Assembly (NCBI GenBank): GCA_030651765.1
Contig: JAUSBY010000011.1
Location: forward strand, 124,001 to 188,000
Direction of reading: 5' to 3'
Source: Coriobacteriia bacterium
Lineage (GTDB): Bacteria; Actinomycetota; Coriobacteriia; Anaerosomatales; Anaerosomataceae
Length of the DNA: 64,000 bases
The notes beneath the pieces were generated by a model. The model did no database searches. It saw nothing but the letters and a program-made list of their open reading frames with translations, and was not told the origin of the DNA. Below, one piece after another: positions 1 through 64,000 of the stretch (positions are counted from its first letter, which is position 1; every line of letters starts with the position of its first letter). The position numbers and the translations under genes are program-made.

Positions 1-213
1 TTCGGTGCCGCAGGATTCTTCACGATGGGCCTGAACGCCTCGCAGCTGCTCGTGGCGATGGTGACCATCACGCTGTTCGTGCCCTGCATAGCGAGCATCA
101 TGGTCATCGTCAAGGAGCGCGGATGGGGCTACCTCGTCGGGCTGCTGGCCGGCTCGGTGGGCGGCGCGTTTCTCATAGGCGGACTTCTCTCCCGGCTTCT
201 GGCGGTGATCTAG
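1..213 (+). CDS. feoB: Ferrous iron transporter FeoB, C-terminal end (partial)
   Basis: Frame 1 is open from the first base and stops at 211-213, giving the last 70 residues of a longer protein. The stretch ITLFVPCIASIMVIVKERG followed by a final glycine-rich membrane helix is the usual C-terminus of FeoB, the GTP-driven inner-membrane Fe(II) importer. Only the last transmembrane helices are present; the G domain lies left of the window. The next gene starts on the base after the stop, so the two are probably cotranscribed. The family call is firm for such a short piece because the VPC-IA...KERG block is typical. Confidence 0.88.
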   Translation, partial: FGAAGFFTMGLNASQLLVAMVTITLFVPCIASIMVIVKERGWGYLVGLLAGSVGGAFLIGGLLSRLLAVI

Positions 214-390
214 ATGGCGCGCCGTACCGCCGATCCGCGTCCTCACGTGGCTCCGCCGCTGCTGCGCTGCCCGGAGTGCGGCTACACGGCCGAGGGCGTG
301 CGCTGCCCGCGATGCAACGCGCTCAAGGTCTCGGGCTGCACGGGCGGGTGCCTGACCTGCCGGTCCACGTGCCCGGTGCCGAAGGGCTAG
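214..390 (+). CDS. Cys-rich zinc-ribbon micro-protein downstream of feoB
   Basis: A 58-residue protein whose ATG directly follows the feoB stop. It carries paired cysteines, CPECGY and CPRCN, followed by a second cluster SGCTGGCLTCRSTC. The first two pairs look like a zinc ribbon or rubredoxin-like knuckle; the rest could bind another metal. Contiguity with feoB suggests a role in iron uptake, for example as a small accessory or metal-sensing protein, but that is inference. Its stop overlaps the stop of the convergent serine dehydratase gene within one CTAG. I do not recognise a named family. Confidence 0.7.
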   Translation: MARRTADPRPHVAPPLLRCPECGYTAEGVRCPRCNALKVSGCTGGCLTCRSTCPVPKG

Positions 391-1058
391 ACTGCGGGGA
401 CTGCGCGGACGGTGATGATGCCGGTAAGCGCGCCGATACCGGTCGCGACCTCGTCGCCGACCGGCTCGTCGGTCTCGATGACCATGAGCGCGCGTGCGCC
501 CCGGCGCTCGCGGAACACCTGCATCGATGCGATGTTGATATCGCTTGCCGCCAGGCGGGCCGACACGGCTGCCACGACGCCCGGTTGGTCGTGGTGCACC
601 ACGCCGATAGCCGGGAGCTCACCGGTCAGGCGTACGGGGAAGTCATCGATGAGCGTTATCTCGACATCTCCCGCACCCACCGACGAGCCCTGCACGAGCA
701 CGGACGTTCCCGTGGTGGTCTCGACCTCGATCCGGGCGGTGTTCGGATGTACGTCGCCGAGATCGGCCTCAGCGAACGTGACCTGCATGCCCGCGTGCTG
801 GGCGTGCGCGAAGGACTGCGGGATACGGGGATCGTCGGGAGCGTAGCCGAGGAGCCCGGCCACGAGCGCGACGTCGGTGCCGTGGCCCCGTCCCGTCGCA
901 GCGAACGAGCCATGCAGCGTGACGGTAGCCGAGCGGACAACGCCTCCGGCGATGCCGCGTGCGAGAGCGCCGAGACGCACGGCTCCAGCGGTGTGGCTTG
1001 AACTCGGCCCCACCATGACCGGTCCTACGATATCGAAGACGCTTCGTTGGCGCACCAT
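387..1058 (-). CDS. sdaAB: L-serine dehydratase, iron-sulfur type, beta subunit
   Basis: A 223-residue protein beginning MVRQRSVFDIVGPVMVGPSS. The GPSSSHTAG motif is the signature of the SdaAB/SDH-beta domain, and the last 70 residues, with HHDQPGVVAAVSARLAA, form an ACT domain. The enzyme deaminates L-serine to pyruvate and ammonia with a [4Fe-4S] catalytic subunit. That alpha subunit (SdaAA) is not next to it and must be encoded elsewhere if the enzyme works. An open frame continues upstream to 1391, but conserved sequence begins at this ATG. Strand and context suggest a single-gene unit. Confidence 0.9.
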   Translation of the reverse strand: MVRQRSVFDIVGPVMVGPSSSHTAGAVRLGALARGIAGGVVRSATVTLHGSFAATGRGHGTDVALVAGLLGYAPDDPRIPQSFAHAQHAGMQVTFAEADLGDVHPNTARIEVETTTGTSVLVQGSSVGAGDVEITLIDDFPVRLTGELPAIGVVHHDQPGVVAAVSARLAASDINIASMQVFRERRGARALMVIETDEPVGDEVATGIGALTGIITVRAVPAV

Positions 1059-1158
1059 TCGCTGATTGTACCGTGCTCGTTGTGCGCCCGCACCACGAGA
1101 GCGTATGCTGTGCGGGCGCTTTGCAGCGTCGTTCAGGCAAGCATCAGGAAGGACGAAC

Positions 1159-1710
1159 ATGTCAGATAGCACCGGCACTCCCGCAACAGCCAACCGCACA
1201 ATGCTCATCCTGCTCGGAGCGATCGTGGTCCTGCTTCTCGCGATCGTGGTCATCTTCCTCGCCAGGGGCAACGCAGATTCCGGCCCAACGGTCACAGCAT
1301 CCACCGACACCGCCGCGACTGCCGGGGCACCGTCCGGGATGCCCGGAGCGACCGCGCCCGCGGTCGAGTTCGACCCGGCGACCGCGACCACCGTTCCCGC
1401 CGGAGAGACTCCCGAGGCCTACGTGGTCGCCTACTTCGACGCGATCGTCGCCGGTGACTACGCGACGGCGTATGGGCGGCTGCCGACCGACAAGAAGGCG
1501 TCCTCCACCGAGCAGCAGTTTGCCGACCAGCTCACCGGCTATGGCGTCACCGAGTACACGATCGACGACGTGACCGAGGCCGACGGCGAGGCCCAGGTGC
1601 TCGCTACGGCCAGCATGGCCGGTGGCCAGTTCCAGTATCTGTGGACGTTCGTGGCCGAGGGCGACGGATGGCTCGTCAAGTCGCGCACCCTGCCGGGCAT
1701 GGGCCAGTAG
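1159..1710 (+). CDS. Membrane-anchored protein with small C-terminal extracytoplasmic domain
   Basis: A 183-residue protein; the ATG was chosen for the AGGAAGG ribosome-binding site at 1146-1152. One transmembrane helix (about residues 15-36) is followed by a Thr/Ala/Pro-rich linker and a C-terminal domain of about 110 residues (EAYVVAYFDAIVAGDYATAYGRLP...DGWLVKSRTLPG). The alternation of helix and sheet and the closing W-LV-S pattern resemble small NTF2-like or DUF4878-type domains of secreted and lipid-anchored proteins. Function unknown. It sits alone between the serine dehydratase and the helicase. Confidence 0.72.
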   Translation: MSDSTGTPATANRTMLILLGAIVVLLLAIVVIFLARGNADSGPTVTASTDTAATAGAPSGMPGATAPAVEFDPATATTVPAGETPEAYVVAYFDAIVAGDYATAYGRLPTDKKASSTEQQFADQLTGYGVTEYTIDDVTEADGEAQVLATASMAGGQFQYLWTFVAEGDGWLVKSRTLPGMGQ

Positions 1711-1821
1711 CTCCTATCAGCTCAACGTGAGGCGGCGCTCCGATACGGGGCGCCGCCTCTTTCGTTCCCGGTTCGGGTGCGGGTCATCTGCGAGTCACAA
1801 CCGCATGCTAATCTTCTCGGC

Positions 1822-4728
1822 ATGGTCACCGAGCCGCTTGCGGCGTTCCTCCAGCCGGGTACCGATCCGGACATAATCGAGGCGTACGCGTCTCTGGCCG
1901 AGCGCGCCCGGGACACGGTGTTCGGGTTCGAAGACGAGGTTGTCTTCCTCGATCTGGAGACCACCGGCTTCGACCCCTCCCGCGACGACATCATCGAGGC
2001 GGCTGCGCTCATCGCCCGGGGTCCGGAGATCGTCGACCGGTTCTGTTCGTTCGTGCGCCCCACCCAGCCCCTGCCCCGCGAGGTCACGCACCTCACCGGC
2101 ATCGAGGATGAGATGGTGGCGTCGGCCCCGCCGGTCGAGAGCGTTGGGGCCGTGCTCGCTGAGTTCATCGGCGGCAGGACGATCGTCGCACACAACGCGT
2201 CGTTCGATCGGACGTTCCTCAAGCGCGCGGGCTTCGGCCCATCGCGCCTGCCGGGTCCGTGGATCGACTCACTCGAGGTCGTACGTCTGGCGCTCCCGCG
2301 CTTGCGTTCGCACCGTCTCGCCGACCTCGCCCGGACGTTCGGTCTCGCGCCGGAGCACGACCACCGGGCAGGCGACGACGCGGAGGCGCTCTTCGGCGTG
2401 TGGCGCATCGCGCTCACCGCGCTCGGCGACCTGCCGCCACAGGTCCTGCACGAACTCGCACGGCTCGCGGCGTCGGTCCCCGGCTGGAGTCTCGCACCGC
2501 TGCTCGCGCATCTCGCCGCCGGGGTCAAAGCGCCGCCATTCGACCTGCGACAGCTCCGCAGCGAGCGCATGCGCGCCGAGAAGCTGGAGCAGCTCGCGGA
2601 CGCCTGTGAGGTCTCCCTCACCTCGCCGGAGACGGCCCGGATACTCGCCGAGTTCGCCGTCGATGGCATCGTTGGCCGGATGTACGAGGGCTACGAGCCC
2701 CGGGAGGAGCAGGCGCGCATGGCCGAGGCGGTGCTCGAGGCGTTCGGTGCTTCGCGCTGCGCGGCCGTAGAAGCGGGTACCGGTGTCGGCAAGTCGGTGG
2801 CGTATCTGGTTCCCGCCGCACGCTACGCGCTTGCCAACGGCGTTCGCGTCGGCGTGGCTACGAAGACCAACACGCTCATGGACCAGCTCGTCCACCGGGA
2901 GCTGCCACGTCTCGCTGCGGAGTGCGGAGAGGGTCTTCGCTTCACCGCGCTCAAGGGCTACGAGCACTACATCTGCCTGCGCAAGCTGCAGCGCCTGCTG
3001 GACGCGCCCGCTGACGCCGAGACAGCGGCAGCGCTCGGCGTGCTGCTGACGTGGACCGCGCAGTCGGCCTGGGGCGATCGCGAGGCGGTCAACCTTCACT
3101 GGCCGACGCGGCTTCGCACACAGGTGCTCGCGTCGTTTGCCGACTGCACGAAGAAGCGGTGTCGCTACTTCCCGAACCACTGCTACCTGCACGGTGTGAG
3201 GCGTCGCGCGGGCGCGGCGCACATCATCGTCACCAACCACTCGCTGCTCTTCCGCGACCTCACGACCGACGGCGGGATCCTTCCGCCGGTGCGGCACTGG
3301 ATCGTGGACGAGGCGCACGCCGCCGAGGCCGAGGCGCGCGATCAGCTCTCGGTCGGTTGCGGGCACGCCGAGTTGCGCGCACTCCTCTCCGGGCTCCACG
3401 CCAGGGGCCGGGGAGGGCTTCTCTCGGCGTTGCGCACGAAAGTGGCCCTTGAGCGCGATGAGAACGGCCCGGCTACGCTCAACATCGTCGACGAGATGCG
3501 TGAGGTGCTCGAGCAGACCGCCACGATCGCGGACTCGTTCTTCGACTTCGTGAAGGACCTCGGCGATGACTGTTCGGGCACGTACGACCGTGCCCAGATG
3601 CGCATCACGGGCGAGTTGCGCGAGAGCGCCCGTTGGTCGGCGGCGGCGGGGGTAGGGCGCTCGCTTGCGCGGCGGCTCGAAGGGGTGCTGGATCTCGGAC
3701 GGAAGCTCATGACGTCGCTTGAGGCAGGCGCGGAGAGCTACGCCGAGATGAAGGCCGACCTGGCCGGACAACTCTCGGGCATCGCCGAGCAGCTCGACGG
3801 GCTCGTCACGGTGCTCGACGGCACCGATACGGCGTATGTCTACTCGGTGACGGTGGACCGCCGACGCGAGCAGTCGGCAGAGCGGCTCGACGCCTCGCTG
3901 CTCGATGTGGGCGACGCGCTCATCGACCAACTCTATCCGAAGGTCTACTCCGTCGTGTACACGTCGGCCACCATCGCTGCAGGGAGCGACTTCTCGCACT
4001 TCGAGCGATCGGTAGGGCTCGATCGACTCGGCCAGGAGGGCTATCGCACGCTGCGCCTCGAGAGCAGTTACGACTTCGAGCGTCAGATGGCGGTGTTCGT
4101 GCCAACTGACATGCCGGAGCCGTGCCAGCCGGGTGCCCGCAGCTATGAGGCGTACATCGACGCGCTCTCGACGCTGCTGTTCGACATCCACGAAGCCATG
4201 GGCGGGTCCGTCCTCACGCTGTTCACGAACCGGCGCGACATGGATGCGCTCTACGCGCGCCTTGCCGAACCGCTCCAGCGCATAGGACTGCCGCTGATCG
4301 TGCAGGGTCGCGGCGTGTCACGAAAGCGCGTGGCGGACGAGTTCATCGCGGACGAGCGCACGTCCCTGCTCGCCACGAAGTCGTTCTGGGAGGGCTTTGA
4401 TGCGAAGGGCGACACGCTGCGGTGTGTCGTGGTGCCGCGGTTGCCGTTCGGGCCGGTGAACGACCCGATACTCGAGGAGCGCCGCGAGCGCGACCGCGGT
4501 TGGTGGTCCAATCACTACCTGCCCGAGGCCGTTCTCGAGCTCAAGCAGGCCGCCGGCAGGCTCATCCGCTCGACCACCGACGAGGGATGCCTCGTCCTGG
4601 CCGACGCGCGGCTCGTGGGGCAGAAGACCTACGCGCACCGCTTCTTGGAGGCGCTGCCGGTCCGGGAGATTGAGCGGCTCCCCGCAGCCGAGATCGGTCC
4701 GGTCATCCGGGAGCGGTTCGGGCGCTAA
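1822..4728 (+). CDS. dinG: DnaQ-type exonuclease fused to DinG/XPD-family helicase
   Basis: A 968-residue protein. Residues about 40-210 hold a DEDDh exonuclease: VFLDLETTGFD (D44, E46), IVAHNASFDRTFL and HRAGDDAEALF. The rest is an SF2 helicase: Walker A AGTGVGKS near 318, a DEAH box (VDEAH) near 493 and motif VI QAAGRLIR near 908. Four cysteines near 383, 441, 447 and 455 match the iron-sulfur cluster of the XPD/DinG group. The exonuclease-helicase fusion is the form known from Bacillus DinG (YpvA). A likely role is processing of structured or damaged DNA. An upstream GTG at 1777 is possible, but conserved sequence begins after this ATG. Confidence 0.93.
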   Translation: MVTEPLAAFLQPGTDPDIIEAYASLAERARDTVFGFEDEVVFLDLETTGFDPSRDDIIEAAALIARGPEIVDRFCSFVRPTQPLPREVTHLTGIEDEMVASAPPVESVGAVLAEFIGGRTIVAHNASFDRTFLKRAGFGPSRLPGPWIDSLEVVRLALPRLRSHRLADLARTFGLAPEHDHRAGDDAEALFGVWRIALTALGDLPPQVLHELARLAASVPGWSLAPLLAHLAAGVKAPPFDLRQLRSERMRAEKLEQLADACEVSLTSPETARILAEFAVDGIVGRMYEGYEPREEQARMAEAVLEAFGASRCAAVEAGTGVGKSVAYLVPAARYALANGVRVGVATKTNTLMDQLVHRELPRLAAECGEGLRFTALKGYEHYICLRKLQRLLDAPADAETAAALGVLLTWTAQSAWGDREAVNLHWPTRLRTQVLASFADCTKKRCRYFPNHCYLHGVRRRAGAAHIIVTNHSLLFRDLTTDGGILPPVRHWIVDEAHAAEAEARDQLSVGCGHAELRALLSGLHARGRGGLLSALRTKVALERDENGPATLNIVDEMREVLEQTATIADSFFDFVKDLGDDCSGTYDRAQMRITGELRESARWSAAAGVGRSLARRLEGVLDLGRKLMTSLEAGAESYAEMKADLAGQLSGIAEQLDGLVTVLDGTDTAYVYSVTVDRRREQSAERLDASLLDVGDALIDQLYPKVYSVVYTSATIAAGSDFSHFERSVGLDRLGQEGYRTLRLESSYDFERQMAVFVPTDMPEPCQPGARSYEAYIDALSTLLFDIHEAMGGSVLTLFTNRRDMDALYARLAEPLQRIGLPLIVQGRGVSRKRVADEFIADERTSLLATKSFWEGFDAKGDTLRCVVVPRLPFGPVNDPILEERRERDRGWWSNHYLPEAVLELKQAAGRLIRSTTDEGCLVLADARLVGQKTYAHRFLEALPVREIERLPAAEIGPVIRERFGR

Positions 4729-4734
4729 TCACTG

Positions 4735-5676
4735 TCAGCCGAGTGTGCGCAGGAGGGTCTCGGCCAGTGTCCTGACTGCGTCGCGGACCTCGGCCGGCCC
4801 GAGCGCTTCGGCCTCGCCAAGCCGGGCTGTGACCCTGCGTGCGATCCAGGAGACGGTCTGATACGGCATCCGGGCGATGGTACTGCCATCGCCTAACGTC
4901 TCGAACACGACGCCCGGCCAACTCCGCGTGTCGGGCAGTACGGCGTCAGGCGCGAAGCGGATCTCGGCCACCGGGAGATGCTCGGGTCCGGGCGTGACCG
5001 CGTATTCCACCATAGTCGGAGGCGTGAACGGCTCGCCCGTGCCGAGCGCGTCACGGATCCGGTCGAGGCGGAAGACGCGCTCCTCGCCGACGCCCTCGCA
5101 CAGCGCGATCAGATACCAGGTACCGAGCCGGTTGACGAGTGCCCACGGGTGGACGACGCGTTGTGAGGTGCGCCCGGTCGAGCCCGTGAAGTAGGTGATC
5201 AGAACCTTCTCGTGCTCGTCGGCCGCTGCCGCAAGGGTCGCGTACAGATCGGCGATCCCTCCGGGGGCAGCCCCGGCCCGCACGGTCCGCTCGAGCTCGT
5301 CGGTCGACACGGAGTCGGCGGCAACGGCCAACAGCTTCTGGCGAAGTGCACTGCGGGGTGCGAAGCCGGCCGCATCGAGAGCCGCGCCGAGCGCCCTGGC
5401 CTCCGCGATCGTGAGGCGAAGGGGGCGTTCGATGCCGGGAGCCTCGAGGTTGACCGTCACGGAGTCACCCTCGATGAGCAGGTCGATCATGTCGAACGGT
5501 GTGAACGGGGGTACGCCACACATCGTGAGGGTCGTCAGGTCGGCGGCGACCTCGGCGGGCGTACACCCCACCGCTGCCGCGAGCCGGGCGAGCGGGATCG
5601 TCTCGTTTCGCCGCAGGTGTGGCAGGAGTGCGAGGAGGCGCCGCGCTCGCGTGGCGGTGTCCGGACCCTTAGCCAT
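4735..5676 (-). CDS. WYL-domain transcriptional regulator, PafC-like
   Basis: A 313-residue protein: N-terminal winged-helix region (ARRLLALLPHL...LARLAAAVGCTPAEVAADL), central WYL domain (THPWALVNRLGTWYLIALCE-like block) and C-terminal WCX region ending in ARLGEAEALGPAEV. It is the downstream partner of a similar gene and overlaps its stop by 8 bases, so the two are translationally coupled. In mycobacteria, PafB and PafC form a heterodimer that turns on DNA-damage genes independently of LexA; a similar role is plausible beside dinG. A second in-frame ATG lies 6 bases upstream at 5682. Confidence 0.87.
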   Translation of the reverse strand: MAKGPDTATRARRLLALLPHLRRNETIPLARLAAAVGCTPAEVAADLTTLTMCGVPPFTPFDMIDLLIEGDSVTVNLEAPGIERPLRLTIAEARALGAALDAAGFAPRSALRQKLLAVAADSVSTDELERTVRAGAAPGGIADLYATLAAAADEHEKVLITYFTGSTGRTSQRVVHPWALVNRLGTWYLIALCEGVGEERVFRLDRIRDALGTGEPFTPPTMVEYAVTPGPEHLPVAEIRFAPDAVLPDTRSWPGVVFETLGDGSTIARMPYQTVSWIARRVTARLGEAEALGPAEVRDAVRTLAETLLRTLG

Positions 5677-6643
5677 GCGCATCGGCCACCGCTCGCAGAC
5701 CGGTCTCGAGGATGTAGACAAGCTCGGGAGGACCCACGGCGTGGATGGCGGGGCCCTCGTCGATGATCCAGGTCGCCAGCCGTTCAAGGTCGCCGGCCTC
5801 CACATCCCACAGTGCGGATCCGTCGGCGAGTTCACGCAGCGTGCCACGCCCTCGCGCGAGCCGTTCGGCGCGCCAGGCGACGTCCGGCTCGAAGCGCACC
5901 TGAGCGGCCACCTGCTCCAGCCCGTACTCGAACGGCAGTCGCTCGTGCCGGGTGACGTCGAAGTCGGCAGGGCGCTCGAAATCGGGGGTCCGCGGGCGCC
6001 CTGCGTTCACGCCGAGGGCGGCTACCCGGCCGATCGCATAGGTACGGACAGCGTCCAGATCGCGGTCGCATCCGATGAGGTACCAGTTTCCCTCCCGGAA
6101 GAAGACCCCGTACGGGTCTACCGTGTGTTGCTTCTGCTCGCCGGCCGTGTTCGTGTAGCCGAACGTGAGCGTTTTGCGGGTCTGCACCGCTTCGGCGATC
6201 GTTCGCGCGTGGTGTGACTGCGCGTCGCCCGTGTCGTCGGGAAGGTCGGCAGTTGCAAGCGGCCCGGCCACGCCGGCGGTTCCGAGCTTGCCGAGCGCGA
6301 GCGCGAGATCGTCGGTGAAGGGAAACCCGGGATCTGCCGAGAGCGCGGCTGCGACCGCGCGCACCGCGGCAAGCTCGTCGGGAGCTAGCTCGACGGGGCG
6401 CGCGAACGTGGCTGCGGCGTCGATGCGGTACGACTCGGCCTCGTCATCCCTGTCGACCGTGATGACCAGGCCCGCTGCGCGAAGCGCATCCTTGTCGCGT
6501 TCGAACATGCGAAGAAAGGTGGCGTCATCCTGTTCGTCGGGGTAGCCAAGTCCTGCGGACCTGCATTCGTTGGCGGTGACCGGGACGCGTGATGAGGCGA
6601 GGTACAGCGCGAGATTGACCAACCGTTCGGCGGCGTCGGACAC
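5669..6643 (-). CDS. WYL-domain transcriptional regulator, PafB-like
   Basis: A 324-residue protein with an N-terminal HTH (AAERLVNLALYLASSRVPVTANE), a central WYL domain (REGNWYLIGCDRDLDAVRTYAI) and a WCX C-terminus. The start is taken as GTG 6643 because GAGGAGG lies 7 bases before it; the ATG at 6676 has no such site. It is the first gene of a pair with the PafC-like protein. The 180-base leader before it folds into a three-way junction (see 6700-6827), so the pair may be controlled at the RNA level as well as by a DNA-damage ligand. Confidence 0.87.
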   Translation of the reverse strand: MSDAAERLVNLALYLASSRVPVTANECRSAGLGYPDEQDDATFLRMFERDKDALRAAGLVITVDRDDEAESYRIDAAATFARPVELAPDELAAVRAVAAALSADPGFPFTDDLALALGKLGTAGVAGPLATADLPDDTGDAQSHHARTIAEAVQTRKTLTFGYTNTAGEQKQHTVDPYGVFFREGNWYLIGCDRDLDAVRTYAIGRVAALGVNAGRPRTPDFERPADFDVTRHERLPFEYGLEQVAAQVRFEPDVAWRAERLARGRGTLRELADGSALWDVEAGDLERLATWIIDEGPAIHAVGPPELVYILETGLRAVADAHG

Positions 6644-6699
6644 GAGCCGTCCTCCTCGATCGCGGACGATGCGCACATTCTACCGCGAGAGGGGGTGGG

Positions 6700-6827
6700 C
6701 GGGGCAGTGCGGCCGGAGTCCCACGTGTATAAAGAAACGAGGCTCGCGGGGGGAGGCGCGCCTCGTTCACGTGGGCGGCGAATCCCCGCCCCTGAGGGGG
6801 GAGGAGAGGGCGGGTCGCACTGCCCCG
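6700..6827 (-). ncRNA. Candidate structured RNA or leader upstream of the pafB-like gene
   Basis: Perfect closing stem: bases 6700-6710 pair with 6817-6827. Inside are two arms: CCCACGTG 6720-6727 with 6768-6775, extended by AACGAGGC 6736-6743 with 6760-6767, and CCCGCCC 6785-6791 with 6808-6814. Read on the minus strand, an extended -10 (TGCTATACT, 6841-6833) would start transcription at about 6826, exactly at the base of the closing stem. A CTCCTC run (6801-6806) can pair with the GAGGAG of the downstream ribosome-binding site. I recognise no named RNA family. In plus orientation the shape recalls a short 6S RNA, but no promoter supports that. Confidence 0.6.
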
Positions 6828-6911
6828 ATGCCAGTATAGCAACCGAAGTGCCAAGCAGGTATGCGGTTTGACACCGAATTCATGCACGCCGAGGTTGGGC
6901 ACCCGGGAAGG

Positions 6912-6940
6912 TTGCCCTCTTGGCGGGGTCAGGCTACAAC
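6912..6940 (+). promoter_or_regulatory. Sigma70-type promoter for the 6961 gene
   Basis: TTGCCC at 6912-6917 and TACAAC at 6935-6940 are separated by 17 bases. They lie just upstream of the GAAGGAGGT ribosome-binding site and the ATG at 6961. The stretch 6841-6911 shows nothing else I can name. Confidence 0.5.
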
Positions 6941-6960
6941 AGTGACGAAGGAGGTACCTC

Positions 6961-7998
6961 ATGGACGAACAGAACGAGTCCGTCGCAAGCCCTGAAACCC
7001 CCACGGATGGGTCTGCGACCGTGTCCGAGAACGGGACCGATCGACCATCTCGCGCGGAGACTGGCTCCGAGCGGCGTGGACGGGCGCGAACCTGGTTGCT
7101 CTGGATCCTCGGCATCATCCTGGTGGCCGGCCTTGCCTATGGCGGCTACGTGGTCTACCGGCAGACGGAGCGTGTCCGGGCGGCGGAGGCGCGGTTTGAC
7201 GCTGCATCCGCGCTGCTCGACGAAGCCGAGGACGACCTGCTGCTGGTTGATGAGGCTGTGCAGTCCGAGATCTCCTCGGAGATCGCCACGCAGGCCGCTG
7301 ATGCCCTGCCGATAGCCGAGAAGGTCCGGGCCGACGCGCTTGCCGCGGTCGCGATCATCGACGAGGTCGTGCCCGTGCTCGGCGAGGAACTGCTCCCGGT
7401 AGCCGAAGCGCTCAAGGAGAGTGCGTTGGCGCGCGCCGACATGATGGCCGAGGCGCCGACGATCCTCGAGGCGGATCGCAAGGCCGCGCTCGCGATGGCC
7501 CCCGCGGACACCGCGCTCACCGAGATCAAGGCGGCCGAGGACTTCATCACCAAAGCGGTTGCCGAGTTCAACAAGCACACCGCAGACGGCGTCAAGGCAT
7601 CCACCGCGAACTCGGTCGAGGCCGAGAAGCGGCTGACCAACGCACGCTCACTTCTGGCCACGGCCACCGCTGCGTTCCCGGAGGCGGACTACACGGCGTT
7701 CGTGACCTACATCGACGCGAAGATCGGCCTTGTCGCCAACTCCAAGGAGATAGACTCACTGTGGCTGGCGGGCAAGGTCGCCGAGTCGAATGCCAAGCTA
7801 GATGCATACAACAAGAAGGACGCGGAGATCGTCGCGATGGCTGCGGCGCTTCCGACATCCGTACGCGACCCGATAGCGGATGCCTACGAGTCGCTGACGG
7901 CCGACGCCCGGAATCGGTACTTCGAAGCGCGTGAGCGTGCACGGGCGGCGGGAGAGCAGGTGAGCGTGCTCAGGGGCACGTCCACAGACGACGAGTAG
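6961..7998 (+). CDS. Single-pass membrane protein with long helical extracytoplasmic domain
   Basis: A 345-residue protein with a strong GAAGGAGGT site before the ATG. Residues 1-43 are polar and disordered, 44-66 form one transmembrane helix, and the rest is an Ala/Glu/Lys-rich, mostly helical region (AEARFDAASALLDEAEDDL..., ENS-type heptads) likely to form a coiled coil outside the membrane. There are no cysteines or enzymatic motifs. It is followed 9 bases later by a multi-pass membrane protein and is probably cotranscribed with it. Function unknown; a structural or sensory role is possible. Confidence 0.72.
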   Translation: MDEQNESVASPETPTDGSATVSENGTDRPSRAETGSERRGRARTWLLWILGIILVAGLAYGGYVVYRQTERVRAAEARFDAASALLDEAEDDLLLVDEAVQSEISSEIATQAADALPIAEKVRADALAAVAIIDEVVPVLGEELLPVAEALKESALARADMMAEAPTILEADRKAALAMAPADTALTEIKAAEDFITKAVAEFNKHTADGVKASTANSVEAEKRLTNARSLLATATAAFPEADYTAFVTYIDAKIGLVANSKEIDSLWLAGKVAESNAKLDAYNKKDAEIVAMAAALPTSVRDPIADAYESLTADARNRYFEARERARAAGEQVSVLRGTSTDDE

Positions 7999-8007
7999 GG
8001 GGCGGGC

Positions 8008-8748
8008 ATGTCCGACGCATTCTGGTCCAGCTGGTGGTGGCCGCTGGCCACCGGACTCATCGGTTTCGTGTACGTGGGGCTGCTTGTGGCACAGTGGCTG
8101 CGCCGCAGGAAGCCGCATCAGCTTGCCTGGGCGGTCGGCTTCGCCTTCTACGCGATCGCGGCGGTGATGGAGGCATACTCGGAGTTCACCGGCGCGTGGG
8201 ACCCCACCGTCTACCGCATCTACATAGTGCTTGCCGCGTCGCTGGTCGGGTTCCTCGGACTGGGCACGCTCTATCTCGTGACGAGAAAGCCGCTGGCCGG
8301 CAACGTGTACCTGGCCTTCGTGCTCGCGTGTCTCGCCGTCTTCTTCTACGGCACGTTCACGACCGAGCTTGTCACCGCTCAGCTGGTCCCCGGCATCACC
8401 GTGGGCGGGACCGCGCTCGGCTCCGGCGGCTCGTTCCCCCGGGTGATGTCCCTGCCGTTCAACATCACCGGCACGTTGCTGCTCGTCGGCGGGTCGCTCT
8501 TCTCGATCTTCAAGTTCCTGCCGAAGAAGGAGTTCCGCTACCGCGTGTGGGCCAACGTGCTCATCATCGTCGGCACGCTCATCATCGCGGGGGCAGGTTC
8601 GATGGCCCGGGCAGGACAGACGGTCGGCCTCTATCCTGCCGAGATGATCGCCAGCGCGGTGCTGCTCGCCGGCTTCCTGCTCGCCGGCACGCTCGAGAAG
8701 GGCGCGAGGGCGATCAAGGATCGCCGCGACGCGGAGGTCGCCGGGTAG
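8008..8748 (+). CDS. Seven-helix integral membrane protein, unknown
   Basis: A 246-residue very hydrophobic protein with about seven transmembrane helices, starting WWWPLATGLIGFVYVGLL and ending in a short charged cytoplasmic tail (EKGARAIKDRRD). A glycine-rich loop (GGTALGSGGSFPR) lies between helices 4 and 5. It follows the coiled-coil membrane protein by 9 bases, so the two may form one unit. The closing end almost touches the stop of the convergent Crp/Fnr gene. I do not recognise the family. Confidence 0.72.
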   Translation: MSDAFWSSWWWPLATGLIGFVYVGLLVAQWLRRRKPHQLAWAVGFAFYAIAAVMEAYSEFTGAWDPTVYRIYIVLAASLVGFLGLGTLYLVTRKPLAGNVYLAFVLACLAVFFYGTFTTELVTAQLVPGITVGGTALGSGGSFPRVMSLPFNITGTLLLVGGSLFSIFKFLPKKEFRYRVWANVLIIVGTLIIAGAGSMARAGQTVGLYPAEMIASAVLLAGFLLAGTLEKGARAIKDRRDAEVAG

Positions 8749-8750
8749 CG

Positions 8751-9458
8751 CTACTCCCCGTAGCCGCTGCCGAGCCGGGCGAGCGCGCCGACATCGAAGA
8801 CGATGACCTCGCTGCCGCGTACCTCGAGCACGCCGTCGTCGCGCAGGCGACCGAGCGCGCGCGAGAGCGTCTCGGGCACCGTTCCGAGCGAGGCTGCGAG
8901 TTCGGCCTTCGGCATGCCGAGCGATACCCTGAGACCGTCGGCCGTGGCCTCGCCGACGGCGAGCGAGCGCTGGAACAGGTAGCGGGCGAGCCGGCCCGGC
9001 ACGTCGAGCGCGAGGGTCTGGACGACGCTCGTGAGGTTGATGAGGCGCTCGGAAAGGTCGCCGATCAGCCCGCGCGCGATCTGCGGCTCGGCGGCGAGCA
9101 ACTCGAACAGCGACTCGCCGGAGATCCACGCGATCGTCGCGGGCGTCGCCGCATCCACGCTGGCCGGGTTCCGCCCTCCCGCGAGTGTGGCGACCGCTGC
9201 GAAGGCTTCGCCGTGCTCCATCGTCTCCATCACGATCGTTCGCCCGTCGGCAGTCATATGGAATACGCGGACCCGCCCGCTCACCACGACACCGAAGCGC
9301 TCGGCGGGCTCGCCTTCGGTAGCCAGTAGCCTCCCGCGCGCAGCGTCCTGGACGGAGGCGGAAGCAGCAAGAACGGCTATCGCGTCGTCTGTGGCCGTGC
9401 GCCAGAGGCGGCACGCGCGGAGCGCGGCCCGGACATCGTTTCGTGACGTAGCTTCCAC
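8751..9458 (-). CDS. Crp/Fnr-family regulator, HcpR-like
   Basis: A 235-residue protein from GTG 9458: cyclic-nucleotide-binding-like sensor fold (about 20-110; RGRLLATEGEPAERFGVVVSGRVRVF), dimer helix, and a C-terminal HTH of Crp type (MPKAELAASLGTVPETLSRALGRL). No FNR cysteine quartet is seen at the N-terminus, so it does not look like a [4Fe-4S] FNR. It is divergent from the YgbA-ferredoxin-hcp operon, and a TTGAC-N4-GTCAA palindrome, the type known for HcpR in sulfate reducers, lies between them. Likely role: activating hcp in response to nitric oxide or nitrite. Confidence 0.85.
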   Translation of the reverse strand: MEATSRNDVRAALRACRLWRTATDDAIAVLAASASVQDAARGRLLATEGEPAERFGVVVSGRVRVFHMTADGRTIVMETMEHGEAFAAVATLAGGRNPASVDAATPATIAWISGESLFELLAAEPQIARGLIGDLSERLINLTSVVQTLALDVPGRLARYLFQRSLAVGEATADGLRVSLGMPKAELAASLGTVPETLSRALGRLRDDGVLEVRGSEVIVFDVGALARLGSGYGE

Positions 9459-9472
9459 CGGTACTCCTCACG
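9458..9472 (-). repeat. Inverted leader repeat, left copy (ribosome-binding region of the regulator)
   Basis: CCGGTACTCCTCACG on the plus strand; its complement CGTGAGGAGTACCGG carries the AGGAG site for the GTG start at 9458. It is a perfect 15-base inverted copy of 9586-9600. Confidence 0.8.
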
Positions 9473-9498
9473 CAGACGCTCATACAGTCCACGTCGGC

Positions 9499-9512
9499 TT
9501 GACGCGCGTCAA
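9499..9512. promoter_or_regulatory. FNR/HcpR-type operator centred at -41.5 of the hcp operon
   Basis: TTGACGCGCGTCAA is a perfect palindrome of the TTGAC-N4-GTCAA form. A -10 element TAGTAT lies at 9535-9540, which would start transcription near 9547 and puts the palindrome centre (9505.5) at -41.5, the class II activator position of Crp/Fnr proteins. No good -35 hexamer is present, as expected for an activated promoter. The site also lies about 41-54 bases upstream of the divergent regulator gene, so autoregulation is possible. Confidence 0.8.
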
Positions 9513-9585
9513 GGACGAGAGCCGATGGGGCACCTAGTATGCGTGAAGAGGCCCGACGCGCCCTGACGTCCCGTCTCTCGAGATA

Positions 9586-9600
9586 CGTGAGGAGTACCGG
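9586..9600 (+). repeat. Inverted leader repeat, right copy (ribosome-binding region of the ygbA-like gene)
   Basis: CGTGAGGAGTACCGG, directly before the TTG start at 9601, is identical to the leader of the divergent regulator gene. AGGAG is correctly spaced and decides the TTG start. Confidence 0.8.
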
Positions 9601-10062
9601 TTGAGCGAGCGGTTCGAGCAGCGGCTGATGCATGTGCAGGTGCGCCGGGACATCAAGACACTCGGCGACTTCACGGTGATCTACTGCCGCGGCAACCATG
9701 CCGACCGCACGCGAAGGGCGCTTGCGAGCGATGCTGTGGACCTCGGCGCGTACGGGCGGAAGCCGCCGGTCGTCTGCGACGAGTGCGCGGGGCATCTGCG
9801 TTACGGCGAGAAGCGCCGCGCGTACTGCCCCAAGGACCCAAAGCCCTTCTGCGCTCACTGCGACACGCAGTGCTACAAGGCGGACGAGTCTGAATGGCAG
9901 CGGCAGATGATGCGCTACAGCGGTCCGCGCTCGGCGCTGCACGGCTACGCGATCGAGGGCATCAAGCATGCGCTCGAGGCGCGCACGTGGCGGCGCGAGA
10001 TGAAGCGGCGAGCCGCCGAGGCGAGTGACAGACCCACCACTGGAAACGATGCCGCGCAGTAG
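9601..10062 (+). CDS. YgbA-like nitrosative-stress protein (nitrous oxide-stimulated promoter family)
   Basis: A 153-residue protein from TTG 9601. The central block VVCDECAGHLRYGEKRRAYC, then CPKDPKPFCAHCDTQCYK and MRYSGPRSALHGYAIEGIKHAL, matches the YgbA_NO family, a Cys-rich protein induced by nitric oxide in enterobacteria under NsrR. Several CxxC pairs suggest metal or iron-sulfur binding; the biochemical role is not settled. It is the first gene of an operon with a ferredoxin and hcp, behind an FNR-type site. A TTG start may keep its level low relative to hcp. Confidence 0.85.
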   Translation: MSERFEQRLMHVQVRRDIKTLGDFTVIYCRGNHADRTRRALASDAVDLGAYGRKPPVVCDECAGHLRYGEKRRAYCPKDPKPFCAHCDTQCYKADESEWQRQMMRYSGPRSALHGYAIEGIKHALEARTWRREMKRRAAEASDRPTTGNDAAQ

Positions 10063-10086
10063 CGGCGAGACACGAGAGGAAGCACC

Positions 10087-10473
10087 ATGCCCACCACCAC
10101 AAACAGGCAGATCGTGCGGATAGACGAAGAGCTGTGCAACGGATGCGGTCTGTGTGTCAGTCCGTGCGCCGAGGGCGCCATCGTCCTGGTTGACGGCAAG
10201 GCCAGGGTCGTGCGCGACGAGCTCTGTGACGGCGCGGGCTTCTGCCTCGGCGTCTGCCCGACCGGAGCGCTCACGCTCGAATACCGCGAGGCGGTGCCGT
10301 TCGACCATGCGGCAGCCGAGCCGATCATCGCCGAGAAGCAGAAGAGCTACATCGCGCAGACGTGCTTCCGCTGTGGTTCCGATGAGGACCACGTGCCGTT
10401 GCTGCCCGTGCGGCAGCAGGGTCGCAGCGAATGGGTATGCACCCGGTGCCTGCCTGCGCTCATCCACGGGTAG
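10087..10473 (+). CDS. 4Fe-4S ferredoxin associated with Hcp
   Basis: A 128-residue protein. The first cluster motif is CNGCGLCVSPC; the second is the variant CDGAGFCLGVCPTG, common in hcp-linked ferredoxins. The C-terminal third (about 85-128) has a second Cys-pair module, CFRCGSDEDH...VCTRCLP, probably a zinc ribbon. It lies 24 bases after the YgbA-like gene and 41 bases before hcp, so it is the likely electron donor for Hcp. The ribosome-binding site is GAGAGGAAG. Confidence 0.88.
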   Translation: MPTTTNRQIVRIDEELCNGCGLCVSPCAEGAIVLVDGKARVVRDELCDGAGFCLGVCPTGALTLEYREAVPFDHAAAEPIIAEKQKSYIAQTCFRCGSDEDHVPLLPVRQQGRSEWVCTRCLPALIHG

Positions 10474-10514
10474 CGCTGCGCCTTTCCGAAGACGATACGA
10501 GAGAAGGCATCCGC

Positions 10515-12155
10515 ATGTTCTGCAACCAGTGTGAGCAGACCAGCAAGAGAACAGGTTGTACCACCGTCGGCGTCTGCGGGAAGACGCACGAGGTCGCGTC
10601 GCTGCAGGACCTCCTGCTGCACCAGCTCAAGGGCATCGCGGCGATCGCTGTCGCTGGCGCTGCGGTGGGCATCACCGATGACGTGGCCGACGAGTACGTG
10701 AACGGCGCGCTGTTCACCACCGTCACCAACGTGGACTTCGACGCCGAGCACCTCGCGGACGTCATCGACCGTGGCGCCGAGATCAAGTCCGCGCTCCGCG
10801 CGAAGGTGGAGGCCGCCGGTGGCGTCGTGCCCGCCGGCGACCCAGCCGTGTCATTCGAGCCGGCGGAGGATCTCGCCGCGCTCATCGCGCAGGGTGAGGC
10901 GGTTGGTCACTTCCCCGATCACGATCGGGATGAGAACGTCCGCGCGCTGCAGATGACCGCCGTCTACGGCCTCAAGGGCATCGCGGCGTACGCCGACCAC
11001 GCCGGCGTCCTGGGCCACACCGACCCGGCCGTCTACGCCTTCGAGCACGAGCTTCTCGCGGCGCTGAGCGACCGTGACCTCACGCTGGACGACTGGGTCG
11101 CGCTCGTTCTCAAGACCGGCGAGGTCAACCTGCGCGTGATGGAGTTGCTGGATGCCGCCAACACGGGCGCGTACGGCCACCCCGCGCCCACGTCGGTGCC
11201 GCTCGGCCACCGGCCCAACAAGGCGATCGTCGTCTCCGGCCACGACCTCAAGGACCTGAAGGAGCTCCTCGTGGCTACCGAGGGCCTCGGCATCGACATC
11301 TACACGCACGGCGAGATGCTGCCGGCGCACGGTTATCCGGAGCTCAAGCGCCACAGCCACTTCTACGGTCACTACGGCACTGCGTGGCAGAACCAGCGCA
11401 AGGAGTTCGACGCGTTCCCCGGCACGATCCTCATGACCACGAACTGTATCCAGCTGCCGAAGGATTCCTACGCCGAGAACATCTTCACCACCGGCCGCGT
11501 GGCGCACCCGAGTGCCGTGCATGTCGAGAACGGTGACTTCAGGGCCGTCATCGATCGCGCACTCGAGATGCCCGGTTTCACCGATGAGGTCGACGGCGGC
11601 TCCGTGATGGTCGGCTTCGGCCGCAACGCCGTGCTCTCGGTCGCTCCGACGGTCATCGAGGCCGTCAAGAGCGGCGCCATCCGCCACTTCTTCCTCGTCG
11701 GCGGGTGCGACGGCGCCAAGCCGGGCCGCAGCTACTACACCGACTTCGTCGATCAGGCCCCGGCCGATACGATCATCCTCACGCTCGCGTGCGGCAAGTT
11801 CCGCTTCTTCGACCACCAGCTCGGTGAGATCGGCGGCATCCCGCGCTTGCTCGACGTGGGCCAGTGCAACGACGCCTACTCGGCCATCAAGATCGCGGTC
11901 GCGCTCGCCGAGGCCTTCGAGGTCGGCGTGAACGAGCTGCCGCTTTCGATGATCCTCTCCTGGTACGAGCAGAAGGCCGTGGCGATCCTGCTCACGCTGC
12001 TCCACCTCGGCATCACCGACATCCGGCTCGGCCCCACACTGCCTGCGTTCATCACGCCCGCGGTGCTGCAGGTGCTCGTGGACAACTTCGCCATCAAGCC
12101 GATCGGTGAGACGGCCGCGGCGGACCTGGCCGAGATCCTCGGAGAGGGTGCGTAG
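10515..12155 (+). CDS. hcp: Hybrid cluster protein (hydroxylamine/NO reductase)
   Basis: A 546-residue protein. N-terminal cysteines C3, C6, C15 and C21 form the class I CX2CX8CX5C motif for the cubane cluster. Later conserved blocks (GHDLKDLKELL, HGEMLPAHGYPEL, LVGGCDGAKPGRSYYT, LTLACGKFRF, SMILSWYEQKAVAILL) hold the ligands of the hybrid [4Fe-2S-2O] cluster. The family reduces nitric oxide to N2O and hydroxylamine to ammonia. An open frame reaches further upstream, but the ATG at 10515 gives the correct N-terminus. It is the third gene of the NO-responsive operon. Confidence 0.96.
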   Translation: MFCNQCEQTSKRTGCTTVGVCGKTHEVASLQDLLLHQLKGIAAIAVAGAAVGITDDVADEYVNGALFTTVTNVDFDAEHLADVIDRGAEIKSALRAKVEAAGGVVPAGDPAVSFEPAEDLAALIAQGEAVGHFPDHDRDENVRALQMTAVYGLKGIAAYADHAGVLGHTDPAVYAFEHELLAALSDRDLTLDDWVALVLKTGEVNLRVMELLDAANTGAYGHPAPTSVPLGHRPNKAIVVSGHDLKDLKELLVATEGLGIDIYTHGEMLPAHGYPELKRHSHFYGHYGTAWQNQRKEFDAFPGTILMTTNCIQLPKDSYAENIFTTGRVAHPSAVHVENGDFRAVIDRALEMPGFTDEVDGGSVMVGFGRNAVLSVAPTVIEAVKSGAIRHFFLVGGCDGAKPGRSYYTDFVDQAPADTIILTLACGKFRFFDHQLGEIGGIPRLLDVGQCNDAYSAIKIAVALAEAFEVGVNELPLSMILSWYEQKAVAILLTLLHLGITDIRLGPTLPAFITPAVLQVLVDNFAIKPIGETAAADLAEILGEGA

Positions 12156-12434
12156 GTGGAGACGCTCAAGGCCATCGGCCGCGGTGTGCTCATCGTGGTC
12201 GTGGGTCTTGCGCTGCTTGCGGGCACGCTCTATCTCTTCGGCGGCATGTGGGTGCGTACGCCCGAGATGCGGGAGGCGTTCGACGCGCAGGTCGCGGCGG
12301 GTGAGGCCGAGCCGGTCGAGGGCCGGTTCGTCATCCCGATCCCGGGCTGCGTGTGCCACAGCGACAGTCCCGAACTCCAGGCGCGCCACGCCGAGCGCCG
12401 CATCAACGAGTGCGCGGGGTGCCACGGGCAGTAG
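12156..12434 (+). CDS. Small membrane-anchored putative c-type haem protein
   Basis: A 92-residue protein from GTG 12156, starting on the base after the hcp stop. One N-terminal transmembrane helix (about 10-30) is followed by a short periplasmic part with GCVCHSD and a C-terminal CAGCHGQ. CAGCH is a true CXXCH haem c motif and sits five residues from the end; CVCH is one residue short. It could hand electrons to or from the hcp system, or sense redox state. The presence of CcmF-like genes at 15.8-17.4 kb supports haem c maturation in this organism. Confidence 0.68.
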   Translation: METLKAIGRGVLIVVVGLALLAGTLYLFGGMWVRTPEMREAFDAQVAAGEAEPVEGRFVIPIPGCVCHSDSPELQARHAERRINECAGCHGQ

Positions 12435-12467
12435 GGAAACGCCCTCTCGCTCGGGTATCGTCGTCAT

Positions 12468-13904
12468 ATGACGCAATCCGAACTCACCGCGCCCCCTGCG
12501 CAGCGCCGCCGTGCGTTCGTCCGCACGGCGCTCGTTGTTGCCGTCGCGCTGGCTGCCGCCGCGGTGGCCTTTGGCATCGCAGCCACCTCGCAGGCTGATC
12601 TTGGTCCGGTCACCATCACCGTCGGGCCGCGGCCGGCCGCAGACGGCGGGACTACCCTGGCGCTACCGCCGTTCGGCACGGTCTCGGCCGACACGCATGC
12701 TGGCCCCCTTGCGGTCGACGTCACACTGATCGAGGTCGACGTCGAGCGGCTGCAGGACTTCGCCGCGGAAGGCACGCTCTCCGACGAGACCGTCATCGCA
12801 GTGCTCCGCGATCTTCGGGCAGCCGCGTTGCGGGCTACCCTTCTCGGTGTTCTCGCTGCAGTGGCCATCGCGGCGTTCGTGGTCTGGGCGCTGCTCCGGT
12901 CGCGTCGATTGGCTACGGTGGTCGCAGCCGGCGTGGTCGTAGTCGCCATCGGCTCGGCGTCACTCGCCATGATCACCTACCGTACCGAGGCGTTCGCCGC
13001 GCCGGTATGGGAGGGGGCGCTGCGCTACGCGCCGGGTGCGTTCAGCCTCACACAGGTGCGCATCGCCGAGGTGGAGGAGTTGCAGAGACAGGTTCGCTGG
13101 CTTGCACGCGACCTTGCCGCCTACTACGGCGTGGAACAGTCGTTCGCTGTGGGCGGCTCGCTCTCCGACACGTACCGGGTACTGCACGTCAGCGACCTTC
13201 ACCTCGATCCGGTGGGCATGCAGCTCGCGCTCGACCTCGCGTCGGCCTACGATGTCGAGCTGATCATCGACACCGGCGACATCACCCACTTCGGCACTGC
13301 TCAAGAGTCGGCGCTCGTCCTGGCACAGCTCGGTCGCCGACCGTACGTGTTCGTACCCGGCAACCACGACTCTCAGGAGATCGCTGCGGCTCTTGCCGGG
13401 AGCGGACGGGTGAGTGTCCTCGACGGGGAGACGACCACCACCGCCCGCGGGCTGGTCATCCTGGGCATCGGCGATCCGGCCGGCGCGGGCTCCGATATCG
13501 AGCCGGATTCGACGTTGGCCGGGATGCGTGGACGCGAGGTCGCTCGCGCGCTCGGCGCCCGGACGAGCCCGGGCCTCCCGTCGCCCGATGTGGTTGCGGT
13601 GCACGATCCCGCGACCGGCGTACCGTTCGCGGGCACGGTGCCGGTCGTGCTCTCGGGTCACACCCACACGGCGATGCTCGAGTGGGTGGACGACACCGTG
13701 TTCCTCGGTTCGGGTACCACTGGAGGAGTCCACTTCACCGAACTCACACCCGACCCGCACATTCCGCACGGGGCATCGATCCTGTACTTCTCGGTGGCGG
13801 AGCCGGGCAGGCTCGTGGCCATCGATCAGATTGAGGTGTACGGCAAGACGCGGCAGTCGACCATCCGTCGCACGATCGTGGACGAAGCGCTTCTCGGCCA
13901 GTGA
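12468..13904 (+). CDS. Membrane-bound calcineurin-like metallophosphoesterase
   Basis: A 478-residue protein. Three hydrophobic segments (about 17-38, 122-142 and 148-168) precede a C-terminal phosphoesterase domain with the full metal-ligand set: HVSDLHLD, DTGDITHFG, PGNHDS and VLSGHTHTA. The active site faces the same side as the region after helix three. Families of this layout hydrolyse UDP-sugar lipids, cyclic nucleotides or nucleotides; the substrate is not visible. It is a single-gene unit behind a short intergenic region. Confidence 0.88.
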   Translation: MTQSELTAPPAQRRRAFVRTALVVAVALAAAAVAFGIAATSQADLGPVTITVGPRPAADGGTTLALPPFGTVSADTHAGPLAVDVTLIEVDVERLQDFAAEGTLSDETVIAVLRDLRAAALRATLLGVLAAVAIAAFVVWALLRSRRLATVVAAGVVVVAIGSASLAMITYRTEAFAAPVWEGALRYAPGAFSLTQVRIAEVEELQRQVRWLARDLAAYYGVEQSFAVGGSLSDTYRVLHVSDLHLDPVGMQLALDLASAYDVELIIDTGDITHFGTAQESALVLAQLGRRPYVFVPGNHDSQEIAAALAGSGRVSVLDGETTTTARGLVILGIGDPAGAGSDIEPDSTLAGMRGREVARALGARTSPGLPSPDVVAVHDPATGVPFAGTVPVVLSGHTHTAMLEWVDDTVFLGSGTTGGVHFTELTPDPHIPHGASILYFSVAEPGRLVAIDQIEVYGKTRQSTIRRTIVDEALLGQ

Positions 13905-13981
13905 GCAGACGTCGTGCTGCGGTATCATGACCTGAGGTGCGCCGGTCGGCGTCACAGCAGCGCGGAGGGGTTGGAGGAGCG

Positions 13982-15787
13982 ATGTCGCAGGTGATGGAGC
14001 ACGTCCACCAGCTTGCCGGGATCATCGGCCCGCGCCCGACGACGACCGATGCCGAGGCGCAGGCGGCCGAGTACATCGAAGACGTGCTCGCAGCTCGCGG
14101 ACTGGACGTTGAGCGCCAGGAGTTCGACTGCGTCCGCTCGCACTCGTGGGCGTTCGTCATCTACCATGTGCTCACCATCGCCGCCGCGGCGCTGTCACTC
14201 GTTTCCAGTTGGCCCGCGCTCGCGCTGGCAGTGGTGGTCGCGGTGGTCCTGCGTCTCGATCTCGACACACGCTTCGGCGTATCCCGCTTCCTGCCCAAGG
14301 GCCCGAGTCAGAACATCATCGCGCGGCACGTGCCGCGCGCTCGTCGCGGTGAACACATGAAGCGCGTGGTCGTCGTCGCGCACTACGACTCGGCCGTCTC
14401 TTCACTCGACTACAGTCCGGGTCTTGCCAAGAATGCCGGTCTTCTCCGCAGGCTCGCAATGTGGGCGACCGTGGCGACTCCGGTGGTCATCCTCCTCGGT
14501 GCGCTGCCGCTGGCCGCCGAGTGGAAGCCCTGGACCGGCTACGCCGCGCTCGCGGCCTCGGCGTACCTCATCGTGCCGCTCATCATCCATCTGCACGCGC
14601 AGATCCTCGGGCACGCCACGGATGGCGCCAACGACAACGCCTCCGGTGTGGCCGCGATGCTCGGCGTCATGGAGGCGACCGTGCCGATACCGGACGTCAC
14701 CGCACAGCGGACGCAGCCGCTGCGCCGCAGTGCCGACGTCGCGTACGAGGCCGAGGTCGTCCCGGAAGATGTTGTGCTCGAGTACCAGGATGTCGGCGAC
14801 GAACCGGCGCCGCTGCCCCAGACGATACCGCTCGACGGGTTCGGCGATGTCGGGTGGGATACCGGACCCCTCGACGGTGTTGCGCCCGCACGCGCATCGG
14901 TCGGCTCCACGCCGGATCCGACGCTCGCCGGGGAGCAGGCGGGTGTCGCCGATGCTGTCGATGCCGACCTCGGATCGCTGTGGGAAGAACCGCCAACGCG
15001 AGCCGTGGAACCCGTCGCCGGCGGGCGTCCGGCGTGGCGTGACGAGGAGCCCGGTGAGGGCCAGGAGCGTCTGGACCTCGAGGTCGACGAGGAGGCGCGG
15101 TTCGAGGAGGCCGGACCCGGCCGGTCACGTGACGGCGAGGAGCATCGCGGCATCAGGGACTGGCTCGGCATCGGCCGCGGATTCGACGTCCGCAAGGCCG
15201 GCAAGGAGATCGGCACCTGGGACAACATCGAGAGCGACGGTGACGACGAGTTCGGTTTCAAGGCCGGCACCGCGGGCGGCGAGGCGACCGCCGACGAAGC
15301 GGCGCGCATTCGTCGGCGCGTGACGGAGCACGTCGATCGGGCGCTTTCGGAAAAGGAGATCTGGTTCGTCGCAACCGGCGCGAAGGAGTCCGGCGGCTGG
15401 GGCATGCGGACCCTTCTCGACGCCTACCCCGATGACCTCCGTGACGCGCTCATCATCAATCTCGACAACGTGGGCGCCGGGACGGTCTCCTACGTCACCG
15501 ACGAGGGTAATGGACGCCGCTACCGTGCCGACAGGCGGCTGATCTCTCAGGCCCGGCGGACCGCTCGGGAGAACGGGCTCTCGGTGAAGGGGCAGTCGGG
15601 CAGGGGCATGATGACCGACGCGACCCCGGCGCTGGCGAGGCGGTTCCGTGCGATGAGCGTCATGGCGTTCGACATCAACGGTCGGCTGCCGGATCGGCAC
15701 TGGCACACCGACGTCTACGAGAACGTCTCGCAGACGACGATCGAGACCGCGGCCGCGTTCGTGACCGCGATGATCCGCGATCTCTAG
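13982..15787 (+). CDS. M28-family metallopeptidase-like membrane protein
   Basis: A 601-residue protein; ATG 13982 follows GGAGGAGCG. The N-terminal peptidase half has HYDS (H134, D136); three or four membrane helices lie within about 58-212; then comes DGANDNASG (D218). An acidic, low-complexity insert (about 240-440) separates it from the rest: GAKESG (K468, E469), NLDNVG (D495) and HWHTD (H573/H575). The usual M28 general base, the first Glu of the EE pair, is Lys here, which could disable or alter catalysis. It ends with a 4-base CTAG stop overlap with the convergent gene. Confidence 0.83.
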   Translation: MSQVMEHVHQLAGIIGPRPTTTDAEAQAAEYIEDVLAARGLDVERQEFDCVRSHSWAFVIYHVLTIAAAALSLVSSWPALALAVVVAVVLRLDLDTRFGVSRFLPKGPSQNIIARHVPRARRGEHMKRVVVVAHYDSAVSSLDYSPGLAKNAGLLRRLAMWATVATPVVILLGALPLAAEWKPWTGYAALAASAYLIVPLIIHLHAQILGHATDGANDNASGVAAMLGVMEATVPIPDVTAQRTQPLRRSADVAYEAEVVPEDVVLEYQDVGDEPAPLPQTIPLDGFGDVGWDTGPLDGVAPARASVGSTPDPTLAGEQAGVADAVDADLGSLWEEPPTRAVEPVAGGRPAWRDEEPGEGQERLDLEVDEEARFEEAGPGRSRDGEEHRGIRDWLGIGRGFDVRKAGKEIGTWDNIESDGDDEFGFKAGTAGGEATADEAARIRRRVTEHVDRALSEKEIWFVATGAKESGGWGMRTLLDAYPDDLRDALIINLDNVGAGTVSYVTDEGNGRRYRADRRLISQARRTARENGLSVKGQSGRGMMTDATPALARRFRAMSVMAFDINGRLPDRHWHTDVYENVSQTTIETAAAFVTAMIRDL

Positions 15788-16449
15788 CCGGCCGCTTCCT
15801 CATCGGACGTTGCCGCGCGTGACGACGACCGTGCATAGAATGCGAGCGCCGATCCGCCGGTGAGCAGCGCGGCCGACACGTAGAACACCGGCAGCATGTA
15901 CGGGGAGCGCTGCAGCGCTACGATCACGAGCGCGAACAGGATGAAGCCGAGGTGAAGCATCCCCGAACCGCTCTTTGCGATCCGGCTCTCGCTCACGTAG
16001 GTGAGTGACCGCGCACCCGCGAGCGTGAGTACCACGACTGCGACCTGGATGAGCGCCGCGAGTCCGAGGTAGACCGCCAGCCCCGTCGCCATCGAGCCGC
16101 TGATCGCTGCCGTCACCACGCCGACGGTCACCATGACCGTCGACACCGCGGCGAGTGTACGGCGTGCGAGCAGGCGCTTCGGCACGCACAGTCCCATGAC
16201 CACGACGAGCGCCACCACGAGTGGGCCGGCGATACCGTTCATGACCGCGATGAACGCCGGGTATGCCGTCATCTCGAAGTCTGGTTGCGTCCGGTAGCCC
16301 CACCATGCATACAAGGTGCCGATGAGCGACTGGGTGCCGAGTGCGCCGAGGAGCATCACGGTGAGCATCATGAGGAGGAAGTCCCAGCCGCTCGCCGGCA
16401 CGGTGGCTGCCGACGATCCGGACTGCGGGATGCGGGTCTTCTCGGCCAT
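15784..16449 (-). CDS. CcmF/CcsA-like cytochrome c assembly membrane protein, C-terminal-half type
   Basis: A 221-residue protein with about six transmembrane helices. The order LLGALGTQSLIGTLYAWWGY, then YPAFIAVMNGIAGPLVVALVVVMGL, resembles the second half of CcmF (LLGTLYP..., FNR...PL...GPL). It lies 12 bases downstream of a protein resembling the first half, so together they look like a split CcmF, the haem-handling subunit of cytochrome c maturation. The second of two close ATGs (16449) is chosen because GAGAGGAG is correctly spaced from it. Similarity is by pattern only. Confidence 0.62.
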   Translation of the reverse strand: MAEKTRIPQSGSSAATVPASGWDFLLMMLTVMLLGALGTQSLIGTLYAWWGYRTQPDFEMTAYPAFIAVMNGIAGPLVVALVVVMGLCVPKRLLARRTLAAVSTVMVTVGVVTAAISGSMATGLAVYLGLAALIQVAVVVLTLAGARSLTYVSESRIAKSGSGMLHLGFILFALVIVALQRSPYMLPVFYVSAALLTGGSALAFYARSSSRAATSDEEAAG

Positions 16450-16461
16450 CGCCATCTCCTC

Positions 16462-17430
16462 TCACACCACCGAGTGTGCGCCGGGCACGATGTAGGTGGT
16501 GACGTAGGTCAGCACGAGCGCGACGAACGACAGGACCGCAAGTAGGGCTACCACGCGCCACATCCCCGGACGGCGCAGGTAGAGCCGTGCGTGCAGATAG
16601 GCGGTGTACAGCAGCCACATCATGATCGACATGTTGACCTTGCCGGACCACCACCACGACTCGCCCGACCAGGCGAGTATCGCCCATGGGAAGCCGATGA
16701 GCATGCCGAAGGTCAGCGGCAGGTAGCCGAAGCGCGCCCACCGATAGGCTGTCTGCTCGAAGGAGCTCCGGCGCCTGACGATCATCAACACGGTGGCCGC
16801 GAACGACGCCACGAATGCGCCGTAGCTCACGAAGAGCAGCGGCGGGTGCACCCACATGTACCAGGTGTTGTAGTAGAAGCGCCTCGAGCCCTCGAGTCCC
16901 TGGAACGCTCCCGAGGCCACACCCAGGTCTCCCGAGTTCCACGCGGCGAGGTAGCTGCCGTACTGGGCGAAGAAGCTCGGGAGCGGCTCGGCGAAGGGGC
17001 GCCCCCACACGAGTGCGCCTGTCGCGAGCAGTGCGGCGGCTACGGCGAGCGTGGGCTGCAACTCGGTTCTGTGCCGACGGAGTGTGAGCGCGATGAGGGT
17101 CAGGACGATCGCCCAGACGTACAGCTTCTCCGACTCGATCCACAGGGGGACCGCGAACGAACCGCTGACCCGCCCGGTCACCGGGTCGACGAGCATCGTC
17201 AGATCCCACAGCCGCAGGTGGAACCATGCAAGGACTGCCTCGCCGATCACCAGCGTCGCCGTGAGCGCGCCGAGTGCTGACGGCAGGAAGCGCCGAGCCG
17301 CGGGGATGAGTGCGGCTAGCACGACAGCGGCCGCTGCGGCGAGGATCGCCGGGTCGAGGAAGCGCCCCCACTGGCCGAGGGTCGTCACGAGTGCGTCGAG
17401 CGATGTGGCTGTGGCTGTGGCAGAGAACAT
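16462..17430 (-). CDS. CcmF/CcsA-family cytochrome c biogenesis protein, N-terminal-half type
   Basis: A 322-residue protein with about eight to nine transmembrane helices; GGAGG is 5 bases before the ATG. The block NTWYMWVHPPLLFVSYGAFVAS and the following GESWWWSGKVNMSIMMWLLY correspond to the HPPLLY-GY and WWD haem-handling region of the CcmF/CcsA (PF01578) family. The usual WGxxWxWDPxE motif is changed to GESWWWSGKVN, losing the Asp. The divergent promoter region (17431-17552) has a minus-strand TATACT at 17457-17452. It is probably an operon with the gene after it. Confidence 0.78.
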   Translation of the reverse strand: MFSATATATSLDALVTTLGQWGRFLDPAILAAAAAVVLAALIPAARRFLPSALGALTATLVIGEAVLAWFHLRLWDLTMLVDPVTGRVSGSFAVPLWIESEKLYVWAIVLTLIALTLRRHRTELQPTLAVAAALLATGALVWGRPFAEPLPSFFAQYGSYLAAWNSGDLGVASGAFQGLEGSRRFYYNTWYMWVHPPLLFVSYGAFVASFAATVLMIVRRRSSFEQTAYRWARFGYLPLTFGMLIGFPWAILAWSGESWWWSGKVNMSIMMWLLYTAYLHARLYLRRPGMWRVVALLAVLSFVALVLTYVTTYIVPGAHSVV

Positions 17431-17552
17431 GCATACCTCCGGCGCCTCTCAGTATAGCGAAACTCATGGCGGAGTCTGGCGTGCGCACCCCGACCCGCAC
17501 GACCTGATACACTCGGCACTCGTTGCTGCGAATCCACAGACGGAGGCGTCCG

Positions 17553-18794
17553 GTGGGCGAGAGCAGGATCGCGAAAACGCTGGCTCGGGGGGCGGTCGTC
17601 TCCTGGCGTGAGCAGCCGACCCAGTACGACATCGAGGCGCTTCGCGCCAACGTGGCGCGCGTGCGTCTCGTGATACGGCTCCGCTGGGGGGTCGTGGTCG
17701 CGCTCACGATCTTCTCGGCCATCGCGGCATCCGTGTACGCGTCCTCCACCGACGTGGCCGCGTTTCTCGCCGACATCAAGGTCCCCGTCGCGGCGCTCGT
17801 CTTCGTGGTCGCGTACAATAGCTTCTATCAACTCACGTACCGCAAGTTCGCCAACATCGCTTTCCTCAACCAGGCGCAGCTGCTCTTCGACGTGCTGGTG
17901 ACCACCGTGCTCGTCTACTACAGCGGCGGCGTGTACTCGTGGTTCGGTGCGATGTACCTGCTGTTCGTCCTTGAGGCCGCGTTCATCCTGCCGAGGCGAT
18001 CTGACGTGTGGATGGTCGCCGGTGCTGCCGCCGTGCTCTATGTCGCCGTTCTATCTGCCGAGTACATCGGAATCCTGCCCCACGTCGATCTGCCGTTCGT
18101 TCGCAACGAGTTGTATGCCGAGATAACGTACGTTCTGCTGCGGTCCCTGTGGATGCTGACACTGCTTGGCGGCTCTGCGACCGTCGGCCTGCGCATGATG
18201 AAGTCCATCCGGGAACGCGAGACCGAGTTGCAGGAAAGCTCGTTCATGGACGACCTGACAGGTCTGTTCAACCGGCAGTACTTCCACCGCGTTCTGAGCA
18301 CCGAGGTCGAGCGGTCCAACCGCAACGACAGGGGGCTGGCGCTCGTGCTCGCCGACATCGACCGGTTCGGCGAGATCAACCAGACCTTCGGTGTGGATGT
18401 GGGTGACGGGCTGCTCGCAGCAGTCGCGGACAGGCTCCGTGAGATCGGCGGTGCCAGAGCGGGAGAGTCGGGGTTCCCGGTGACCGTCGCCTGCCGGGTC
18501 GGCGGTGAGGAACTTGCGCTCATCGTGCCCGAGGTGGCCCTTCCCGAGCCCGATCGGCTCGATCTCGGCGCGCGGGTCCTTGCGACCGCCGAGGCGCTAC
18601 GCGAAGCGATCGCCAGCGTGCGTGTGAGTGGGGTCGGCGTCACCGCGAGCCTCGGCGTTGCGCTCGGTCCCGCTGACGGTGACTCGCCGGACGCTCTGCT
18701 CGACGCGGCCGACCGGATGCTTTCGAGGGCGGCTCGTGCCGGCGGCAACCGCGTCTGCGCGACCTGGACCTGCGAGCAGGGAGACGATGGGTAG
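17553..18794 (+). CDS. Membrane-bound GGDEF protein (diguanylate cyclase-like)
   Basis: A 413-residue protein from GTG 17553 (GGAGG 8 bases upstream). About six transmembrane helices (45-200) form a sensor region, then a GGDEF domain starts at DDLTGLFNRQYF. The signature is GGEEL (317-321) rather than GGDEF/GGEEF; the metal-binding acidic residues of ADIDRF and the GGEE core remain, so activity is likely but not certain. Product would be c-di-GMP. It overlaps the next gene by 8 bases. An extended -10 (TGATACACT, about 17507-17515) lies upstream. Confidence 0.87.
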   Translation: MGESRIAKTLARGAVVSWREQPTQYDIEALRANVARVRLVIRLRWGVVVALTIFSAIAASVYASSTDVAAFLADIKVPVAALVFVVAYNSFYQLTYRKFANIAFLNQAQLLFDVLVTTVLVYYSGGVYSWFGAMYLLFVLEAAFILPRRSDVWMVAGAAAVLYVAVLSAEYIGILPHVDLPFVRNELYAEITYVLLRSLWMLTLLGGSATVGLRMMKSIRERETELQESSFMDDLTGLFNRQYFHRVLSTEVERSNRNDRGLALVLADIDRFGEINQTFGVDVGDGLLAAVADRLREIGGARAGESGFPVTVACRVGGEELALIVPEVALPEPDRLDLGARVLATAEALREAIASVRVSGVGVTASLGVALGPADGDSPDALLDAADRMLSRAARAGGNRVCATWTCEQGDDG

Positions 18795-19473
18795 CCCTTC
18801 CGCACCGTGGCGCAGCCGGGCCGAGACCGCTTCTCTCGCGCTCGTCCTGGTTCTTGCCATCGTGGGCCTCGCGCTCCTTCCGCTGACCACGCCGGCATAC
18901 GTGCGCTTCATGGTCGGCGCGGTAGGCTCCGCCGAGCGGACGGGTCTCGGACTCACCGGCACACTCGAGACAGCCGAGCACGTCCGCCGCTTCGTGACCG
19001 ACCCTGCGGCGGCGCCGCTTCCTGTGGCGATCGGCGATCGCCCCGCCTACGACGAAGCGGCCGTCTCTCACCTTGCGGATGTGCGCGATGTCCTTGCGCC
19101 CGCCAGGTGGCTCGCATCCGGGCTGGCGCTCGCCGCTTCGGCATGGATGCTCGTGCGTAGGCGCACGCGCGCAGGCCGCGCGGTCGTCGCCTCGGCACTG
19201 TCCGGCGCAGGCTGGTCGCTGCTCGCGATAGCAGGTGTGGCGGTGCTTGCCGGAGCAGCCGACTTCGACGCGCTCTTCGCCTGGTTCCATAGCCTGTTCT
19301 TCGCGTCGGGCACGTGGTCGTTCCCCGAAGGAGCGCTGCTGATCGAGGTCTTCCCGCTGCCGTTCTGGGTCGCATCCGGGGCGCTCTGGGGGCTCGTGAT
19401 CATCTCGTGCTCAGCTGCCGCCGTGGCGGCCGCTCACCGAATCCGCTTCACACGGGGTAACAACGGTGTATAG
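18787..19473 (+). CDS. DUF1461 (TIGR01906) integral membrane protein
   Basis: A 228-residue protein whose ATG lies inside the end of the GGDEF gene, so the two are coupled. The profile is that of TIGR01906: an N-terminal helix, an extracytoplasmic stretch, and the signature FAWFHSLFFASGTWSFPEGALLIEVFPLPFW in the second half, with about four helices in all. Members are widespread in Firmicutes and Actinobacteria, without known function. Linkage to a c-di-GMP gene is the only clue here. Confidence 0.85.
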   Translation: MGSPSAPWRSRAETASLALVLVLAIVGLALLPLTTPAYVRFMVGAVGSAERTGLGLTGTLETAEHVRRFVTDPAAAPLPVAIGDRPAYDEAAVSHLADVRDVLAPARWLASGLALAASAWMLVRRRTRAGRAVVASALSGAGWSLLAIAGVAVLAGAADFDALFAWFHSLFFASGTWSFPEGALLIEVFPLPFWVASGALWGLVIISCSAAAVAAAHRIRFTRGNNGV

Positions 19474-19474
19474 T
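19447..19474 (+). promoter_or_regulatory. Promoter for the DUF5679 gene
   Basis: TTCACA 19447-19452 and TATAGT 19469-19474 are 16 bases apart, inside the last codons of the preceding gene. Transcription would start about 75 bases before the ATG at 19554. Confidence 0.5.
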
Positions 19475-19553
19475 TTCCTGGGGGCAGGAATGCCTCAGGT
19501 GACACCCGGTCCCCGCGGGGGGCTACGTCAACGGACTCGAGGAGGTTGGGCGC

Positions 19554-19703
19554 ATGGCGGCCAAGGAAGGTTACTGCGTCAAGTGCAAGTCCAAGCGTGA
19601 GATCAAGGACGCCCAGGACATCGTGATGAAGAACGGCCGCCCGGCCACCCAGGGCCTGTGCCCCGTGTGCGGGACCAAGATCTTCAAGATCGGCAAGTCG
19701 TAA
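19554..19703 (+). CDS. DUF5679 Cys-pair micro-protein
   Basis: A 49-residue protein with its own promoter, a GAGGAGG site and a terminator just after it. The sequence has YCVKCKSKREI near the start and GLCPVCGTKIFKI near the end, two CxxC knuckles that should bind one zinc. This is the DUF5679 pattern, a single zinc-ribbon domain common in Actinobacteria and Chloroflexi with unknown function. The isolated promoter-gene-terminator layout implies a well-expressed stand-alone unit. Confidence 0.82.
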   Translation: MAAKEGYCVKCKSKREIKDAQDIVMKNGRPATQGLCPVCGTKIFKIGKS

Positions 19704-19726
19704 CAAGCCACGCTAGCGCGTGTTCG

Positions 19727-19757
19727 AGCGGGCGCTCCTTCCGAGGGGCGCCCGCTT
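19727..19757 (+). terminator. Hairpin terminator after the DUF5679 gene
   Basis: AGCGGGCGC (19727-19735) pairs with GCGCCCGCT (19748-19756), followed by TTGC; the T-run is short. Confidence 0.6.
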
Positions 19758-19905
19758 GCATGTGGGCCATGTCCGCTCCGCGGCGTATGTGCAGCCGAAG
19801 GGGGACGTACGTATTGACGAGGCGTGGTGCCAGGAGTACCGTCGACCGTTGTTGCATTCGCGGGCTGGTGCTTGCCCACGCGCTACCGTAAGGACGGGCG
19901 CAGAC

Positions 19906-20547
19906 ATGAACATCGTCGTCGTCGGGTGTGGCCGAGTCGGCTCCCAGTTGGCCACCATGCTCTCCGTCGAGGGTCACAACGTCGTCGTCATCGACCGCGA
20001 TGAGCGCGCGTTCCGTCGGCTCGGCAGCACGTTCAACGGGGTGACGCTCCGGGGGCTCGGCTTCGACGAGGAGATTCTCGAGCAGGCCGGGATCCGTGAG
20101 GCCGACGCGTTCGCGGCGGTCACCAACCTCGACAACACCAACCTCATGGCCGCAGAGGTCGCGCGCAAGATCTTCGGCGTACCGCATGTGGTCGCGCGTC
20201 TGTACAACCCGGTCCGCGAGCGGACGTACCAGCAGCTCGACTTGGACTACGTCTGCGGTACGACACTCGTGGCCGAGAACCTCATGGAGAAGATCAAGGC
20301 GGGGCACGGCCATCATCTCAACACCATCGACGATATCGAGGTCGTCGAGTTCAAGGCCGGGGCTGCCGTAGAAGGCCGACGCGTCGCCGACGTGGAGATT
20401 CCCCGCCGATTCCGCATCTTCACGGTCACACGCGGCCCGGCGTCGCACGTCCCCGACGGGGAAATGGTGCTTCACGAAGGCGATATCATCTTCGGCTCGA
20501 TCAAAGACGAGGCGTTTCCCAAGATCGAACGCCTCATGGGGGAGTGA
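19906..20547 (+). CDS. trkA: TrkA/KtrA-type RCK potassium-channel regulator, copy 1
   Basis: A 213-residue protein with one RCK_N Rossmann domain (MNIVVVGCGRVGSQLATML; GxGxxG, then an acidic strand end VVVIDRD) and one RCK_C domain (about 140-213). TrkA-type proteins gate potassium uptake channels by binding NAD(H) or ATP. Each gene here encodes one RCK unit, unlike the fused TrkA of E. coli. No TrkH/KtrB channel gene is close. A longer frame upstream is not conserved; the ATG 19906 starts the Rossmann strand. Confidence 0.88.
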   Translation: MNIVVVGCGRVGSQLATMLSVEGHNVVVIDRDERAFRRLGSTFNGVTLRGLGFDEEILEQAGIREADAFAAVTNLDNTNLMAAEVARKIFGVPHVVARLYNPVRERTYQQLDLDYVCGTTLVAENLMEKIKAGHGHHLNTIDDIEVVEFKAGAAVEGRRVADVEIPRRFRIFTVTRGPASHVPDGEMVLHEGDIIFGSIKDEAFPKIERLMGE

Positions 20548-20550
20548 GCG

Positions 20551-21216
20551 ATGTACGTCGTCATCAACGGGGGCGGCAAGGTCGCATCCTATCTGGCTCG
20601 CCAGCTGCTCGGGCGTGATCACGCGGTTGCGCTCATCGAGAAGCGCGAGGATATCGCACACAAGCTGGCTTCCGAGCTGCCCGACGGCGCGCTCGTGATC
20701 CATGGCGACGGGTGCGACTCCGTCTATCAGGAGGATGCTGGCGTGAGCCGCGCAGACGTGTTCGTGGCCGCTACCGGAGACGACGACGACAACCTCGTTG
20801 CCTGCCAACTCGCCAAGGTCGCCTTCGGCGTGCCTCGCACCGTGGCGCGCGTCAACAATCCGAAGAACGAACACATCTTTCACGCGCTCGGCATCGAGGC
20901 GATCTCGTCAACCACGATCATCTCGCGGCTGATCGAGGAAGAGGCGACGATCGGCGACATTCGCACGCTGGCGTCGCTGCGCAAGGGCGACATGGCGATC
21001 GTGGAGGTCGAGTTGCCGGTCGACCGGTGTGTGGTGTGCGGCAAGCGTGTGGCGGATCTGGACCTTCCCGGCGACTGCCTGATCATCGCCATCGTCCGCG
21101 GCGACGATGCGTTTGCGGTGCATGGTGACACGGAGATGCAGCCGGGGGACACGGTCATCGCGTTCACCAACGTCGAGCATGAGCGGGCGCTCAAGAAGGC
21201 GCTCACGGGGTCGTGA
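20551..21216 (+). CDS. trkA: TrkA/KtrA-type RCK potassium-channel regulator, copy 2
   Basis: A 221-residue protein 3 bases after the first copy, so the two are surely cotranscribed. It has a Rossmann start MYVVINGGGKVASYLARQLL (GGGKVA in place of the classic motif), an acidic strand end ALIEKRED, and an RCK_C domain. Between the domains it carries DRCVVCGKRVADLD, a CxxC pair missing in the first copy, which might make it redox- or zinc-responsive. The tandem suggests a hetero-oligomeric ring acting on a channel encoded elsewhere. Confidence 0.87.
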   Translation: MYVVINGGGKVASYLARQLLGRDHAVALIEKREDIAHKLASELPDGALVIHGDGCDSVYQEDAGVSRADVFVAATGDDDDNLVACQLAKVAFGVPRTVARVNNPKNEHIFHALGIEAISSTTIISRLIEEEATIGDIRTLASLRKGDMAIVEVELPVDRCVVCGKRVADLDLPGDCLIIAIVRGDDAFAVHGDTEMQPGDTVIAFTNVEHERALKKALTGS

Positions 21217-21300
21217 CGACCCGATAGAGAGCGCCGATGCGCACGGTGCAGCGTCGATTTGCCCACCGCTTCGAGGGTGTCCTACACTATGCAGGCTATC

Positions 21301-21375
21301 GCGGGTGTAGCTCAGTGGTAGAGCATCGGCTTCCCAAGCCGAGTGTCGCCGGTTCGAGCCCGGTCACCCGCTCCA
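21301..21375 (+). tRNA. tRNA-Gly (anticodon CCC)
   Basis: Acceptor arm GCGGGTG (21301-21307) pairs with CACCCGC (21365-21371). Anticodon loop TTCCCAA sits between TCGGC and GCCGA; the T-arm holds GGTTCGAGCC. CCA is encoded (21373-21375) and the discriminator is T, as usual for tRNA-Gly. Confidence 0.96.
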
Positions 21376-21385
21376 GCAGGATCTG

Positions 21386-21412
21386 ACAGGGGCCCGCGGG
21401 GCCCCTGTTGTC
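21386..21412 (+). terminator. Terminator after tRNA-Gly
   Basis: ACAGGGGC (21386-21393) pairs with GCCCCTGT (21401-21408), followed by TGTCATGTT; the core extends to a CCC/GGG pairing. Confidence 0.68.
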
Positions 21413-21459
21413 ATGTTGCCCCGCCTGTCCGCCCATCTCGCCGTCCGTCGACGTGGTGG

Positions 21460-21489
21460 TTGGCAAGGGCGCGACCTGGCTTCTACTAT
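21460..21489 (+). promoter_or_regulatory. Promoter for the M23 peptidase gene
   Basis: TTGGCA 21460-21465 and TACTAT 21484-21489 with an 18-base spacer, about 60 bases before the ATG. Confidence 0.55.
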
Positions 21490-21550
21490 GGCGAACATAG
21501 GTTCGATGCGCCGCGACCCCCTCTCTTGCGGCACGCGGAGAGGAGCGGTC

Positions 21551-22540
21551 ATGGCCGTTCGGCGATCGGCTCTCGGAGTGCTGTTGTTCGCGTGTGTGAT
21601 GCTGGCTCCTGCTGCAAGCGCGCACGGGACGGTATGGGTTGCGCCCGTGGCCGGAGGCACGATCATCACGGGGTTCGGCGAGCCGTATCCGGGAGGTACG
21701 CATCGTGGCGTCGACGTGTGCGCGCAGCCGGGCGCCGATGCCTGTGTCCCGGCTGCGGGGCGCGTGACGTTTGCCGGCCGCGTGCCTGCCGATGGCGGCG
21801 GGACGTGCGGCGCCGTCACGGTGGAGATGCCCGATGGACTGCGTGTGAGCCTGCTGCCCCTCGCCGAGGTGTTCGTGACCGCTGGCGATGAGCTTGCTGC
21901 CGGCGAGACGATCGGGACTGTGGCCGCCACAGGCGATGACTCCAGTCCCACGTCGCACGTGCACCTCGGGTTGAGGAGAGGTGAGGTCTATCTCGACCCC
22001 ACCGGACTCATGCCGACCGTGGATGCGGTCGCGCCGACCGTTCCGTCGTCGGAGCCGACGCCTGACGTGCCCGATAGCGAGCCTGCGGCAGCCTCGGCGC
22101 CCGCGGCTGTTGCGGACCCGGTCGTGGACACGGCGGGCGATGGCGCCGCCGCAGACCCCGCGCGTCAGCCTGCACCCATGGCCTCCGGCCACGCGCCTGA
22201 AACCATCGCTGTCCCGGGTGCCAGGATGCCCGTTTCCGGGCAGGCAGACGCGGGAGCTACGTTCGTGCCCGACTCCGTCAGCGTTCAAGATTCTCCGATG
22301 CGCGCCGAGCCCGCTGGGCTGCGCTCAGAGGTGTTACGACATCCGCTGCCCGAAGGCGCGGGCATCGTCGGAGACTCCGCGCTCGTTTCGGCGGCGCGCG
22401 GGGCGCGAGCAAGCGCGTTTTGGGTCCCCCTGGTGACGCCGCTTGGTCGCGGGACGGTTGCCGTGGCGGTCTGTGGGTGTGGGATCGTCGGCGCAGTTCT
22501 CATCCTGCGGCAGCGCAGGGAGCGGGTGTTCGCACAATGA
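21551..22540 (+). CDS. M23-family peptidase, secreted and C-terminally membrane-anchored
   Basis: A 329-residue protein from ATG 21551 (GAGAGGAG upstream). A signal peptide (about 1-26, ending in AASA) precedes an M23 domain with the zinc ligands H-x3-D in GTHRGVDVCAQPG and HxH in HVHLGL. A long Pro/Ala-rich linker (about 160-290) leads to a C-terminal transmembrane helix and a short basic tail (RQRRER). M23 enzymes cut peptidoglycan cross-bridges. It is not an LPXTG protein, so anchoring is by the helix. Confidence 0.87.
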   Translation: MAVRRSALGVLLFACVMLAPAASAHGTVWVAPVAGGTIITGFGEPYPGGTHRGVDVCAQPGADACVPAAGRVTFAGRVPADGGGTCGAVTVEMPDGLRVSLLPLAEVFVTAGDELAAGETIGTVAATGDDSSPTSHVHLGLRRGEVYLDPTGLMPTVDAVAPTVPSSEPTPDVPDSEPAAASAPAAVADPVVDTAGDGAAADPARQPAPMASGHAPETIAVPGARMPVSGQADAGATFVPDSVSVQDSPMRAEPAGLRSEVLRHPLPEGAGIVGDSALVSAARGARASAFWVPLVTPLGRGTVAVAVCGCGIVGAVLILRQRRERVFAQ

Positions 22541-22582
22541 CGGGAAGTCCGAGGTGTGTCAGAGCGGTGGGGTATTACCGTG

Positions 22583-22611
22583 TTGTGGGTCGGTCGGGCC
22601 TCTGGTACACT
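22583..22611 (+). promoter_or_regulatory. Promoter of the rpsF operon
   Basis: TTGTGG 22583-22588 and TACACT 22606-22611 with a 17-base spacer, giving a leader of about 70 bases. Confidence 0.6.
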
Positions 22612-22632
22612 TCGGAAGCTTCATTTCCTGCT

Positions 22633-22658
22633 CCGGGCAGAGCCTTCACATGTCCCGG
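22633..22658 (+). promoter_or_regulatory. Candidate S6:S18-type leader hairpin
   Basis: CCGGG (22633-22637) pairs with CCCGG (22654-22658) around a 16-base loop in the rpsF leader, with CCG triplets on both sides. The position fits the known autoregulatory element bound by the S6-S18 complex, but I cannot confirm the consensus. Confidence 0.35.
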
Positions 22659-22687
22659 GGCCGCATCAGTCCAAGGGAGGTGAAAAG

Positions 22688-22981
22688 TTGAAGGCTTATG
22701 AACTCATGCTCATCATGCGCCCCAACCTCGAAGACGAGGCGCGGGAGGGTGTCCTGACCAAGGTCCGGGGCATCGTCACTGCCGAGGGCGGCACGGTCGA
22801 TTCCGAGGAAGTCTGGGGCAAGCGTCGTCTTGCCCATGAGATCGCCCATACAGAAGAGGGCGACTACCAGGTGATCCTCTTTCATGCCGGTACCGCTACT
22901 GTCGCCGAGCTCGACCGCGTCCTGCACATCACCGATCAGGTACTCCGCTTCATGATCGTCCGACGTGACGATCTGGCTTAG
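22688..22981 (+). CDS. rpsF: 30S ribosomal protein bS6
   Basis: A 97-residue protein starting at TTG 22688, set by GGGAGGTGA 8 bases upstream. KAYELMLIMRPNLEDEARE at the start and EVWGKRRLAHEIAHTEEGDYQVILF in the middle are typical of bS6. First gene of the rpsF-ssb-rpsR-DUF2232-rplI-dnaB cluster. Confidence 0.95.
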   Translation: MKAYELMLIMRPNLEDEAREGVLTKVRGIVTAEGGTVDSEEVWGKRRLAHEIAHTEEGDYQVILFHAGTATVAELDRVLHITDQVLRFMIVRRDDLA

Positions 22982-23040
22982 CCGCGCACCTGTGGCTGAT
23001 CGGGCTGCAACGACCGGTATCAACGAGTGAGGTGGCACAG

Positions 23041-23454
23041 ATGAGTATCAACAGAGTGGTGATCTCCGGCAACTTGACGCGTGACCCTGAGCTTAAGGCG
23101 ACGGGCAGCGGCATGAGTGTCCTCAAGATGCGCATGGCGGTCAATGACCGCCGCAAGAACGCGCAGACCGGCGAATGGGAAGACGCGCCCAACTACGTAG
23201 ACGTGACCATGTTTGGGTCGCGTGCGGAGTCAGTGTCGCGCTTCCTCTCGAAAGGCTCGAAGCTCGCCGTCGAGGGCAAGCTGCGCTGGAGCGAGTGGGA
23301 GACCGACGGTCAGAAGCGCTCCAAGCTCGAGGTCGTAGCCGACGACATCGAGTTCATGTCCTCGCGCGACGGCGGCTCCGGAGGCTATAGCGCGCCTACC
23401 TCGGCCCCCGCAGCCTCAGGCACCGACGATCCGGGCGAGGAAATCCCGTTCTAA
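23041..23454 (+). CDS. ssb: Single-stranded DNA-binding protein
   Basis: A 137-residue protein: OB-fold from MSINRVVISGNLTRDPELKA through FGSRAESVSRFLSKGSKLAVEGKL, then a short glycine-rich linker and the acidic tip DDPGEEIPF, the docking tail for replication and repair partners. ATG 23041 follows GAGGTGG. The standard position between rpsF and rpsR supports the call. Confidence 0.95.
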   Translation: MSINRVVISGNLTRDPELKATGSGMSVLKMRMAVNDRRKNAQTGEWEDAPNYVDVTMFGSRAESVSRFLSKGSKLAVEGKLRWSEWETDGQKRSKLEVVADDIEFMSSRDGGSGGYSAPTSAPAASGTDDPGEEIPF

Positions 23455-23468
23455 TCGAACTGACACCG

Positions 23469-23489
23469 CGGGCGGGTCCCTCCCGCCCG
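23469..23489 (+). repeat. GC-rich hairpin between ssb and rpsR
   Basis: CGGGCGGG (23469-23476) pairs with CCCGCCCG (23482-23489) around TCCCT. No T-run follows, so it is more likely an mRNA processing or partial attenuation element than a full terminator. Confidence 0.5.
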
Positions 23490-23535
23490 GCGGACACACA
23501 CCGACCCCGCAGGGGTACTGGAAGGAGGTACGTGC

Positions 23536-23799
23536 ATGAGTGATTACTCGAGGAAGCCGAAGCGCCGTTACTGCGCGTTCTGCAAGGACAAGACCGAGTA
23601 CATCGACTACAAAGACGTGAATATGCTCCGCAAGTACATGACCGACCGCGGCAAGATCAAGCCTCGCCGTGTCTCGGGCAACTGCGCGCAGCATCAGCAT
23701 CAGCTCTCGACCGCGGTCAAGCGCGCTCGCGAGATGGCGCTCGTTCCGTACACGGTCCCGGTTGTGAGCAACAAGGTCGATGGCAAAGGTCGCAGGTAG
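23536..23799 (+). CDS. rpsR: 30S ribosomal protein bS18
   Basis: An 87-residue protein after a strong GGAAGGAGGT. It contains YCAFCKDK and [19 protein letters not shown]; the Cys/His set is the zinc-binding (C+) form of bS18. It overlaps the next gene by 20 bases. Confidence 0.95.
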
Positions 23800-24793
23800 C
23801 AGCGGCGAGCGGCTCGGAGTCGCTCAGACCGCGAGGTTCGCGCTCGGCGCGACCATCGGCTCTCTGTCGATGGTTCTGCTGCACCCTGTCATAGGCCTGC
23901 CGATCGCCGCTGGCGGTCTGGCGGCGCTCGTCTACGGGAACCGAACGGTTCTCGCGCTCGCGGTGGCGGCGGTCGCCGGGGCGCTGACCGGTCTCGTGGC
24001 TCACCAGGCGAACGTGTATGTGATCGTCCTGCCGCTCACCGGGTCGGTGGTCGGCGGAGCGGGACCGTACGTGTTCACGGCGCTGACCGTGGCGTCACTC
24101 GCGTTGGTCGGTCCCGGCATGGTCGCTCTGATGCGTTCGGGCTCGCCGCTCCGGGCCATAGCGATCGCGGCGCTTGCACTGAGCGCCATGCAGGCCGCGG
24201 TCCTGCTGTCGTTCGCTGCGATGGCGGGACAGACGGTGCCGGCACTCATCGGCGCTGTGATCGCCGAGGTGGCTGCCCAGACGGGTGCGCTCATCGAGAT
24301 GGAGGACGCGCTCGCGGCGTCGTGGCCGGGTCTGCTCGTATCGATGAACGCGTTCGCTGCTGTGCTCGTGGCCGCCATCGTGGGCCGGGCCGGCGTTCGC
24401 CGCGGGGCGACGGTGCGTCCGATTCCGCCGTTGGCCCGACTCGATCTCGATCCGCGGATGGCGGTGTTGCCGATCGCCGCGATAGCGTTGCTTGCTGCGG
24501 GTCGCATCCCCGCTTCGATCGGTCCGGCGCTCGACGTGATAGGCATGAACGTGCTGATCGTGGCGCGGTGGGTGTTCTTCCTGCAGGGCATAGCCGCCTT
24601 TGCGGGGCTGTACGAACGGGCCGGCTTCTCGCGGACGACTCGAGCACTTGGGTACGCTCTACTCGGCGTGACTGAGGCACTGCTCCCGCTCGTGAGCCTG
24701 ACGGGATTGGCGGACATATGGTTGAACATGCGGCGGCTGCCGCGTGACGGGTCGACTCCGGAGGCTGTTGAGACACCTTCGGACACGGACTAA
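23780..24793 (+). CDS. DUF2232 membrane protein (YybS family)
   Basis: A 337-residue protein with about nine transmembrane helices, starting inside rpsR. The C-terminal block ([17 protein letters not shown]... then [20 protein letters not shown]) matches the DUF2232 pattern, and its place between rpsR and rplI is the usual one for yybS. Function unknown; it may resemble a substrate-binding S component or a peptidoglycan-linked transporter. Confidence 0.82.
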
Positions 24794-24852
24794 AGTGAGT
24801 GTCACCGCGCCGTCGTGATCGGCGGGGCGGCGCGAAATGACGAGGAGATACA

Positions 24853-25476
24853 ATGAAGGTCATCCTTTTGACAGACGTGAAGGGACGGGGCACAGAGGGC
24901 GACGTGATCGAGGTCGCCCGCGGCTTCGCCGCCAACTACCTGCTGCCCCGCAAGATGGCCATCGAGGCCACGCGCGGGAACCTCAAGCAGCTCGAGGCTC
25001 GCATGCACAACATCGAGAAGCGTGAAGCGGCCAAGCGCGCCGAGGCTGAGGGTCTTGTCTCGCAGATCACCGGCAAGACCGTCGTGATCGAGGCTAAGGC
25101 CGGAGAAGCAGGCAAGCTGTTCGGTTCGGTCACCGCAGGTATGGTTGCAGATGCGCTTTCCGCGCAGTTCGGCATCGAGGTCGATCGCAAGCGCCTCGAT
25201 CTTCACGGGCACATCAAGACGGTCGGTCAGCACGAGATCGACGTCCGGATCTATCAGGATGTGACCGCGTCGCTGGTTCTCAGCGTGGTGCCGCTCGGCG
25301 GCGTGCTGGCCCCGGCGGCGGTTCCGTCCGAGGTCAGCGAGCCGGTAGCGGAAGCCGCTGCCGACGAGGTGGCCGCCTACGATGCTGAAGACGTGGCCGA
25401 CGAGACCACGGCAGCCGACGACGCGGTCGAGACCGATGTCGAGGTCGAAGCCGAGGACGCTGACGCCGACGCGTAG
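24853..25476 (+). CDS. rplI: 50S ribosomal protein bL9 with acidic C-terminal extension
   Basis: A 207-residue protein. The N-terminal domain MKVILLTDVKGRGTEGDVIEV with RGFAANYLLPRKMA and the C-terminal domain to about residue 150 are standard bL9. A further 50 or so residues are almost only Ala, Asp, Glu and Val, a tail absent from the usual 148-residue protein. GAGGAG precedes the ATG. Confidence 0.94.
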   Translation: MKVILLTDVKGRGTEGDVIEVARGFAANYLLPRKMAIEATRGNLKQLEARMHNIEKREAAKRAEAEGLVSQITGKTVVIEAKAGEAGKLFGSVTAGMVADALSAQFGIEVDRKRLDLHGHIKTVGQHEIDVRIYQDVTASLVLSVVPLGGVLAPAAVPSEVSEPVAEAAADEVAAYDAEDVADETTAADDAVETDVEVEAEDADADA

Positions 25477-25539
25477 GATCGCCAAACGGGCGCGTAGGTG
25501 TCGGAGATCCGGCGCCGCGTGCACATGACAGGAGCGACT

Positions 25540-26901
25540 ATGGCCGACGACGGAGCACGAGCTCTGGCGGAACGAGTGCCACCGCATAACGTGGAAGCCG
25601 AGCAGTCGCTGCTCGGCTCCATGTTCCTGTCCGTGGATGCGGTCGAGAACTGCGTGACGATGGTCGAGGAGGAGGACTTCTACCGGCCTCCTCACCGCAA
25701 GATCTACGCCGCCATCAAGCACCTGCACCTTCGCGGTGAGGCCGTCGACCAGATCACTGTCGCGGCTCGTCTCGAGTCAACGGGAGAGATTGACGCGGCG
25801 GGCGGCAAGCCGTATCTGCTGGACATCACCGGCACCGTACCTACGGCTGCCAACGCCGAGTACTACGCCGGAATCGTGAAGCGCACCTCGATGCTGCGCC
25901 AGCTGATCGATGCGGCCACCCGGATCCAGGCCATCGGCTACGGCAGTCCCGACGACATCGACTCCGTCGTCGAAGAGTCCGAGAAGCTCATCTTCAACGT
26001 CACCAACAAGCGGGTTTCGTCCAACTTCCTTGCGCTCGACGAGTTGATGACCGAGGGATTCAAGCAGATCGAGCTGCTCTACGACCGCAAAGCCCACATC
26101 ACGGGAGTCCCCACGGGCTTCCCGGACCTCGACAAGATCCTTGCGGGCCTCCACAAAGGGGACCTCGTGATCCTGGCCGCGCGGCCGTCGGTCGGAAAGA
26201 CCGCGTTCGCCCTCAACATCGCGGTGAACGCCGCGAAGGCGGGTCACCCCACGGCGGTGTTCTCGCTCGAGATGTCGTCGGCACAGCTGGTTCAGCGCAT
26301 CCTGTGCGCCGAGGCACGGATCGACTCACAGAACCTGCGCACGGGGCATCTGGCCGACAGCGATTGGCCGCTCATCATGCAGGCGATGGGCCGCCTCGGC
26401 TCGGTGCCGCTGTGGGTGGACGACACGCCGTCGATCTCGATCCTCGAGGTCCGGGCCAAAGCGCGGCGCCTGTTCCGGGACAAGCCCGACGGGCTGATCA
26501 TCGTCGACTACCTGCAACTCATGCAGCCGCACGGCCGCCGATCGGAGAACAGGCAGGTCGAGATCGCCGAGATCTCTCGGGGGCTCAAGATCCTGGCCAA
26601 GGAGCTCGACTGCCCCGTGCTTGCCCTCTCACAGCTCTCGCGTGCTGTAGAGCAGCGGGCAAACAAGAGGCCGCAACTCTCTGACCTGCGCGAATCGGGC
26701 GCGATCGAGCAGGATGCCGACGTGGTCATGTTCATCGATCGCAACACGGACCCTTCGGCCGAGGCGGAGCCCGGGCGGCCCGGTAAGGGCGAAGCCGATG
26801 TCATCGTCGCCAAGCACCGCAACGGACCCATCGACAACTGCAAGCTTGCATACCTCGAGCGCTTCACGCGGTTCGTGCCGTTGGCGAGCAACGTCCCATA
26901 G
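25540..26901 (+). CDS. dnaB: Replicative DNA helicase DnaB
   Basis: A 453-residue protein; ATG 25540 follows AGGAGCG. The N-terminal domain starts VPPHNVEAEQSLLGSMFLS; the RecA-like domain has Walker A ARPSVGKTAFALNIA near 213, then SLEMSSAQLVQRIL and Walker B IIVDYLQLM. No intein is present, unlike some actinobacterial DnaB. Last gene of the ribosomal-replication cluster. Confidence 0.96.
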   Translation: MADDGARALAERVPPHNVEAEQSLLGSMFLSVDAVENCVTMVEEEDFYRPPHRKIYAAIKHLHLRGEAVDQITVAARLESTGEIDAAGGKPYLLDITGTVPTAANAEYYAGIVKRTSMLRQLIDAATRIQAIGYGSPDDIDSVVEESEKLIFNVTNKRVSSNFLALDELMTEGFKQIELLYDRKAHITGVPTGFPDLDKILAGLHKGDLVILAARPSVGKTAFALNIAVNAAKAGHPTAVFSLEMSSAQLVQRILCAEARIDSQNLRTGHLADSDWPLIMQAMGRLGSVPLWVDDTPSISILEVRAKARRLFRDKPDGLIIVDYLQLMQPHGRRSENRQVEIAEISRGLKILAKELDCPVLALSQLSRAVEQRANKRPQLSDLRESGAIEQDADVVMFIDRNTDPSAEAEPGRPGKGEADVIVAKHRNGPIDNCKLAYLERFTRFVPLASNVP

Positions 26902-26940
26902 GGCACCCGCCCGCACGTCCGCGGGCGCTGAGGAGGGCAC

Positions 26941-28329
26941 ATGGGCCGAGAGCGCTACGACGCGGTCATCATCGGCGCCGGTCCGGCGGGCATCTTCGCC
27001 GCGACCGAGTTGATTCGCAGCCGGCCCGACTTGTCCGTGTTGATCGTGGAACGCGGAAAGCCGATCGAGCAGCGCTCGTGTCCGGCGCGCCAGACGCACT
27101 GCATCAGCTGTCCGACGTGCGCGATCATGACGGGTTGGGGCGGTGCTGGCGCGTTTTCCGACGGCAAGCTCACGCTCTCCACCGACGTCGGCGGCTGGCT
27201 CGGCGAATTCGTGGGAACGCAGGCGCTCGAGCGTCTGATCGACGACAGCGACCGGCTGTGGCTCGAGTTCGGCGCAACGGTCGAGGTACACGCGCCCTCG
27301 CCGGAGGCCGAGGAGCGCCTGGTGCGTGCAGCGACGCTTGCCGGCATGCGGCTCATTCCCATGCGCGTGCGTCACATCGGGAGCGACCGCTCACCGGCGG
27401 TCCTGCAGGCGATGTACGACTATCTCGTTTCCGTCGGAGTCGAGGTGCGCACGGGAACCGGAGCCGTGCGAATCGTGGTGGACTCCGGCCACGTCGTCGG
27501 CGTCGAGCTGGCCGATGGTACCGAGGTCAGGTCTGACGTCGTGATCGCCGCACCTGGTCGTGACGGTGCCGACTGGCTCGCTGCCCAGGCGCGCTCCCTC
27601 GGTATCTCGCTTGTGAGCAACGCGGTCGACATCGGCGTACGCGTGGAGGTCCCTGCACCGGTGATGGAGCCGCTCACCGAGCACCTCTACGAGGCGAAAC
27701 TGATCCAGTACTCGCGTCGCTTCGGCGACCAGGTGCGCACGTTCTGCATGAACCCCTACGGCGCGGTCACGGCCGAGAGCTACGGGGATATCATCACCGT
27801 CAACGGGCACTCGTACGCGGATCGCAAGACCGGCAACACCAACTTCGCCGTTCTCGTGAGCCAGCATTTCACGCACCCGTTCCAGGAGCCGATCACCTAC
27901 GGTACCTCGATCGCACGCCTGGCCAATCTGCTCGGCGAGGGCATCTTGATCCAGCGGCTCGGTGATCTTCGAGCGGGGCGACGCTCGACAGCGAAGCGGA
28001 TCGCGCAGTCGGTCGTGGAACCGACGATGCCGGGCGCTACCCCCGGGGACCTGTCGTTCGTACTGCCGTATCGTCACCTCGTCGACATCCTCGACTTCCT
28101 CGACGCGATGGACGCACTCGCGCCGGGTGTAGCGGCCGATGACACGTTGCTGTACGGCGTCGAGGTCAAGTTCTACTCCTCGAGACTCGAGCTCGATGCG
28201 AGCCTGCAGACGCAGGTTTCGGGGCTGTACGCCGTGGGTGATGGAGCGGGTGTCACGCGTGGGCTCGTGCAGTCCAGCGCCAGCGGACTCGTTGCGGCGC
28301 GCGCGGCATTGGCCGGGATGGCAGTCTAG
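26941..28329 (+). CDS. FAD-dependent oxidoreductase (COG2509 type)
   Basis: A 462-residue flavoprotein. The Rossmann FAD motif VIIGAGPAGIFAATEL is at residues 9-24, then SCPARQTHCISCPTCAIMTGWGGAGAFSDGKL, a Cys-rich block that characterises the uncharacterised FAD-dependent dehydrogenase group COG2509. The C-terminal FAD-contact motif is YAVGDGAGVTRGL. The physiological substrate is unknown. It follows dnaB by 39 bases behind GAGGAG and may be a separate unit. Confidence 0.87.
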   Translation: MGRERYDAVIIGAGPAGIFAATELIRSRPDLSVLIVERGKPIEQRSCPARQTHCISCPTCAIMTGWGGAGAFSDGKLTLSTDVGGWLGEFVGTQALERLIDDSDRLWLEFGATVEVHAPSPEAEERLVRAATLAGMRLIPMRVRHIGSDRSPAVLQAMYDYLVSVGVEVRTGTGAVRIVVDSGHVVGVELADGTEVRSDVVIAAPGRDGADWLAAQARSLGISLVSNAVDIGVRVEVPAPVMEPLTEHLYEAKLIQYSRRFGDQVRTFCMNPYGAVTAESYGDIITVNGHSYADRKTGNTNFAVLVSQHFTHPFQEPITYGTSIARLANLLGEGILIQRLGDLRAGRRSTAKRIAQSVVEPTMPGATPGDLSFVLPYRHLVDILDFLDAMDALAPGVAADDTLLYGVEVKFYSSRLELDASLQTQVSGLYAVGDGAGVTRGLVQSSASGLVAARAALAGMAV

Positions 28330-28364
28330 GCGAGGCCCATCCGGGAGAGCGGCGGGTCGTCCGG

Positions 28365-30341
28365 TCAGCGCGTCTTGAAGCGGGTGAGCACTCCAAGCAG
28401 GCTCTCGGCCTCGACCTCGACCGAGTCGGCCGAGTCGGCGAGTTGACGTGCCGCGGCTGCGGTCTCTGAGGAACTCACATTCACCGGGTGCATCGCTTCG
28501 ACCAGCTGGTCTGACGCCCGCTTCTGCTGCACCGTCGCTTCGGCGATCTCACGTGCGGCGGCGGCGGTCTCCTCCATCTGCCGGACGATCGACCCGAACG
28601 TCTGTCGTGACTCCCGGCTCGCCTCCACGGTCCCCTCGGTCAGAACAGCCTGATGGCCGGCCGCGTCGCGCAGACGCGCGCTTGCCACCTGGATACCGGA
28701 GACGAGCTCTGAGATGCGTCCGGCCGAGCGCCCGACGGAGTCGGCGAGCGCGCGGATCTCGGATGAGACGACGGCGAAGCCCTTCCCGGCCTCTCCCGCA
28801 CGCGCCGCTTCGATCGCCGCGTTCAGTGCGAGGATCTTCGTCTGCTCGGCGATGCCCGCGATCATTCCGGTCATCTCGGTGATGTCGTCGGCGACAGCTG
28901 TCATCGCGTCCGCGGCCTGGGTCATGTCGTGTGCGCCGCTCGCCAGACCGCCCATCGCCTCGTGCGCGCGATCGACGGTGGCGACACCGCCCTGGGCCGA
29001 CTCGAGTGCGTCCTCGGCAGCATCAAGAACGTGTCGCGCGCCGTCGGCGACTGCCTGGAAGCTCGCGGTGAGTTCCTCGAGCGTCGACGTGGTCTGGGCC
29101 ACCGACGACGCCTGATGCGTGGCGTGTTCAGCCGAGGAGCGGGATGCTGCGGAGATCTCGGCCGAGACTGACCGGAGATGCATGACCGACTCCTCGACCT
29201 GCGCGATGACGCTGCGCAGTCCGCCGGTCATCGTGTTGAATGCGGTTCCGAGTTCCCGGATCTCCCGGTAGCCGGTCGTTGGTACCTGGGCGGTAAGGTC
29301 GCCGGAAGCAACCGTCTGGGCTGCCTCGTCGAGTCCGGCCAGGGGGCGTGCGAGAGCCCGGCTCACGTTCACCGCGCCGAGGAGGGCGAGGAGAAAGGCC
29401 GCGATGATCACGCCGCCGAACGTGAGCGCGAACCCGCGAGTGGCGGCGGTGAACGGTGACTCATCGACGCCAACGTACAGCATGCCGACGATGGTCCCAT
29501 GAGGATCTCGCAGCGGCTCGTATGCCGTCAGATATCGGGTGGTCACCACGAACGCATCGCCGCGGTAGGTCTCTCCGCCCTCGAGTGTTGCCGCGCGGAC
29601 CGTATCCGAGATGACCGTTCCGACCGCGCGCTCGCCCTCCTCCGTCAGCACGGTGGTCGAGATGCGCGTTCCTGCCTGGAAGATGGTCGCGGTGCCCCCG
29701 ACCTTGTCCACGATGGAGTCGACGATCTCGAAGCGCAGCTTGAGAATCCGGACCGCCACGAGCGTGCCGTCGTGAAACGGAGCGGTAGCCACGATCGCGA
29801 GAGCGCCATCGGCCTCGCCCGGGACGACCGTCCCGTTCGGCGTCTCTTTCTGCGTGAGCCGCATCCTCTGGGCCAGGCCGACGGCGGCGAGTTCGTCCTC
29901 GGGCACCACCGCGAGGCCGACCATGGGATCGGCCGCACCGGCCGCGGATCGGATGAGATCCCACGTCGTGGTGTACCCCGCTCCGCCGAGGCTTGTGAGG
30001 CGCACGCTGCCGTCCGGCGCCACGACGGCGAAATACGTGATGCCCGTGAGGTCCGCGCGACGGGAGAGCTCGCCTATGAGAGCTACGCGGGTGTCTCCGG
30101 TCCCATCCGGAAGATCGCGATCGTCCGCCGTTTCGCTGAGCGACCCAACAACTGAGGCCGTCGCGTCGGTGAGCGTACCGGCCGCGACCGCCATGTTGGT
30201 GTCAACCACGCGCTGCGCCTGCTCCCAGACCACAGCATCGAACCGCGCGATGCCGAACCAGGCGGCGAGAACGAGCACGCCCGTGACGATGGCCACGAGG
30301 CTCAAGATGAGCCTCATTCGCAGAGACATTCCGGAACCCAT
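28365..30341 (-). CDS. Methyl-accepting chemotaxis protein with Cache-type sensor
   Basis: A 658-residue protein. TM1 (about 8-28), an extracytoplasmic sensor with [21 protein letters not shown] (about 40-310; single or double Cache type), TM2 (about 318-338), a HAMP domain and a long cytoplasmic four-helix signalling domain. The hairpin tip [19 protein letters not shown] near residue 500 is the CheA/CheW contact. No che gene is near, so it signals to an array encoded elsewhere. A minus-strand TTGACA (30524-30519) lies upstream, within the shared control region. Confidence 0.93.
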
Positions 30342-30498
30342 GTGCACATCCCTCGGCAGGTGCTGATTGCCGTAGTCAATCGCCCGACGCATCCGCAGCA
30401 GATCGCGGCTGTCGCCCAGAATCGACCGTCCAGCTCCCCGAGCGGCTGGCCTTGAGGCACGGTACCACTTTGTTGCTTGCAGTGACAAGTAACGTGTG

Positions 30499-30518
30499 GT
30501 ATACCCCAGGGGGTATAC
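30499..30518. promoter_or_regulatory. CsoR/CstR (DUF156)-type operator palindrome
   Basis: GTATACCCC (30499-30507) and GGGGTATAC (30510-30518) form a perfect palindrome with a two-base centre. TACCCC...GGGGTA is the form bound by CsoR (copper) and CstR (persulfide) repressors. It overlaps a plus-strand -10 TATACT (30514-30519) of the transporter gene and abuts a minus-strand TTGACA, so it could control both neighbours. No CsoR-like gene lies in the window. Confidence 0.72.
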
Positions 30519-30556
30519 TGTCAAGCACGTGACGCGCTGTCCATGAAGGGTCACCG

Positions 30557-31564
30557 GTGGCGAACTCCCTCGAAACACATTCGATCGTCCGCGTGTTGGG
30601 CGGCCTGCCCAAACGGTTGGTGGCGTTGATCCCCCTCGCCATGCTCGCGGGCCTCCTTGTGGGCATCGTCGCTGACGTGAGCGCCCTCAAGGTGCTCGTG
30701 CTGCCGATGACGATGCTGATGGTCTACCCGATGCTTGTGAACTTCCGGATCCGCGAGGCGTTGGACATGCGCGACAGTCGGGCGGTCGGTCTTGCTATGG
30801 GACTCGACTTCATCGTGCTGCCCGCCATCGCGTGGCTGCTTGCGGTGCTGTTCTTTCGTCACGAGCCTGGCCTGTTCGTGGGTATGGTGCTCGCCGGACT
30901 CTTCCCGACCAGCGGCATGACCATCAGTTGGACCGGCTTTGCCAAGGGCAACGTCGCGGCAGCCGTGAAGATGACCGTGATCGGCCTGATCGCCGCGTCA
31001 CTCCTGGCGCCTGGGTATCTCCTGCTGATGGCCGGTGCCGTCGTGCCGGTCGACGTAGCCGAGGTGGCCCGCACGGTGTTCTTCGTGGTGGGAATTCCGC
31101 TCGCTGCAGGCGTGCTGACGCGGAGTGCGTTGGTCCGTCGCTACGGCGCCGAGCGGTATCGCGCGCGCGTCGCGCCGGTCTTCCCGGGCCTGTCGACGAT
31201 AGGCGTGCTGGCGATCGTGTTCCTGGCCATCGCGCTGAAGGCACGCATGATCGTGTCATCACCCGCCCTCGTGCTGCGCATCATGGTGCCGCTGGCTATC
31301 TTCTACGCGCTCAACTATCTGATCGCTACGGTCATCGGACGACGGTTCCTGCCCCGTGGCGACGCGATAGCCGTGGTGTACGGGACGGCTATGCGGAACC
31401 TCTCGATCGCACTCGGCATCGCGATGGCGAGCTTCGGTGCCGAGGCGGCACTCGTTCTCTCGGCAGCCTATGTCGTGCAGGTGCAGTCGGCGGCCTGGTA
31501 CGTCAAGAAGACGGACAGGGTGTTCGGGCCGGCGCCGTCACCCGACCTCGCCAAAGCCGCCTGA
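30557..31564 (+). CDS. BASS-superfamily transporter, ACR3/bile acid symporter-like
   Basis: A 335-residue protein from GTG 30557 with about ten transmembrane helices. Features such as [36 protein letters not shown] and [13 protein letters not shown] place it in the SBF/ACR3 superfamily. ACR3 members export arsenite using a conserved Cys in helix 4; the matching position here (FPTSGM) has no Cys, so arsenite export is uncertain. The CsoR/CstR-type operator suggests induction by metal or reactive sulfur, with an anion such as thiosulfate or sulfite as possible substrate (inference). Confidence 0.75.
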
Positions 31565-31571
31565 CGCCGGG

Positions 31572-32240
31572 TCAGGCGTCGACCGGCAGTAGGTCCTCGT
31601 AGTCCTCGAAGCGTTGCGGCCCGTCGAGTATGAGGCCCTCGCCGGAGAAGACGTTGACGCGAGTGCCGTTGATGTAGAACTCAACAGCATCGACCGTCGG
31701 GAACTGGGTGAGCGTGTAGACGACCTGAGCAAGGCGTGAGGTGACCGAGAACGTTCCACCACCCGATGAGAACTCGCTCGACAGGTCCACCTTCGCTACA
31801 CCGTCGTCCACCGTTACCCCGAGAAGCTTCGTGCCCGAGGGGATAGCCGTGCTGATCGCGGGCCAGGTGCTCTTCTCGGCGGCGGTCGGGCCACTCAGAA
31901 GCTCGCCCATCGCTGCGGTGGCGACCGCCTGGGTGTAGGGCACCGTCCGCTCCACGCCGAGTGCGTTCTCGCCGGCGGAGACCCAGTACAGTCGCACCGT
32001 GATCGTCTCGGGGGTGGTGCCGGGCTCCTCATCCGAGCTGCCGTCGTCGGCCTCGGGATCGACGGTTGGGGGCGCGGTGTCGTCGGACGGTTCCTCGCCA
32101 TTATCTGCCGAGGGCGTTTCCGTAGCTTCACCCGTGGTCTCGTCGGCTGGTTGGTCTTTCGTGCAACCGAGGGAAAGCGCGACGGTGGCGAGCAAGGCGA
32201 CGAACAGGAGTGCTGAAATGACGTACCGGAACCGTGACAT
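31572..32240 (-). CDS. GerMN-domain lipoprotein
   Basis: A 222-residue protein; ATG 32240 follows GGGAGG. A signal peptide ends at a lipobox (ATVALSLGC), followed by a Thr/Glu/Asp-rich linker and a GerMN domain (TITVRLYWVSAGENALGVERTV... PSGTKLLGVTVDDGVAKVDLSSEF). GerMN occurs in spore-germination GerM and in actinobacterial LpqB and has a possible role in peptidoglycan or sensor interaction. Convergent with the transporter gene and only 7 bases from it. Confidence 0.87.
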   Translation of the reverse strand: MSRFRYVISALLFVALLATVALSLGCTKDQPADETTGEATETPSADNGEEPSDDTAPPTVDPEADDGSSDEEPGTTPETITVRLYWVSAGENALGVERTVPYTQAVATAAMGELLSGPTAAEKSTWPAISTAIPSGTKLLGVTVDDGVAKVDLSSEFSSGGGTFSVTSRLAQVVYTLTQFPTVDAVEFYINGTRVNVFSGEGLILDGPQRFEDYEDLLPVDA

Positions 32241-32378
32241 GAAGAGCCTCCCGCTCGTTGGACAGTACCTCTTCTGTATGTACCGACGCGCGGCGTGTCC
32301 GAATCGTTCCACTGAGGTCGCCGACGCGCGTAAGGTTGGCGGTGTATGCTCCCGGTATCAGCGAGCAGGGAGCCGAAC

Positions 32379-32714
32379 GTGATCACACCCGGCGGCGCGG
32401 AGTGCGCCCTGTACTACGAGGACTTCAGGCGTGGCGCGAACGTCCAGGAGTGCCGGGCGGTCACCGACCCGCGCTCGGCGGACTGGCAACCGACCGACTG
32501 CGCGCGCTGCCCGGTTCCGGAGATCCTGGCGGCCAACGGGAGCCCGTATCTGGACGTTCGCATCACCGTTCGGCCGGGCATGCTCGGCTTTGGCCGGCGT
32601 GTGGACGTGGAGGCGTGGTGCTCGCTGCACGGGCCGATAGGCGGCGACCCTCGCACCGGATGCGCAGTCTGCAATGCGGAGGCCGATGACTTGCTGCAGC
32701 GTGCATTCGACTAG
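32379..32714 (+). CDS. Small Cys-rich protein, unknown
   Basis: A 111-residue protein from GTG 32379 (AGGGAG upstream). A TATGCT -10 at 32345-32350 overlaps the earlier in-frame ATG, which makes that ATG unlikely as the start. It carries ECALYYEDFRRGANVQECRAV, DCARCPVPEIL, a strand-rich middle and TGCAVCNAEAD: about seven cysteines in spaced pairs, suggesting two metal sites. I have no family name or function for it. Confidence 0.7.
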   Translation: MITPGGAECALYYEDFRRGANVQECRAVTDPRSADWQPTDCARCPVPEILAANGSPYLDVRITVRPGMLGFGRRVDVEAWCSLHGPIGGDPRTGCAVCNAEADDLLQRAFD

Positions 32715-32747
32715 CGCGAAGACCCGTCTGCTGGCATACTAGCGCGG

Positions 32748-32769
32748 GCGTCCGCCATGCAGCGGACGC
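32748..32769 (+). promoter_or_regulatory. Leader hairpin upstream of purA
   Basis: GCGTCCGC (32748-32755) pairs with GCGGACGC (32762-32769) around a six-base loop. It lies just after a CATACT -10-like element (32735-32740). The 88 bases to the purA ATG are GC-rich without another clear element. Confidence 0.5.
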
Positions 32770-32857
32770 ATGAGCGTCCCGCCCCGTCAGGCGGTGCGCC
32801 CGGCCCGGGAGCGGCGGCGAGGGTCCGCGGGGCCGAGCATTCTAAGGGGTCTGTCAC

Positions 32858-34147
32858 ATGGCCGGCATCGTCCTCGTCGGCGCCCAATGGGGCGACGAAG
32901 GCAAGGGCAAGATCACCGACCTCATCGCCGACGACTTCGACTACGTCGTGCGCTTTCAGGGCGGCAACAACGCAGGGCACACCGTCATTCACGCGGGCCG
33001 CACACTCAAGCTGCATCTCATTCCGAGCGGGATCATGTACCCGCACATCACGCCTGTCATCGGTAACGGGTGCGTCATCGACCCGAAGGTGCTGCTCGAG
33101 GAGATGGAGCGTCTCGAGGACGACGGACTGTCGACCCACCGGCTGCTGATAAGCGGCAACGCGCACCTGATCATGCCGTATCACCGCGATCTCGACGGTG
33201 CGTCCGAGCGTCGTCTCGGCTCGCTCGAGATCGGCACGACGCGGCGCGGCATCGGCCCGGCGTACATGGACAAGGCCTCGCGCATGGGCATTCGCGTGCA
33301 GGACCTGACCGACGAGCACATCTTCACGAAGAAGGTCGAGGCCGCGCTCCACGAGAAGAACGACATCCTCCACAAGGTCTACGGACTGCCGACCTATACG
33401 ACCGAGCAGATAGTGGACGAGTATCTGATCTACGCCGAGCGCATCAAGCCGCACATCGCCGAGACGAGCGCGATCATCAACAGGGCGCTCGACGCCGGTC
33501 AGTGGGTGCTTTTCGAAGGGGCGCAGGGGGCGCTGCTCGACCTCGACCACGGGACGTATCCCTTCGTGACGTCGAGCTCTCCCACAGCGGGGGGCGCGTG
33601 CACGGGAGTCGGCGTTGGCCCTCGGCGCATCGATCGCGTCTTGGGTATCGCCAAGGCGTACATCACGCGCGTCGGCTCCGGGCCGTTCCCGACCGAACTT
33701 GACGACGAGACAGGGAAGCACTTGATCGAGGTCGGTCACGAATACGGCACCACGACAGGGCGAGAGCGTCGTGCCGGTTGGTTCGACGGGCTTATCGCCC
33801 GCTATGCGGTGCAGATCAACGGCCTCACGGATCTCGTCATCACCAAGCTCGACGTCCTCTCGCAGCTCGAGACCATCAAGGTCTGCGTGGCCTACGAGTA
33901 CGAGGGCCGCCGCTACAACGAGCTGCCGTGCCACCAGACGGCCTTCCATCACGCGCGTCCGATCTACGAGGAGCTCCCCGGCTGGAAGACCGAGATCACG
34001 CACTGCCGCACCTTTGACGAACTGCCACCGGCGGCACAGGAGTACATCACGTTCCTCGAGGACCTCGCCGAGGTGCCGATTGCGATGATCGCGGTGGGCC
34101 CGAGCCGCGAGCAGACGATCATGCGGCGGTGGGAAGGCCGAGTCTAG
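32858..34147 (+). CDS. purA: Adenylosuccinate synthetase
   Basis: A 429-residue protein of normal length. [18 protein letters not shown] (residues 7-24) is the GTP-binding and catalytic signature (D13), with GNNAGHT shortly after and the Q-GA-G-LLD loop in the middle ([21 protein letters not shown]). It joins IMP and aspartate with GTP in AMP synthesis. It starts a run of purine genes with purD and purE, each apparently separately promoted. Confidence 0.97.
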
Positions 34148-34225
34148 TCCGGCCGACGGTGCGCGATGGCGCTATCGGCTACAATCGAGGACACTGTCGT
34201 TCCCGAGACTCGGGGGTTGTTTCGT

Positions 34226-35506
34226 ATGCGCATTCTCATCATTGGCGGCGGCGGTCGGGAGCACGCTATCGGCGTCGCATTGTCCCGCTCGGCACACTCG
34301 CCAGATCTCTTCTTCGCTCCTGGCAACGGCGGCACTGCGGCCCTGGGTGTCAACGTGACGATCGAGTACGAGGATCCGGGCGCGGTGGCTTTCTGGGTCG
34401 AACGCAATCCGGTCGACCTCGTGGTGGTCGGGCCTGAGGCGCCGCTCGTGACCGGCATGGCCGATATCCTGGCGCTCGACGGTGTGCCGGTGTTCGGCCC
34501 GCGCGCGGCCGCAGCCGAACTCGAGGGCTCGAAGTGGTTCGCAAAGCGCTTCATGGATCGCCACGGTATTCCCACCGCTAGCGCGACCTACTGCGAGAAC
34601 GAGGCGGATGCGGTGGCGGCCATTGAGACTCTCGGTGCGCCGCTCGTGGTGAAGGCCGACGGCCTGGCAGCCGGCAAGGGCGTGTCCGTCTCCCAGGATG
34701 AGGAGTCCGCGCGAATCTTTGCGAAGCAGTGCTTCGAGGGTGACTTTGGCGAGGCCGGGTACGTCGTCCTGGTTGAAGAGTACCTTGAGGGCCCCGAGTG
34801 CTCGCTCCTGGCGTTCACCGACGGCACGACCGTGCGGCCGATGGCACCCGCGCGCGACCACAAGCGCGCGCAAGACAACGATGAGGGCCCGAACACGGGT
34901 GGCATGGGCGTCTACTCGCCGGTGCCGGACGTGGATGCAGCGACCGAGGCAGCGATGGTCGACATCCTCGAGCGGACGGTGGCGGGGCTTGCCGAGGAGG
35001 GCATCCCGTATCGCGGTGTCCTGTACGGCGGGTTCGTACTCACGGCCGAGGGTCCGAAGGTCCTCGAGTACAACGTGCGCTTCGGCGATCCTGAGACGCA
35101 GGTGCTTCTGCCGCGGCTCAAGACGGATCTCGTGAATGCCATGCTCGCCGTCACGCAGGGCACGCTTGGCGACATCGAGCTCGAGTGGTCGGACGACTCG
35201 GTCGTGTCCGTGGTGCTCGCCTCCGGCGGGTACCCCGACAAGTACGAGTCCGGCAAAGCGATCACGGGCATCGAGGATGCCGAGGCGCTCGAGGGCGTGA
35301 CGGTCTATCACGCGGGTACCGAGCGCGGAGACAACGGCGCGATCGTCACCTCCGGCGGCCGTGTCTTGAACGTGACGGCAACGGCTCCGACACTCGGCCA
35401 GGCGCGCGAGCGCGCGTACGAGGCGGTGTCGAGGATCTCGTTCGAGGGCATGCAGTACCGCACCGATATCGCGCGATCGGCAGCCGAGACGGCGGAGGGC
35501 GCGTAG
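34226..35506 (+). CDS. purD: Phosphoribosylamine-glycine ligase
   Basis: A 426-residue ATP-grasp enzyme from ATG 34226; MRILIIGGGGREHAI is the conserved start. ATP-grasp blocks KADGLAAGKGV and EEYLEGPECSLLAF, and the RDHKRAQDNDEGPNTGGMG signature, are intact. Upstream TACAAT (34180-34185) and a short CCCGAG-CTCGGG hairpin (34203-34215) are possible control elements. The stop overlaps the next GTG by one base. Confidence 0.96.
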   Translation: MRILIIGGGGREHAIGVALSRSAHSPDLFFAPGNGGTAALGVNVTIEYEDPGAVAFWVERNPVDLVVVGPEAPLVTGMADILALDGVPVFGPRAAAAELEGSKWFAKRFMDRHGIPTASATYCENEADAVAAIETLGAPLVVKADGLAAGKGVSVSQDEESARIFAKQCFEGDFGEAGYVVLVEEYLEGPECSLLAFTDGTTVRPMAPARDHKRAQDNDEGPNTGGMGVYSPVPDVDAATEAAMVDILERTVAGLAEEGIPYRGVLYGGFVLTAEGPKVLEYNVRFGDPETQVLLPRLKTDLVNAMLAVTQGTLGDIELEWSDDSVVSVVLASGGYPDKYESGKAITGIEDAEALEGVTVYHAGTERGDNGAIVTSGGRVLNVTATAPTLGQARERAYEAVSRISFEGMQYRTDIARSAAETAEGA

Positions 35507-36831
35507 TGCTCGCCGAGCGGCTGCTCTCGACTGCGGTCGAGATCGCGCAGAAGCGGTACTTCGCCGCCGCGCCGCGCCCGGTGTCATCGCTTCCGGGTCC
35601 CGAGCCGGGCAAGCCGTACCTGCTCTACGCGCACGTGCCGTTCTGCGAGCGGCTGTGCCCATACTGTAGCTTCAACCGTTATCCGTTCGCCGAGGACCCC
35701 GCGCGCGCGTACTTCACGAGTCTGCGCGAGCAGATGCGCATGGTGGCGGACCTCGGCTACTCGTTCGATTCGCTCTATATCGGCGGCGGCACGCCGACGA
35801 TCCTTGTCGACGAGCTGTGCGAGACGATCGATCTCGCACGTGAGCTCTTTGGCGAGCTCGAGGTGTCGACCGAGACCAACCCCAACCATCTGGTCCCCGA
35901 GATCCTCGATCCGCTCAAGGAGCGCGTACAGCGCATGAGCGTGGGCGTGCAGAGCTTCGATGACGGGCTGCTTCGACAGATGGACCGCTACGACAAGTAC
36001 GGCTCCGGTGCCGAGATCCTCGAGCGGCTGCAGTCGCTCGAGGGGTTCTTCCACTCGCTCAACGTGGACATGATCTTCAACTTCCCGAGCCAGACCGAAG
36101 AGATCCTGCGTCGCGACATAGAGTGCGTGAAGGCAAGCGGCGGTAACCAGACGACGTTCTACCCGCTCATGGCGTCACGCGCTGTGGCCACGCAACTCAA
36201 GCAAACCGTCGGCATGGTGGACTACGACCGCGAAGGCCGCTACTACAAGATCCTCGCAGACGAACTCTCGGACACCTTCGAACTCTCGACCGCGTGGACG
36301 TTCTCGCGCGTCGGCGGCGGAATGATCGATGAGTACATCGTGGACTACGAGGAGTACATCGGTATCGGAAGCGGCGCGTTCAGCTACCTGCGCGGAGACA
36401 TCTACCTCACCACGTTCTCGCTGCGCGACTACGGACGTGCGATCACAGACGGCCGGATGCCGGTGGCCGTGGGAAGCGCCGACAGCGGTCTGGCCAATCG
36501 GATGCGGTACCGGTTCTTGATGGAGCTGTTCGGCCTCAGGCTCGACAAGCGGAAGTTTCGTAAGGACTTCGGGATGAGCGTGGAGCGGGGGCTTTGGAAG
36601 GAGATGATCTTCTTCCGGACGTTCGGTGCCTTTGCCACGAACAACGACGAGGAGCTCACTCTGACGGAGCGCGGGCGGTATCTGACCGTCGTCATGCAGC
36701 GCTCGATGTTCGCGCATTTGAACAGCCTCCGTGATACCGCGCGCAACGCGCTGGCCGCCGACGAGCGCGAGTTGCTCTTCGGGGATGGCGGCGCCGACTG
36801 CGGCGCGGGATGTGACGACGCGAGCGAGTGA
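35506..36831 (+). CDS. Radical SAM protein of the HemN/HemW family
   Basis: A 441-residue protein from GTG 35506. The SAM cluster CERLCPYC (C47, C51, C54) lies in LLYAHVPFCERLCPYCSFNRY, then SLYIGGGTPTIL, ETNPNHL and RMSVGVQSFDD, all typical of the coproporphyrinogen dehydrogenase-like group, which includes the haem chaperone HemW. The C-terminus GADCGAGCDDASE carries two extra Cys. The one-base overlap with purD and closeness to purE show a shared transcript, which is unusual for a haem gene. Exact role unsettled. Confidence 0.82.
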   Translation: MLAERLLSTAVEIAQKRYFAAAPRPVSSLPGPEPGKPYLLYAHVPFCERLCPYCSFNRYPFAEDPARAYFTSLREQMRMVADLGYSFDSLYIGGGTPTILVDELCETIDLARELFGELEVSTETNPNHLVPEILDPLKERVQRMSVGVQSFDDGLLRQMDRYDKYGSGAEILERLQSLEGFFHSLNVDMIFNFPSQTEEILRRDIECVKASGGNQTTFYPLMASRAVATQLKQTVGMVDYDREGRYYKILADELSDTFELSTAWTFSRVGGGMIDEYIVDYEEYIGIGSGAFSYLRGDIYLTTFSLRDYGRAITDGRMPVAVGSADSGLANRMRYRFLMELFGLRLDKRKFRKDFGMSVERGLWKEMIFFRTFGAFATNNDEELTLTERGRYLTVVMQRSMFAHLNSLRDTARNALAADERELLFGDGGADCGAGCDDASE

Positions 36832-36842
36832 AGGAGATCGTG

Positions 36843-37307
36843 ATGGGCGAGCAGACGCCGCTGGTTGGGATAGTCATGGGCTCGAAGTCCGACATGGACG
36901 TCATGCAGCAGTGCGCCGAGCAACTCGAGGAGTTCGGCGTTCCCTACGAGATGCTGGTGGCGAGCGCACACCGCAGCCCTGACCGCGTGCACGATTGGGC
37001 ATCCGGTGCCGCCGATCGCGGCATCCGCGTGATCGTCGCTGCCGCCGGCAAGGCTGCGCACCTCGGCGGTGTGGTGGCGGCATACACGCCACTACCCGTC
37101 ATCACCGTGCCGATGAAGACCTCGGACCTCGGCGGGCTCGACTCGCTGCTCTCGATGGTGCAGATGCCCACGGGCGTGCCGGTCGCGTGCGTGGCGATCA
37201 ATGGCGCGCGTAACGCCGCGATCCTTGCCACGCAGATCCTCGGTGCCGGGCTGACCGAGTACCGGGAGCGCATCGCCGACTACAAGCGGGCGATGGCCGA
37301 AGGCTAG
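36843..37307 (+). CDS. purE: N5-carboxyaminoimidazole ribonucleotide mutase
   Basis: A 154-residue protein; ATG 36843 follows AAGGAG within the end of the preceding gene. VGIVMGSKSDMDVM and SAHRSPDRVHDWA, then AAAGKAAHLGGVVA, are the class I PurE signatures. This class needs PurK, which is not in the window. Confidence 0.95.
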   Translation: MGEQTPLVGIVMGSKSDMDVMQQCAEQLEEFGVPYEMLVASAHRSPDRVHDWASGAADRGIRVIVAAAGKAAHLGGVVAAYTPLPVITVPMKTSDLGGLDSLLSMVQMPTGVPVACVAINGARNAAILATQILGAGLTEYRERIADYKRAMAEG

Positions 37308-37319
37308 GGGCGCAGGCGG

Positions 37320-37814
37320 CTACCAGTCGCCCGAACCCGGCTCGCCCCTGAACGGTCCCACCACGTCGTTCGTGATCCAGCCGCTGTAGTGCGATCCGGG
37401 CTGCGCTCTGACCACTTCACCGTCTACCCGGCACTCGTCCATGAGCGCGGGGCGGAATCCCACGTAGCCGACAAGCGCCTCATATCCCGGCGCAGGTGTG
37501 ACGTAGCCCCACGCAGCCTCCTCGGCCCGGTGCTCACCGAGTTGGACCGAGTAGTAGCGGGCCTCGCCCTTGAACTCGTTGTAGCGGACGCGTGCGCTCG
37601 CCTCGAGGACGCCGGGCCGCACATCCTCGATCGGGAAGTAGTAGAAGGGCGGGTGGCTCGTCTCTAACACGCGCAGCCCGCGCCTGGTATCGGCGATGAT
37701 CTCGCCACCCAGGACCACTTCGAGGTGTCGCTCTGTCTTCTGGACAGCCGGCGGACGTGGATAGTCCCACACGGACTCCTGGCCCGGACCCGGCTTGATT
37801 CTTTCGACTCGCAC
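37320..37814 (-). CDS. DUF427 domain protein
   Basis: A 164-residue protein with VRVERIKPGPGQESVWDYPRPP at the N-terminus and the repeated beta motif ETSHPPFYYFPIEDVR...YNEFKGEARYYSV, diagnostic of DUF427. GTG 37814 is preferred over ATG 37829 because GGAGGTCACCT is placed correctly for it and family members start here. The role is unknown. It is convergent with purE. Confidence 0.86.
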   Translation of the reverse strand: MRVERIKPGPGQESVWDYPRPPAVQKTERHLEVVLGGEIIADTRRGLRVLETSHPPFYYFPIEDVRPGVLEASARVRYNEFKGEARYYSVQLGEHRAEEAAWGYVTPAPGYEALVGYVGFRPALMDECRVDGEVVRAQPGSHYSGWITNDVVGPFRGEPGSGDW

Positions 37815-37859
37815 GCAGGTGACCTCCATCGCTGGATGGAAGGTACCTACCCGTTAGCG

Positions 37860-39368
37860 CTATCCGCTCTGCAACATGAGGGCGATGGTCTCACGCACGA
37901 TCGGATAGACCGCCGAGTTCCCCCCGAGGCAGCGCACGTACCCGAACTCGGCCGCTTCTCCGGCCAGGAGCTCCGCGACTCCGCTGTGCAGGCGTGCTGC
38001 GGGTGTGAGCAGGAGCGGTACGCCGAGCCGTCCGGCCATCACGCCACCGGCAAGCGCGTCGGCGAACCCGGCGCCGTTGGCGAGCGCCGCCCCCCGGTAC
38101 GTCATGCAGCACGACTCGGCTGCATGGGCTGAGATCTCCATCGCCGTCTCGTACCGGTCATCGCCGCTGATCCGGGGCACGTGTGCGTCGTCGAGCAGGG
38201 CCGAGAGATCCGAGCGTACCTGCTCGGACACCGCACTGGGGCCTCCGAGTACGATCGCTCCCGTGGTGCCGAGGTCCTCGATCGCCTGCCTGGTGTCGGC
38301 CGCCAGCTCACCGGGAGTCGTGAGCAGGATCGGTCGCAGGTGGCGGTACGCGACCGGGGCCGCGGCGAGCGCATCGGGGAAGTCCGCGCCGGTGGCCACG
38401 AAGACCTCGGTGTCGACCGTTGTGCCGGCTGCGATGGCACGCGCCTGAGTCTCGCGTGCGAGCGCAGCGGAGGTCTCGTACCGGTCGGTCCCGCCGACCC
38501 GGGTGGTCTCCACACCCTCGAGCGCGTCGAGCGCCTGCACCACTGCGGGCGAGACGGCCGCTTCGCCTCCGATCACGATCGCTTCGGACGCGCCCAGCCG
38601 CCGGATCTCCTCGGCTACCGTGGCGGGAAGCGAGCCCGGCCTCGTAAGGAGCACGGGACCCTCGAGAGCCCCCGCGAGCGCGGATGCGCCGAGCGCGTCC
38701 GGCCAGTTCTCGCCTGAGGCGATTATGACGGTCGCAGCGGAGCCGTCCGCCCACGCGGCCCGCGAGGCGGCGGCGGCGGTCGCGTACCTGTCGGCACCCG
38801 CTATCGGCGAGACGTAGGCAGAGTAGTTGATGCTCTCGGTGATACCGCGCAGTCGGTACGGCAGGTACCCGTAGTCCTCACCCCAGTAGGGGTAGGGCGT
38901 CGCCCGGCGCCGGGAACCGTCGGGAGGAGTGGTGTTCTTCGACTGCGTGCTGCTCATCTCGTACGCCCAGTACTCCGTGCGTGTCGCGTCGGTCCAGCCG
39001 CCGAAGATGACGGCGTGTTCGCCGCTCTTGAGGATGAGGTCGCCCGGCTGCAGCGCCTCCTTCGGAGTCGGGTCGGCATACGAAGCGAGCGAACGCGTGG
39101 ACGCGCCCGGCCTCGGCAGGTTCCATGACATCGAAGCGAATCCCGAACAGTCGCGCCGCCAGCCGAGAGACGGTGAGGAGACGATCGTGCCATCGAGATC
39201 GGCCCAGCCCGACTGGCTGTACGGGATCACGGCGTCGGCCCAACGCGTGGCGCGGTCCATCACGAGTGAGCGCGACATCGCGGCGAACGCCGGCGCCGCT
39301 GGTACCACGACGATCGTCAGCGTGAGGGCGAGCGCGACTCCAAGGCGGAAGGGGCTACGACGATGCAA
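37860..39368 (-). CDS. Secreted NlpC/P60-like wall protein with CWB2 repeats
   Basis: A 502-residue protein from TTG 39368 (GGGAG upstream). Signal peptide to about residue 29, then an NlpC/P60-like segment with GWRRDCSGFASMSW (nucleophile C74) and GEHAVIFGGW (His about 117). Three CWB2 modules (about 190-500) follow, with motifs such as IAGADRYATAAAASRAAW, SGENWPDALGASAL and VIGGEAAVSPAV. CWB2 binds wall polymers non-covalently. It looks like a peptidoglycan hydrolase or amidase anchored to the wall. Confidence 0.85.
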   Translation of the reverse strand: MHRRSPFRLGVALALTLTIVVVPAAPAFAAMSRSLVMDRATRWADAVIPYSQSGWADLDGTIVSSPSLGWRRDCSGFASMSWNLPRPGASTRSLASYADPTPKEALQPGDLILKSGEHAVIFGGWTDATRTEYWAYEMSSTQSKNTTPPDGSRRRATPYPYWGEDYGYLPYRLRGITESINYSAYVSPIAGADRYATAAAASRAAWADGSAATVIIASGENWPDALGASALAGALEGPVLLTRPGSLPATVAEEIRRLGASEAIVIGGEAAVSPAVVQALDALEGVETTRVGGTDRYETSAALARETQARAIAAGTTVDTEVFVATGADFPDALAAAPVAYRHLRPILLTTPGELAADTRQAIEDLGTTGAIVLGGPSAVSEQVRSDLSALLDDAHVPRISGDDRYETAMEISAHAAESCCMTYRGAALANGAGFADALAGGVMAGRLGVPLLLTPAARLHSGVAELLAGEAAEFGYVRCLGGNSAVYPIVRETIALMLQSG

Positions 39369-39450
39369 CGGATTCTCCCGTCGGACGATGAGGTCCTACC
39401 TCGGGAGTATCGGCAGGGTTGACGCATTCCACAACCCCGAGCGGCGTCGG

Positions 39451-39834
39451 CTACGGTCGCAGGAGCAGCGTTCCCGCAGAGGCTTGCACCGGGTACGACT
39501 CGGCTACGGGACCTTCGAACCACACGTCCACGGTCTGGCCAACCTCCAGATCGCCGAAGTCGATCGGCTCGATCGCGCCGTCCGCATCAAGCCGCCGCAG
39601 CGTGGTCTCACTCGTGATCCACACCGAAGCCTTGTCGTACCCGAACTCCGCGACGCCCAGCGCTTCGATGAGCAACGACCCGCCCCCGGGAGCGGGTGTG
39701 AGTGTGGTGATCTCGCCGCGGATGGCCGGGTCTTCGGTCGGGAGCCCGGAGGTACACCCGCCGAGTGCGGGCGCCGAGGCGAGCGCGAGCGCCAGGAGGA
39801 ACGCTCCGATCGTCGTCTTTGCTGGCCTGGTCAT
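39451..39834 (-). CDS. DUF3221/YobA-like lipoprotein
   Basis: A 127-residue protein; ATG 39834 follows GGAGGTG. The lipobox is ASAPALGGC. The mature part (AIRGEITTLTPAPGG...YDKASVWITSETTLRR...VDVWFEGPVAESYPVQASAGTL) is the short beta-barrel-like domain of DUF3221/YobA proteins. Function unknown; probably cell-surface. Confidence 0.75.
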   Translation of the reverse strand: MTRPAKTTIGAFLLALALASAPALGGCTSGLPTEDPAIRGEITTLTPAPGGGSLLIEALGVAEFGYDKASVWITSETTLRRLDADGAIEPIDFGDLEVGQTVDVWFEGPVAESYPVQASAGTLLLRP

Positions 39835-39990
39835 AGTGACACCTCCGGTCGTGAGTGTGTTCATCCCCCGTTTGACGGGTGGTGCGGTCACAGGGTTCCG
39901 AACGCGGCCGGCTGAAGCGTCAGGGATGCATGGACACAGCGGTTGGTGAATAATCGGGCTACCCGCCACACATACCGAGAGGGAGTCACC

Positions 39991-41211
39991 ATGCCGCACG
40001 GGTACTACGAAGACGTCCGCATCACCGGACACCTTATCGACTCGGGCATCATGTCCCGGATCATGGACGATATCGTCGCGCTCGACGGCGGCTTCGAGAC
40101 GCTCTCGTTCGAGGTCGGCAGGACCAACGAGGATGCGTCATCGGCGCTGCTGCGCATCAGCGGGAGTGACGAGGGGCACCTCGATCACATCCTCGCGGTC
40201 ATCGGCCAGCACGGGGCCGAACCCGTCGATGCCTCCGACGCCCGCACCGTACCAGCGCCGGCAGACGGGGTGCTCCCAAAGGGCTTCTACGCGACCACGA
40301 ACCTGGAGACCGCCGTTCGCATCGGCGGCAGGTGGGTCCCCGTCGCCGGACCCGAGATGGACCTTGGTGTCGTCATCGACGACGGCGCGGCGCGTACCGT
40401 GACCATGGCCGATGTGCGCGCAGGACAGGAGATCGTGGTGGGACACCTCGGCCTCCGCGTCAAGCCGCTGGAGCGTCCGCGCGACAAGCAGGAGTTCGAG
40501 TTCATGAACTCGGAGGTATCCTCCGAGAAGCCGAAGGCGCTCGTGATCAGGGACGTGGCGCGCATGCTCGAGAAGATCCGCGAGCGCGGCCAGAGCATCA
40601 TCTTTGTGGTCGGACCGGCAGTCGTGCACACCGGCGCAGCGGAACACCTCGCTCGGCTGGTGCGTGCCGGCTACGTCTCGGTTCTGTTCGGAGGGAACGC
40701 CGTTGCGGTGCACGACATCGAGTCGGCGCTCTATGGCACGTCGCTCGGCGTCTCGATGGAGGCGGGTATGCCCACCGTAGGCGGGCACGAGCATCACCTG
40801 CGGGCCATCAACACGATCCGCGGATGCGGGGGCATTGCGCAGGCTGTCGAGCAGGGGGTGCTGACGCACGGTCTGATGCACACGCTCGTGACGGCCGACG
40901 TCCCGTACGTGCTCGCCGGCTCGATACGCGACGACGGACCGTTGCCCGACGTGATCACCGATGCGCTGCAGGCGCAGGCGGCGATGCGCGCGCACTGTCA
41001 AGCGGCCGGCGCGTGCATCATGCTCTCGACCATGCTGCACTCGATAGCCACCGGCAACATGCTGCCCGCCTCGGTCACCACGGTATGCGTCGATATCAAC
41101 CCCGCGGTCGTCACCAAATTGGCCGATCGCGGCAGCTTCCAGACGATCGGCATCGTGACCGACGTCGGGCTGTTCCTCGAGATGCTCGCCGACGAGCTGG
41201 AGCGCGGATGA
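39991..41211 (+). CDS. TIGR00300 family protein (LOR/SDH; ornithine cyclodeaminase type)
   Basis: A 406-residue protein from ATG 39991 (GAGAGGGAG). An N-terminal LOR/SDH domain (GYYEDVRITGHLIDSGIMSRIMDDI, YATTNLETAVRIGGRWVPV) precedes a Rossmann-like domain with VVGPAVVHTGAAEHLARL and LFGGNAVAVHDIESALYG. Archaeal members of this group convert ornithine to proline and ammonia with NAD. It is likely to act in arginine or ornithine breakdown. Its stop overlaps an ATG in frame with msrA. Confidence 0.85.
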   Translation: MPHGYYEDVRITGHLIDSGIMSRIMDDIVALDGGFETLSFEVGRTNEDASSALLRISGSDEGHLDHILAVIGQHGAEPVDASDARTVPAPADGVLPKGFYATTNLETAVRIGGRWVPVAGPEMDLGVVIDDGAARTVTMADVRAGQEIVVGHLGLRVKPLERPRDKQEFEFMNSEVSSEKPKALVIRDVARMLEKIRERGQSIIFVVGPAVVHTGAAEHLARLVRAGYVSVLFGGNAVAVHDIESALYGTSLGVSMEAGMPTVGGHEHHLRAINTIRGCGGIAQAVEQGVLTHGLMHTLVTADVPYVLAGSIRDDGPLPDVITDALQAQAAMRAHCQAAGACIMLSTMLHSIATGNMLPASVTTVCVDINPAVVTKLADRGSFQTIGIVTDVGLFLEMLADELERG

Positions 41212-41279
41212 AGCACGATGCCGAGAGGGGGAAGGCGGCACGCCGTGTGCTGTTCAAGCGCACGGCGAGAGGAGCTGAC

Positions 41280-41960
41280 ATGTCCGAACAGGCGGTCCAA
41301 TGCCCCCGGCTTGATACCGTCGACCACGGCGTGCTCGAGCGGGCGACGTTCGCACTCGGTTGATTCTGGGGACCCGATGCCCGGTTCGGGCAGATGGCAG
41401 GAGTCGTCCACACCCGTGTCGGCTACGCGGGCGGCACGACCCCCGACCCCACATATCGCGCGATCGGGGATCATACAGAGTCGCTCCAGGTCGACTTCGA
41501 TCCCGCGATCGTCACGTACGAGGACCTGCTCGCCGTCTTCTGGTCGGCCCATCGGCCCGCCGCCTCGGCGCACTCGCGGCAGTACGCATCCATGATCCTT
41601 CCAATAACCGACGAGCAGGAGGCGGCAGCGCGTGCCTCGTGCGCGACCGTCACCGGACTGCTCGGCGCGGTGACGACCGATATCGTCGCCGGTGCGCGCT
41701 TCTACGTTGCCGAGGACTATCACCAGAAGTACCGCCTGCGGTGCGATCGTGTCCTCGCGGCCGAGTTCGCGCGGATGTATCCCGATGCTGCGGGGTTTCG
41801 CGAGAGTACTGCGGCCGCCCGGGTGAACGGGTATCGTGACGGGTACGGGACGCGCCCCGAGTTCGATGCCGAGATCGGCATGCTCGGGCTGAGCGAGGCG
41901 GCGCAGGGGCGTCTCCGGTCGTTCGTGCCGGCGGGTCGGAGTCGCGGGGAGGTCGGCTGA
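41280..41960 (+). CDS. msrA: Peptide methionine sulfoxide reductase MsrA, selenoprotein
   Basis: A 226-residue protein if the TGA at 41361-41363 is read as selenocysteine (residue 28). The frame is continuous before and after it: ATFALG-U-FWGPDARFGQMAGVVHTRVGYAGG. Sec stands exactly where MsrA has its catalytic Cys in GCFWG. Downstream, HTESLQVDFDP and AEDYHQKYRLR are typical MsrA. A hairpin follows the UGA (see 41361-41396). ATG 41280 has AGGAG; an in-frame ATG 41208 overlapping the previous stop is an alternative. It makes MetO(S) reduction coupled with the adjacent msrB. Confidence 0.9.
41361..41396 (+). promoter_or_regulatory. UGA codon and bacterial SECIS-like hairpin in msrA
   Basis: TGCCCG (41378-41383) pairs with CGGGCA (41387-41392) closing on GTT. 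The apical GG-U begins about 20 bases after the UGA, within the usual bSECIS distance and loop-start pattern. The hairpin is inside coding sequence, as in bacterial selenoprotein genes. Confidence 0.7.
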
Positions 41961-41961
41961 C

Positions 41962-42366
41962 GTGAAGCGCTACGAGATCAAGCGGACCGACGCCGAGTGG
42001 CGGGAGCTTCTCGCGCCCGAGCAGTACCGGGTGTTGCGCGAGGCGGGGACCGAGCGTCCAGGCACCGGCATCTACCTCGACACGACCGACGAGGGCCTGT
42101 ATCGATGCGGCGCGTCTGGGAATCCGCTCTTCCGCTCGGGGGCCAAGTACCATTCGGGTTGTGGCTGGCCGAGCTTCTACGAGCCCGTCGCTTCGGACGC
42201 GGTGGAGGAACTCACCGATACGAGTCACGGAATGTCGCGCACCGAGATCCGCTGCGGTACGTGTGGGTCGCACCTCGGCCACGTCTTCGAGGACGGCCCG
42301 GCTCCCACTGGCCAACGCTACTGCATGAATTCGGCGGCACTCAACTTCGAGTCCACTGACGGATAG
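41962..42366 (+). CDS. msrB: Peptide methionine sulfoxide reductase MsrB
   Basis: A 134-residue protein from GTG 41962, one base after the msrA stop. SGCGWPSFYEP and RYCMNSAALNF (catalytic C121) are the MsrB signatures. The structural zinc site is altered: C49 is followed by S52 where the family has a second Cys, while C98 and C101 remain. Together with msrA it repairs both MetO epimers. Confidence 0.94.
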   Translation: MKRYEIKRTDAEWRELLAPEQYRVLREAGTERPGTGIYLDTTDEGLYRCGASGNPLFRSGAKYHSGCGWPSFYEPVASDAVEELTDTSHGMSRTEIRCGTCGSHLGHVFEDGPAPTGQRYCMNSAALNFESTDG

Positions 42367-42372
42367 GCCGGG

Positions 42373-42654
42373 ATGTACCAGGAAAGCGAGATAGTCGACC
42401 TGCTGATGGTGCTGTTTCTCACGCCGATCATGGCCGTGAGCGTGCGGGCCATCCATGTCGTGGGCAAGCGGTGGTTCATCGCCGGCTATCTCGCCATCGC
42501 CTCGGGATACGTCTTCACGATCGCCGAGGGTTACATCGCCCCCGTGCTCTTCAACACGCTCGAGCACGCTGCGTACGCGGTCGGCGGGGTGTGCTTCCTT
42601 GCCGGGCTGGTCGCTCTGGCGCATGCGTCCCGCGTGCGAGCCGAGTCGCCATGA
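42373..42654 (+). CDS. Small membrane protein paired with histidine kinase
   Basis: A 93-residue protein with three transmembrane helices (VDLLMVLFLTPIMAVSV, WFIAGYLAIASGYVFTIAEG, LEHAAYAVGGVCFLAGLVALA). Its stop overlaps the ATG of the histidine kinase gene (ATGA), so the two are coupled. The third helix, beginning LEH, resembles a helix in the kinase (NVLEHAGI), hinting at a shared sensor fold. Function unknown. Confidence 0.75.
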   Translation: MYQESEIVDLLMVLFLTPIMAVSVRAIHVVGKRWFIAGYLAIASGYVFTIAEGYIAPVLFNTLEHAAYAVGGVCFLAGLVALAHASRVRAESP

Positions 42655-44096
42655 GCCTCGTCACTGCCATCGACCTGGTTGCGGCGCTGGCGTTTCTCGG
42701 AGCGTTCGCCGCCGCGCTCGCGATCAGGTCCCACACCCGTGGTGTGGGCGCCAGTCTGAAGTACCTGCTGATGGCCGGCGTGGGCCTGTACCTGTTCGTG
42801 AGTGTGTCGAATGTGCTTGAACACGCCGGCATCACCTCCGCTCTCGACGCGTACGAGGACTTCGCCGAGGTCCTCTTCGTGCCGCTGGTCGCGTACGCCC
42901 TGTACGCTCGTTCCACCTCGGAGCAGCTGATTGCTGCGGAGAGCGCCGAGCGGTGCGCGCGCAACGAGCACTCGCTGCTTATGAGTGTTGTCGAGGCTAC
43001 GCCGGCGGGAATCCTCGTCGCGAATGGGGACGGAGACGTCTCGCTTGCTAACGACGAGGCGCGCCGGATCGTCGGGCTGTTGCAGCAGGCGATGGGCGGC
43101 GAGTCGCCCGGTGCGGACCCGGTCCTCGAGCTTTCGGCCATCGTCCGGTCGGCTCCCGTGCCCGGGCTGCTGGTCTCGATCGGGGAGGAGTCCGCACGGA
43201 CCTGGATCTCGGTGAGGGCCATGCCGCTCGGCACCGAGGATACGGACGTCGCGCGCGCGGTCGTCGTGCTCGAAGACGTGACCGAGCGCGTGCTGACCGA
43301 GCGCGAACTCGAGGGGTACCGGCTGGACCTGGAGCAGCTCGTGGACCGCAGGACAGGCGAGTTGCTTGAGGTGAACCGTGAGCTCGAAGAGGCCAACCAG
43401 TCGAGGCAACGCTTCCTCGCCAACATGAGCCACGAACTTCGGACGCCGCTGAACTCCATCATCGGTTTCACAGACCTGCTCCTGCGCGAGCTGCCGGGTC
43501 CGGTGACCTACGAGCAGCGCATCCAGCTCGGGATGGTGAAGGAGTCGAGCGCTCAACTGCTGGGACTCGTCGATGACGTGCTCGAACTCGCGCGGGTTGA
43601 GTCGGGCCACGGTGTCGTCACGCTCTCGGAGATCGAATTGGGTGCCAGGATCTGTGCGCTCATCGCGTCGATGAGCGCACTTGCCGAGGTCAGAGGCGTC
43701 CGGCTCGCATGTGACCACCCTGATGACGTGGTGGTCATGACCGACACGGACAAGCTCGGACAGATCGTCAGGAATCTCGTTTCCAACGCTATCAAGTTCA
43801 CCGACCGTGAAGGCTCTGTCACGGTCAGCGTAGTCGCGCGGGCAGACGCGGTGGCCATAGCCGTGGCCGACACTGGGATCGGCGTCGCGCCGGAGGATCA
43901 GGAGCGCATCTTCGAGGCGTTCCAGCAGGTTGACTCCACAGACCGGGCCAGGCCGCAGGGCACCGGTCTGGGTCTGGCCATCTGCAGGGAGCTCAGCGAG
44001 CTGCTCGGCTACCGGATGATCGTGGAGAGCACGCCGGGTGAGGGCTCGACATTCACGCTGCTGATCCCGCCCGCAGAACTGGTTGACCGAACCTGA
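42651..44096 (+). CDS. Membrane sensor histidine kinase (PAS-type)
   Basis: A 481-residue protein: three N-terminal helices (about 5-90), a PAS-like domain (about 110-215), a coiled coil (ERELEGYRLDLEQLV), then HisKA with H261 in MSHELRTPLNSIIGF and HATPase boxes NLVSNAIKF (N), VADTGIGVAPEDQERIFEAF (G1) and GTGLGLAI (G2). No response regulator is adjacent, so it is an orphan kinase. It is coupled to the small membrane protein upstream. Confidence 0.92.
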   Translation: MSLVTAIDLVAALAFLGAFAAALAIRSHTRGVGASLKYLLMAGVGLYLFVSVSNVLEHAGITSALDAYEDFAEVLFVPLVAYALYARSTSEQLIAAESAERCARNEHSLLMSVVEATPAGILVANGDGDVSLANDEARRIVGLLQQAMGGESPGADPVLELSAIVRSAPVPGLLVSIGEESARTWISVRAMPLGTEDTDVARAVVVLEDVTERVLTERELEGYRLDLEQLVDRRTGELLEVNRELEEANQSRQRFLANMSHELRTPLNSIIGFTDLLLRELPGPVTYEQRIQLGMVKESSAQLLGLVDDVLELARVESGHGVVTLSEIELGARICALIASMSALAEVRGVRLACDHPDDVVVMTDTDKLGQIVRNLVSNAIKFTDREGSVTVSVVARADAVAIAVADTGIGVAPEDQERIFEAFQQVDSTDRARPQGTGLGLAICRELSELLGYRMIVESTPGEGSTFTLLIPPAELVDRT

Positions 44097-44162
44097 GCCT
44101 GATCCGTGGCGCGGGTCTGCCGATGCCGCTAGGATGGGGTGCGTCGGCGGGAAGGAGCGCGG

Positions 44163-45236
44163 TTGAGCGGGTCAGCGGGACTGGTCTCAGTCGGCATGAA
44201 CGAACGCGTCGCCGCGCTCGTAGCCGGGCACACTGAGAGCTGGAAGCCCGGGCGAGTCGTCCGCTCGGACCGGGGCTTCGTCTTCGTGATGACCGACGAC
44301 GGCGTGATGCTCGCGCGTCCGGCCACGAGGTTGCTCAAGGCGGCCGACGACGGCGGGCTTCCCGTGGTGGGCGACTGGGTGCTCATCGGCGGCGACGAGG
44401 CCGAGCCGCTCGTCGAGGTCGTTCTCGAGCGCACGACCTCGATCGTTCGCCGCGATCCCGGCAAGGCGGCACGCCTGCAGGTACTCGCGGCCAACGTCGA
44501 CCTTGTCCTCGTGACGCACCCCATCGCCGAGCCGCCCAACCTGTCTCGACTGGAGCGTGAACTCGCGCTCGTATGGGATAGCGGTGCGCGGCCGGTTCTC
44601 GTGCTGACCAAAGCGGACCTGAGCGGTGACGTCGAGGGCGCCATCGCCGCGGTCGGCGAGATCGCGCCGGGAGTCCCGGTACACGTCACGAGCGTGGTGA
44701 GCGGTCTCGGCCTGGACGAGTTGCGAGGGTACCTCGAGCACGACGAGACGCTTGCGCTCATCGGGCCGTCCGGGTCCGGCAAGTCTACGCTCGTCAACGC
44801 GCTGGCGGGGGAGGATCTGCAGCTCACCCGGGAGGTCCGGGTCTCGGACGGGCGCGGACGTCACACGACAGTGAGCCGCGAGCTCATTCCGCTTCCGGAC
44901 GGCGGTCTGATCATAGACACACCCGGGCTGCGTGCCGTGGGGATGTGGGACTCTGCCGATGGCATCGACCAGGCGTTCTCGGACATAGCCGAGTTGGCCT
45001 CAGCATGTCGCTTCCGCGACTGCACGCACTCGGGCGAGCCAGGCTGCGCGGTCGAGGCGGCAGTGGCACGTGGCGAACTGCCCGAGCGCCGCCTCGAGAG
45101 CTACCGCGAACTGCAGGCTGAGGTGCAGTTCGTGACCGAGCAGCTTGACGTGCGAGCCCGACAGGCACGCAAGCGCGAGGACAAGTTGCTCGGCCGGACG
45201 ATCAAGCGCTACTACCGCGACGGCGGCCGCAGGTAA
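44163..45236 (+). CDS. rsgA: Ribosome small subunit-dependent GTPase RsgA
   Basis: A 357-residue protein from TTG 44163, chosen because GAAGGAG is 5 bases upstream; an ATG at 44196 is possible. OB-fold (KPGRVVRSDRGFVFVMTDDG), then the permuted GTPase: TKADLS (G4), GPSGSGKSTLVNAL (G1, about 201-214), DTPGL (G3). The C-terminal zinc finger is CRFRDCTHSGEPGCAVEAAV. It helps mature the 30S subunit. Confidence 0.94.
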   Translation: MSGSAGLVSVGMNERVAALVAGHTESWKPGRVVRSDRGFVFVMTDDGVMLARPATRLLKAADDGGLPVVGDWVLIGGDEAEPLVEVVLERTTSIVRRDPGKAARLQVLAANVDLVLVTHPIAEPPNLSRLERELALVWDSGARPVLVLTKADLSGDVEGAIAAVGEIAPGVPVHVTSVVSGLGLDELRGYLEHDETLALIGPSGSGKSTLVNALAGEDLQLTREVRVSDGRGRHTTVSRELIPLPDGGLIIDTPGLRAVGMWDSADGIDQAFSDIAELASACRFRDCTHSGEPGCAVEAAVARGELPERRLESYRELQAEVQFVTEQLDVRARQARKREDKLLGRTIKRYYRDGGRR

Positions 45237-45241
45237 CGGCT

Positions 45242-46078
45242 CTAGCGCACCCGGTAGACGTCTCGTGCGACGAGGGCAGCGAGCGCGAACAACAGGTTCG
45301 CGGACATCCACCCCATCTCGAGCAGGGTGCTCGATCCGGCGCCGGACCAGTCCGCGTACGAGTAGAGCGAGTCGACCACCGAGAACACGAGCGCACCAAC
45401 CACGACTATCCACCATGGCCACGCGAGTCTTCCGGCGCCAAGCCGCATGATGACGATCGCAAGGGTCATTGCCGGGGCGAGCATGAAGAACACGTCACCG
45501 AGCGGGTAGAGCGTGCTGATGACCAGCCCCCAGGTGCCCAGCTCTTCGACTCCGGCCGCAAAGATGTAGGGCTTGAGCAGCAGGAAGTACATAGCTGCAG
45601 CAGCCACGACGGAGATGACAGCGCCGATGATCAAAGGCGTGCGCAGGTCGGTGATCGACCGGTAGGACCGGACGGCCAGCACCATCGCGATGAAGAAGAA
45701 GGCGTACTCGAGGGTGTAGAAGACATCCGCGACACTCGGGTACGGGTCGAGTCCGAGGTGCAGGTCGAGAATCGTCCACGCGATGTCTCCGACTGCGTAC
45801 GCAGTCACGCCCAGACCCACGAATAGCCACTGCTTGCCGACGTGCTGCCCCCACCCGATGCGCAGGGCCACGAAGATGATCACCAGGGCGAACAGGATCT
45901 GCAGCGATGTGCCGAACCAGTAGGACGCCGCGTATGCCGCGTCCGAAAGGGCCCCGGCATACATCTGCACGCTCAGGAGGGCGAACAGGCTGACAAGCGC
46001 GATGAGGGCACCGCCGGTAAGTATCGTTCCGGCCGAGAGCGCACGTGGGGTCCGGGAGCGAGCGGTGGTCGCGGTCAT
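45242..46078 (-). CDS. Eight-to-nine-helix membrane protein, sensor-like
   Basis: A 278-residue protein almost entirely of membrane helices. The block AVGDIAWTILDLHLGLDPYPSVADVFYTLEYAFFF, with charged residues inside helices, resembles the N-terminal sensory membrane region seen in some GGDEF and PAS proteins, but no output domain follows. The ATG overlaps the stop of a small gene upstream (TGATG), so the two are coupled. Function unknown. Confidence 0.72.
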   Translation of the reverse strand: MTATTARSRTPRALSAGTILTGGALIALVSLFALLSVQMYAGALSDAAYAASYWFGTSLQILFALVIIFVALRIGWGQHVGKQWLFVGLGVTAYAVGDIAWTILDLHLGLDPYPSVADVFYTLEYAFFFIAMVLAVRSYRSITDLRTPLIIGAVISVVAAAAMYFLLLKPYIFAAGVEELGTWGLVISTLYPLGDVFFMLAPAMTLAIVIMRLGAGRLAWPWWIVVVGALVFSVVDSLYSYADWSGAGSSTLLEMGWMSANLLFALAALVARDVYRVR

Positions 46079-46305
46079 CAGAGCCCCCTCTCGATGTCAG
46101 CGAGCAACTGGTCTACCACGGCGGTGGGGGCTACTGGCCCGAGCAGGCGACGGACGTTCGCCTCGAGGGCGGGGAAGTCGGACGGCGTGAGGTCGTCTGT
46201 GGTCTTGCCGAGTGAAAGGGCGGTCGCCCTGACGCACGTGTCGGCCACCGTATCGCCCACGTACGGGCCGAGTGTCGAGACGATGCGATCAGACAGTGTG
46301 GACAC
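46078..46305 (-). CDS. Small soluble protein, unknown
   Basis: A 75-residue protein from GTG 46305 (GAGGGGG upstream): MSTLSDRIVSTLGPYVGDTV, ending in TAVVDQLLADIERGL. It is predicted helical with no cysteines and no membrane segment. It is coupled to the following membrane protein by a stop-start overlap, so it may be its cytoplasmic partner. No family name known to me. Confidence 0.68.
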   Translation of the reverse strand: MSTLSDRIVSTLGPYVGDTVADTCVRATALSLGKTTDDLTPSDFPALEANVRRLLGPVAPTAVVDQLLADIERGL

Positions 46306-46440
46306 GGCTCCCCCTCGATTCGTCCCCGCTTGGCCGTCCCCTAGCCCACTACGACCCGGGTCGTGAAACCAGTCACTTATGGATTGTGTCCAAGCATGAA
46401 GATACTGTCAACGCGACACGGCGACGGGGTTGCCACAGCG

Positions 46441-46468
46441 CACTCTAGCGCAGTAGAGTGCTAGAGTG
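46441..46468. promoter_or_regulatory. Repeat-rich promoter region of hisG
   Basis: CACTCTA (46441-46447) is inverted as TAGAGTG at 46454-46460 and again at 46462-46468. The first TAGAGT can act as -10 with TTGCCA (46430-46435) 18 bases upstream, so a repressor bound to the repeats would block it. Confidence 0.45.
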
Positions 46469-46496
46469 AACGCTGCCGCGCACCCAAGGAGACACC

Positions 46497-47369
46497 ATGC
46501 TGTCGATCGCCCTGCCCAAAGGAAGCCTCGAGGAGCAGACCCTCCTGCTGTTCGCCGAAGCCGACCTGCCGGTCAAGAAGTCCAGCCGCGAGTACAATCC
46601 CGTGATCGACGATCCGCGCATCGCACGCGTGAAGATCCTCCGCCCGCAGGAGATACCGCTGTATGTGGCCGACGGGCACTTCGACCTCGGCATCTCGGGG
46701 CATGATTGGGTGACCGAGTCGGGAGCCGACGTGGTCGAGGTGGCCGAGCTGCCGTATGCCAAGACAGGCGCCGGCGTCGTGAAGATGGTGCTCGCGGTAT
46801 GTGCCGACTCTGCCGTTCAGACCGCCGCGGATATTCCGCCAGGCAGCCGTGTCACAACCGAGTTTCCCAACGTGACGCGCGCGTTCTTCGAGCGGCTCGG
46901 CATCCCCGTGGAGGTGTCGTTCAGCTATGGCGCCACCGAGGCCAAGGTGCCCGAGCTCATGGATGCGCTGGTGGATCTGACCGAGACCGGCTCCACGCTC
47001 CGGCGCAACGGCCTTCGGATCGTGGATGTCATCCTCGAGTCCACGACGCGCCTGTTCGCGAGCCGCGATGCGTGGGAGGATCCGGTTCGGCGGCGCGCGA
47101 TCGAGGAGATCCGTACGCTGCTTCTCGGCGTGATCGAGGCACGCGGGCGGGTGCTGCTGTCCATGAACGTCGCGGCCGATCGGCTTCCCGCGGTGATCGC
47201 CGAGCTGCCGGCCATGAAGCGGCCTACGGTCAACCAGCTGTACGGCTCGGACGGCTACGAGATCATGACCGTGGCCGACAAGGCCACCGTGAACATCCTC
47301 ATCCCGCGACTGAAGGCCGCCGGGGCGGAGGATATACTTGAGATCCCGATCAGCAAGATCGTGCGGTAG
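46497..47369 (+). CDS. hisG: ATP phosphoribosyltransferase (HisG, long form)
   Basis: A 290-residue enzyme: MLSIALPKGSLEEQTLLLFAE at the start, then DLGISGHDWV and the PRPP loop region ETGSTLRRNGLRIVD. The last 75 residues are the regulatory HisG_C domain (LPAMKRPTVNQLYGSDGYEI), which gives histidine feedback. It is the first step of histidine synthesis. No other his genes are adjacent. Confidence 0.95.
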   Translation: MLSIALPKGSLEEQTLLLFAEADLPVKKSSREYNPVIDDPRIARVKILRPQEIPLYVADGHFDLGISGHDWVTESGADVVEVAELPYAKTGAGVVKMVLAVCADSAVQTAADIPPGSRVTTEFPNVTRAFFERLGIPVEVSFSYGATEAKVPELMDALVDLTETGSTLRRNGLRIVDVILESTTRLFASRDAWEDPVRRRAIEEIRTLLLGVIEARGRVLLSMNVAADRLPAVIAELPAMKRPTVNQLYGSDGYEIMTVADKATVNILIPRLKAAGAEDILEIPISKIVR

Positions 47370-47396
47370 CATCCGCCTGAGCCCGGAGGTCTCGAG

Positions 47397-47966
47397 ATGA
47401 AGAAGCGCCTCGGTCCGAGCGACCGCCTGTACCCGATGCCGGCCTCCCTCATCTGCGGCGGCACCATCGAAGAAGCCGATGCGTGCGCGGTCGCCTGGAT
47501 GGGCATCTGCGCCACGAACCCGCCACGGGTGGCCGTCGCCCTGCGTGAGAGTCGCCGCACGCTCGAACTCATCCGCGCCACCGGTACCTTCACCGTGAAC
47601 ACTCCGCGTGCCGACGACGCGGCTTTCGCTGACTTCTTCGGCATCGTGTCGGGTCACCAGCGCGACAAGTTCGCGGAGAGTGGCTGGACGCTCGAGCCGT
47701 CGGCCCTCGTCGAGGCACCGCGCATCACCGAGTGCCCGTACCAGCTCGAGTGCCGCGTCGAGCAGGAGGTCGAGCTCGGCAGCCACGTGCTCCTGATCGC
47801 CGAGGTCGTGGAGAGCCACGCTGAAGAGGGTGTACTCGATGCGACCGGAGACAAGGTCGACGTGGCGCTCCTCGATCCGCTCGTCTACATCGCGGGCAGC
47901 CGGGAGTACCGGCGGCTCGGTGAGAAAGTGGCCGATGCGTACACGATCGGCAAGACGATCGGCTAG
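47397..47966 (+). CDS. Flavin reductase-like FMN-binding protein
   Basis: A 189-residue protein of the flavin reductase domain family: YPMPASLICGGTIEEADACAVAWMGICATNPPRVAVALR is the FMN-binding start and GTFTVNTPRADDAAFADFFG the second conserved block. It lacks any helper domain. It is 27 bases after hisG, behind GGAGG, and could share its transcript. Members reduce flavins or act as flavodoxin-like redox proteins. Confidence 0.87.
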   Translation: MKKRLGPSDRLYPMPASLICGGTIEEADACAVAWMGICATNPPRVAVALRESRRTLELIRATGTFTVNTPRADDAAFADFFGIVSGHQRDKFAESGWTLEPSALVEAPRITECPYQLECRVEQEVELGSHVLLIAEVVESHAEEGVLDATGDKVDVALLDPLVYIAGSREYRRLGEKVADAYTIGKTIG

Positions 47967-48072
47967 GGCGCGACCGTACGTGGAGAGTGTCTCGTCACGA
48001 GATGGGGCATACATCTCGCGTGCGCTGCAAAACGCCGCGCACGGAGAATCGAGGATCGAGGAGGGGACTTGT

Positions 48073-49575
48073 ATGGGTCGTCATAGACGCTTGATCTCTG
48101 TGCTGGTTGCTGCGTCACTGGTGCTTGCCGTGACGCCGGCGATCGCATCGGCCGTCACGGCAACCGCCGTGCCGTTGCCGGACATGTACGAGGATGCCGA
48201 TGACGTAGCGTTGACCGCGCCGGCGATGCCGGCGGAGTCGCTGCACACGTTTCATACCGATGCCGATGTCGACTGGATGAAGTTCACCGTTGAGGACACG
48301 TCGACACCCGTGATCCTCGACACGGTTCGTGTCGCCGGTGGTGGCCAGGGCGACATGACCATGCGCCTCTACGACGCCGGAGGCCCCATGGCCCTGCTCG
48401 CCACAGACGACGACTACGACACGAACTGGGGCACCTACGACGAGTTGATCTACTTCATCGCTCCGGAGCCTGGCACCTACTACGTCGAACTGACGACGGA
48501 CAACCCGATGGCCTACATTCTGCGCCGCTCGACGGGTATCGCGCGCAGGATAGCCGGAGACAATCGGTACGCCACGTCCGTCGCGGTCTCCCAGCGTCTC
48601 CGCAGCGAGACCGATCATCCGTGGTGGGGAACCGACTACAGCCCCGATGCGATCGTGGTGGCAAGCGGAGAGAACTACCCGGACGCGCTTGCCGGCGTTG
48701 TGCTCGCCTCGTATCACGAGTCGGTCCTGCTGCTCACACGAGGGGGAACGCTTCCGGCCGAGACCATGGCCGAGATCGAGCGACTCGGGCAGAGCGCGTT
48801 TTGGGATCAGGCCGAATTCGAGGTCATCATCCTCGGCGGCGAGACAGCGGTGAGCGCCGATGTCGAGGAGGAGATCGCGTCGCTCAGGTCCGTCACACAG
48901 GTGACGCGCATCGCGGGAGTCGATCGGCACGAGACCGCGGCGCTGATCGCTGAAGAGGCGGATGACTACTACGGTCTCGGCACCACCGCGTTCATCGTGA
49001 GTGGCCGGAACTTCCCGGATGCCCTGGCTGCCGGGCCGGTTGCAGCATACGCCGGTGGCGTGGTGCTCACGACCGAGAAGGACGCGCTACCCGAGGCGAC
49101 CGCCGATGCGATCGAGGCTCTGGGTCTGACCACATGCTTCGTGGTCGGTGGTGACGCCGTGATCTCTGATGACGTCATCGACGAGATCGAAGCCCTGACG
49201 GGCTCGCCTACGGTTGAGCGCATCGCCGGTGACAACCGTTACGAGACCGGTTACCTGGTCGCCAAGAAGGGCGTCGACGACTACGGCATGAACGGCGTTG
49301 CCGACAACGTCGATTACGGCGAGTGGAACGGCCAGAGTGCGGTCCTCGTGTCCGGCGAGAACTTCCCGGATGCGCTTTCCGCAGGCGTGATGTGCTGGTA
49401 CATGGGCAGTCCGATGCTGCTCACGCATCCGGCGATGCTCTCCGCCGATGTCGAGACGTTCCTCGATGAGTATGGCCCGACCGCCGAGCCGAGCTACGTC
49501 GTCGGTGGCGAGGCGGCACTCGGCACCGCGGCGTTTGATGCATTCAATGCTTACTGGTTGAACTGGCTGCCGTAG
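48073..49575 (+). CDS. Secreted PPC-like protein with CWB2 repeats
   Basis: A 500-residue protein; ATG 48073 follows GAGGAGGGG. Signal peptide to about residue 26; residues 30-150 form a pre-peptidase C-like beta sandwich (DADVDWMKFTVEDTSTPVILDT...PGTYYVELTT). Three CWB2 modules fill the rest, with RIAGDNRYATSVAVSQRL, SGENYPDALAGVVL and ILGGETAVSADV. No catalytic domain is seen. It is likely to be a surface-layer or adhesive protein. Confidence 0.86.
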   Translation: MGRHRRLISVLVAASLVLAVTPAIASAVTATAVPLPDMYEDADDVALTAPAMPAESLHTFHTDADVDWMKFTVEDTSTPVILDTVRVAGGGQGDMTMRLYDAGGPMALLATDDDYDTNWGTYDELIYFIAPEPGTYYVELTTDNPMAYILRRSTGIARRIAGDNRYATSVAVSQRLRSETDHPWWGTDYSPDAIVVASGENYPDALAGVVLASYHESVLLLTRGGTLPAETMAEIERLGQSAFWDQAEFEVIILGGETAVSADVEEEIASLRSVTQVTRIAGVDRHETAALIAEEADDYYGLGTTAFIVSGRNFPDALAAGPVAAYAGGVVLTTEKDALPEATADAIEALGLTTCFVVGGDAVISDDVIDEIEALTGSPTVERIAGDNRYETGYLVAKKGVDDYGMNGVADNVDYGEWNGQSAVLVSGENFPDALSAGVMCWYMGSPMLLTHPAMLSADVETFLDEYGPTAEPSYVVGGEAALGTAAFDAFNAYWLNWLP

Positions 49576-49600
49576 GCTGTCACAGGTTCACCCCGAAACG

Positions 49601-49634
49601 GAAGAAGGGCCGCCCCCGCGGGCGGCCCTTCTTC
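49601..49634. terminator. Strong bidirectional terminator
   Basis: GAAGAAGGGCCGCCC (49601-49615) is perfectly inverted at 49620-49634 around CCGC. On both strands the stem ends in TTCTTC. It separates the CWB2 gene from the convergent HAD gene. Confidence 0.85.
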
Positions 49635-49650
49635 ACATCCGAAACAGGTG

Positions 49651-50310
49651 TCAGCCGAGCCGGGCGAGAAGCGCTTCGAGTGTCGAGTCGGCAAGCGATG
49701 GCACGCAGATGTCAGCTGCCGAGTAGTCCTCGTGCGCCAGGAGCGGGTTGGGTACGGCCACGCAGCGCATGCCCGCAGCCTTCGCGGCCACGACGCCGTG
49801 GAGCGAGTCTTCGAGGGCGACCACGTGCTCCGGCGTCATGCCGAGAGCCGCGACAGCGCGCGTGTAGAGTTCGGGATCCGGCTTCGTCCTCGTCACGTCG
49901 TCTCGCGTGATGACCGCCTCGAAGCGGTCCGCGATGCCGAGCCGCGTCAGGTGTCCCACCACCCATGCCCGGTCCGAGCTCGACGCGATGGCAAGCGGCA
50001 GGCCGAGGCGCCTCGCGTCGTCCAGCCGGTCGATCACGCCGGGGAGCGCCTGCAGCTGGTGGGCGCCCGCCAGCTCGGCCGCGCGGCGCTCGCGCTCGAT
50101 CGCCTCCCAGTCGTGACCGTTGCCGACGCGCTCGGCCAGCTCGGCGCCCGGGTCCCACTCGGCGTCCCACGTGCCGATGAGCGTCGCCCACTTCTCGAGC
50201 GGAAGTTCGTGGCCGAAGCGCGCGTAGAGATCCTGCCACGAGCGGACGGCGTTGGTCTCGCTCGCGATGATCAGGCCGTCGAAGTCGAAGACGAGTGCGC
50301 GGACGCTCAT
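49651..50310 (-). CDS. HAD-superfamily hydrolase, beta-phosphoglucomutase-like
   Basis: A 219-residue protein. HAD motif I is VFDFDGLIIASE (D9, D11), motif II ASSSDR, motif III TKPDPELY and motif IV EDSLHGVVAAKAAGM. A helical cap (about 15-80) places it in the beta-PGM/phosphatase-like subclass. The substrate is unknown. It lies 7 bases after the radical SAM gene and is likely cotranscribed. Confidence 0.9.
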   Translation of the reverse strand: MSVRALVFDFDGLIIASETNAVRSWQDLYARFGHELPLEKWATLIGTWDAEWDPGAELAERVGNGHDWEAIERERRAAELAGAHQLQALPGVIDRLDDARRLGLPLAIASSSDRAWVVGHLTRLGIADRFEAVITRDDVTRTKPDPELYTRAVAALGMTPEHVVALEDSLHGVVAAKAAGMRCVAVPNPLLAHEDYSAADICVPSLADSTLEALLARLG

Positions 50311-50317
50311 CAGCGGC

Positions 50318-51505
50318 CTACCCGCAGCCGCCCGGCACCGCGCACGGCGCACTCGGCGAGTGGCCCGCGGGGCGCCCGACCGGGATCGTGCGCGCCCGTT
50401 CGGGGTGCAGGATGCACGTGAGGTCCTCGGCCATGTAGTCGCCCTCGCGCTGCCATGCCTTGGCGCGGCAGCCACGGCAGATGCGCGAGTACTCGCAGTT
50501 CTCCGGCGCGCAGATGCCCGTGGACTCCTCGAGGTCGATCTCGTAGAGTGCGGCGGTGGCCTCGGCGAGACTCATCTCGCGGACGTTGCCCACCACCCAG
50601 TCCTGCGCGAACTGGCAGGGCATGATGCCACCCTCCGAGTTGATGTTCATGTGGCCTTTGCCCACGGGGCACGCGCTCATGATCTTGAGGCGCTCGAGGC
50701 CCTTGCTCACGTCCACGCCGCGCTCGATGAAGCGCTCGGCGATATACGGGATGACCGAGGGGATCGCGCCGATGTCGTACTCGAGCTTCACGTCGGGGTC
50801 GAGCATGTCGCTCACCACGAAGTCCGCGAGCTCGCGCCACTGTTCCACCGTTACGCGCGAGTCGTCCCCGCCTTCGCTGCGGCCGGCGGTGATGAGGTCG
50901 CAGATGTAGACGAGGCCGCAGTCGAGGTCCTTGGCCATTTGGATGATGTCGAAGATGTACGGCCACGTGTCCACCGAGAGCGCCGACTTGAGCACGACGC
51001 CCACGCCCTCGGCTCGAAGCGCCTTGATGGCCGAGACGACCCGCGCGTGCGTGCCGGGCACGCCTACCATCGCGTCGTGGAACTCGGCCGGGCCGTACAT
51101 CGAGGTGGCGATCCAGCGCACGCCGTACTCGGCAAGCCGCTTGGCCGCGGCTTCATCGATCATCGTGCAGTTGGTGGAGATCGTCGGGCGCACGCCCTGG
51201 GCGTTGACCTCGGCGAGGATCTCCCAGAAGTTGGGGCGCATCATCGGCTCGCCGCCCGAGAGGAAGACCACCGGCACGCCGGCTTCGCCCATGCGGTGCA
51301 CGAGATCGATCGTCTCCTCGTCGGAGAGTTGGTCCGGGAGCGCGTGACCGTCGGCAGCCATGTAGCAGTGGTCGCACAGCAGGTTGCAGCGGTTGGTGAT
51401 GTTCCAGATGACGTCGGACGGACGGCCGAGTTCTGCGGCCTTGAGCGCCTTGTTCTCGACGTCGGCCAGAGGACCGTCGAAGAAGAGCGAGCGGACGTGT
51501 GCCAT
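50318..51505 (-). CDS. Radical SAM-SPASM protein
   Basis: A 395-residue protein. The SAM cluster is C40-x3-C44-x2-C47 in ITNRCNLLCDHCYM, with SGGEPMMRPNFWEI next. The C-terminal SPASM-type part has CPVGKGHMNINSEGGIMPC and CEYSRICRGCRAKAW, ligands for extra [4Fe-4S] clusters. The closest-looking groups are AhbC/AhbD haem-synthesis and peptide-modifying enzymes. No short precursor peptide is evident next to it. The C-terminus ends in CAVPGGCG. A second gene for a HAD hydrolase follows. Confidence 0.87.
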   Translation of the reverse strand: MAHVRSLFFDGPLADVENKALKAAELGRPSDVIWNITNRCNLLCDHCYMAADGHALPDQLSDEETIDLVHRMGEAGVPVVFLSGGEPMMRPNFWEILAEVNAQGVRPTISTNCTMIDEAAAKRLAEYGVRWIATSMYGPAEFHDAMVGVPGTHARVVSAIKALRAEGVGVVLKSALSVDTWPYIFDIIQMAKDLDCGLVYICDLITAGRSEGGDDSRVTVEQWRELADFVVSDMLDPDVKLEYDIGAIPSVIPYIAERFIERGVDVSKGLERLKIMSACPVGKGHMNINSEGGIMPCQFAQDWVVGNVREMSLAEATAALYEIDLEESTGICAPENCEYSRICRGCRAKAWQREGDYMAEDLTCILHPERARTIPVGRPAGHSPSAPCAVPGGCG

Positions 51506-51666
51506 GCGGTGGGCCTCCTGGTAGAGGAGCGATGCGTGCTGCCGACGGAGCGGATGCGGCCCCGTGCCGACGAGGCGATTTAGCGAACCCTAACAGGGTA
51601 GCACCGTGCAAGAGGCGAGCCAAACGGGGGCGCGCAGTGATACGCTGCGGGAGGGAGGGACGAGCG

Positions 51667-52302
51667 ATGGCGATCATCCGGACGACTACGGCATCAATCA
51701 TCGTGCTCGCGGTAGGGCTCGTGTTCGGCTGCGCCTCTGCCGAGCTGCCCGGATACACGAGCCTGCTTGCCGGCGAGGCGACATCCACACCCGGCTTCGC
51801 GGCATCAGACAGCGTTGAACCGACCGATTCGGCGGCGCCGGTGGTTCGCGCCGAGAAGAAGCCGACGCCGATTGCGGTCGTGCCGTCTGCTGGTACCGCG
51901 TCGGCCGCGAAGCCGACCGCGAAGACGACCGGGACGTCCCCCGTGAGCTCCTCTTCCGATAGTCCGCAGGTCTACCCGTTTGGCCGGTGCACGGCGTCGG
52001 CATCTCCGGCGAGCCCGTCGATCGGTGGGTCGGTCACGCTCTCTGTGAAGGTCATCAACTCGGCCGGTGCCCCTCTGCCGGGCGTCGCGGTGATCTTCAT
52101 CAGCAGCTACATGCCGTATCCCGGAGAGGGTGGCCTTCCCGCCTCACAGCCGAAGGGGTACGCGAGCGCCACCACAAACGCATCCGGGATCGCATCGGTG
52201 AGCGTGCGCGCGACTCCCTACAGTTGCAAGACGGGAGTCCAGGTGCAGGTCAACGCGAAGGCCGGCAACAATCTCGCGCTCGTCAGCTATACCGCGCAGT
52301 AG
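51667..52302 (+). CDS. Lipoprotein with Ig-like (Big-1 type) domain
   Basis: A 211-residue protein; ATG 51667 follows GGGAGGGA. The lipobox is VGLVFGC (C about 22). A Ser/Thr/Pro/Lys-rich linker to about 105 precedes a beta-sandwich domain: CTASASPASPSIGGSVTLSVKVINSAGAPLPGVAVIF...TTNASGIASVSV, the Big-1 pattern. Likely a surface-exposed adhesive or structural lipoprotein. Its 160-base upstream region has no clear element. Confidence 0.75.
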   Translation: MAIIRTTTASIIVLAVGLVFGCASAELPGYTSLLAGEATSTPGFAASDSVEPTDSAAPVVRAEKKPTPIAVVPSAGTASAAKPTAKTTGTSPVSSSSDSPQVYPFGRCTASASPASPSIGGSVTLSVKVINSAGAPLPGVAVIFISSYMPYPGEGGLPASQPKGYASATTNASGIASVSVRATPYSCKTGVQVQVNAKAGNNLALVSYTAQ

Positions 52303-52358
52303 GGTCCTGACGAGGTTTAGCCGAAGGGCGTGTAGTCTTGCTGTTGCATCGGGCGCAG

Positions 52359-52376
52359 TATACACTCGATATACAC
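52359..52376. promoter_or_regulatory. Direct repeats at the toxin-antitoxin promoter
   Basis: TATACAC at 52359-52365 and 52370-52376, 11 bases apart (one helix turn), sit where a -10 element would be. They are likely to be the autoregulatory site of the AbrB-type antitoxin. Confidence 0.5.
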
Positions 52377-52397
52377 GAGCGACGCATCGGAGCTGTC

Positions 52398-52685
52398 ATG
52401 AGGGTGAAGACACGCAAGGTCGGCAACAGCCTCACGGTCACCATCCCCAAGGAACTGGTGACCGAGATGGATCTGGCCGAGGACACCGACATGAACATCT
52501 TCGTGCGTGAGGGGGCGGTCGTACTCGAGCCGGTCGTCTCGCGCTGGGAGCGCCTGGTCGAGCGGGTGCGTACCGGGGCCGCGGCCCGCGGTGCGGACGA
52601 GGCAGACGTCGAGGCGGAGATGCGCCGCGTGCGGCCGGGCTACGGCGGCTCTGTGCCAGACGCGGATGACGAGAGCGCCGGCTAG
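52398..52685 (+). CDS. AbrB/MazE-type antitoxin
   Basis: A 95-residue protein. The N-terminal swapped-hairpin fold MRVKTRKVGNSLTVTIPKELV is the SpoVT/AbrB DNA-binding pattern; the C-terminal acidic part (about 50-95) would bind the toxin. It is followed, with a 20-base overlap, by a PIN toxin. Typical of type II modules. Confidence 0.87.
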   Translation: MRVKTRKVGNSLTVTIPKELVTEMDLAEDTDMNIFVREGAVVLEPVVSRWERLVERVRTGAAARGADEADVEAEMRRVRPGYGGSVPDADDESAG

Positions 52686-53097
52686 CGTGCGTCCGCTTCG
52701 CGTGCTGATCGACACGAACGTGCTCGTCTCGGGCGTGCTGTTCGGCGGCGTGCCCGAGGATATCCTGGACGCTGCTCGCACCGGCTCGATCATCGGCGTC
52801 GTCTCGCTCCACATCCTCGGCGAGTTCAGGGACGTGCTGACCCGCCCCCGGTTCGGCGTGGACATCGCGCTCGCGGATGCGCTTGCCGAGGAGGTCGCCG
52901 ACTTCTGCGAAGTGGTCGCAGTCGAGCGCGCTGCTGCCTCCTGGAGCAGGGACGCCGACGACGATCCGGTGGTCGAGGCGGCGATCCTCGCGGGCGCGGA
53001 CGTCGTGGTCACCGGGGACGAGCACCTGCTGGCACTCGAGCTGCGGGCACCGCGGTTCGTCACCCCCGCAGCGCTTGCAGCCGAGCTGGATCGGTAG
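52666..53097 (+). CDS. PIN-domain toxin (COG1569 type)
   Basis: A 143-residue ribonuclease-like protein from ATG 52666, inside the antitoxin gene; GTG 52687 is possible. Acidic residues of the PIN active site: D16 (LIDTNVLVSG), E in LGEFRDVL, D in RDADDDPVVEAA and D in VTGDEHLL. Such toxins cleave RNA; the partner antitoxin blocks them. Confidence 0.9.
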   Translation: MTRAPASVRPLRVLIDTNVLVSGVLFGGVPEDILDAARTGSIIGVVSLHILGEFRDVLTRPRFGVDIALADALAEEVADFCEVVAVERAAASWSRDADDDPVVEAAILAGADVVVTGDEHLLALELRAPRFVTPAALAAELDR

Positions 53098-53103
53098 CAG
53101 CCC

Positions 53104-53289
53104 CTACGCCTTCCAGGGGAACAGTAGCCACGTGGTGAAGCCGAGCGTGCCGATGACGAGTACGAGCCTGATCGGCAGTGCCCACGGCAGGACCCAGATC
53201 GCGAGGGCGATCATCCACGGCAGGAACAGCAGCCAGATCACGCCCTGCACCAGGATGTTGAGCGAGCGCCGCATGCGGTGAACACGCAT
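53104..53289 (-). CDS. Small membrane protein, unknown
   Basis: A 61-residue protein from ATG 53289: two transmembrane helices (LVQGVIWLLFLPWMIALAIWVLPW and LVLVIGTLGFTTWLLFPW), basic N-terminus MRVHRMRRS. The ATG at 53274 is an alternative start. It is too simple to classify. Confidence 0.6.
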   Translation of the reverse strand: MRVHRMRRSLNILVQGVIWLLFLPWMIALAIWVLPWALPIRLVLVIGTLGFTTWLLFPWKA

Positions 53290-53364
53290 CCATCGGGGAA
53301 TACCATACGAATACGAACCGTCGGCTGCAGGATGGCGCTCAACACCCCGACTCGGAGGCAGAGC

Positions 53365-54261
53365 ATGGGTGATTCGCGTGCTCATAGGCACGGCAATGCC
53401 GCCGGTGGCGCGGGTCCCAAATCGGATGGCATCTCCCTCACCCTGCTACAGGAGCTTCCTGCCCTCGTCTGGCGCAGCAACGACCAGGGTGCGTGCGACT
53501 GGTTCAACGCCACATGGCTCGAGTTCACCGGACGGACCCTCGAGGATGAACTGAGCGACGGGTGGCTGGAAGGCGTGCATCCGGACGATCGGCAGCGGTG
53601 CATCTACACATGGCTCCAGAACTTCGCAGCTCGCCGACCGTTCGTCATGGAGTACCGCCTCATGCACCACGAGGGTGAGTACCGTTGGATCCGGGACTTC
53701 GGCAGACCCGTAAGCGCCGCCGATGGCACCTTCATGGGCTACATCGGGGCGTGCTTTGACATCAACGACCTGCGACAGTTGGCCGAGGACCTGTCGCATC
53801 TGGCAGCACACGACCCGCTAACCGGGTTGCCGGACCGGCGCGCCTTTGAGGTTGCCGTTATCGAGGCCACGGCTGCAGCCCGGCGAGGCATGCACTCCAC
53901 CATCCTGTTCGCGGACCTCGATCGGTTCAAGGAGTGCAACGATCGCTTCGGTCACGACAAGGGCGACGCCGTGCTGGTGGAGATCGCACAGGTCATGAGG
54001 CTCACGGTTCGAGACATGGACATGGTCGCGCGAATCGGCGGTGACGAGTTCGGGGTTCTGCTTCGCGGTCAGAGCGGAGCGGAGGTCGGGGACATCGAGG
54101 AGCGACTGGGCAACGCGGTTGCCGAGTGCGGAGCCAGGTACGGTCTCGACATCGGGCTCAGCATCGGGGCGTCTGCCATAGACGGCGACCACACCGCTTC
54201 TGTGGTGCTGGCCGAGGCCGACAGCCGGATGTACGAGAGCAAGCGGCGGCAGGTGCGCTAG
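53365..54261 (+). CDS. PAS-GGDEF diguanylate cyclase
   Basis: A 298-residue soluble protein; ATG 53365 follows GGAGG. A PAS/PAC domain (about 15-140; LVWRSNDQGACDWFNATWLEFTG and MEYRLMHHEGEYRWIRDFGRPV) precedes a GGDEF domain with an intact RIGGDEF (G225-F229) and DLDRFKECNDRFGHDKGD. It lacks membrane helices. It makes c-di-GMP in response to a bound ligand or redox state. Confidence 0.93.
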   Translation: MGDSRAHRHGNAAGGAGPKSDGISLTLLQELPALVWRSNDQGACDWFNATWLEFTGRTLEDELSDGWLEGVHPDDRQRCIYTWLQNFAARRPFVMEYRLMHHEGEYRWIRDFGRPVSAADGTFMGYIGACFDINDLRQLAEDLSHLAAHDPLTGLPDRRAFEVAVIEATAAARRGMHSTILFADLDRFKECNDRFGHDKGDAVLVEIAQVMRLTVRDMDMVARIGGDEFGVLLRGQSGAEVGDIEERLGNAVAECGARYGLDIGLSIGASAIDGDHTASVVLAEADSRMYESKRRQVR

Positions 54262-54346
54262 GTCTGGCGACTCCCTCGCGTGCGCTCTACCCTCTCGGCG
54301 TGCTACCCTGTACCGCCCTTTCACTGACCGAGCATCTGGAGTTCCC

Positions 54347-56155
54347 ATGCGCGCCGCTGACATCCGCAACATCGCTATCATCGCTCACGTCGACCACGGG
54401 AAGACCACGATCGTGGACCGGCTGCTGCAGTCCACGCACGTCTTCCGCGATAACCAGACGGTCGTCGACCAGGTGCTCGACAGCAACGACCAGGAGCGCG
54501 AGCGCGGCATCACCATCCTCGCGAAGAACATCTCCGTGCGCTGGGGCGACGTGAAGATCAACGTCATCGATACGCCCGGCCACGCGGACTTCGGCGGCGA
54601 GGTGGAGCGCGTTCTCAAGATGGCCGACGGGTGTCTGCTCATCGTGGATGCCTTCGACGGCCCGATGCCCCAGACGCGCTTCGTGCTGCGCCACGCGCTC
54701 GAGCACGGACTCAAGCCACTTGTGGTCGTCAACAAGATCGACCGGGACGGCGCCCGTCCGCTCGAGGTCATCGGCGAGGTGTTCGACCTCATGGTCGACC
54801 TCGGCGCGGACGACTCGCAGCTCGACTTCCCGATCATCTACACAAGCGCCGTGAACGGCTATGCGCGTTTCGAGCCCGACGACGGCAACATGGACATGTC
54901 GCCGCTGCTCGACGCGATCGTCGAGCACGTGCCGTGTCCGGACGTCGACCCCGACGGTCCGGTGGCCATGCAGGTCTGCACCATCGACCACTCGGACTAC
55001 GTCGGCCGAATCGGCATCGGGCGCATCTTCTCGGGAACCTTGCACGACGGCGAGAAGATCCTCGTCATCAAGAACGACGGGAGTCGCTACCAGGCGCAGG
55101 TCAAGCAGCTCTTCACGTTCGAGGCGCTTGGCCGTGCCGAGGCGACACAGGCGCACGCAGGCGACATCGTCGCGGTGGTGGGCGTGGACGATGCCGACAT
55201 CGGCGATATGTTCACGTGCCGACTCGAGCCGGTGCAGCTCGACCCCATCCACGTTGAAGAACCGACGATGTCGGTCGTGTTCGCTGCCTCTACGAGCCCG
55301 CTCGTCGGCCAGGAGGGCACCATCGTCGGCGGCCGGCAGATCAAGGAGCGCCTGCTCCGCGAGGCCGAGTCCAACATCTCGATGCGCATCACCGAGAGCG
55401 AGGACAAGAGCGGGATGGAGGTCGCCGGCCGCGGCGTGCTCCACCTCTCGGTGCTCATGGAGACGATGCGCCGGGAGGGCTACGAGTTCCAGGTCGGCCG
55501 CCCGCAGGTGATCATCAAGAACGAGGGCGGCAAGAAGCTCGAGCCGATCGAGCAGGCTGTGGTCGACGTGCCGAGCGAGTATGCCGGCAAAGTCATCGAG
55601 ATCTTCGGCAGCCGCGGCGGCGAGATGACCGACATGGTGCAGCGCGACGAGCACGTGCACCTGGAGTTCAAGATCGCTACCCGCGGCGTGATGGGTCTGC
55701 GCACCCGCATCCTGAACGCCACGCGTGGCGAGGCCACACTGTTCCACCACTTCTTCGAGTACGGACCGTACCGCGGCGACATCGGCGGTCGCATCAATGG
55801 CTCGCTCATCGCGATGTCCACCGACAAGTCCGTCGCTTTCGCGCTCGACGCGCTGCAGACGCGCGGCAAGATGTTCATCGGCCCGGGCGAGATGTGCTAC
55901 GAGGGCATGATCGTCGGCGAACACGCCAAGGACAACGACCTCGTGGTGAACGTGGCCAAGGCCAAGCAGCTCACCAACATGCGCGCGGCCTCGGCCGACA
56001 AAGGCATCCAGCTCGCGCCGCCGATCACGTTCACGCTCGAAGAGGCGCTCGAGTATATCGAGGACGACGAGCTCGTCGAGGTCACGCCGAAGAGCATCAG
56101 GCTGCGCAAGCGGCTGCTTGCCGAGAACGATCGCAAGAAGTCGCGCCGCGCGTAA
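54347..56155 (+). CDS. typA: Ribosome-binding GTPase TypA/BipA
   Basis: A 602-residue protein. G1 AHVDHGKTT (13-21), switch II DTPGHADFGGEVER, G4 NKIDR. Later translation-factor domains and the C-terminal TypA-specific region (NATRGEATLFHHFFEYGPYRGDIGGR, ALDALQTRGKMFIGPGEMCYEGMIVGEH) are intact. Acts on ribosome assembly under stress and cold. Confidence 0.97.
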   Translation: MRAADIRNIAIIAHVDHGKTTIVDRLLQSTHVFRDNQTVVDQVLDSNDQERERGITILAKNISVRWGDVKINVIDTPGHADFGGEVERVLKMADGCLLIVDAFDGPMPQTRFVLRHALEHGLKPLVVVNKIDRDGARPLEVIGEVFDLMVDLGADDSQLDFPIIYTSAVNGYARFEPDDGNMDMSPLLDAIVEHVPCPDVDPDGPVAMQVCTIDHSDYVGRIGIGRIFSGTLHDGEKILVIKNDGSRYQAQVKQLFTFEALGRAEATQAHAGDIVAVVGVDDADIGDMFTCRLEPVQLDPIHVEEPTMSVVFAASTSPLVGQEGTIVGGRQIKERLLREAESNISMRITESEDKSGMEVAGRGVLHLSVLMETMRREGYEFQVGRPQVIIKNEGGKKLEPIEQAVVDVPSEYAGKVIEIFGSRGGEMTDMVQRDEHVHLEFKIATRGVMGLRTRILNATRGEATLFHHFFEYGPYRGDIGGRINGSLIAMSTDKSVAFALDALQTRGKMFIGPGEMCYEGMIVGEHAKDNDLVVNVAKAKQLTNMRAASADKGIQLAPPITFTLEEALEYIEDDELVEVTPKSIRLRKRLLAENDRKKSRRA

Positions 56156-56276
56156 GCCGCCCTTCGCCTGTCGGTGAATGGCGGCTCTTGCACACCCCAA
56201 AGGGGTACATTCCTCCCGCACCGCGCGCCCCCAAGCGACGCGCGGCATTGTGCTGGTTCGCGTAGGGGGAGGACCC

Positions 56277-58754
56277 ATGAATGGCACGGTGCGTTCTCGT
56301 TCGCTCGTCCTGACACTCATCTTCGCGCTCCTGACGTTCGGGACGCAGGCGGCGGGGGCGGTGACCAGTGCCGGCAACGTTGCGCCTGTTGCTCAGGGCG
56401 ATCCACTGACGATGGACGCTGAAACGATCATGCAGCCCGACGATCTCGTCGCATGGGATCAGCTCGGCGGCTCCGTTGCGATCGACGGGGACGTCGCCGT
56501 GGTCGGAGCGCTATCCGGCAACAACGGCGCCGGAGCGGCGTACGTCTACGAGCGGATCGACGGCACGTGGGTCGAGACCGCCAAGCTCGTGAGCACCGAC
56601 CCCGGGGCCAATGAGCGCTTCGGCGCGTCGGTCGCGGTGGAGGGCGACACGATCGTCGTGGGCGAGCACCGCGATCTGGACGTGAACGTTGCCAAGGGTG
56701 CCGTCCACGTATTCACGCGCAGCGGTGGCGCGTGGTCGCATGCGGCGAAGCTCGTGGCCAGTCCGCGTGTCGACAACGGCGAGTTCGGCTGCGACGTGGC
56801 TATCTCAGGCGACACGATCGCAATCGGCTCGTACGGCTACAGCGGCTATGCCGGTGGAGCGTACGTGTTCCAGGGAGGCGGTTCGTCCTGGACACAGCAG
56901 GCGGTCATCGGCCCTGCCTCGTCGGGGTCGCACGCGTTCGGGGAGTCGCTCGACATTGATGGAGACACGCTGCTTGTCGGCTGCCCTAATGACGACGCGC
57001 TCGGCTCCGACTCGGGGGCGGCGTACATCTACACGCGTTCAGGCGCGAGCTGGTCGTACGGCGCCCAGCTCGTCGCCAGTGATGGTGCGGCGAACGACTA
57101 CTTCGGCGGGGCAGTGGCGATCGATGGCGGCGTGGCGCTCGTTGGCGCCCGCGCGGACGACGATCTCGGCAACTGGTCCGGTGCCGCATACTTGTTCAAG
57201 GGCAGCGGTAGCAGCTGGACGCAGTTCGACAAGATCCTCCCCTCTGATGGCGCCGCGCAAGATGAGTTCGGCTCTGACGTCGCATTCGACGGGCAGAGCG
57301 CCGTGATCGGCGCGCAGAAGACCTCGCAGCTCGGCGCGGCGACCGGCCGGGCGTACGTCTACACCTACAACGGAACGGGTCTCACCGAGGTGTCGGCCCT
57401 GTCTGCCTCGGATGCCGCCGCCGATGCGTACTACGGTTCTGCAGTCGCGATCAGTGGTTCCACATGCGTCGTGGGCGCCTACAGCGCGAGCCCGACCGCC
57501 GAGAACAGCGGCGAGGCCTACATCTACGACTCCTACTACACCGTGGCTGAGGACGCGGTGCTCTACGTGGACGCGCCGGGCGTCCTGTGGAACGACTGGG
57601 ACTCCGACATGGAGTGGTTCGGCGTGGCCGACTGGGCCGAAGCAGGCCATGGACACGTCTCGATGTTTTCTGGCGGGGCCTTCAGCTATACGCCCGAGCC
57701 CGACTTCAACGGGTACGACTCGTTCACCTATCGGCTGTGGGACGACCACGGTGCGTTCTCTGCGCCGGCAACGGTCAAGATCCGGGTCGCGCCGGTTCAC
57801 GACTACATCCCGATCCAGGGCGCAGACAGGTTCGAGACGAGTGCCGAGGCCGCACGTGCCGGGTTCGCCGCATCCGGCGCTCCGACCGCGGTCATCGCGA
57901 CCGGACGCAACTTCCCGGACGCGCTCGGCGGCTCTGCGCTTGCCGGTGCGCTCGATGCACCGCTCCTGCTGGTCGACACCGCGAGCGTTCCCGCGAGCGT
58001 CGCCGATGTGCTCGACGAGCTCGACACCGACCACGCGATCATCCTCGGCGGCACGGCGGCTGTGACCGACGCCGTCCGGACGCAACTCATAGCGGCGATG
58101 GGCTCGGGATCGACGGTGGAACGGATCGACGGACGCGACCGCTACGAGACCGCCCGAGAGGTGGCAGCCAGAGCGATCGATGAGATCGGACCGCTGTTCG
58201 ATGGCGTCGCCTTCGTGGCGACGGGTGAGAACTTCCCCGATGCGCTTGCCGCCGGGCCGATCGCGGCAGCGTTCGGGATGCCGATCTACCTCGTGAGTAA
58301 CGGCGCGGGCGACGCAGCCACGATCGCGGCGATGGACGCCGACGGCGTCTCGAGCGTCAACGTGCTCGGCGGAACCTCGGTGGTGACTGGCGCGACGTAC
58401 GCTGCGCTGACCTCCGAGTTCGGCACCGGCCGCGTGGACCGGCTTTCGGGAGACAATCGCTACGAGACCGCTGCTGAGGTCGCATCCTACGGCTGCGCGA
58501 AGGACAAGCTCACGTGGAACGGTGTCGGCATCGCAACGGGCGAGGCGTTCCCCGACGCGCTGTCGGCGGGCGCGACGCTCGGGCGATTCCGCACCGTGCT
58601 GATGCTCTCAAGGCCGGCGGCGTTGTCCACCGAGACCGAGAGCGTGCTCTCCGCAAACCGCACGGCGATCGACGACGTCCGCTACTTCGGCGGCACCAGC
58701 GCGCTGTCGCCTGCGGTGCGCGCGCGTGTGAAGCAGGTGATCGAGGCCCCATAG
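56277..58754 (+). CDS. Large secreted FG-GAP/cadherin-like protein with CWB2 repeats
   Basis: An 825-residue protein from ATG 56277. Signal peptide (about 1-28). Residues 45-430 hold about seven FG-GAP repeats (FGASVAVEGDTIVVG, FGESLDIDGDTLLVG, FGGAVAIDGGVALVG...), an integrin-type beta-propeller that often binds calcium. A cadherin-like tandem domain (about 430-510; FSYTPEPDFNGYDSFTYRLWDDHG) follows, and three CWB2 modules complete the C-terminus (about 515-825). It is probably a surface adhesin or S-layer-associated protein. It is preceded by ACCCC-AAA-GGGGT (about 56195-56207). Confidence 0.86.
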   Translation: MNGTVRSRSLVLTLIFALLTFGTQAAGAVTSAGNVAPVAQGDPLTMDAETIMQPDDLVAWDQLGGSVAIDGDVAVVGALSGNNGAGAAYVYERIDGTWVETAKLVSTDPGANERFGASVAVEGDTIVVGEHRDLDVNVAKGAVHVFTRSGGAWSHAAKLVASPRVDNGEFGCDVAISGDTIAIGSYGYSGYAGGAYVFQGGGSSWTQQAVIGPASSGSHAFGESLDIDGDTLLVGCPNDDALGSDSGAAYIYTRSGASWSYGAQLVASDGAANDYFGGAVAIDGGVALVGARADDDLGNWSGAAYLFKGSGSSWTQFDKILPSDGAAQDEFGSDVAFDGQSAVIGAQKTSQLGAATGRAYVYTYNGTGLTEVSALSASDAAADAYYGSAVAISGSTCVVGAYSASPTAENSGEAYIYDSYYTVAEDAVLYVDAPGVLWNDWDSDMEWFGVADWAEAGHGHVSMFSGGAFSYTPEPDFNGYDSFTYRLWDDHGAFSAPATVKIRVAPVHDYIPIQGADRFETSAEAARAGFAASGAPTAVIATGRNFPDALGGSALAGALDAPLLLVDTASVPASVADVLDELDTDHAIILGGTAAVTDAVRTQLIAAMGSGSTVERIDGRDRYETAREVAARAIDEIGPLFDGVAFVATGENFPDALAAGPIAAAFGMPIYLVSNGAGDAATIAAMDADGVSSVNVLGGTSVVTGATYAALTSEFGTGRVDRLSGDNRYETAAEVASYGCAKDKLTWNGVGIATGEAFPDALSAGATLGRFRTVLMLSRPAALSTETESVLSANRTAIDDVRYFGGTSALSPAVRARVKQVIEAP

Positions 58755-58944
58755 CGCACAGCAGCGGCGCCCTACCCCCCGTAGGCGCCGCTCGCCTCGA
58801 CTGTAGCGCTTATGTCTACGTGGCGCAGCGTTGGCGCCGTGGCGATTCGGTGAGCGGCGGGTTTTTCGACGAGCGGTGACGACGAGAGGTGCAGCCGCCG
58901 GATAGGCGGTCCGTGAGGTATGCGGCGGCGCGCATATACGTTTC

Positions 58945-59026
58945 GTGCGCCGAGACCCTCCACCTCGGCATGATTCTCGCTTGCGCACTTTCACGGGCGA
59001 GGTCCCGAGGGCGCGATACGGCGCAC
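58945..59026 (+). ncRNA. Candidate structured RNA element
   Basis: GTGCGCCG (58945-58952) pairs with CGGCGCAC (59019-59026). Inside, CCTCGG (58963-58968) pairs with CCGAGG (59005-59010), and CTCGC (58976-58980) with GCGAG (58997-59001). The nested order makes one long interrupted hairpin with short bulges. It lies directly before the Shine-Dalgarno of the short frame, as a riboswitch or leader would. No family recognised. Confidence 0.45.
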
Positions 59027-59054
59027 CGCCGTTAAGGGAGGAGGTGATCCAGCG

Positions 59055-59123
59055 TTGAGTAGTCCCAACATCGCTGCGCTGGTTCTGACCGCTGCTGAGA
59101 GAGTGGAGGTCAGGACCTCCTGA
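59055..59123 (+). CDS. Possible 22-residue leader peptide
   Basis: TTG at 59055 starts SSPNIAALVLTAAERVEVRTS and ends at TGA 59121-59123. AGGAGGTGATCCAGC (59039-59053) precedes it and is complementary to the last 15 bases of a typical bacterial 16S rRNA, far more than a normal ribosome-binding site. Near the stop, GGAGGTC-AG-GACCTCC (59105-59120) is a perfect inverted repeat. Could be a regulatory leader peptide, a small bioactive peptide or chance. Confidence 0.35.
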   Translation: MSSPNIAALVLTAAERVEVRTS

Positions 59124-59205
59124 GCACGGCGGCGTTCCGGGACGTTCGCGTCTCGGCCGCACGGCGCCACCTGCAACGGATGAACGTCGCTGTGATGCAG
59201 CGATG

Positions 59206-59238
59206 GGAGGGGCCGCTTCGATCAGAGGCGGCCCCTCC
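59206..59238. terminator. Long hairpin, probable terminator
   Basis: GGAGGGGCCGC (59206-59216) is inverted at 59228-59238. No T-run follows on either strand, so termination efficiency is uncertain. Confidence 0.5.
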
Positions 59239-59293
59239 GGCGTTCCCGGTGACCTGTTACGCTACCGTTGAGTCCACCGGACAGGGAGGCCCG

Positions 59294-59827
59294 ATGTTGC
59301 TCAGACCGATCGATCCATCCGAGGTTGAGGCGGTCGCCGACGTGCACCGGCGCGCGTTCGGCAGTGATGTCGAGGCGGACCTCGCGCGTGCGCTGATGCT
59401 CGACGACGGGTTCGTGCGCACCCTGTCGTTCGTCGCCGAGGACGGGGGCCGGCTCCTCGGCCATGTGCTCTTCTCCCGGTCGTGGCTCGAGCGCGACGAC
59501 GGCGAGCCGGGGTTCCCGCTCCTGGTGCTCGCGCCACTCGCCGTAGTGCCCGAGTCGCAGCACGAAGGCGTCGGCACCACGCTCGTCGAGGCCGCGATCG
59601 CACTTGCCCGCGAGTCCGGCGAGATCGGCATGCTCGTGTTTGGCGATCCGGCGTACTACGGCCGCTTCGGATTCACCGACGCCTGGGCCAAGGGCATCCG
59701 TACCCCTCACCCGACCGAGCCGACATGGGGATGGCAGGCGCTTGAACTCGCCGAGTGTGTGCTCGGGCCCTCGGGCATCCTGCGCGTCGCCCCGCCGCTC
59801 GATGCTCCGGAGATGTGGATCGCGTAA
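59294..59827 (+). CDS. GNAT-family N-acetyltransferase
   Basis: A 177-residue protein; ATG 59294 follows GGGAGG. MLLRPIDPSEVEAVADVHRRAFG at the start, then LVLAPLAVVPESQHEGVGTTLVEAAI (acetyl-CoA loop V-x4-QHEGVG) and YYGRFGFTDA near the end, fit the YhbS-like GNAT group. The substrate is unknown. Confidence 0.88.
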   Translation: MLLRPIDPSEVEAVADVHRRAFGSDVEADLARALMLDDGFVRTLSFVAEDGGRLLGHVLFSRSWLERDDGEPGFPLLVLAPLAVVPESQHEGVGTTLVEAAIALARESGEIGMLVFGDPAYYGRFGFTDAWAKGIRTPHPTEPTWGWQALELAECVLGPSGILRVAPPLDAPEMWIA

Positions 59828-59840
59828 GGCCCCGGCGAAC

Positions 59841-61497
59841 CTAGGTTCCGGGCGCCGTCTCCTGCACCCTGCCCACGGCGGCGATCGCCTCACCAAGCGT
59901 TGCGGTCGGTGGCACCGGCAACCCGGCGCCTGCACCCGAGCGCACGATGCGCTCGGCGACACGTTCTCCGGCGCAGCACAGCGCAACCCCCACCCCCCGC
60001 TTCTTCAGCCTGTGGACCGTCTCCTCGAGACTGGTGAGTGCCGTGAGGTCGATGAACGGCACGCGCTCGAGGCTCACGACGATGGCGCGCGGCTCGGTAT
60101 GCGTGTGCAGCAGGGCCGCCTCGAACTGCTCGATAGCGCCGAAGAAGAAGGGGCCCTCGATTGTGTAGATGAGAACGTCCTCGAAGATCGCCACCTGTTC
60201 CGGAGCGTGCTCGGCGGCGGTCTCGGCATCGAGCAGGTTCACGCCGACCGCCGCAGTCATGCGACGGAAGAAGTTCAGCATCGCCAGGATGACGCCCACC
60301 TCGACTGCCACCACCAGGTCGGCGAAGACCGTGAGCGCGAGCGTCACGAGCAGCACCGCCACGTCCGATCGGGGAGCGTTGCGCACGGTGCGCACCACCC
60401 GGCCGAGGTCGCTCATGTTGAACGCGACCACGAACAGGATGGCCGCAAGCGTTGCGAGCGGCACGTTTGTGGCGAGCGGCGCGAGCGCAACCACCACGAG
60501 TAGCACCGTCAGAACGTGCGCGATGCCGGCAAGTGGGCTGTTGCCCCCGTGGCGGATGTTCGTTGCGGTGCGTGCGATCGCTCCGGTGGCCGCGAACCCG
60601 CCAAACAGCGACGCGGCCACGTTGGCCGCACCCTGTCCGAGGAGCTCCTGGTTGGCGTCGTGCCGCGTGCCTGTCATGCCGTCGGCCACTGTAGCCGAGA
60701 GCAGCGATTCGATCGCGCCGAGGAGTGCGATCGCAAACGCCGGCCGGATGAGGTCGGGCAGGTCCGCCAGCGGGATGCCCGGTAGCGCGAACGACGGCAG
60801 CCCTCGTGGCAGGCCGCCGAACGCGGTGCCGATGGTGGCCACGCTCTGGGGGTGTGCGAGCGTGACGAAGACCGTGCCGCCTACGAGTGCCACGAGCGGC
60901 GCCGGGATCTGACCAAGGGCCGGAATCCTCGGCCACACCACGATCACGAGTACGCTCGCAAGCGCGAGCAGGGTCGTCGTCGGGTCGAGCGAGGGCAGCG
61001 CACGGACGACCCCTACGAGCTTCTCGGCGAAGTGCTCACCAACCGGCGCCTCAAGTCCGAAGAAGTTGGGCCACTGGCCGACGAAGATGACGATCGCGAT
61101 CCCTGCGGTGAATCCGAGTACCACCGACTCCGGGATGTACTTGATCACCGTCCCGAGACGCGCGATGCCGAACACGAGCAAGATCGCGCCCGCGAGCAGG
61201 CGTGACCGTCTGCAGGCCCGCCACGCCGTATCGGGCGGTCACCCCCGCGAGCAGGACCGCGAACGCGCCGGTGGGGCCGGCGATCTGTACCCGGCTGCCG
61301 CCGAAGAGCGTGACCACCAGTCCCGCCACGATGGCGGTGTAGAGTCCCTGCTCGGGCTTGGCACCCGCCGCGATCGCGAAGGCCATCGCAAGGGGGATGG
61401 CGACGACACCAACCACCACGCCGCCAACCAGGTTCGCGAGCCACTGCTCGCGCCGGAACAGGCCGGCGCGCCAGGCTTCGAGTATCGCGGGTCTCAT
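59841..61497 (-). pseudogene. SulP-family anion transporter with STAS domain, frameshifted
   Basis: From ATG 61497 the frame reads LANLVGGVVVGVVAIPLAMAFAIAAGA... to GLQTVT near 61201. The match then continues in another frame as LLAGAILLVFGIARLGTVIKYIPESVVLGFTAG and on to a complete SulP transporter and a C-terminal STAS domain (about the last 130 residues; VSLERVPFIDLTALTSLEETV). One extra base at about 61200 explains the shift. SulP proteins move sulfate, bicarbonate or other anions. Either a sequence error or a recent mutation. Confidence 0.85.
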
Positions 61498-61606
61498 GCG
61501 TGTCTCTCCAGGAAGAAATCGGGGCTCTCACGCTATCACGGGAGCGGGTGAAGCGCGTACACTCCGTTACGGATCGGTAGAGCGACACCAGTGACCGGGG
61601 GGATCC

Positions 61607-62398
61607 ATGACCGCAACCGCGTCGCCCAACGCCCTGCCCGCGCTCGAGAGCCGCCTTGCGGACGGGACGATCACTCGCCGAAGTGTCTGGGGGATGCTGG
61701 CGCTGCGCCCGGGCCTTGCACTCGGTTTTCAGTGCTTCTTCGCACTCGGCTACCTGCTTGCCGGTGCGTCCGATCCCTGGCGAGCCGCGGCCGACTGGTG
61801 GCTCGGTTCGTTCGCACTCGGAGAGTTCATCAACCTGTGGCTGCTCGTGCGCCTTGCCCGGCGTGAGGGGCTCCGCTACTGGGACTTGCTCAATTCCGGG
61901 AGGACCGAGTGGAAGCGCGACGTGCGGTGGCTCGTGCTGGCGCTCGTGGTGAGCGGTCCACTTGCGGCACTTCCCAACCCGCTCCTGGCGACTGCGCTGT
62001 GGGGTGACGTCCAGGTCTCCGCCGACCTGACGTTCCGGGCATTGCCGGTAGCCGCGGCCTGGGCAATCCTCGTCATCTTCCCGATCATCCATGCGTTCAC
62101 CGAGCTGCCGACCTACTACGGCTACGTGATGCCGCGGCTGCAGGCGATCGCGGGAACACGGCTGTGGCCGGCGCTCCTGTGCGCCTTCGTGTTGTCGATC
62201 CAGCACGTCTTCCTGCCGCTGCTGTTCGACTGGCGTTTCGTCGTCTGGCGCTCGGTCATGTTCCTGCCGTTCGCGCTCTGGCTTGCGTGGGTGCTGAGCC
62301 GCCGGCCCACGGTGCTTCAGTACATGGTTCCGGTGCACTGGTTGCTCGATCTGTCGCTTCCCGTGTTCGTAGTGCTCGCATCGATCGCCGCGGCCTAA
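61607..62398 (+). CDS. CPBP-like (CAAX-type) integral membrane protein
   Basis: A 263-residue protein with about seven helices. The ordered motifs TELPTYYGYVMPR, SIQHVFLPL and PVHWLLDLS match in order the CPBP family's E/R, H and HxxxN/D motifs, though the first lacks the usual EE pair. Members include CAAX-type proteases and bacteriocin-linked proteins. Peptidase activity is uncertain. It probably forms an operon with the SRPBCC gene 9 bases later. Confidence 0.65.
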   Translation: MTATASPNALPALESRLADGTITRRSVWGMLALRPGLALGFQCFFALGYLLAGASDPWRAAADWWLGSFALGEFINLWLLVRLARREGLRYWDLLNSGRTEWKRDVRWLVLALVVSGPLAALPNPLLATALWGDVQVSADLTFRALPVAAAWAILVIFPIIHAFTELPTYYGYVMPRLQAIAGTRLWPALLCAFVLSIQHVFLPLLFDWRFVVWRSVMFLPFALWLAWVLSRRPTVLQYMVPVHWLLDLSLPVFVVLASIAAA

Positions 62399-62407
62399 GG
62401 AGTCGTC

Positions 62408-63118
62408 GTGAACGTCAGGCACGCTTTGCTCGGCACTTTGAAGTGGACCGGCATCGTCATCGGTGGGCTTGTCCTGGCCCTGATCGTCGGATCGGTGATC
62501 CTGCCGCCGCTCCTGCGTGGCTGGTACAACCGGCTCAGCGCCACAGATGCCGAGGTCGAGGCCGTCTTGCCCGGAGACGACCTCATCGCCGAGGCGACCA
62601 GCTCCTCGACAAGGGCGGTCACCATCGAGGCGCCCTATGACCTGGTGCACAAGCTCGTCGTACAGATGGGCTACCAACGGGCCGGTTGGTACGGTTGGGA
62701 CTGGTTCTACAAGGCCACCGGCTCGGCCGAGTTCATCGACGGCTCCTACTCGAGTCGCGTTGTGCCCGAGCTGCAGGATCTCGCGGTCGGCGACACCGTG
62801 TACATCAACAAGGCCGTCGGCTACGAGGTCGTGCGGATCGAGCCGGGCGTGCTCGTGCTGTTCGATGCGATGGCCGCCGACGGCAAGAAACTCGGACCGA
62901 ACGATCCCTCGGCACAGAGCGCGATGTCCTGGGCGTGGGTGGCCGAGCCGGTCGACGATGACACGACGCGGCTTGTCCTGCGCATCCGCAACGGCGGTTC
63001 GGGCTTCGGCGGGTTCGTAGGGTGGCTGTTCGACAACCCGCTGGACATGGGCGGGTCGGCGTTCGCGTACAAGACACTCGCGGGGCTCAAGCGCACCGCC
63101 GAGGACCTTGCCGACTGA
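62408..63118 (+). CDS. SRPBCC-like domain membrane protein
   Basis: A 236-residue protein from GTG 62408 (AAGGAG upstream). One N-terminal transmembrane helix (about 13-34), then a START/SRPBCC-like fold: RAVTIEAPYDLVHKLVVQMGYQRAGWYGWDWFY and DDDTTRLVLRIRNGG. The fold binds a hydrophobic ligand; here it is tethered outside the membrane. It is next to a CPBP-like protein, and a joint role at the membrane is possible. Confidence 0.75.
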   Translation: MNVRHALLGTLKWTGIVIGGLVLALIVGSVILPPLLRGWYNRLSATDAEVEAVLPGDDLIAEATSSSTRAVTIEAPYDLVHKLVVQMGYQRAGWYGWDWFYKATGSAEFIDGSYSSRVVPELQDLAVGDTVYINKAVGYEVVRIEPGVLVLFDAMAADGKKLGPNDPSAQSAMSWAWVAEPVDDDTTRLVLRIRNGGSGFGGFVGWLFDNPLDMGGSAFAYKTLAGLKRTAEDLAD

Positions 63119-63240
63119 CCTGCCGAGGGCGGCAGTGGGCGATAGCGCGCATCGGCTGCGCGAAGTGAGGGCGGCGTTCTCCTGACGTTGGGGTATCCTG
63201 GGGGCACAGGCTCCCGACACGACCCGACAGGATCGCGCCG

Positions 63241-64000
63241 ATGCCGTCTATCTTCCATGAGATCGCGTTCATCCTGGCGCTCGCCGCGATCGCCGGTAGG
63301 TATTGCGACCGCATTGCGGCAGCCACTCATTGTGGCGTTCATCGCCGTGGGGCTCGTTGCGGGACCGCTCGGCTTCGACATCGTTCAGGACCGAGACGCG
63401 GTGGACCTGCTCGCCAAGCTCGGCATCGCCGTGTTGCTCTTTGTGGTCGGCCTCAAGCTTGATGTCGACCTCGTGCGCTCGGTGGGGCGTGTCGCGCTCG
63501 CCACCGGCATAGGGCAGGTGCTGTTCACCTCGGGGTTCGGTTTCGTGATCGCGCGCCTGCTTGGCCTCGAGCCGATGGCGGCGCTGTACGTGGCCGTCGC
63601 GCTCACGTTCTCCAGCACGATCATCATCGTCAAGCTGCTGTCGGACAAACGAGAGATCGACTCGCTTCACGGGCGCATCGCTGTCGGTTTTCTCATCGTC
63701 CAGGACATCGTCGTCATCGTGGTGATGGTGCTGTTGAGCGCGTTCGCCGGCGATCCGGGCGAGGCGACCAAAGACGCGCTCAGGATCGCCGGCAGCGGAA
63801 TCGCGTTCGTGGCTGCGGTAGCGGTGCTCTCACGGTTCGTACTGCCGTGGCTACTGGACCGGTTGGCGCGTTCGCCCGAGATGCTGATGCTCTTCGCGAT
63901 CACCTGGGCCGTCGCGCTCGCGGCGGCTGGCGACACGCTCGGGTTCAGCAAGGAGGTCGGCGCATTCATCGCCGGTGTCTCACTGGCGTCGACGCGCTAC
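63241..64000 (+). pseudogene. Kef-type CPA2 cation:proton antiporter, frameshifted and cut by the window end
   Basis: ATG 63241 gives MPSIFHEIAFILALAAIAG, then one extra base near 63297 moves the match to another frame: GIATALRQPLIVAFIAVGLVAGPLGFDIVQDRDAV and on to the window end. Later blocks (LAKLGIAVLLFVVGLKLDVDL, FSSTIIIVKLLSDK, VGFLIVQDIVVIVVM) are the CPA2/KefB pattern. The C-terminal part lies outside. Removing one base restores the frame, so either a sequence error or real loss of function. Confidence 0.83.

Follow-up and report, generated by a model that had tools for sequence, protein, structure and literature searches.

A 64,000-nucleotide stretch of Coriobacteriia DNA, here called the window, almost certainly encodes a selenoprotein methionine sulfoxide reductase A (MsrA) of the 1-Sec, helical-domain type, in which selenocysteine (Sec) 28 would be inserted through SelB and a stem-loop. 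At the level of sequence this reading draws on the position of the TGA codon, the decoding machinery, the constraint on the SECIS element, the protein family and the predicted fold, and from these we infer Sec insertion, MsrA activity and the way in which the enzyme is reset.

An in-frame TGA codon at the catalytic position of MsrA

The msrA gene occupies positions 41280–41960 of the forward strand, from an ATG at 41280, preceded by an AGGAG ribosome-binding site (41270–41274) recognized in the sequence, to a TGA stop at 41958–41960, and encodes 226 residues. It was identified by its match to the catalytic domain PF01625 (119 bits), by orthologues across the order and by alignment. Its upstream neighbour (39943–41211) matches TIGR00300, a nickel-pincer-nucleotide ornithine cyclodeaminase, with 520 bits. 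As the initial annotation had noticed, a TGA at 41361–41363 falls on the codon of the catalytic Cys (GUFWG), within the context A-L-G-U-F-W-G-P, and the frame is intact on both sides and open onward to the stop. The alignment with MsrA proteins that had been proposed as a check bore this out, as Cys homologues align exactly and their catalytic Cys is the residue homologous to Sec28. Across alignments of 19 and 26 sequences, position 28 was the only one at which Cys or Sec was conserved; the non-conserved Cys of the window MsrA, in the regions of residues 8, 121 and 155, may have a genus-specific role. Downstream of the TGA the gene appears to be under purifying selection, with 20 synonymous vs. 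13 amino-acid changes relative to the sister species and with 27 of the 43 base changes at third positions.

Mechanical ORF calling yields a frame of 188 amino acids at this locus, as would be expected if the TGA were a true stop that left either a pseudogene or a protein initiated at the internal ATG 41394. Such a fragment would, however, miss the catalytic residue together with the first strand, while in 42 genomes as well as in other phyla the protein sequence is kept before and after the TGA with no other break, and aligns exactly with Cys homologues, which makes termination at this codon highly improbable. A truncated MsrA without the catalytic residue is thus what standard gene calling produces.

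The Sec form is conserved across the order

A class-wide search of 248 Coriobacteriia genomes returned 44 close relatives of the Sec-MsrA, all from the order to which the window belongs. In 43 of them, all but G065, where it was not resolved, the catalytic codon could be read: 42 have TGA and one has TGT. Since only a single base separates TGA from a Cys codon, a sequencing or assembly error could have concealed a genuine TGC or TGT at 41361, the finding that the initial annotation had named as decisive against Sec. The codon is instead TGA at the same place in 42 species-level genomes that were assembled independently, so that neither chance nor a base error accounts for it, and SECIS-like constraint is found in the TGA genes only (see below); we therefore consider an error vanishingly improbable.

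The sole Cys (TGT) form in the order belongs to a 99% complete genome (G022), in which selA was not found and no tRNA-Sec signal rose above the serine-tRNA background. Neither selA nor tRNA-Sec was seen in two near-complete genomes with a TGA msrA (G047 and G051), a lack likely due to missing contigs or assembly gaps. Outside the order, the sampled Coriobacteriia carried only ordinary Cys MsrA of low similarity.

Bacterial Sec-MsrA is known, and a recent review (2026) gives its motif as GUFWG/H (PMC13188914). The initial annotation had placed it in a limited set of organisms, which understates its range, as Sec forms occur in records of Coriobacteriia and of five other phyla (Bacillota, Desulfobacterota, Planctomycetota, Nitrospirota and Chloroflexota). 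Helical-type MsrA with TGA was also observed in the Bacillaceae Alkalihalobacillus deserti and Sutcliffiella horikoshii (L095, L097), and helical-type MsrA with Cys in haloarchaea (L084, L087, L092, L096, L100). No MsrA relative was found in the viral collection searched. Hits with two TGAs were considered as double-Sec proteins and set aside, because in the translations viewed the second TGA ends the frame. The Sec-MsrA family is already known, and what is added here is its conservation across nearly a whole order, next to msrB. A full-text literature search joining Coriobacteriia with selenoprotein terms returned a single, unrelated paper, a weak hint that the order-wide occurrence of Sec-MsrA may be unreported so far.

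The genome carries selenocysteine machinery

The initial annotation had predicted SelA, SelB, SelC and SelD elsewhere in the genome and would have abandoned Sec in their absence. Searching the window genome (2.26 Mb, 97% complete) revealed selA, selB, selD and a tRNA-Sec with a UCA anticodon, all on contig C8. An in-frame TGA is also present in selD (L052, about 44524–45594), where it falls within S-K-A-G-U-A-A-K and makes selD a selenoprotein gene too; a hairpin was observed after this TGA. In the sister species (G075), Sec-msrA, selA and tRNA-Sec lie together on a single 1.17-Mb contig, which removes the doubt that binning might otherwise raise. Contig C13 of the window genome (L051, 12178–12654) carries a further tRNA-Sec and the final part of a selB. 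They are 84–91% like the C8 copies, with neighbouring matches at 70–74%, and on these values a second tRNA-Sec and selB of the same organism was discounted; C13 most likely comes from a related organism and was wrongly binned with the window genome.

An open frame through a TGA leaves the identity of the inserted residue unspecified, and the codon might be read as another residue, e.g. Trp, or by general read-through. Yet TGA is not reassigned, because msrA itself stops at TGA; the genome has tRNA-Sec, SelA, SelB and SelD, and Cys homologues have their catalytic Cys at this position, so that decoding as anything other than Sec is exceedingly improbable. Cumulatively, conservation, the TGA of the relatives and the Sec machinery led us to reject a true stop, a sequencing error and insertion of another residue in favour of Sec at position 28.

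A conserved hairpin follows the TGA codon

Directly downstream of the TGA, at 41378–41392 on the forward strand, lies a hairpin of six pairs with a GUU loop at 41384–41386 (+24 to +26, the T of TGA being +1). The initial annotation had pointed to such a compact hairpin, and it is now backed by the invariance of the loop, by covariation, by codon choice and by its absence from Cys homologues. G24-U25-U26 is invariant in 46 sequences, and 89% of the cells in the hairpin columns are paired across the family. Doubly changed cells numbered 29, vs. 9.3 in shuffles, with 0 of 500 shuffles as high, although relatedness inflates these covariation counts; the paired changes include G-C to A-U at 23-27 and G-C to U-A at 19-31, and the signal drops once the partner is slid. 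Given this inflation, the comparison with Cys genes provides the stronger control: across 47 TGA genes, the sequence downstream of the TGA is more stably folded than its synonymous shuffles (mean z −1.80), whereas 12 Cys homologues have no such excess (mean z −0.16; p = 4.5e-6 for the difference). Furthermore, each of the 37 Arg codons that occupy the loop position has GG as its last two bases, as compared with 31% of the other Arg codons of the same genes, pointing to a forced choice of CGG. Taken singly, the window gene does not differ significantly from its synonymous shuffles in the folding of the hairpin (z −1.1, p 0.19), and the support for a SECIS thus comes from the family. As a whole, these data support the hairpin being a bacterial SECIS. 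The E. coli fdhF SECIS likewise has G-U in its apical loop. Similar to bacterial SECIS elements in general (PMC9312934), the putative window element is a stem-loop that lies within the coding sequence and closely follows the UGA, and it differs from them in a very short, three-base GUU loop, found in most members.

A 1-Sec enzyme with a C-terminal helical domain

Residues 174–206 (41799–41897, forward strand) match PF20939 (MsrA_helical, 'Selenoprotein methionine sulfoxide reductase A, helical domain') with 23.8 bits, barely above the cut-off of 23.7. The predicted model of the MsrA (mean pLDDT 94) contains helices at 151–213 and superimposes on 4LWJ over 198 columns, helical domain included, with a TM-score of 0.88 by target length and 40% identity. 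The best solved relatives are the Sec-MsrA structures of Clostridium oremlandii (CoMsrA; 4LWJ, 4U66; PMC4333827, PMC4479559). With no Cys conserved beyond position 28 that could act as a resolving residue, and judging from the predicted structure, the window MsrA is of the 1-Cys (here 1-Sec), helical-domain kind known from that organism. It has in common with CoMsrA the GUFWG Sec site, the lack of a resolving Cys and, in the model, the C-terminal helical domain, but comes from a different phylum and has an msrB one base downstream. CoMsrA with Sec has 20 times the activity of its Cys version (PMC4333827); Sec insertion and reduction by glutaredoxin are likewise established for that enzyme (PMC4333827, PMC4479559).

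Ordinary Cys MsrA (E. coli, bovine; PF01625) has the same catalytic domain and a GCFWG motif that the window MsrA matches, from which the latter departs by Sec in place of Cys, the helical domain and the missing resolving Cys. The tree, built from the catalytic domain only with the catalytic residue masked and therefore having few columns and many weak forks, places the helical group apart from ordinary MsrA with 99% support and requires at least eight changes between Sec and Cys. Most Sec-MsrA of the order retain the helical domain and have no second conserved Cys. Two genera of the window's own family, g3 and g5, account for eight Sec-MsrA that lack the domain (L147–L154) and group in a single clade (support 100), the tree label 'helical' on L153 being an artefact of sequence read beyond the stop. 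In seven of these eight, a Cys is found towards the C-terminus, close to where the resolving Cys of ordinary MsrA lies. It is conceivable, and we put it forward tentatively, that helical domain and resolving Cys are exchangeable within the order.

A neighbouring msrB

One base past the msrA stop, a GTG at 41962 starts a Cys-type msrB (41962–42366, forward strand; PF01641, 169 bits; TIGR00357, 184 bits). This spacing, the Cys type and a Ser at residue 52 (TCT, 42115–42117), a zinc-site Cys position, were described correctly in the initial annotation. Ser52 is not a feature of the system, as the sister species has Cys (TGC) and so does every other MsrB of the order whose motif was matched; it is a private change of the window genome. 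By motif matching at 30 loci of the order, msrB lies just downstream of msrA in 25 and upstream in one; it is downstream at L043 and L044 as well. Around the Sec-MsrA genes of other phyla, the search for the msrB motif gave no match.

At L043 (G129:C21, reverse strand), the msrB downstream of a Sec-msrA has TGA at the codon of the catalytic Cys (RH-TGA-INS), and its product is possibly a bacterial Sec-MsrB beside a Sec-MsrA. Neither selA nor tRNA-Sec was found in G129, a single MAG, and the hairpin of this msrB does not exceed what synonymous codon choice yields (0.53 of random versions). Cys occupies this position in the other MsrBs of the order that were viewed, and no Sec-MsrB turned up when 396 genomes of the phylum were scanned by pattern, in a draw that did not include G129 and so had no positive control.

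Proposed mechanism and implications

We propose that SelB, aided by the stem-loop, delivers Sec-tRNA-Sec to the UGA, and that Sec28 would then reduce methionine-S-sulfoxide, while the R isomer would be handled by the neighbouring MsrB. Since no other Cys is conserved, resetting would fall to an outside thiol or to a dimer: probably a thiol such as glutaredoxin, or perhaps a Sec-Sec dimer, both having been reported for the C. oremlandii enzyme (PMC4479559). A title cited in PMC13188914 reports a selenoprotein glutaredoxin from C. oremlandii, whereas the single glutaredoxin found in the window genome is of the CPYC type without Sec. On contig C1 (L146, 1495–2414), the gene of the latter is overlapped by one with a Rieske-like C-terminus, named by motif only. 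The Cys pattern of the overlapping gene is presumably that of a ferredoxin-thioredoxin reductase. That this glutaredoxin serves MsrA is our guess.

In this order of Coriobacteriia, methionine repair seems as a rule to depend on selenium, and in the window genome (G000) the class-wide search detected no MsrA besides the Sec form. Sec, Cys, helical-domain and domain-less versions occur side by side within one order, so that the roles of Sec and of the extra domain can be tested there. If helical domain and resolving Cys are indeed exchangeable, the order would offer a natural experiment on the resetting of a Sec enzyme.
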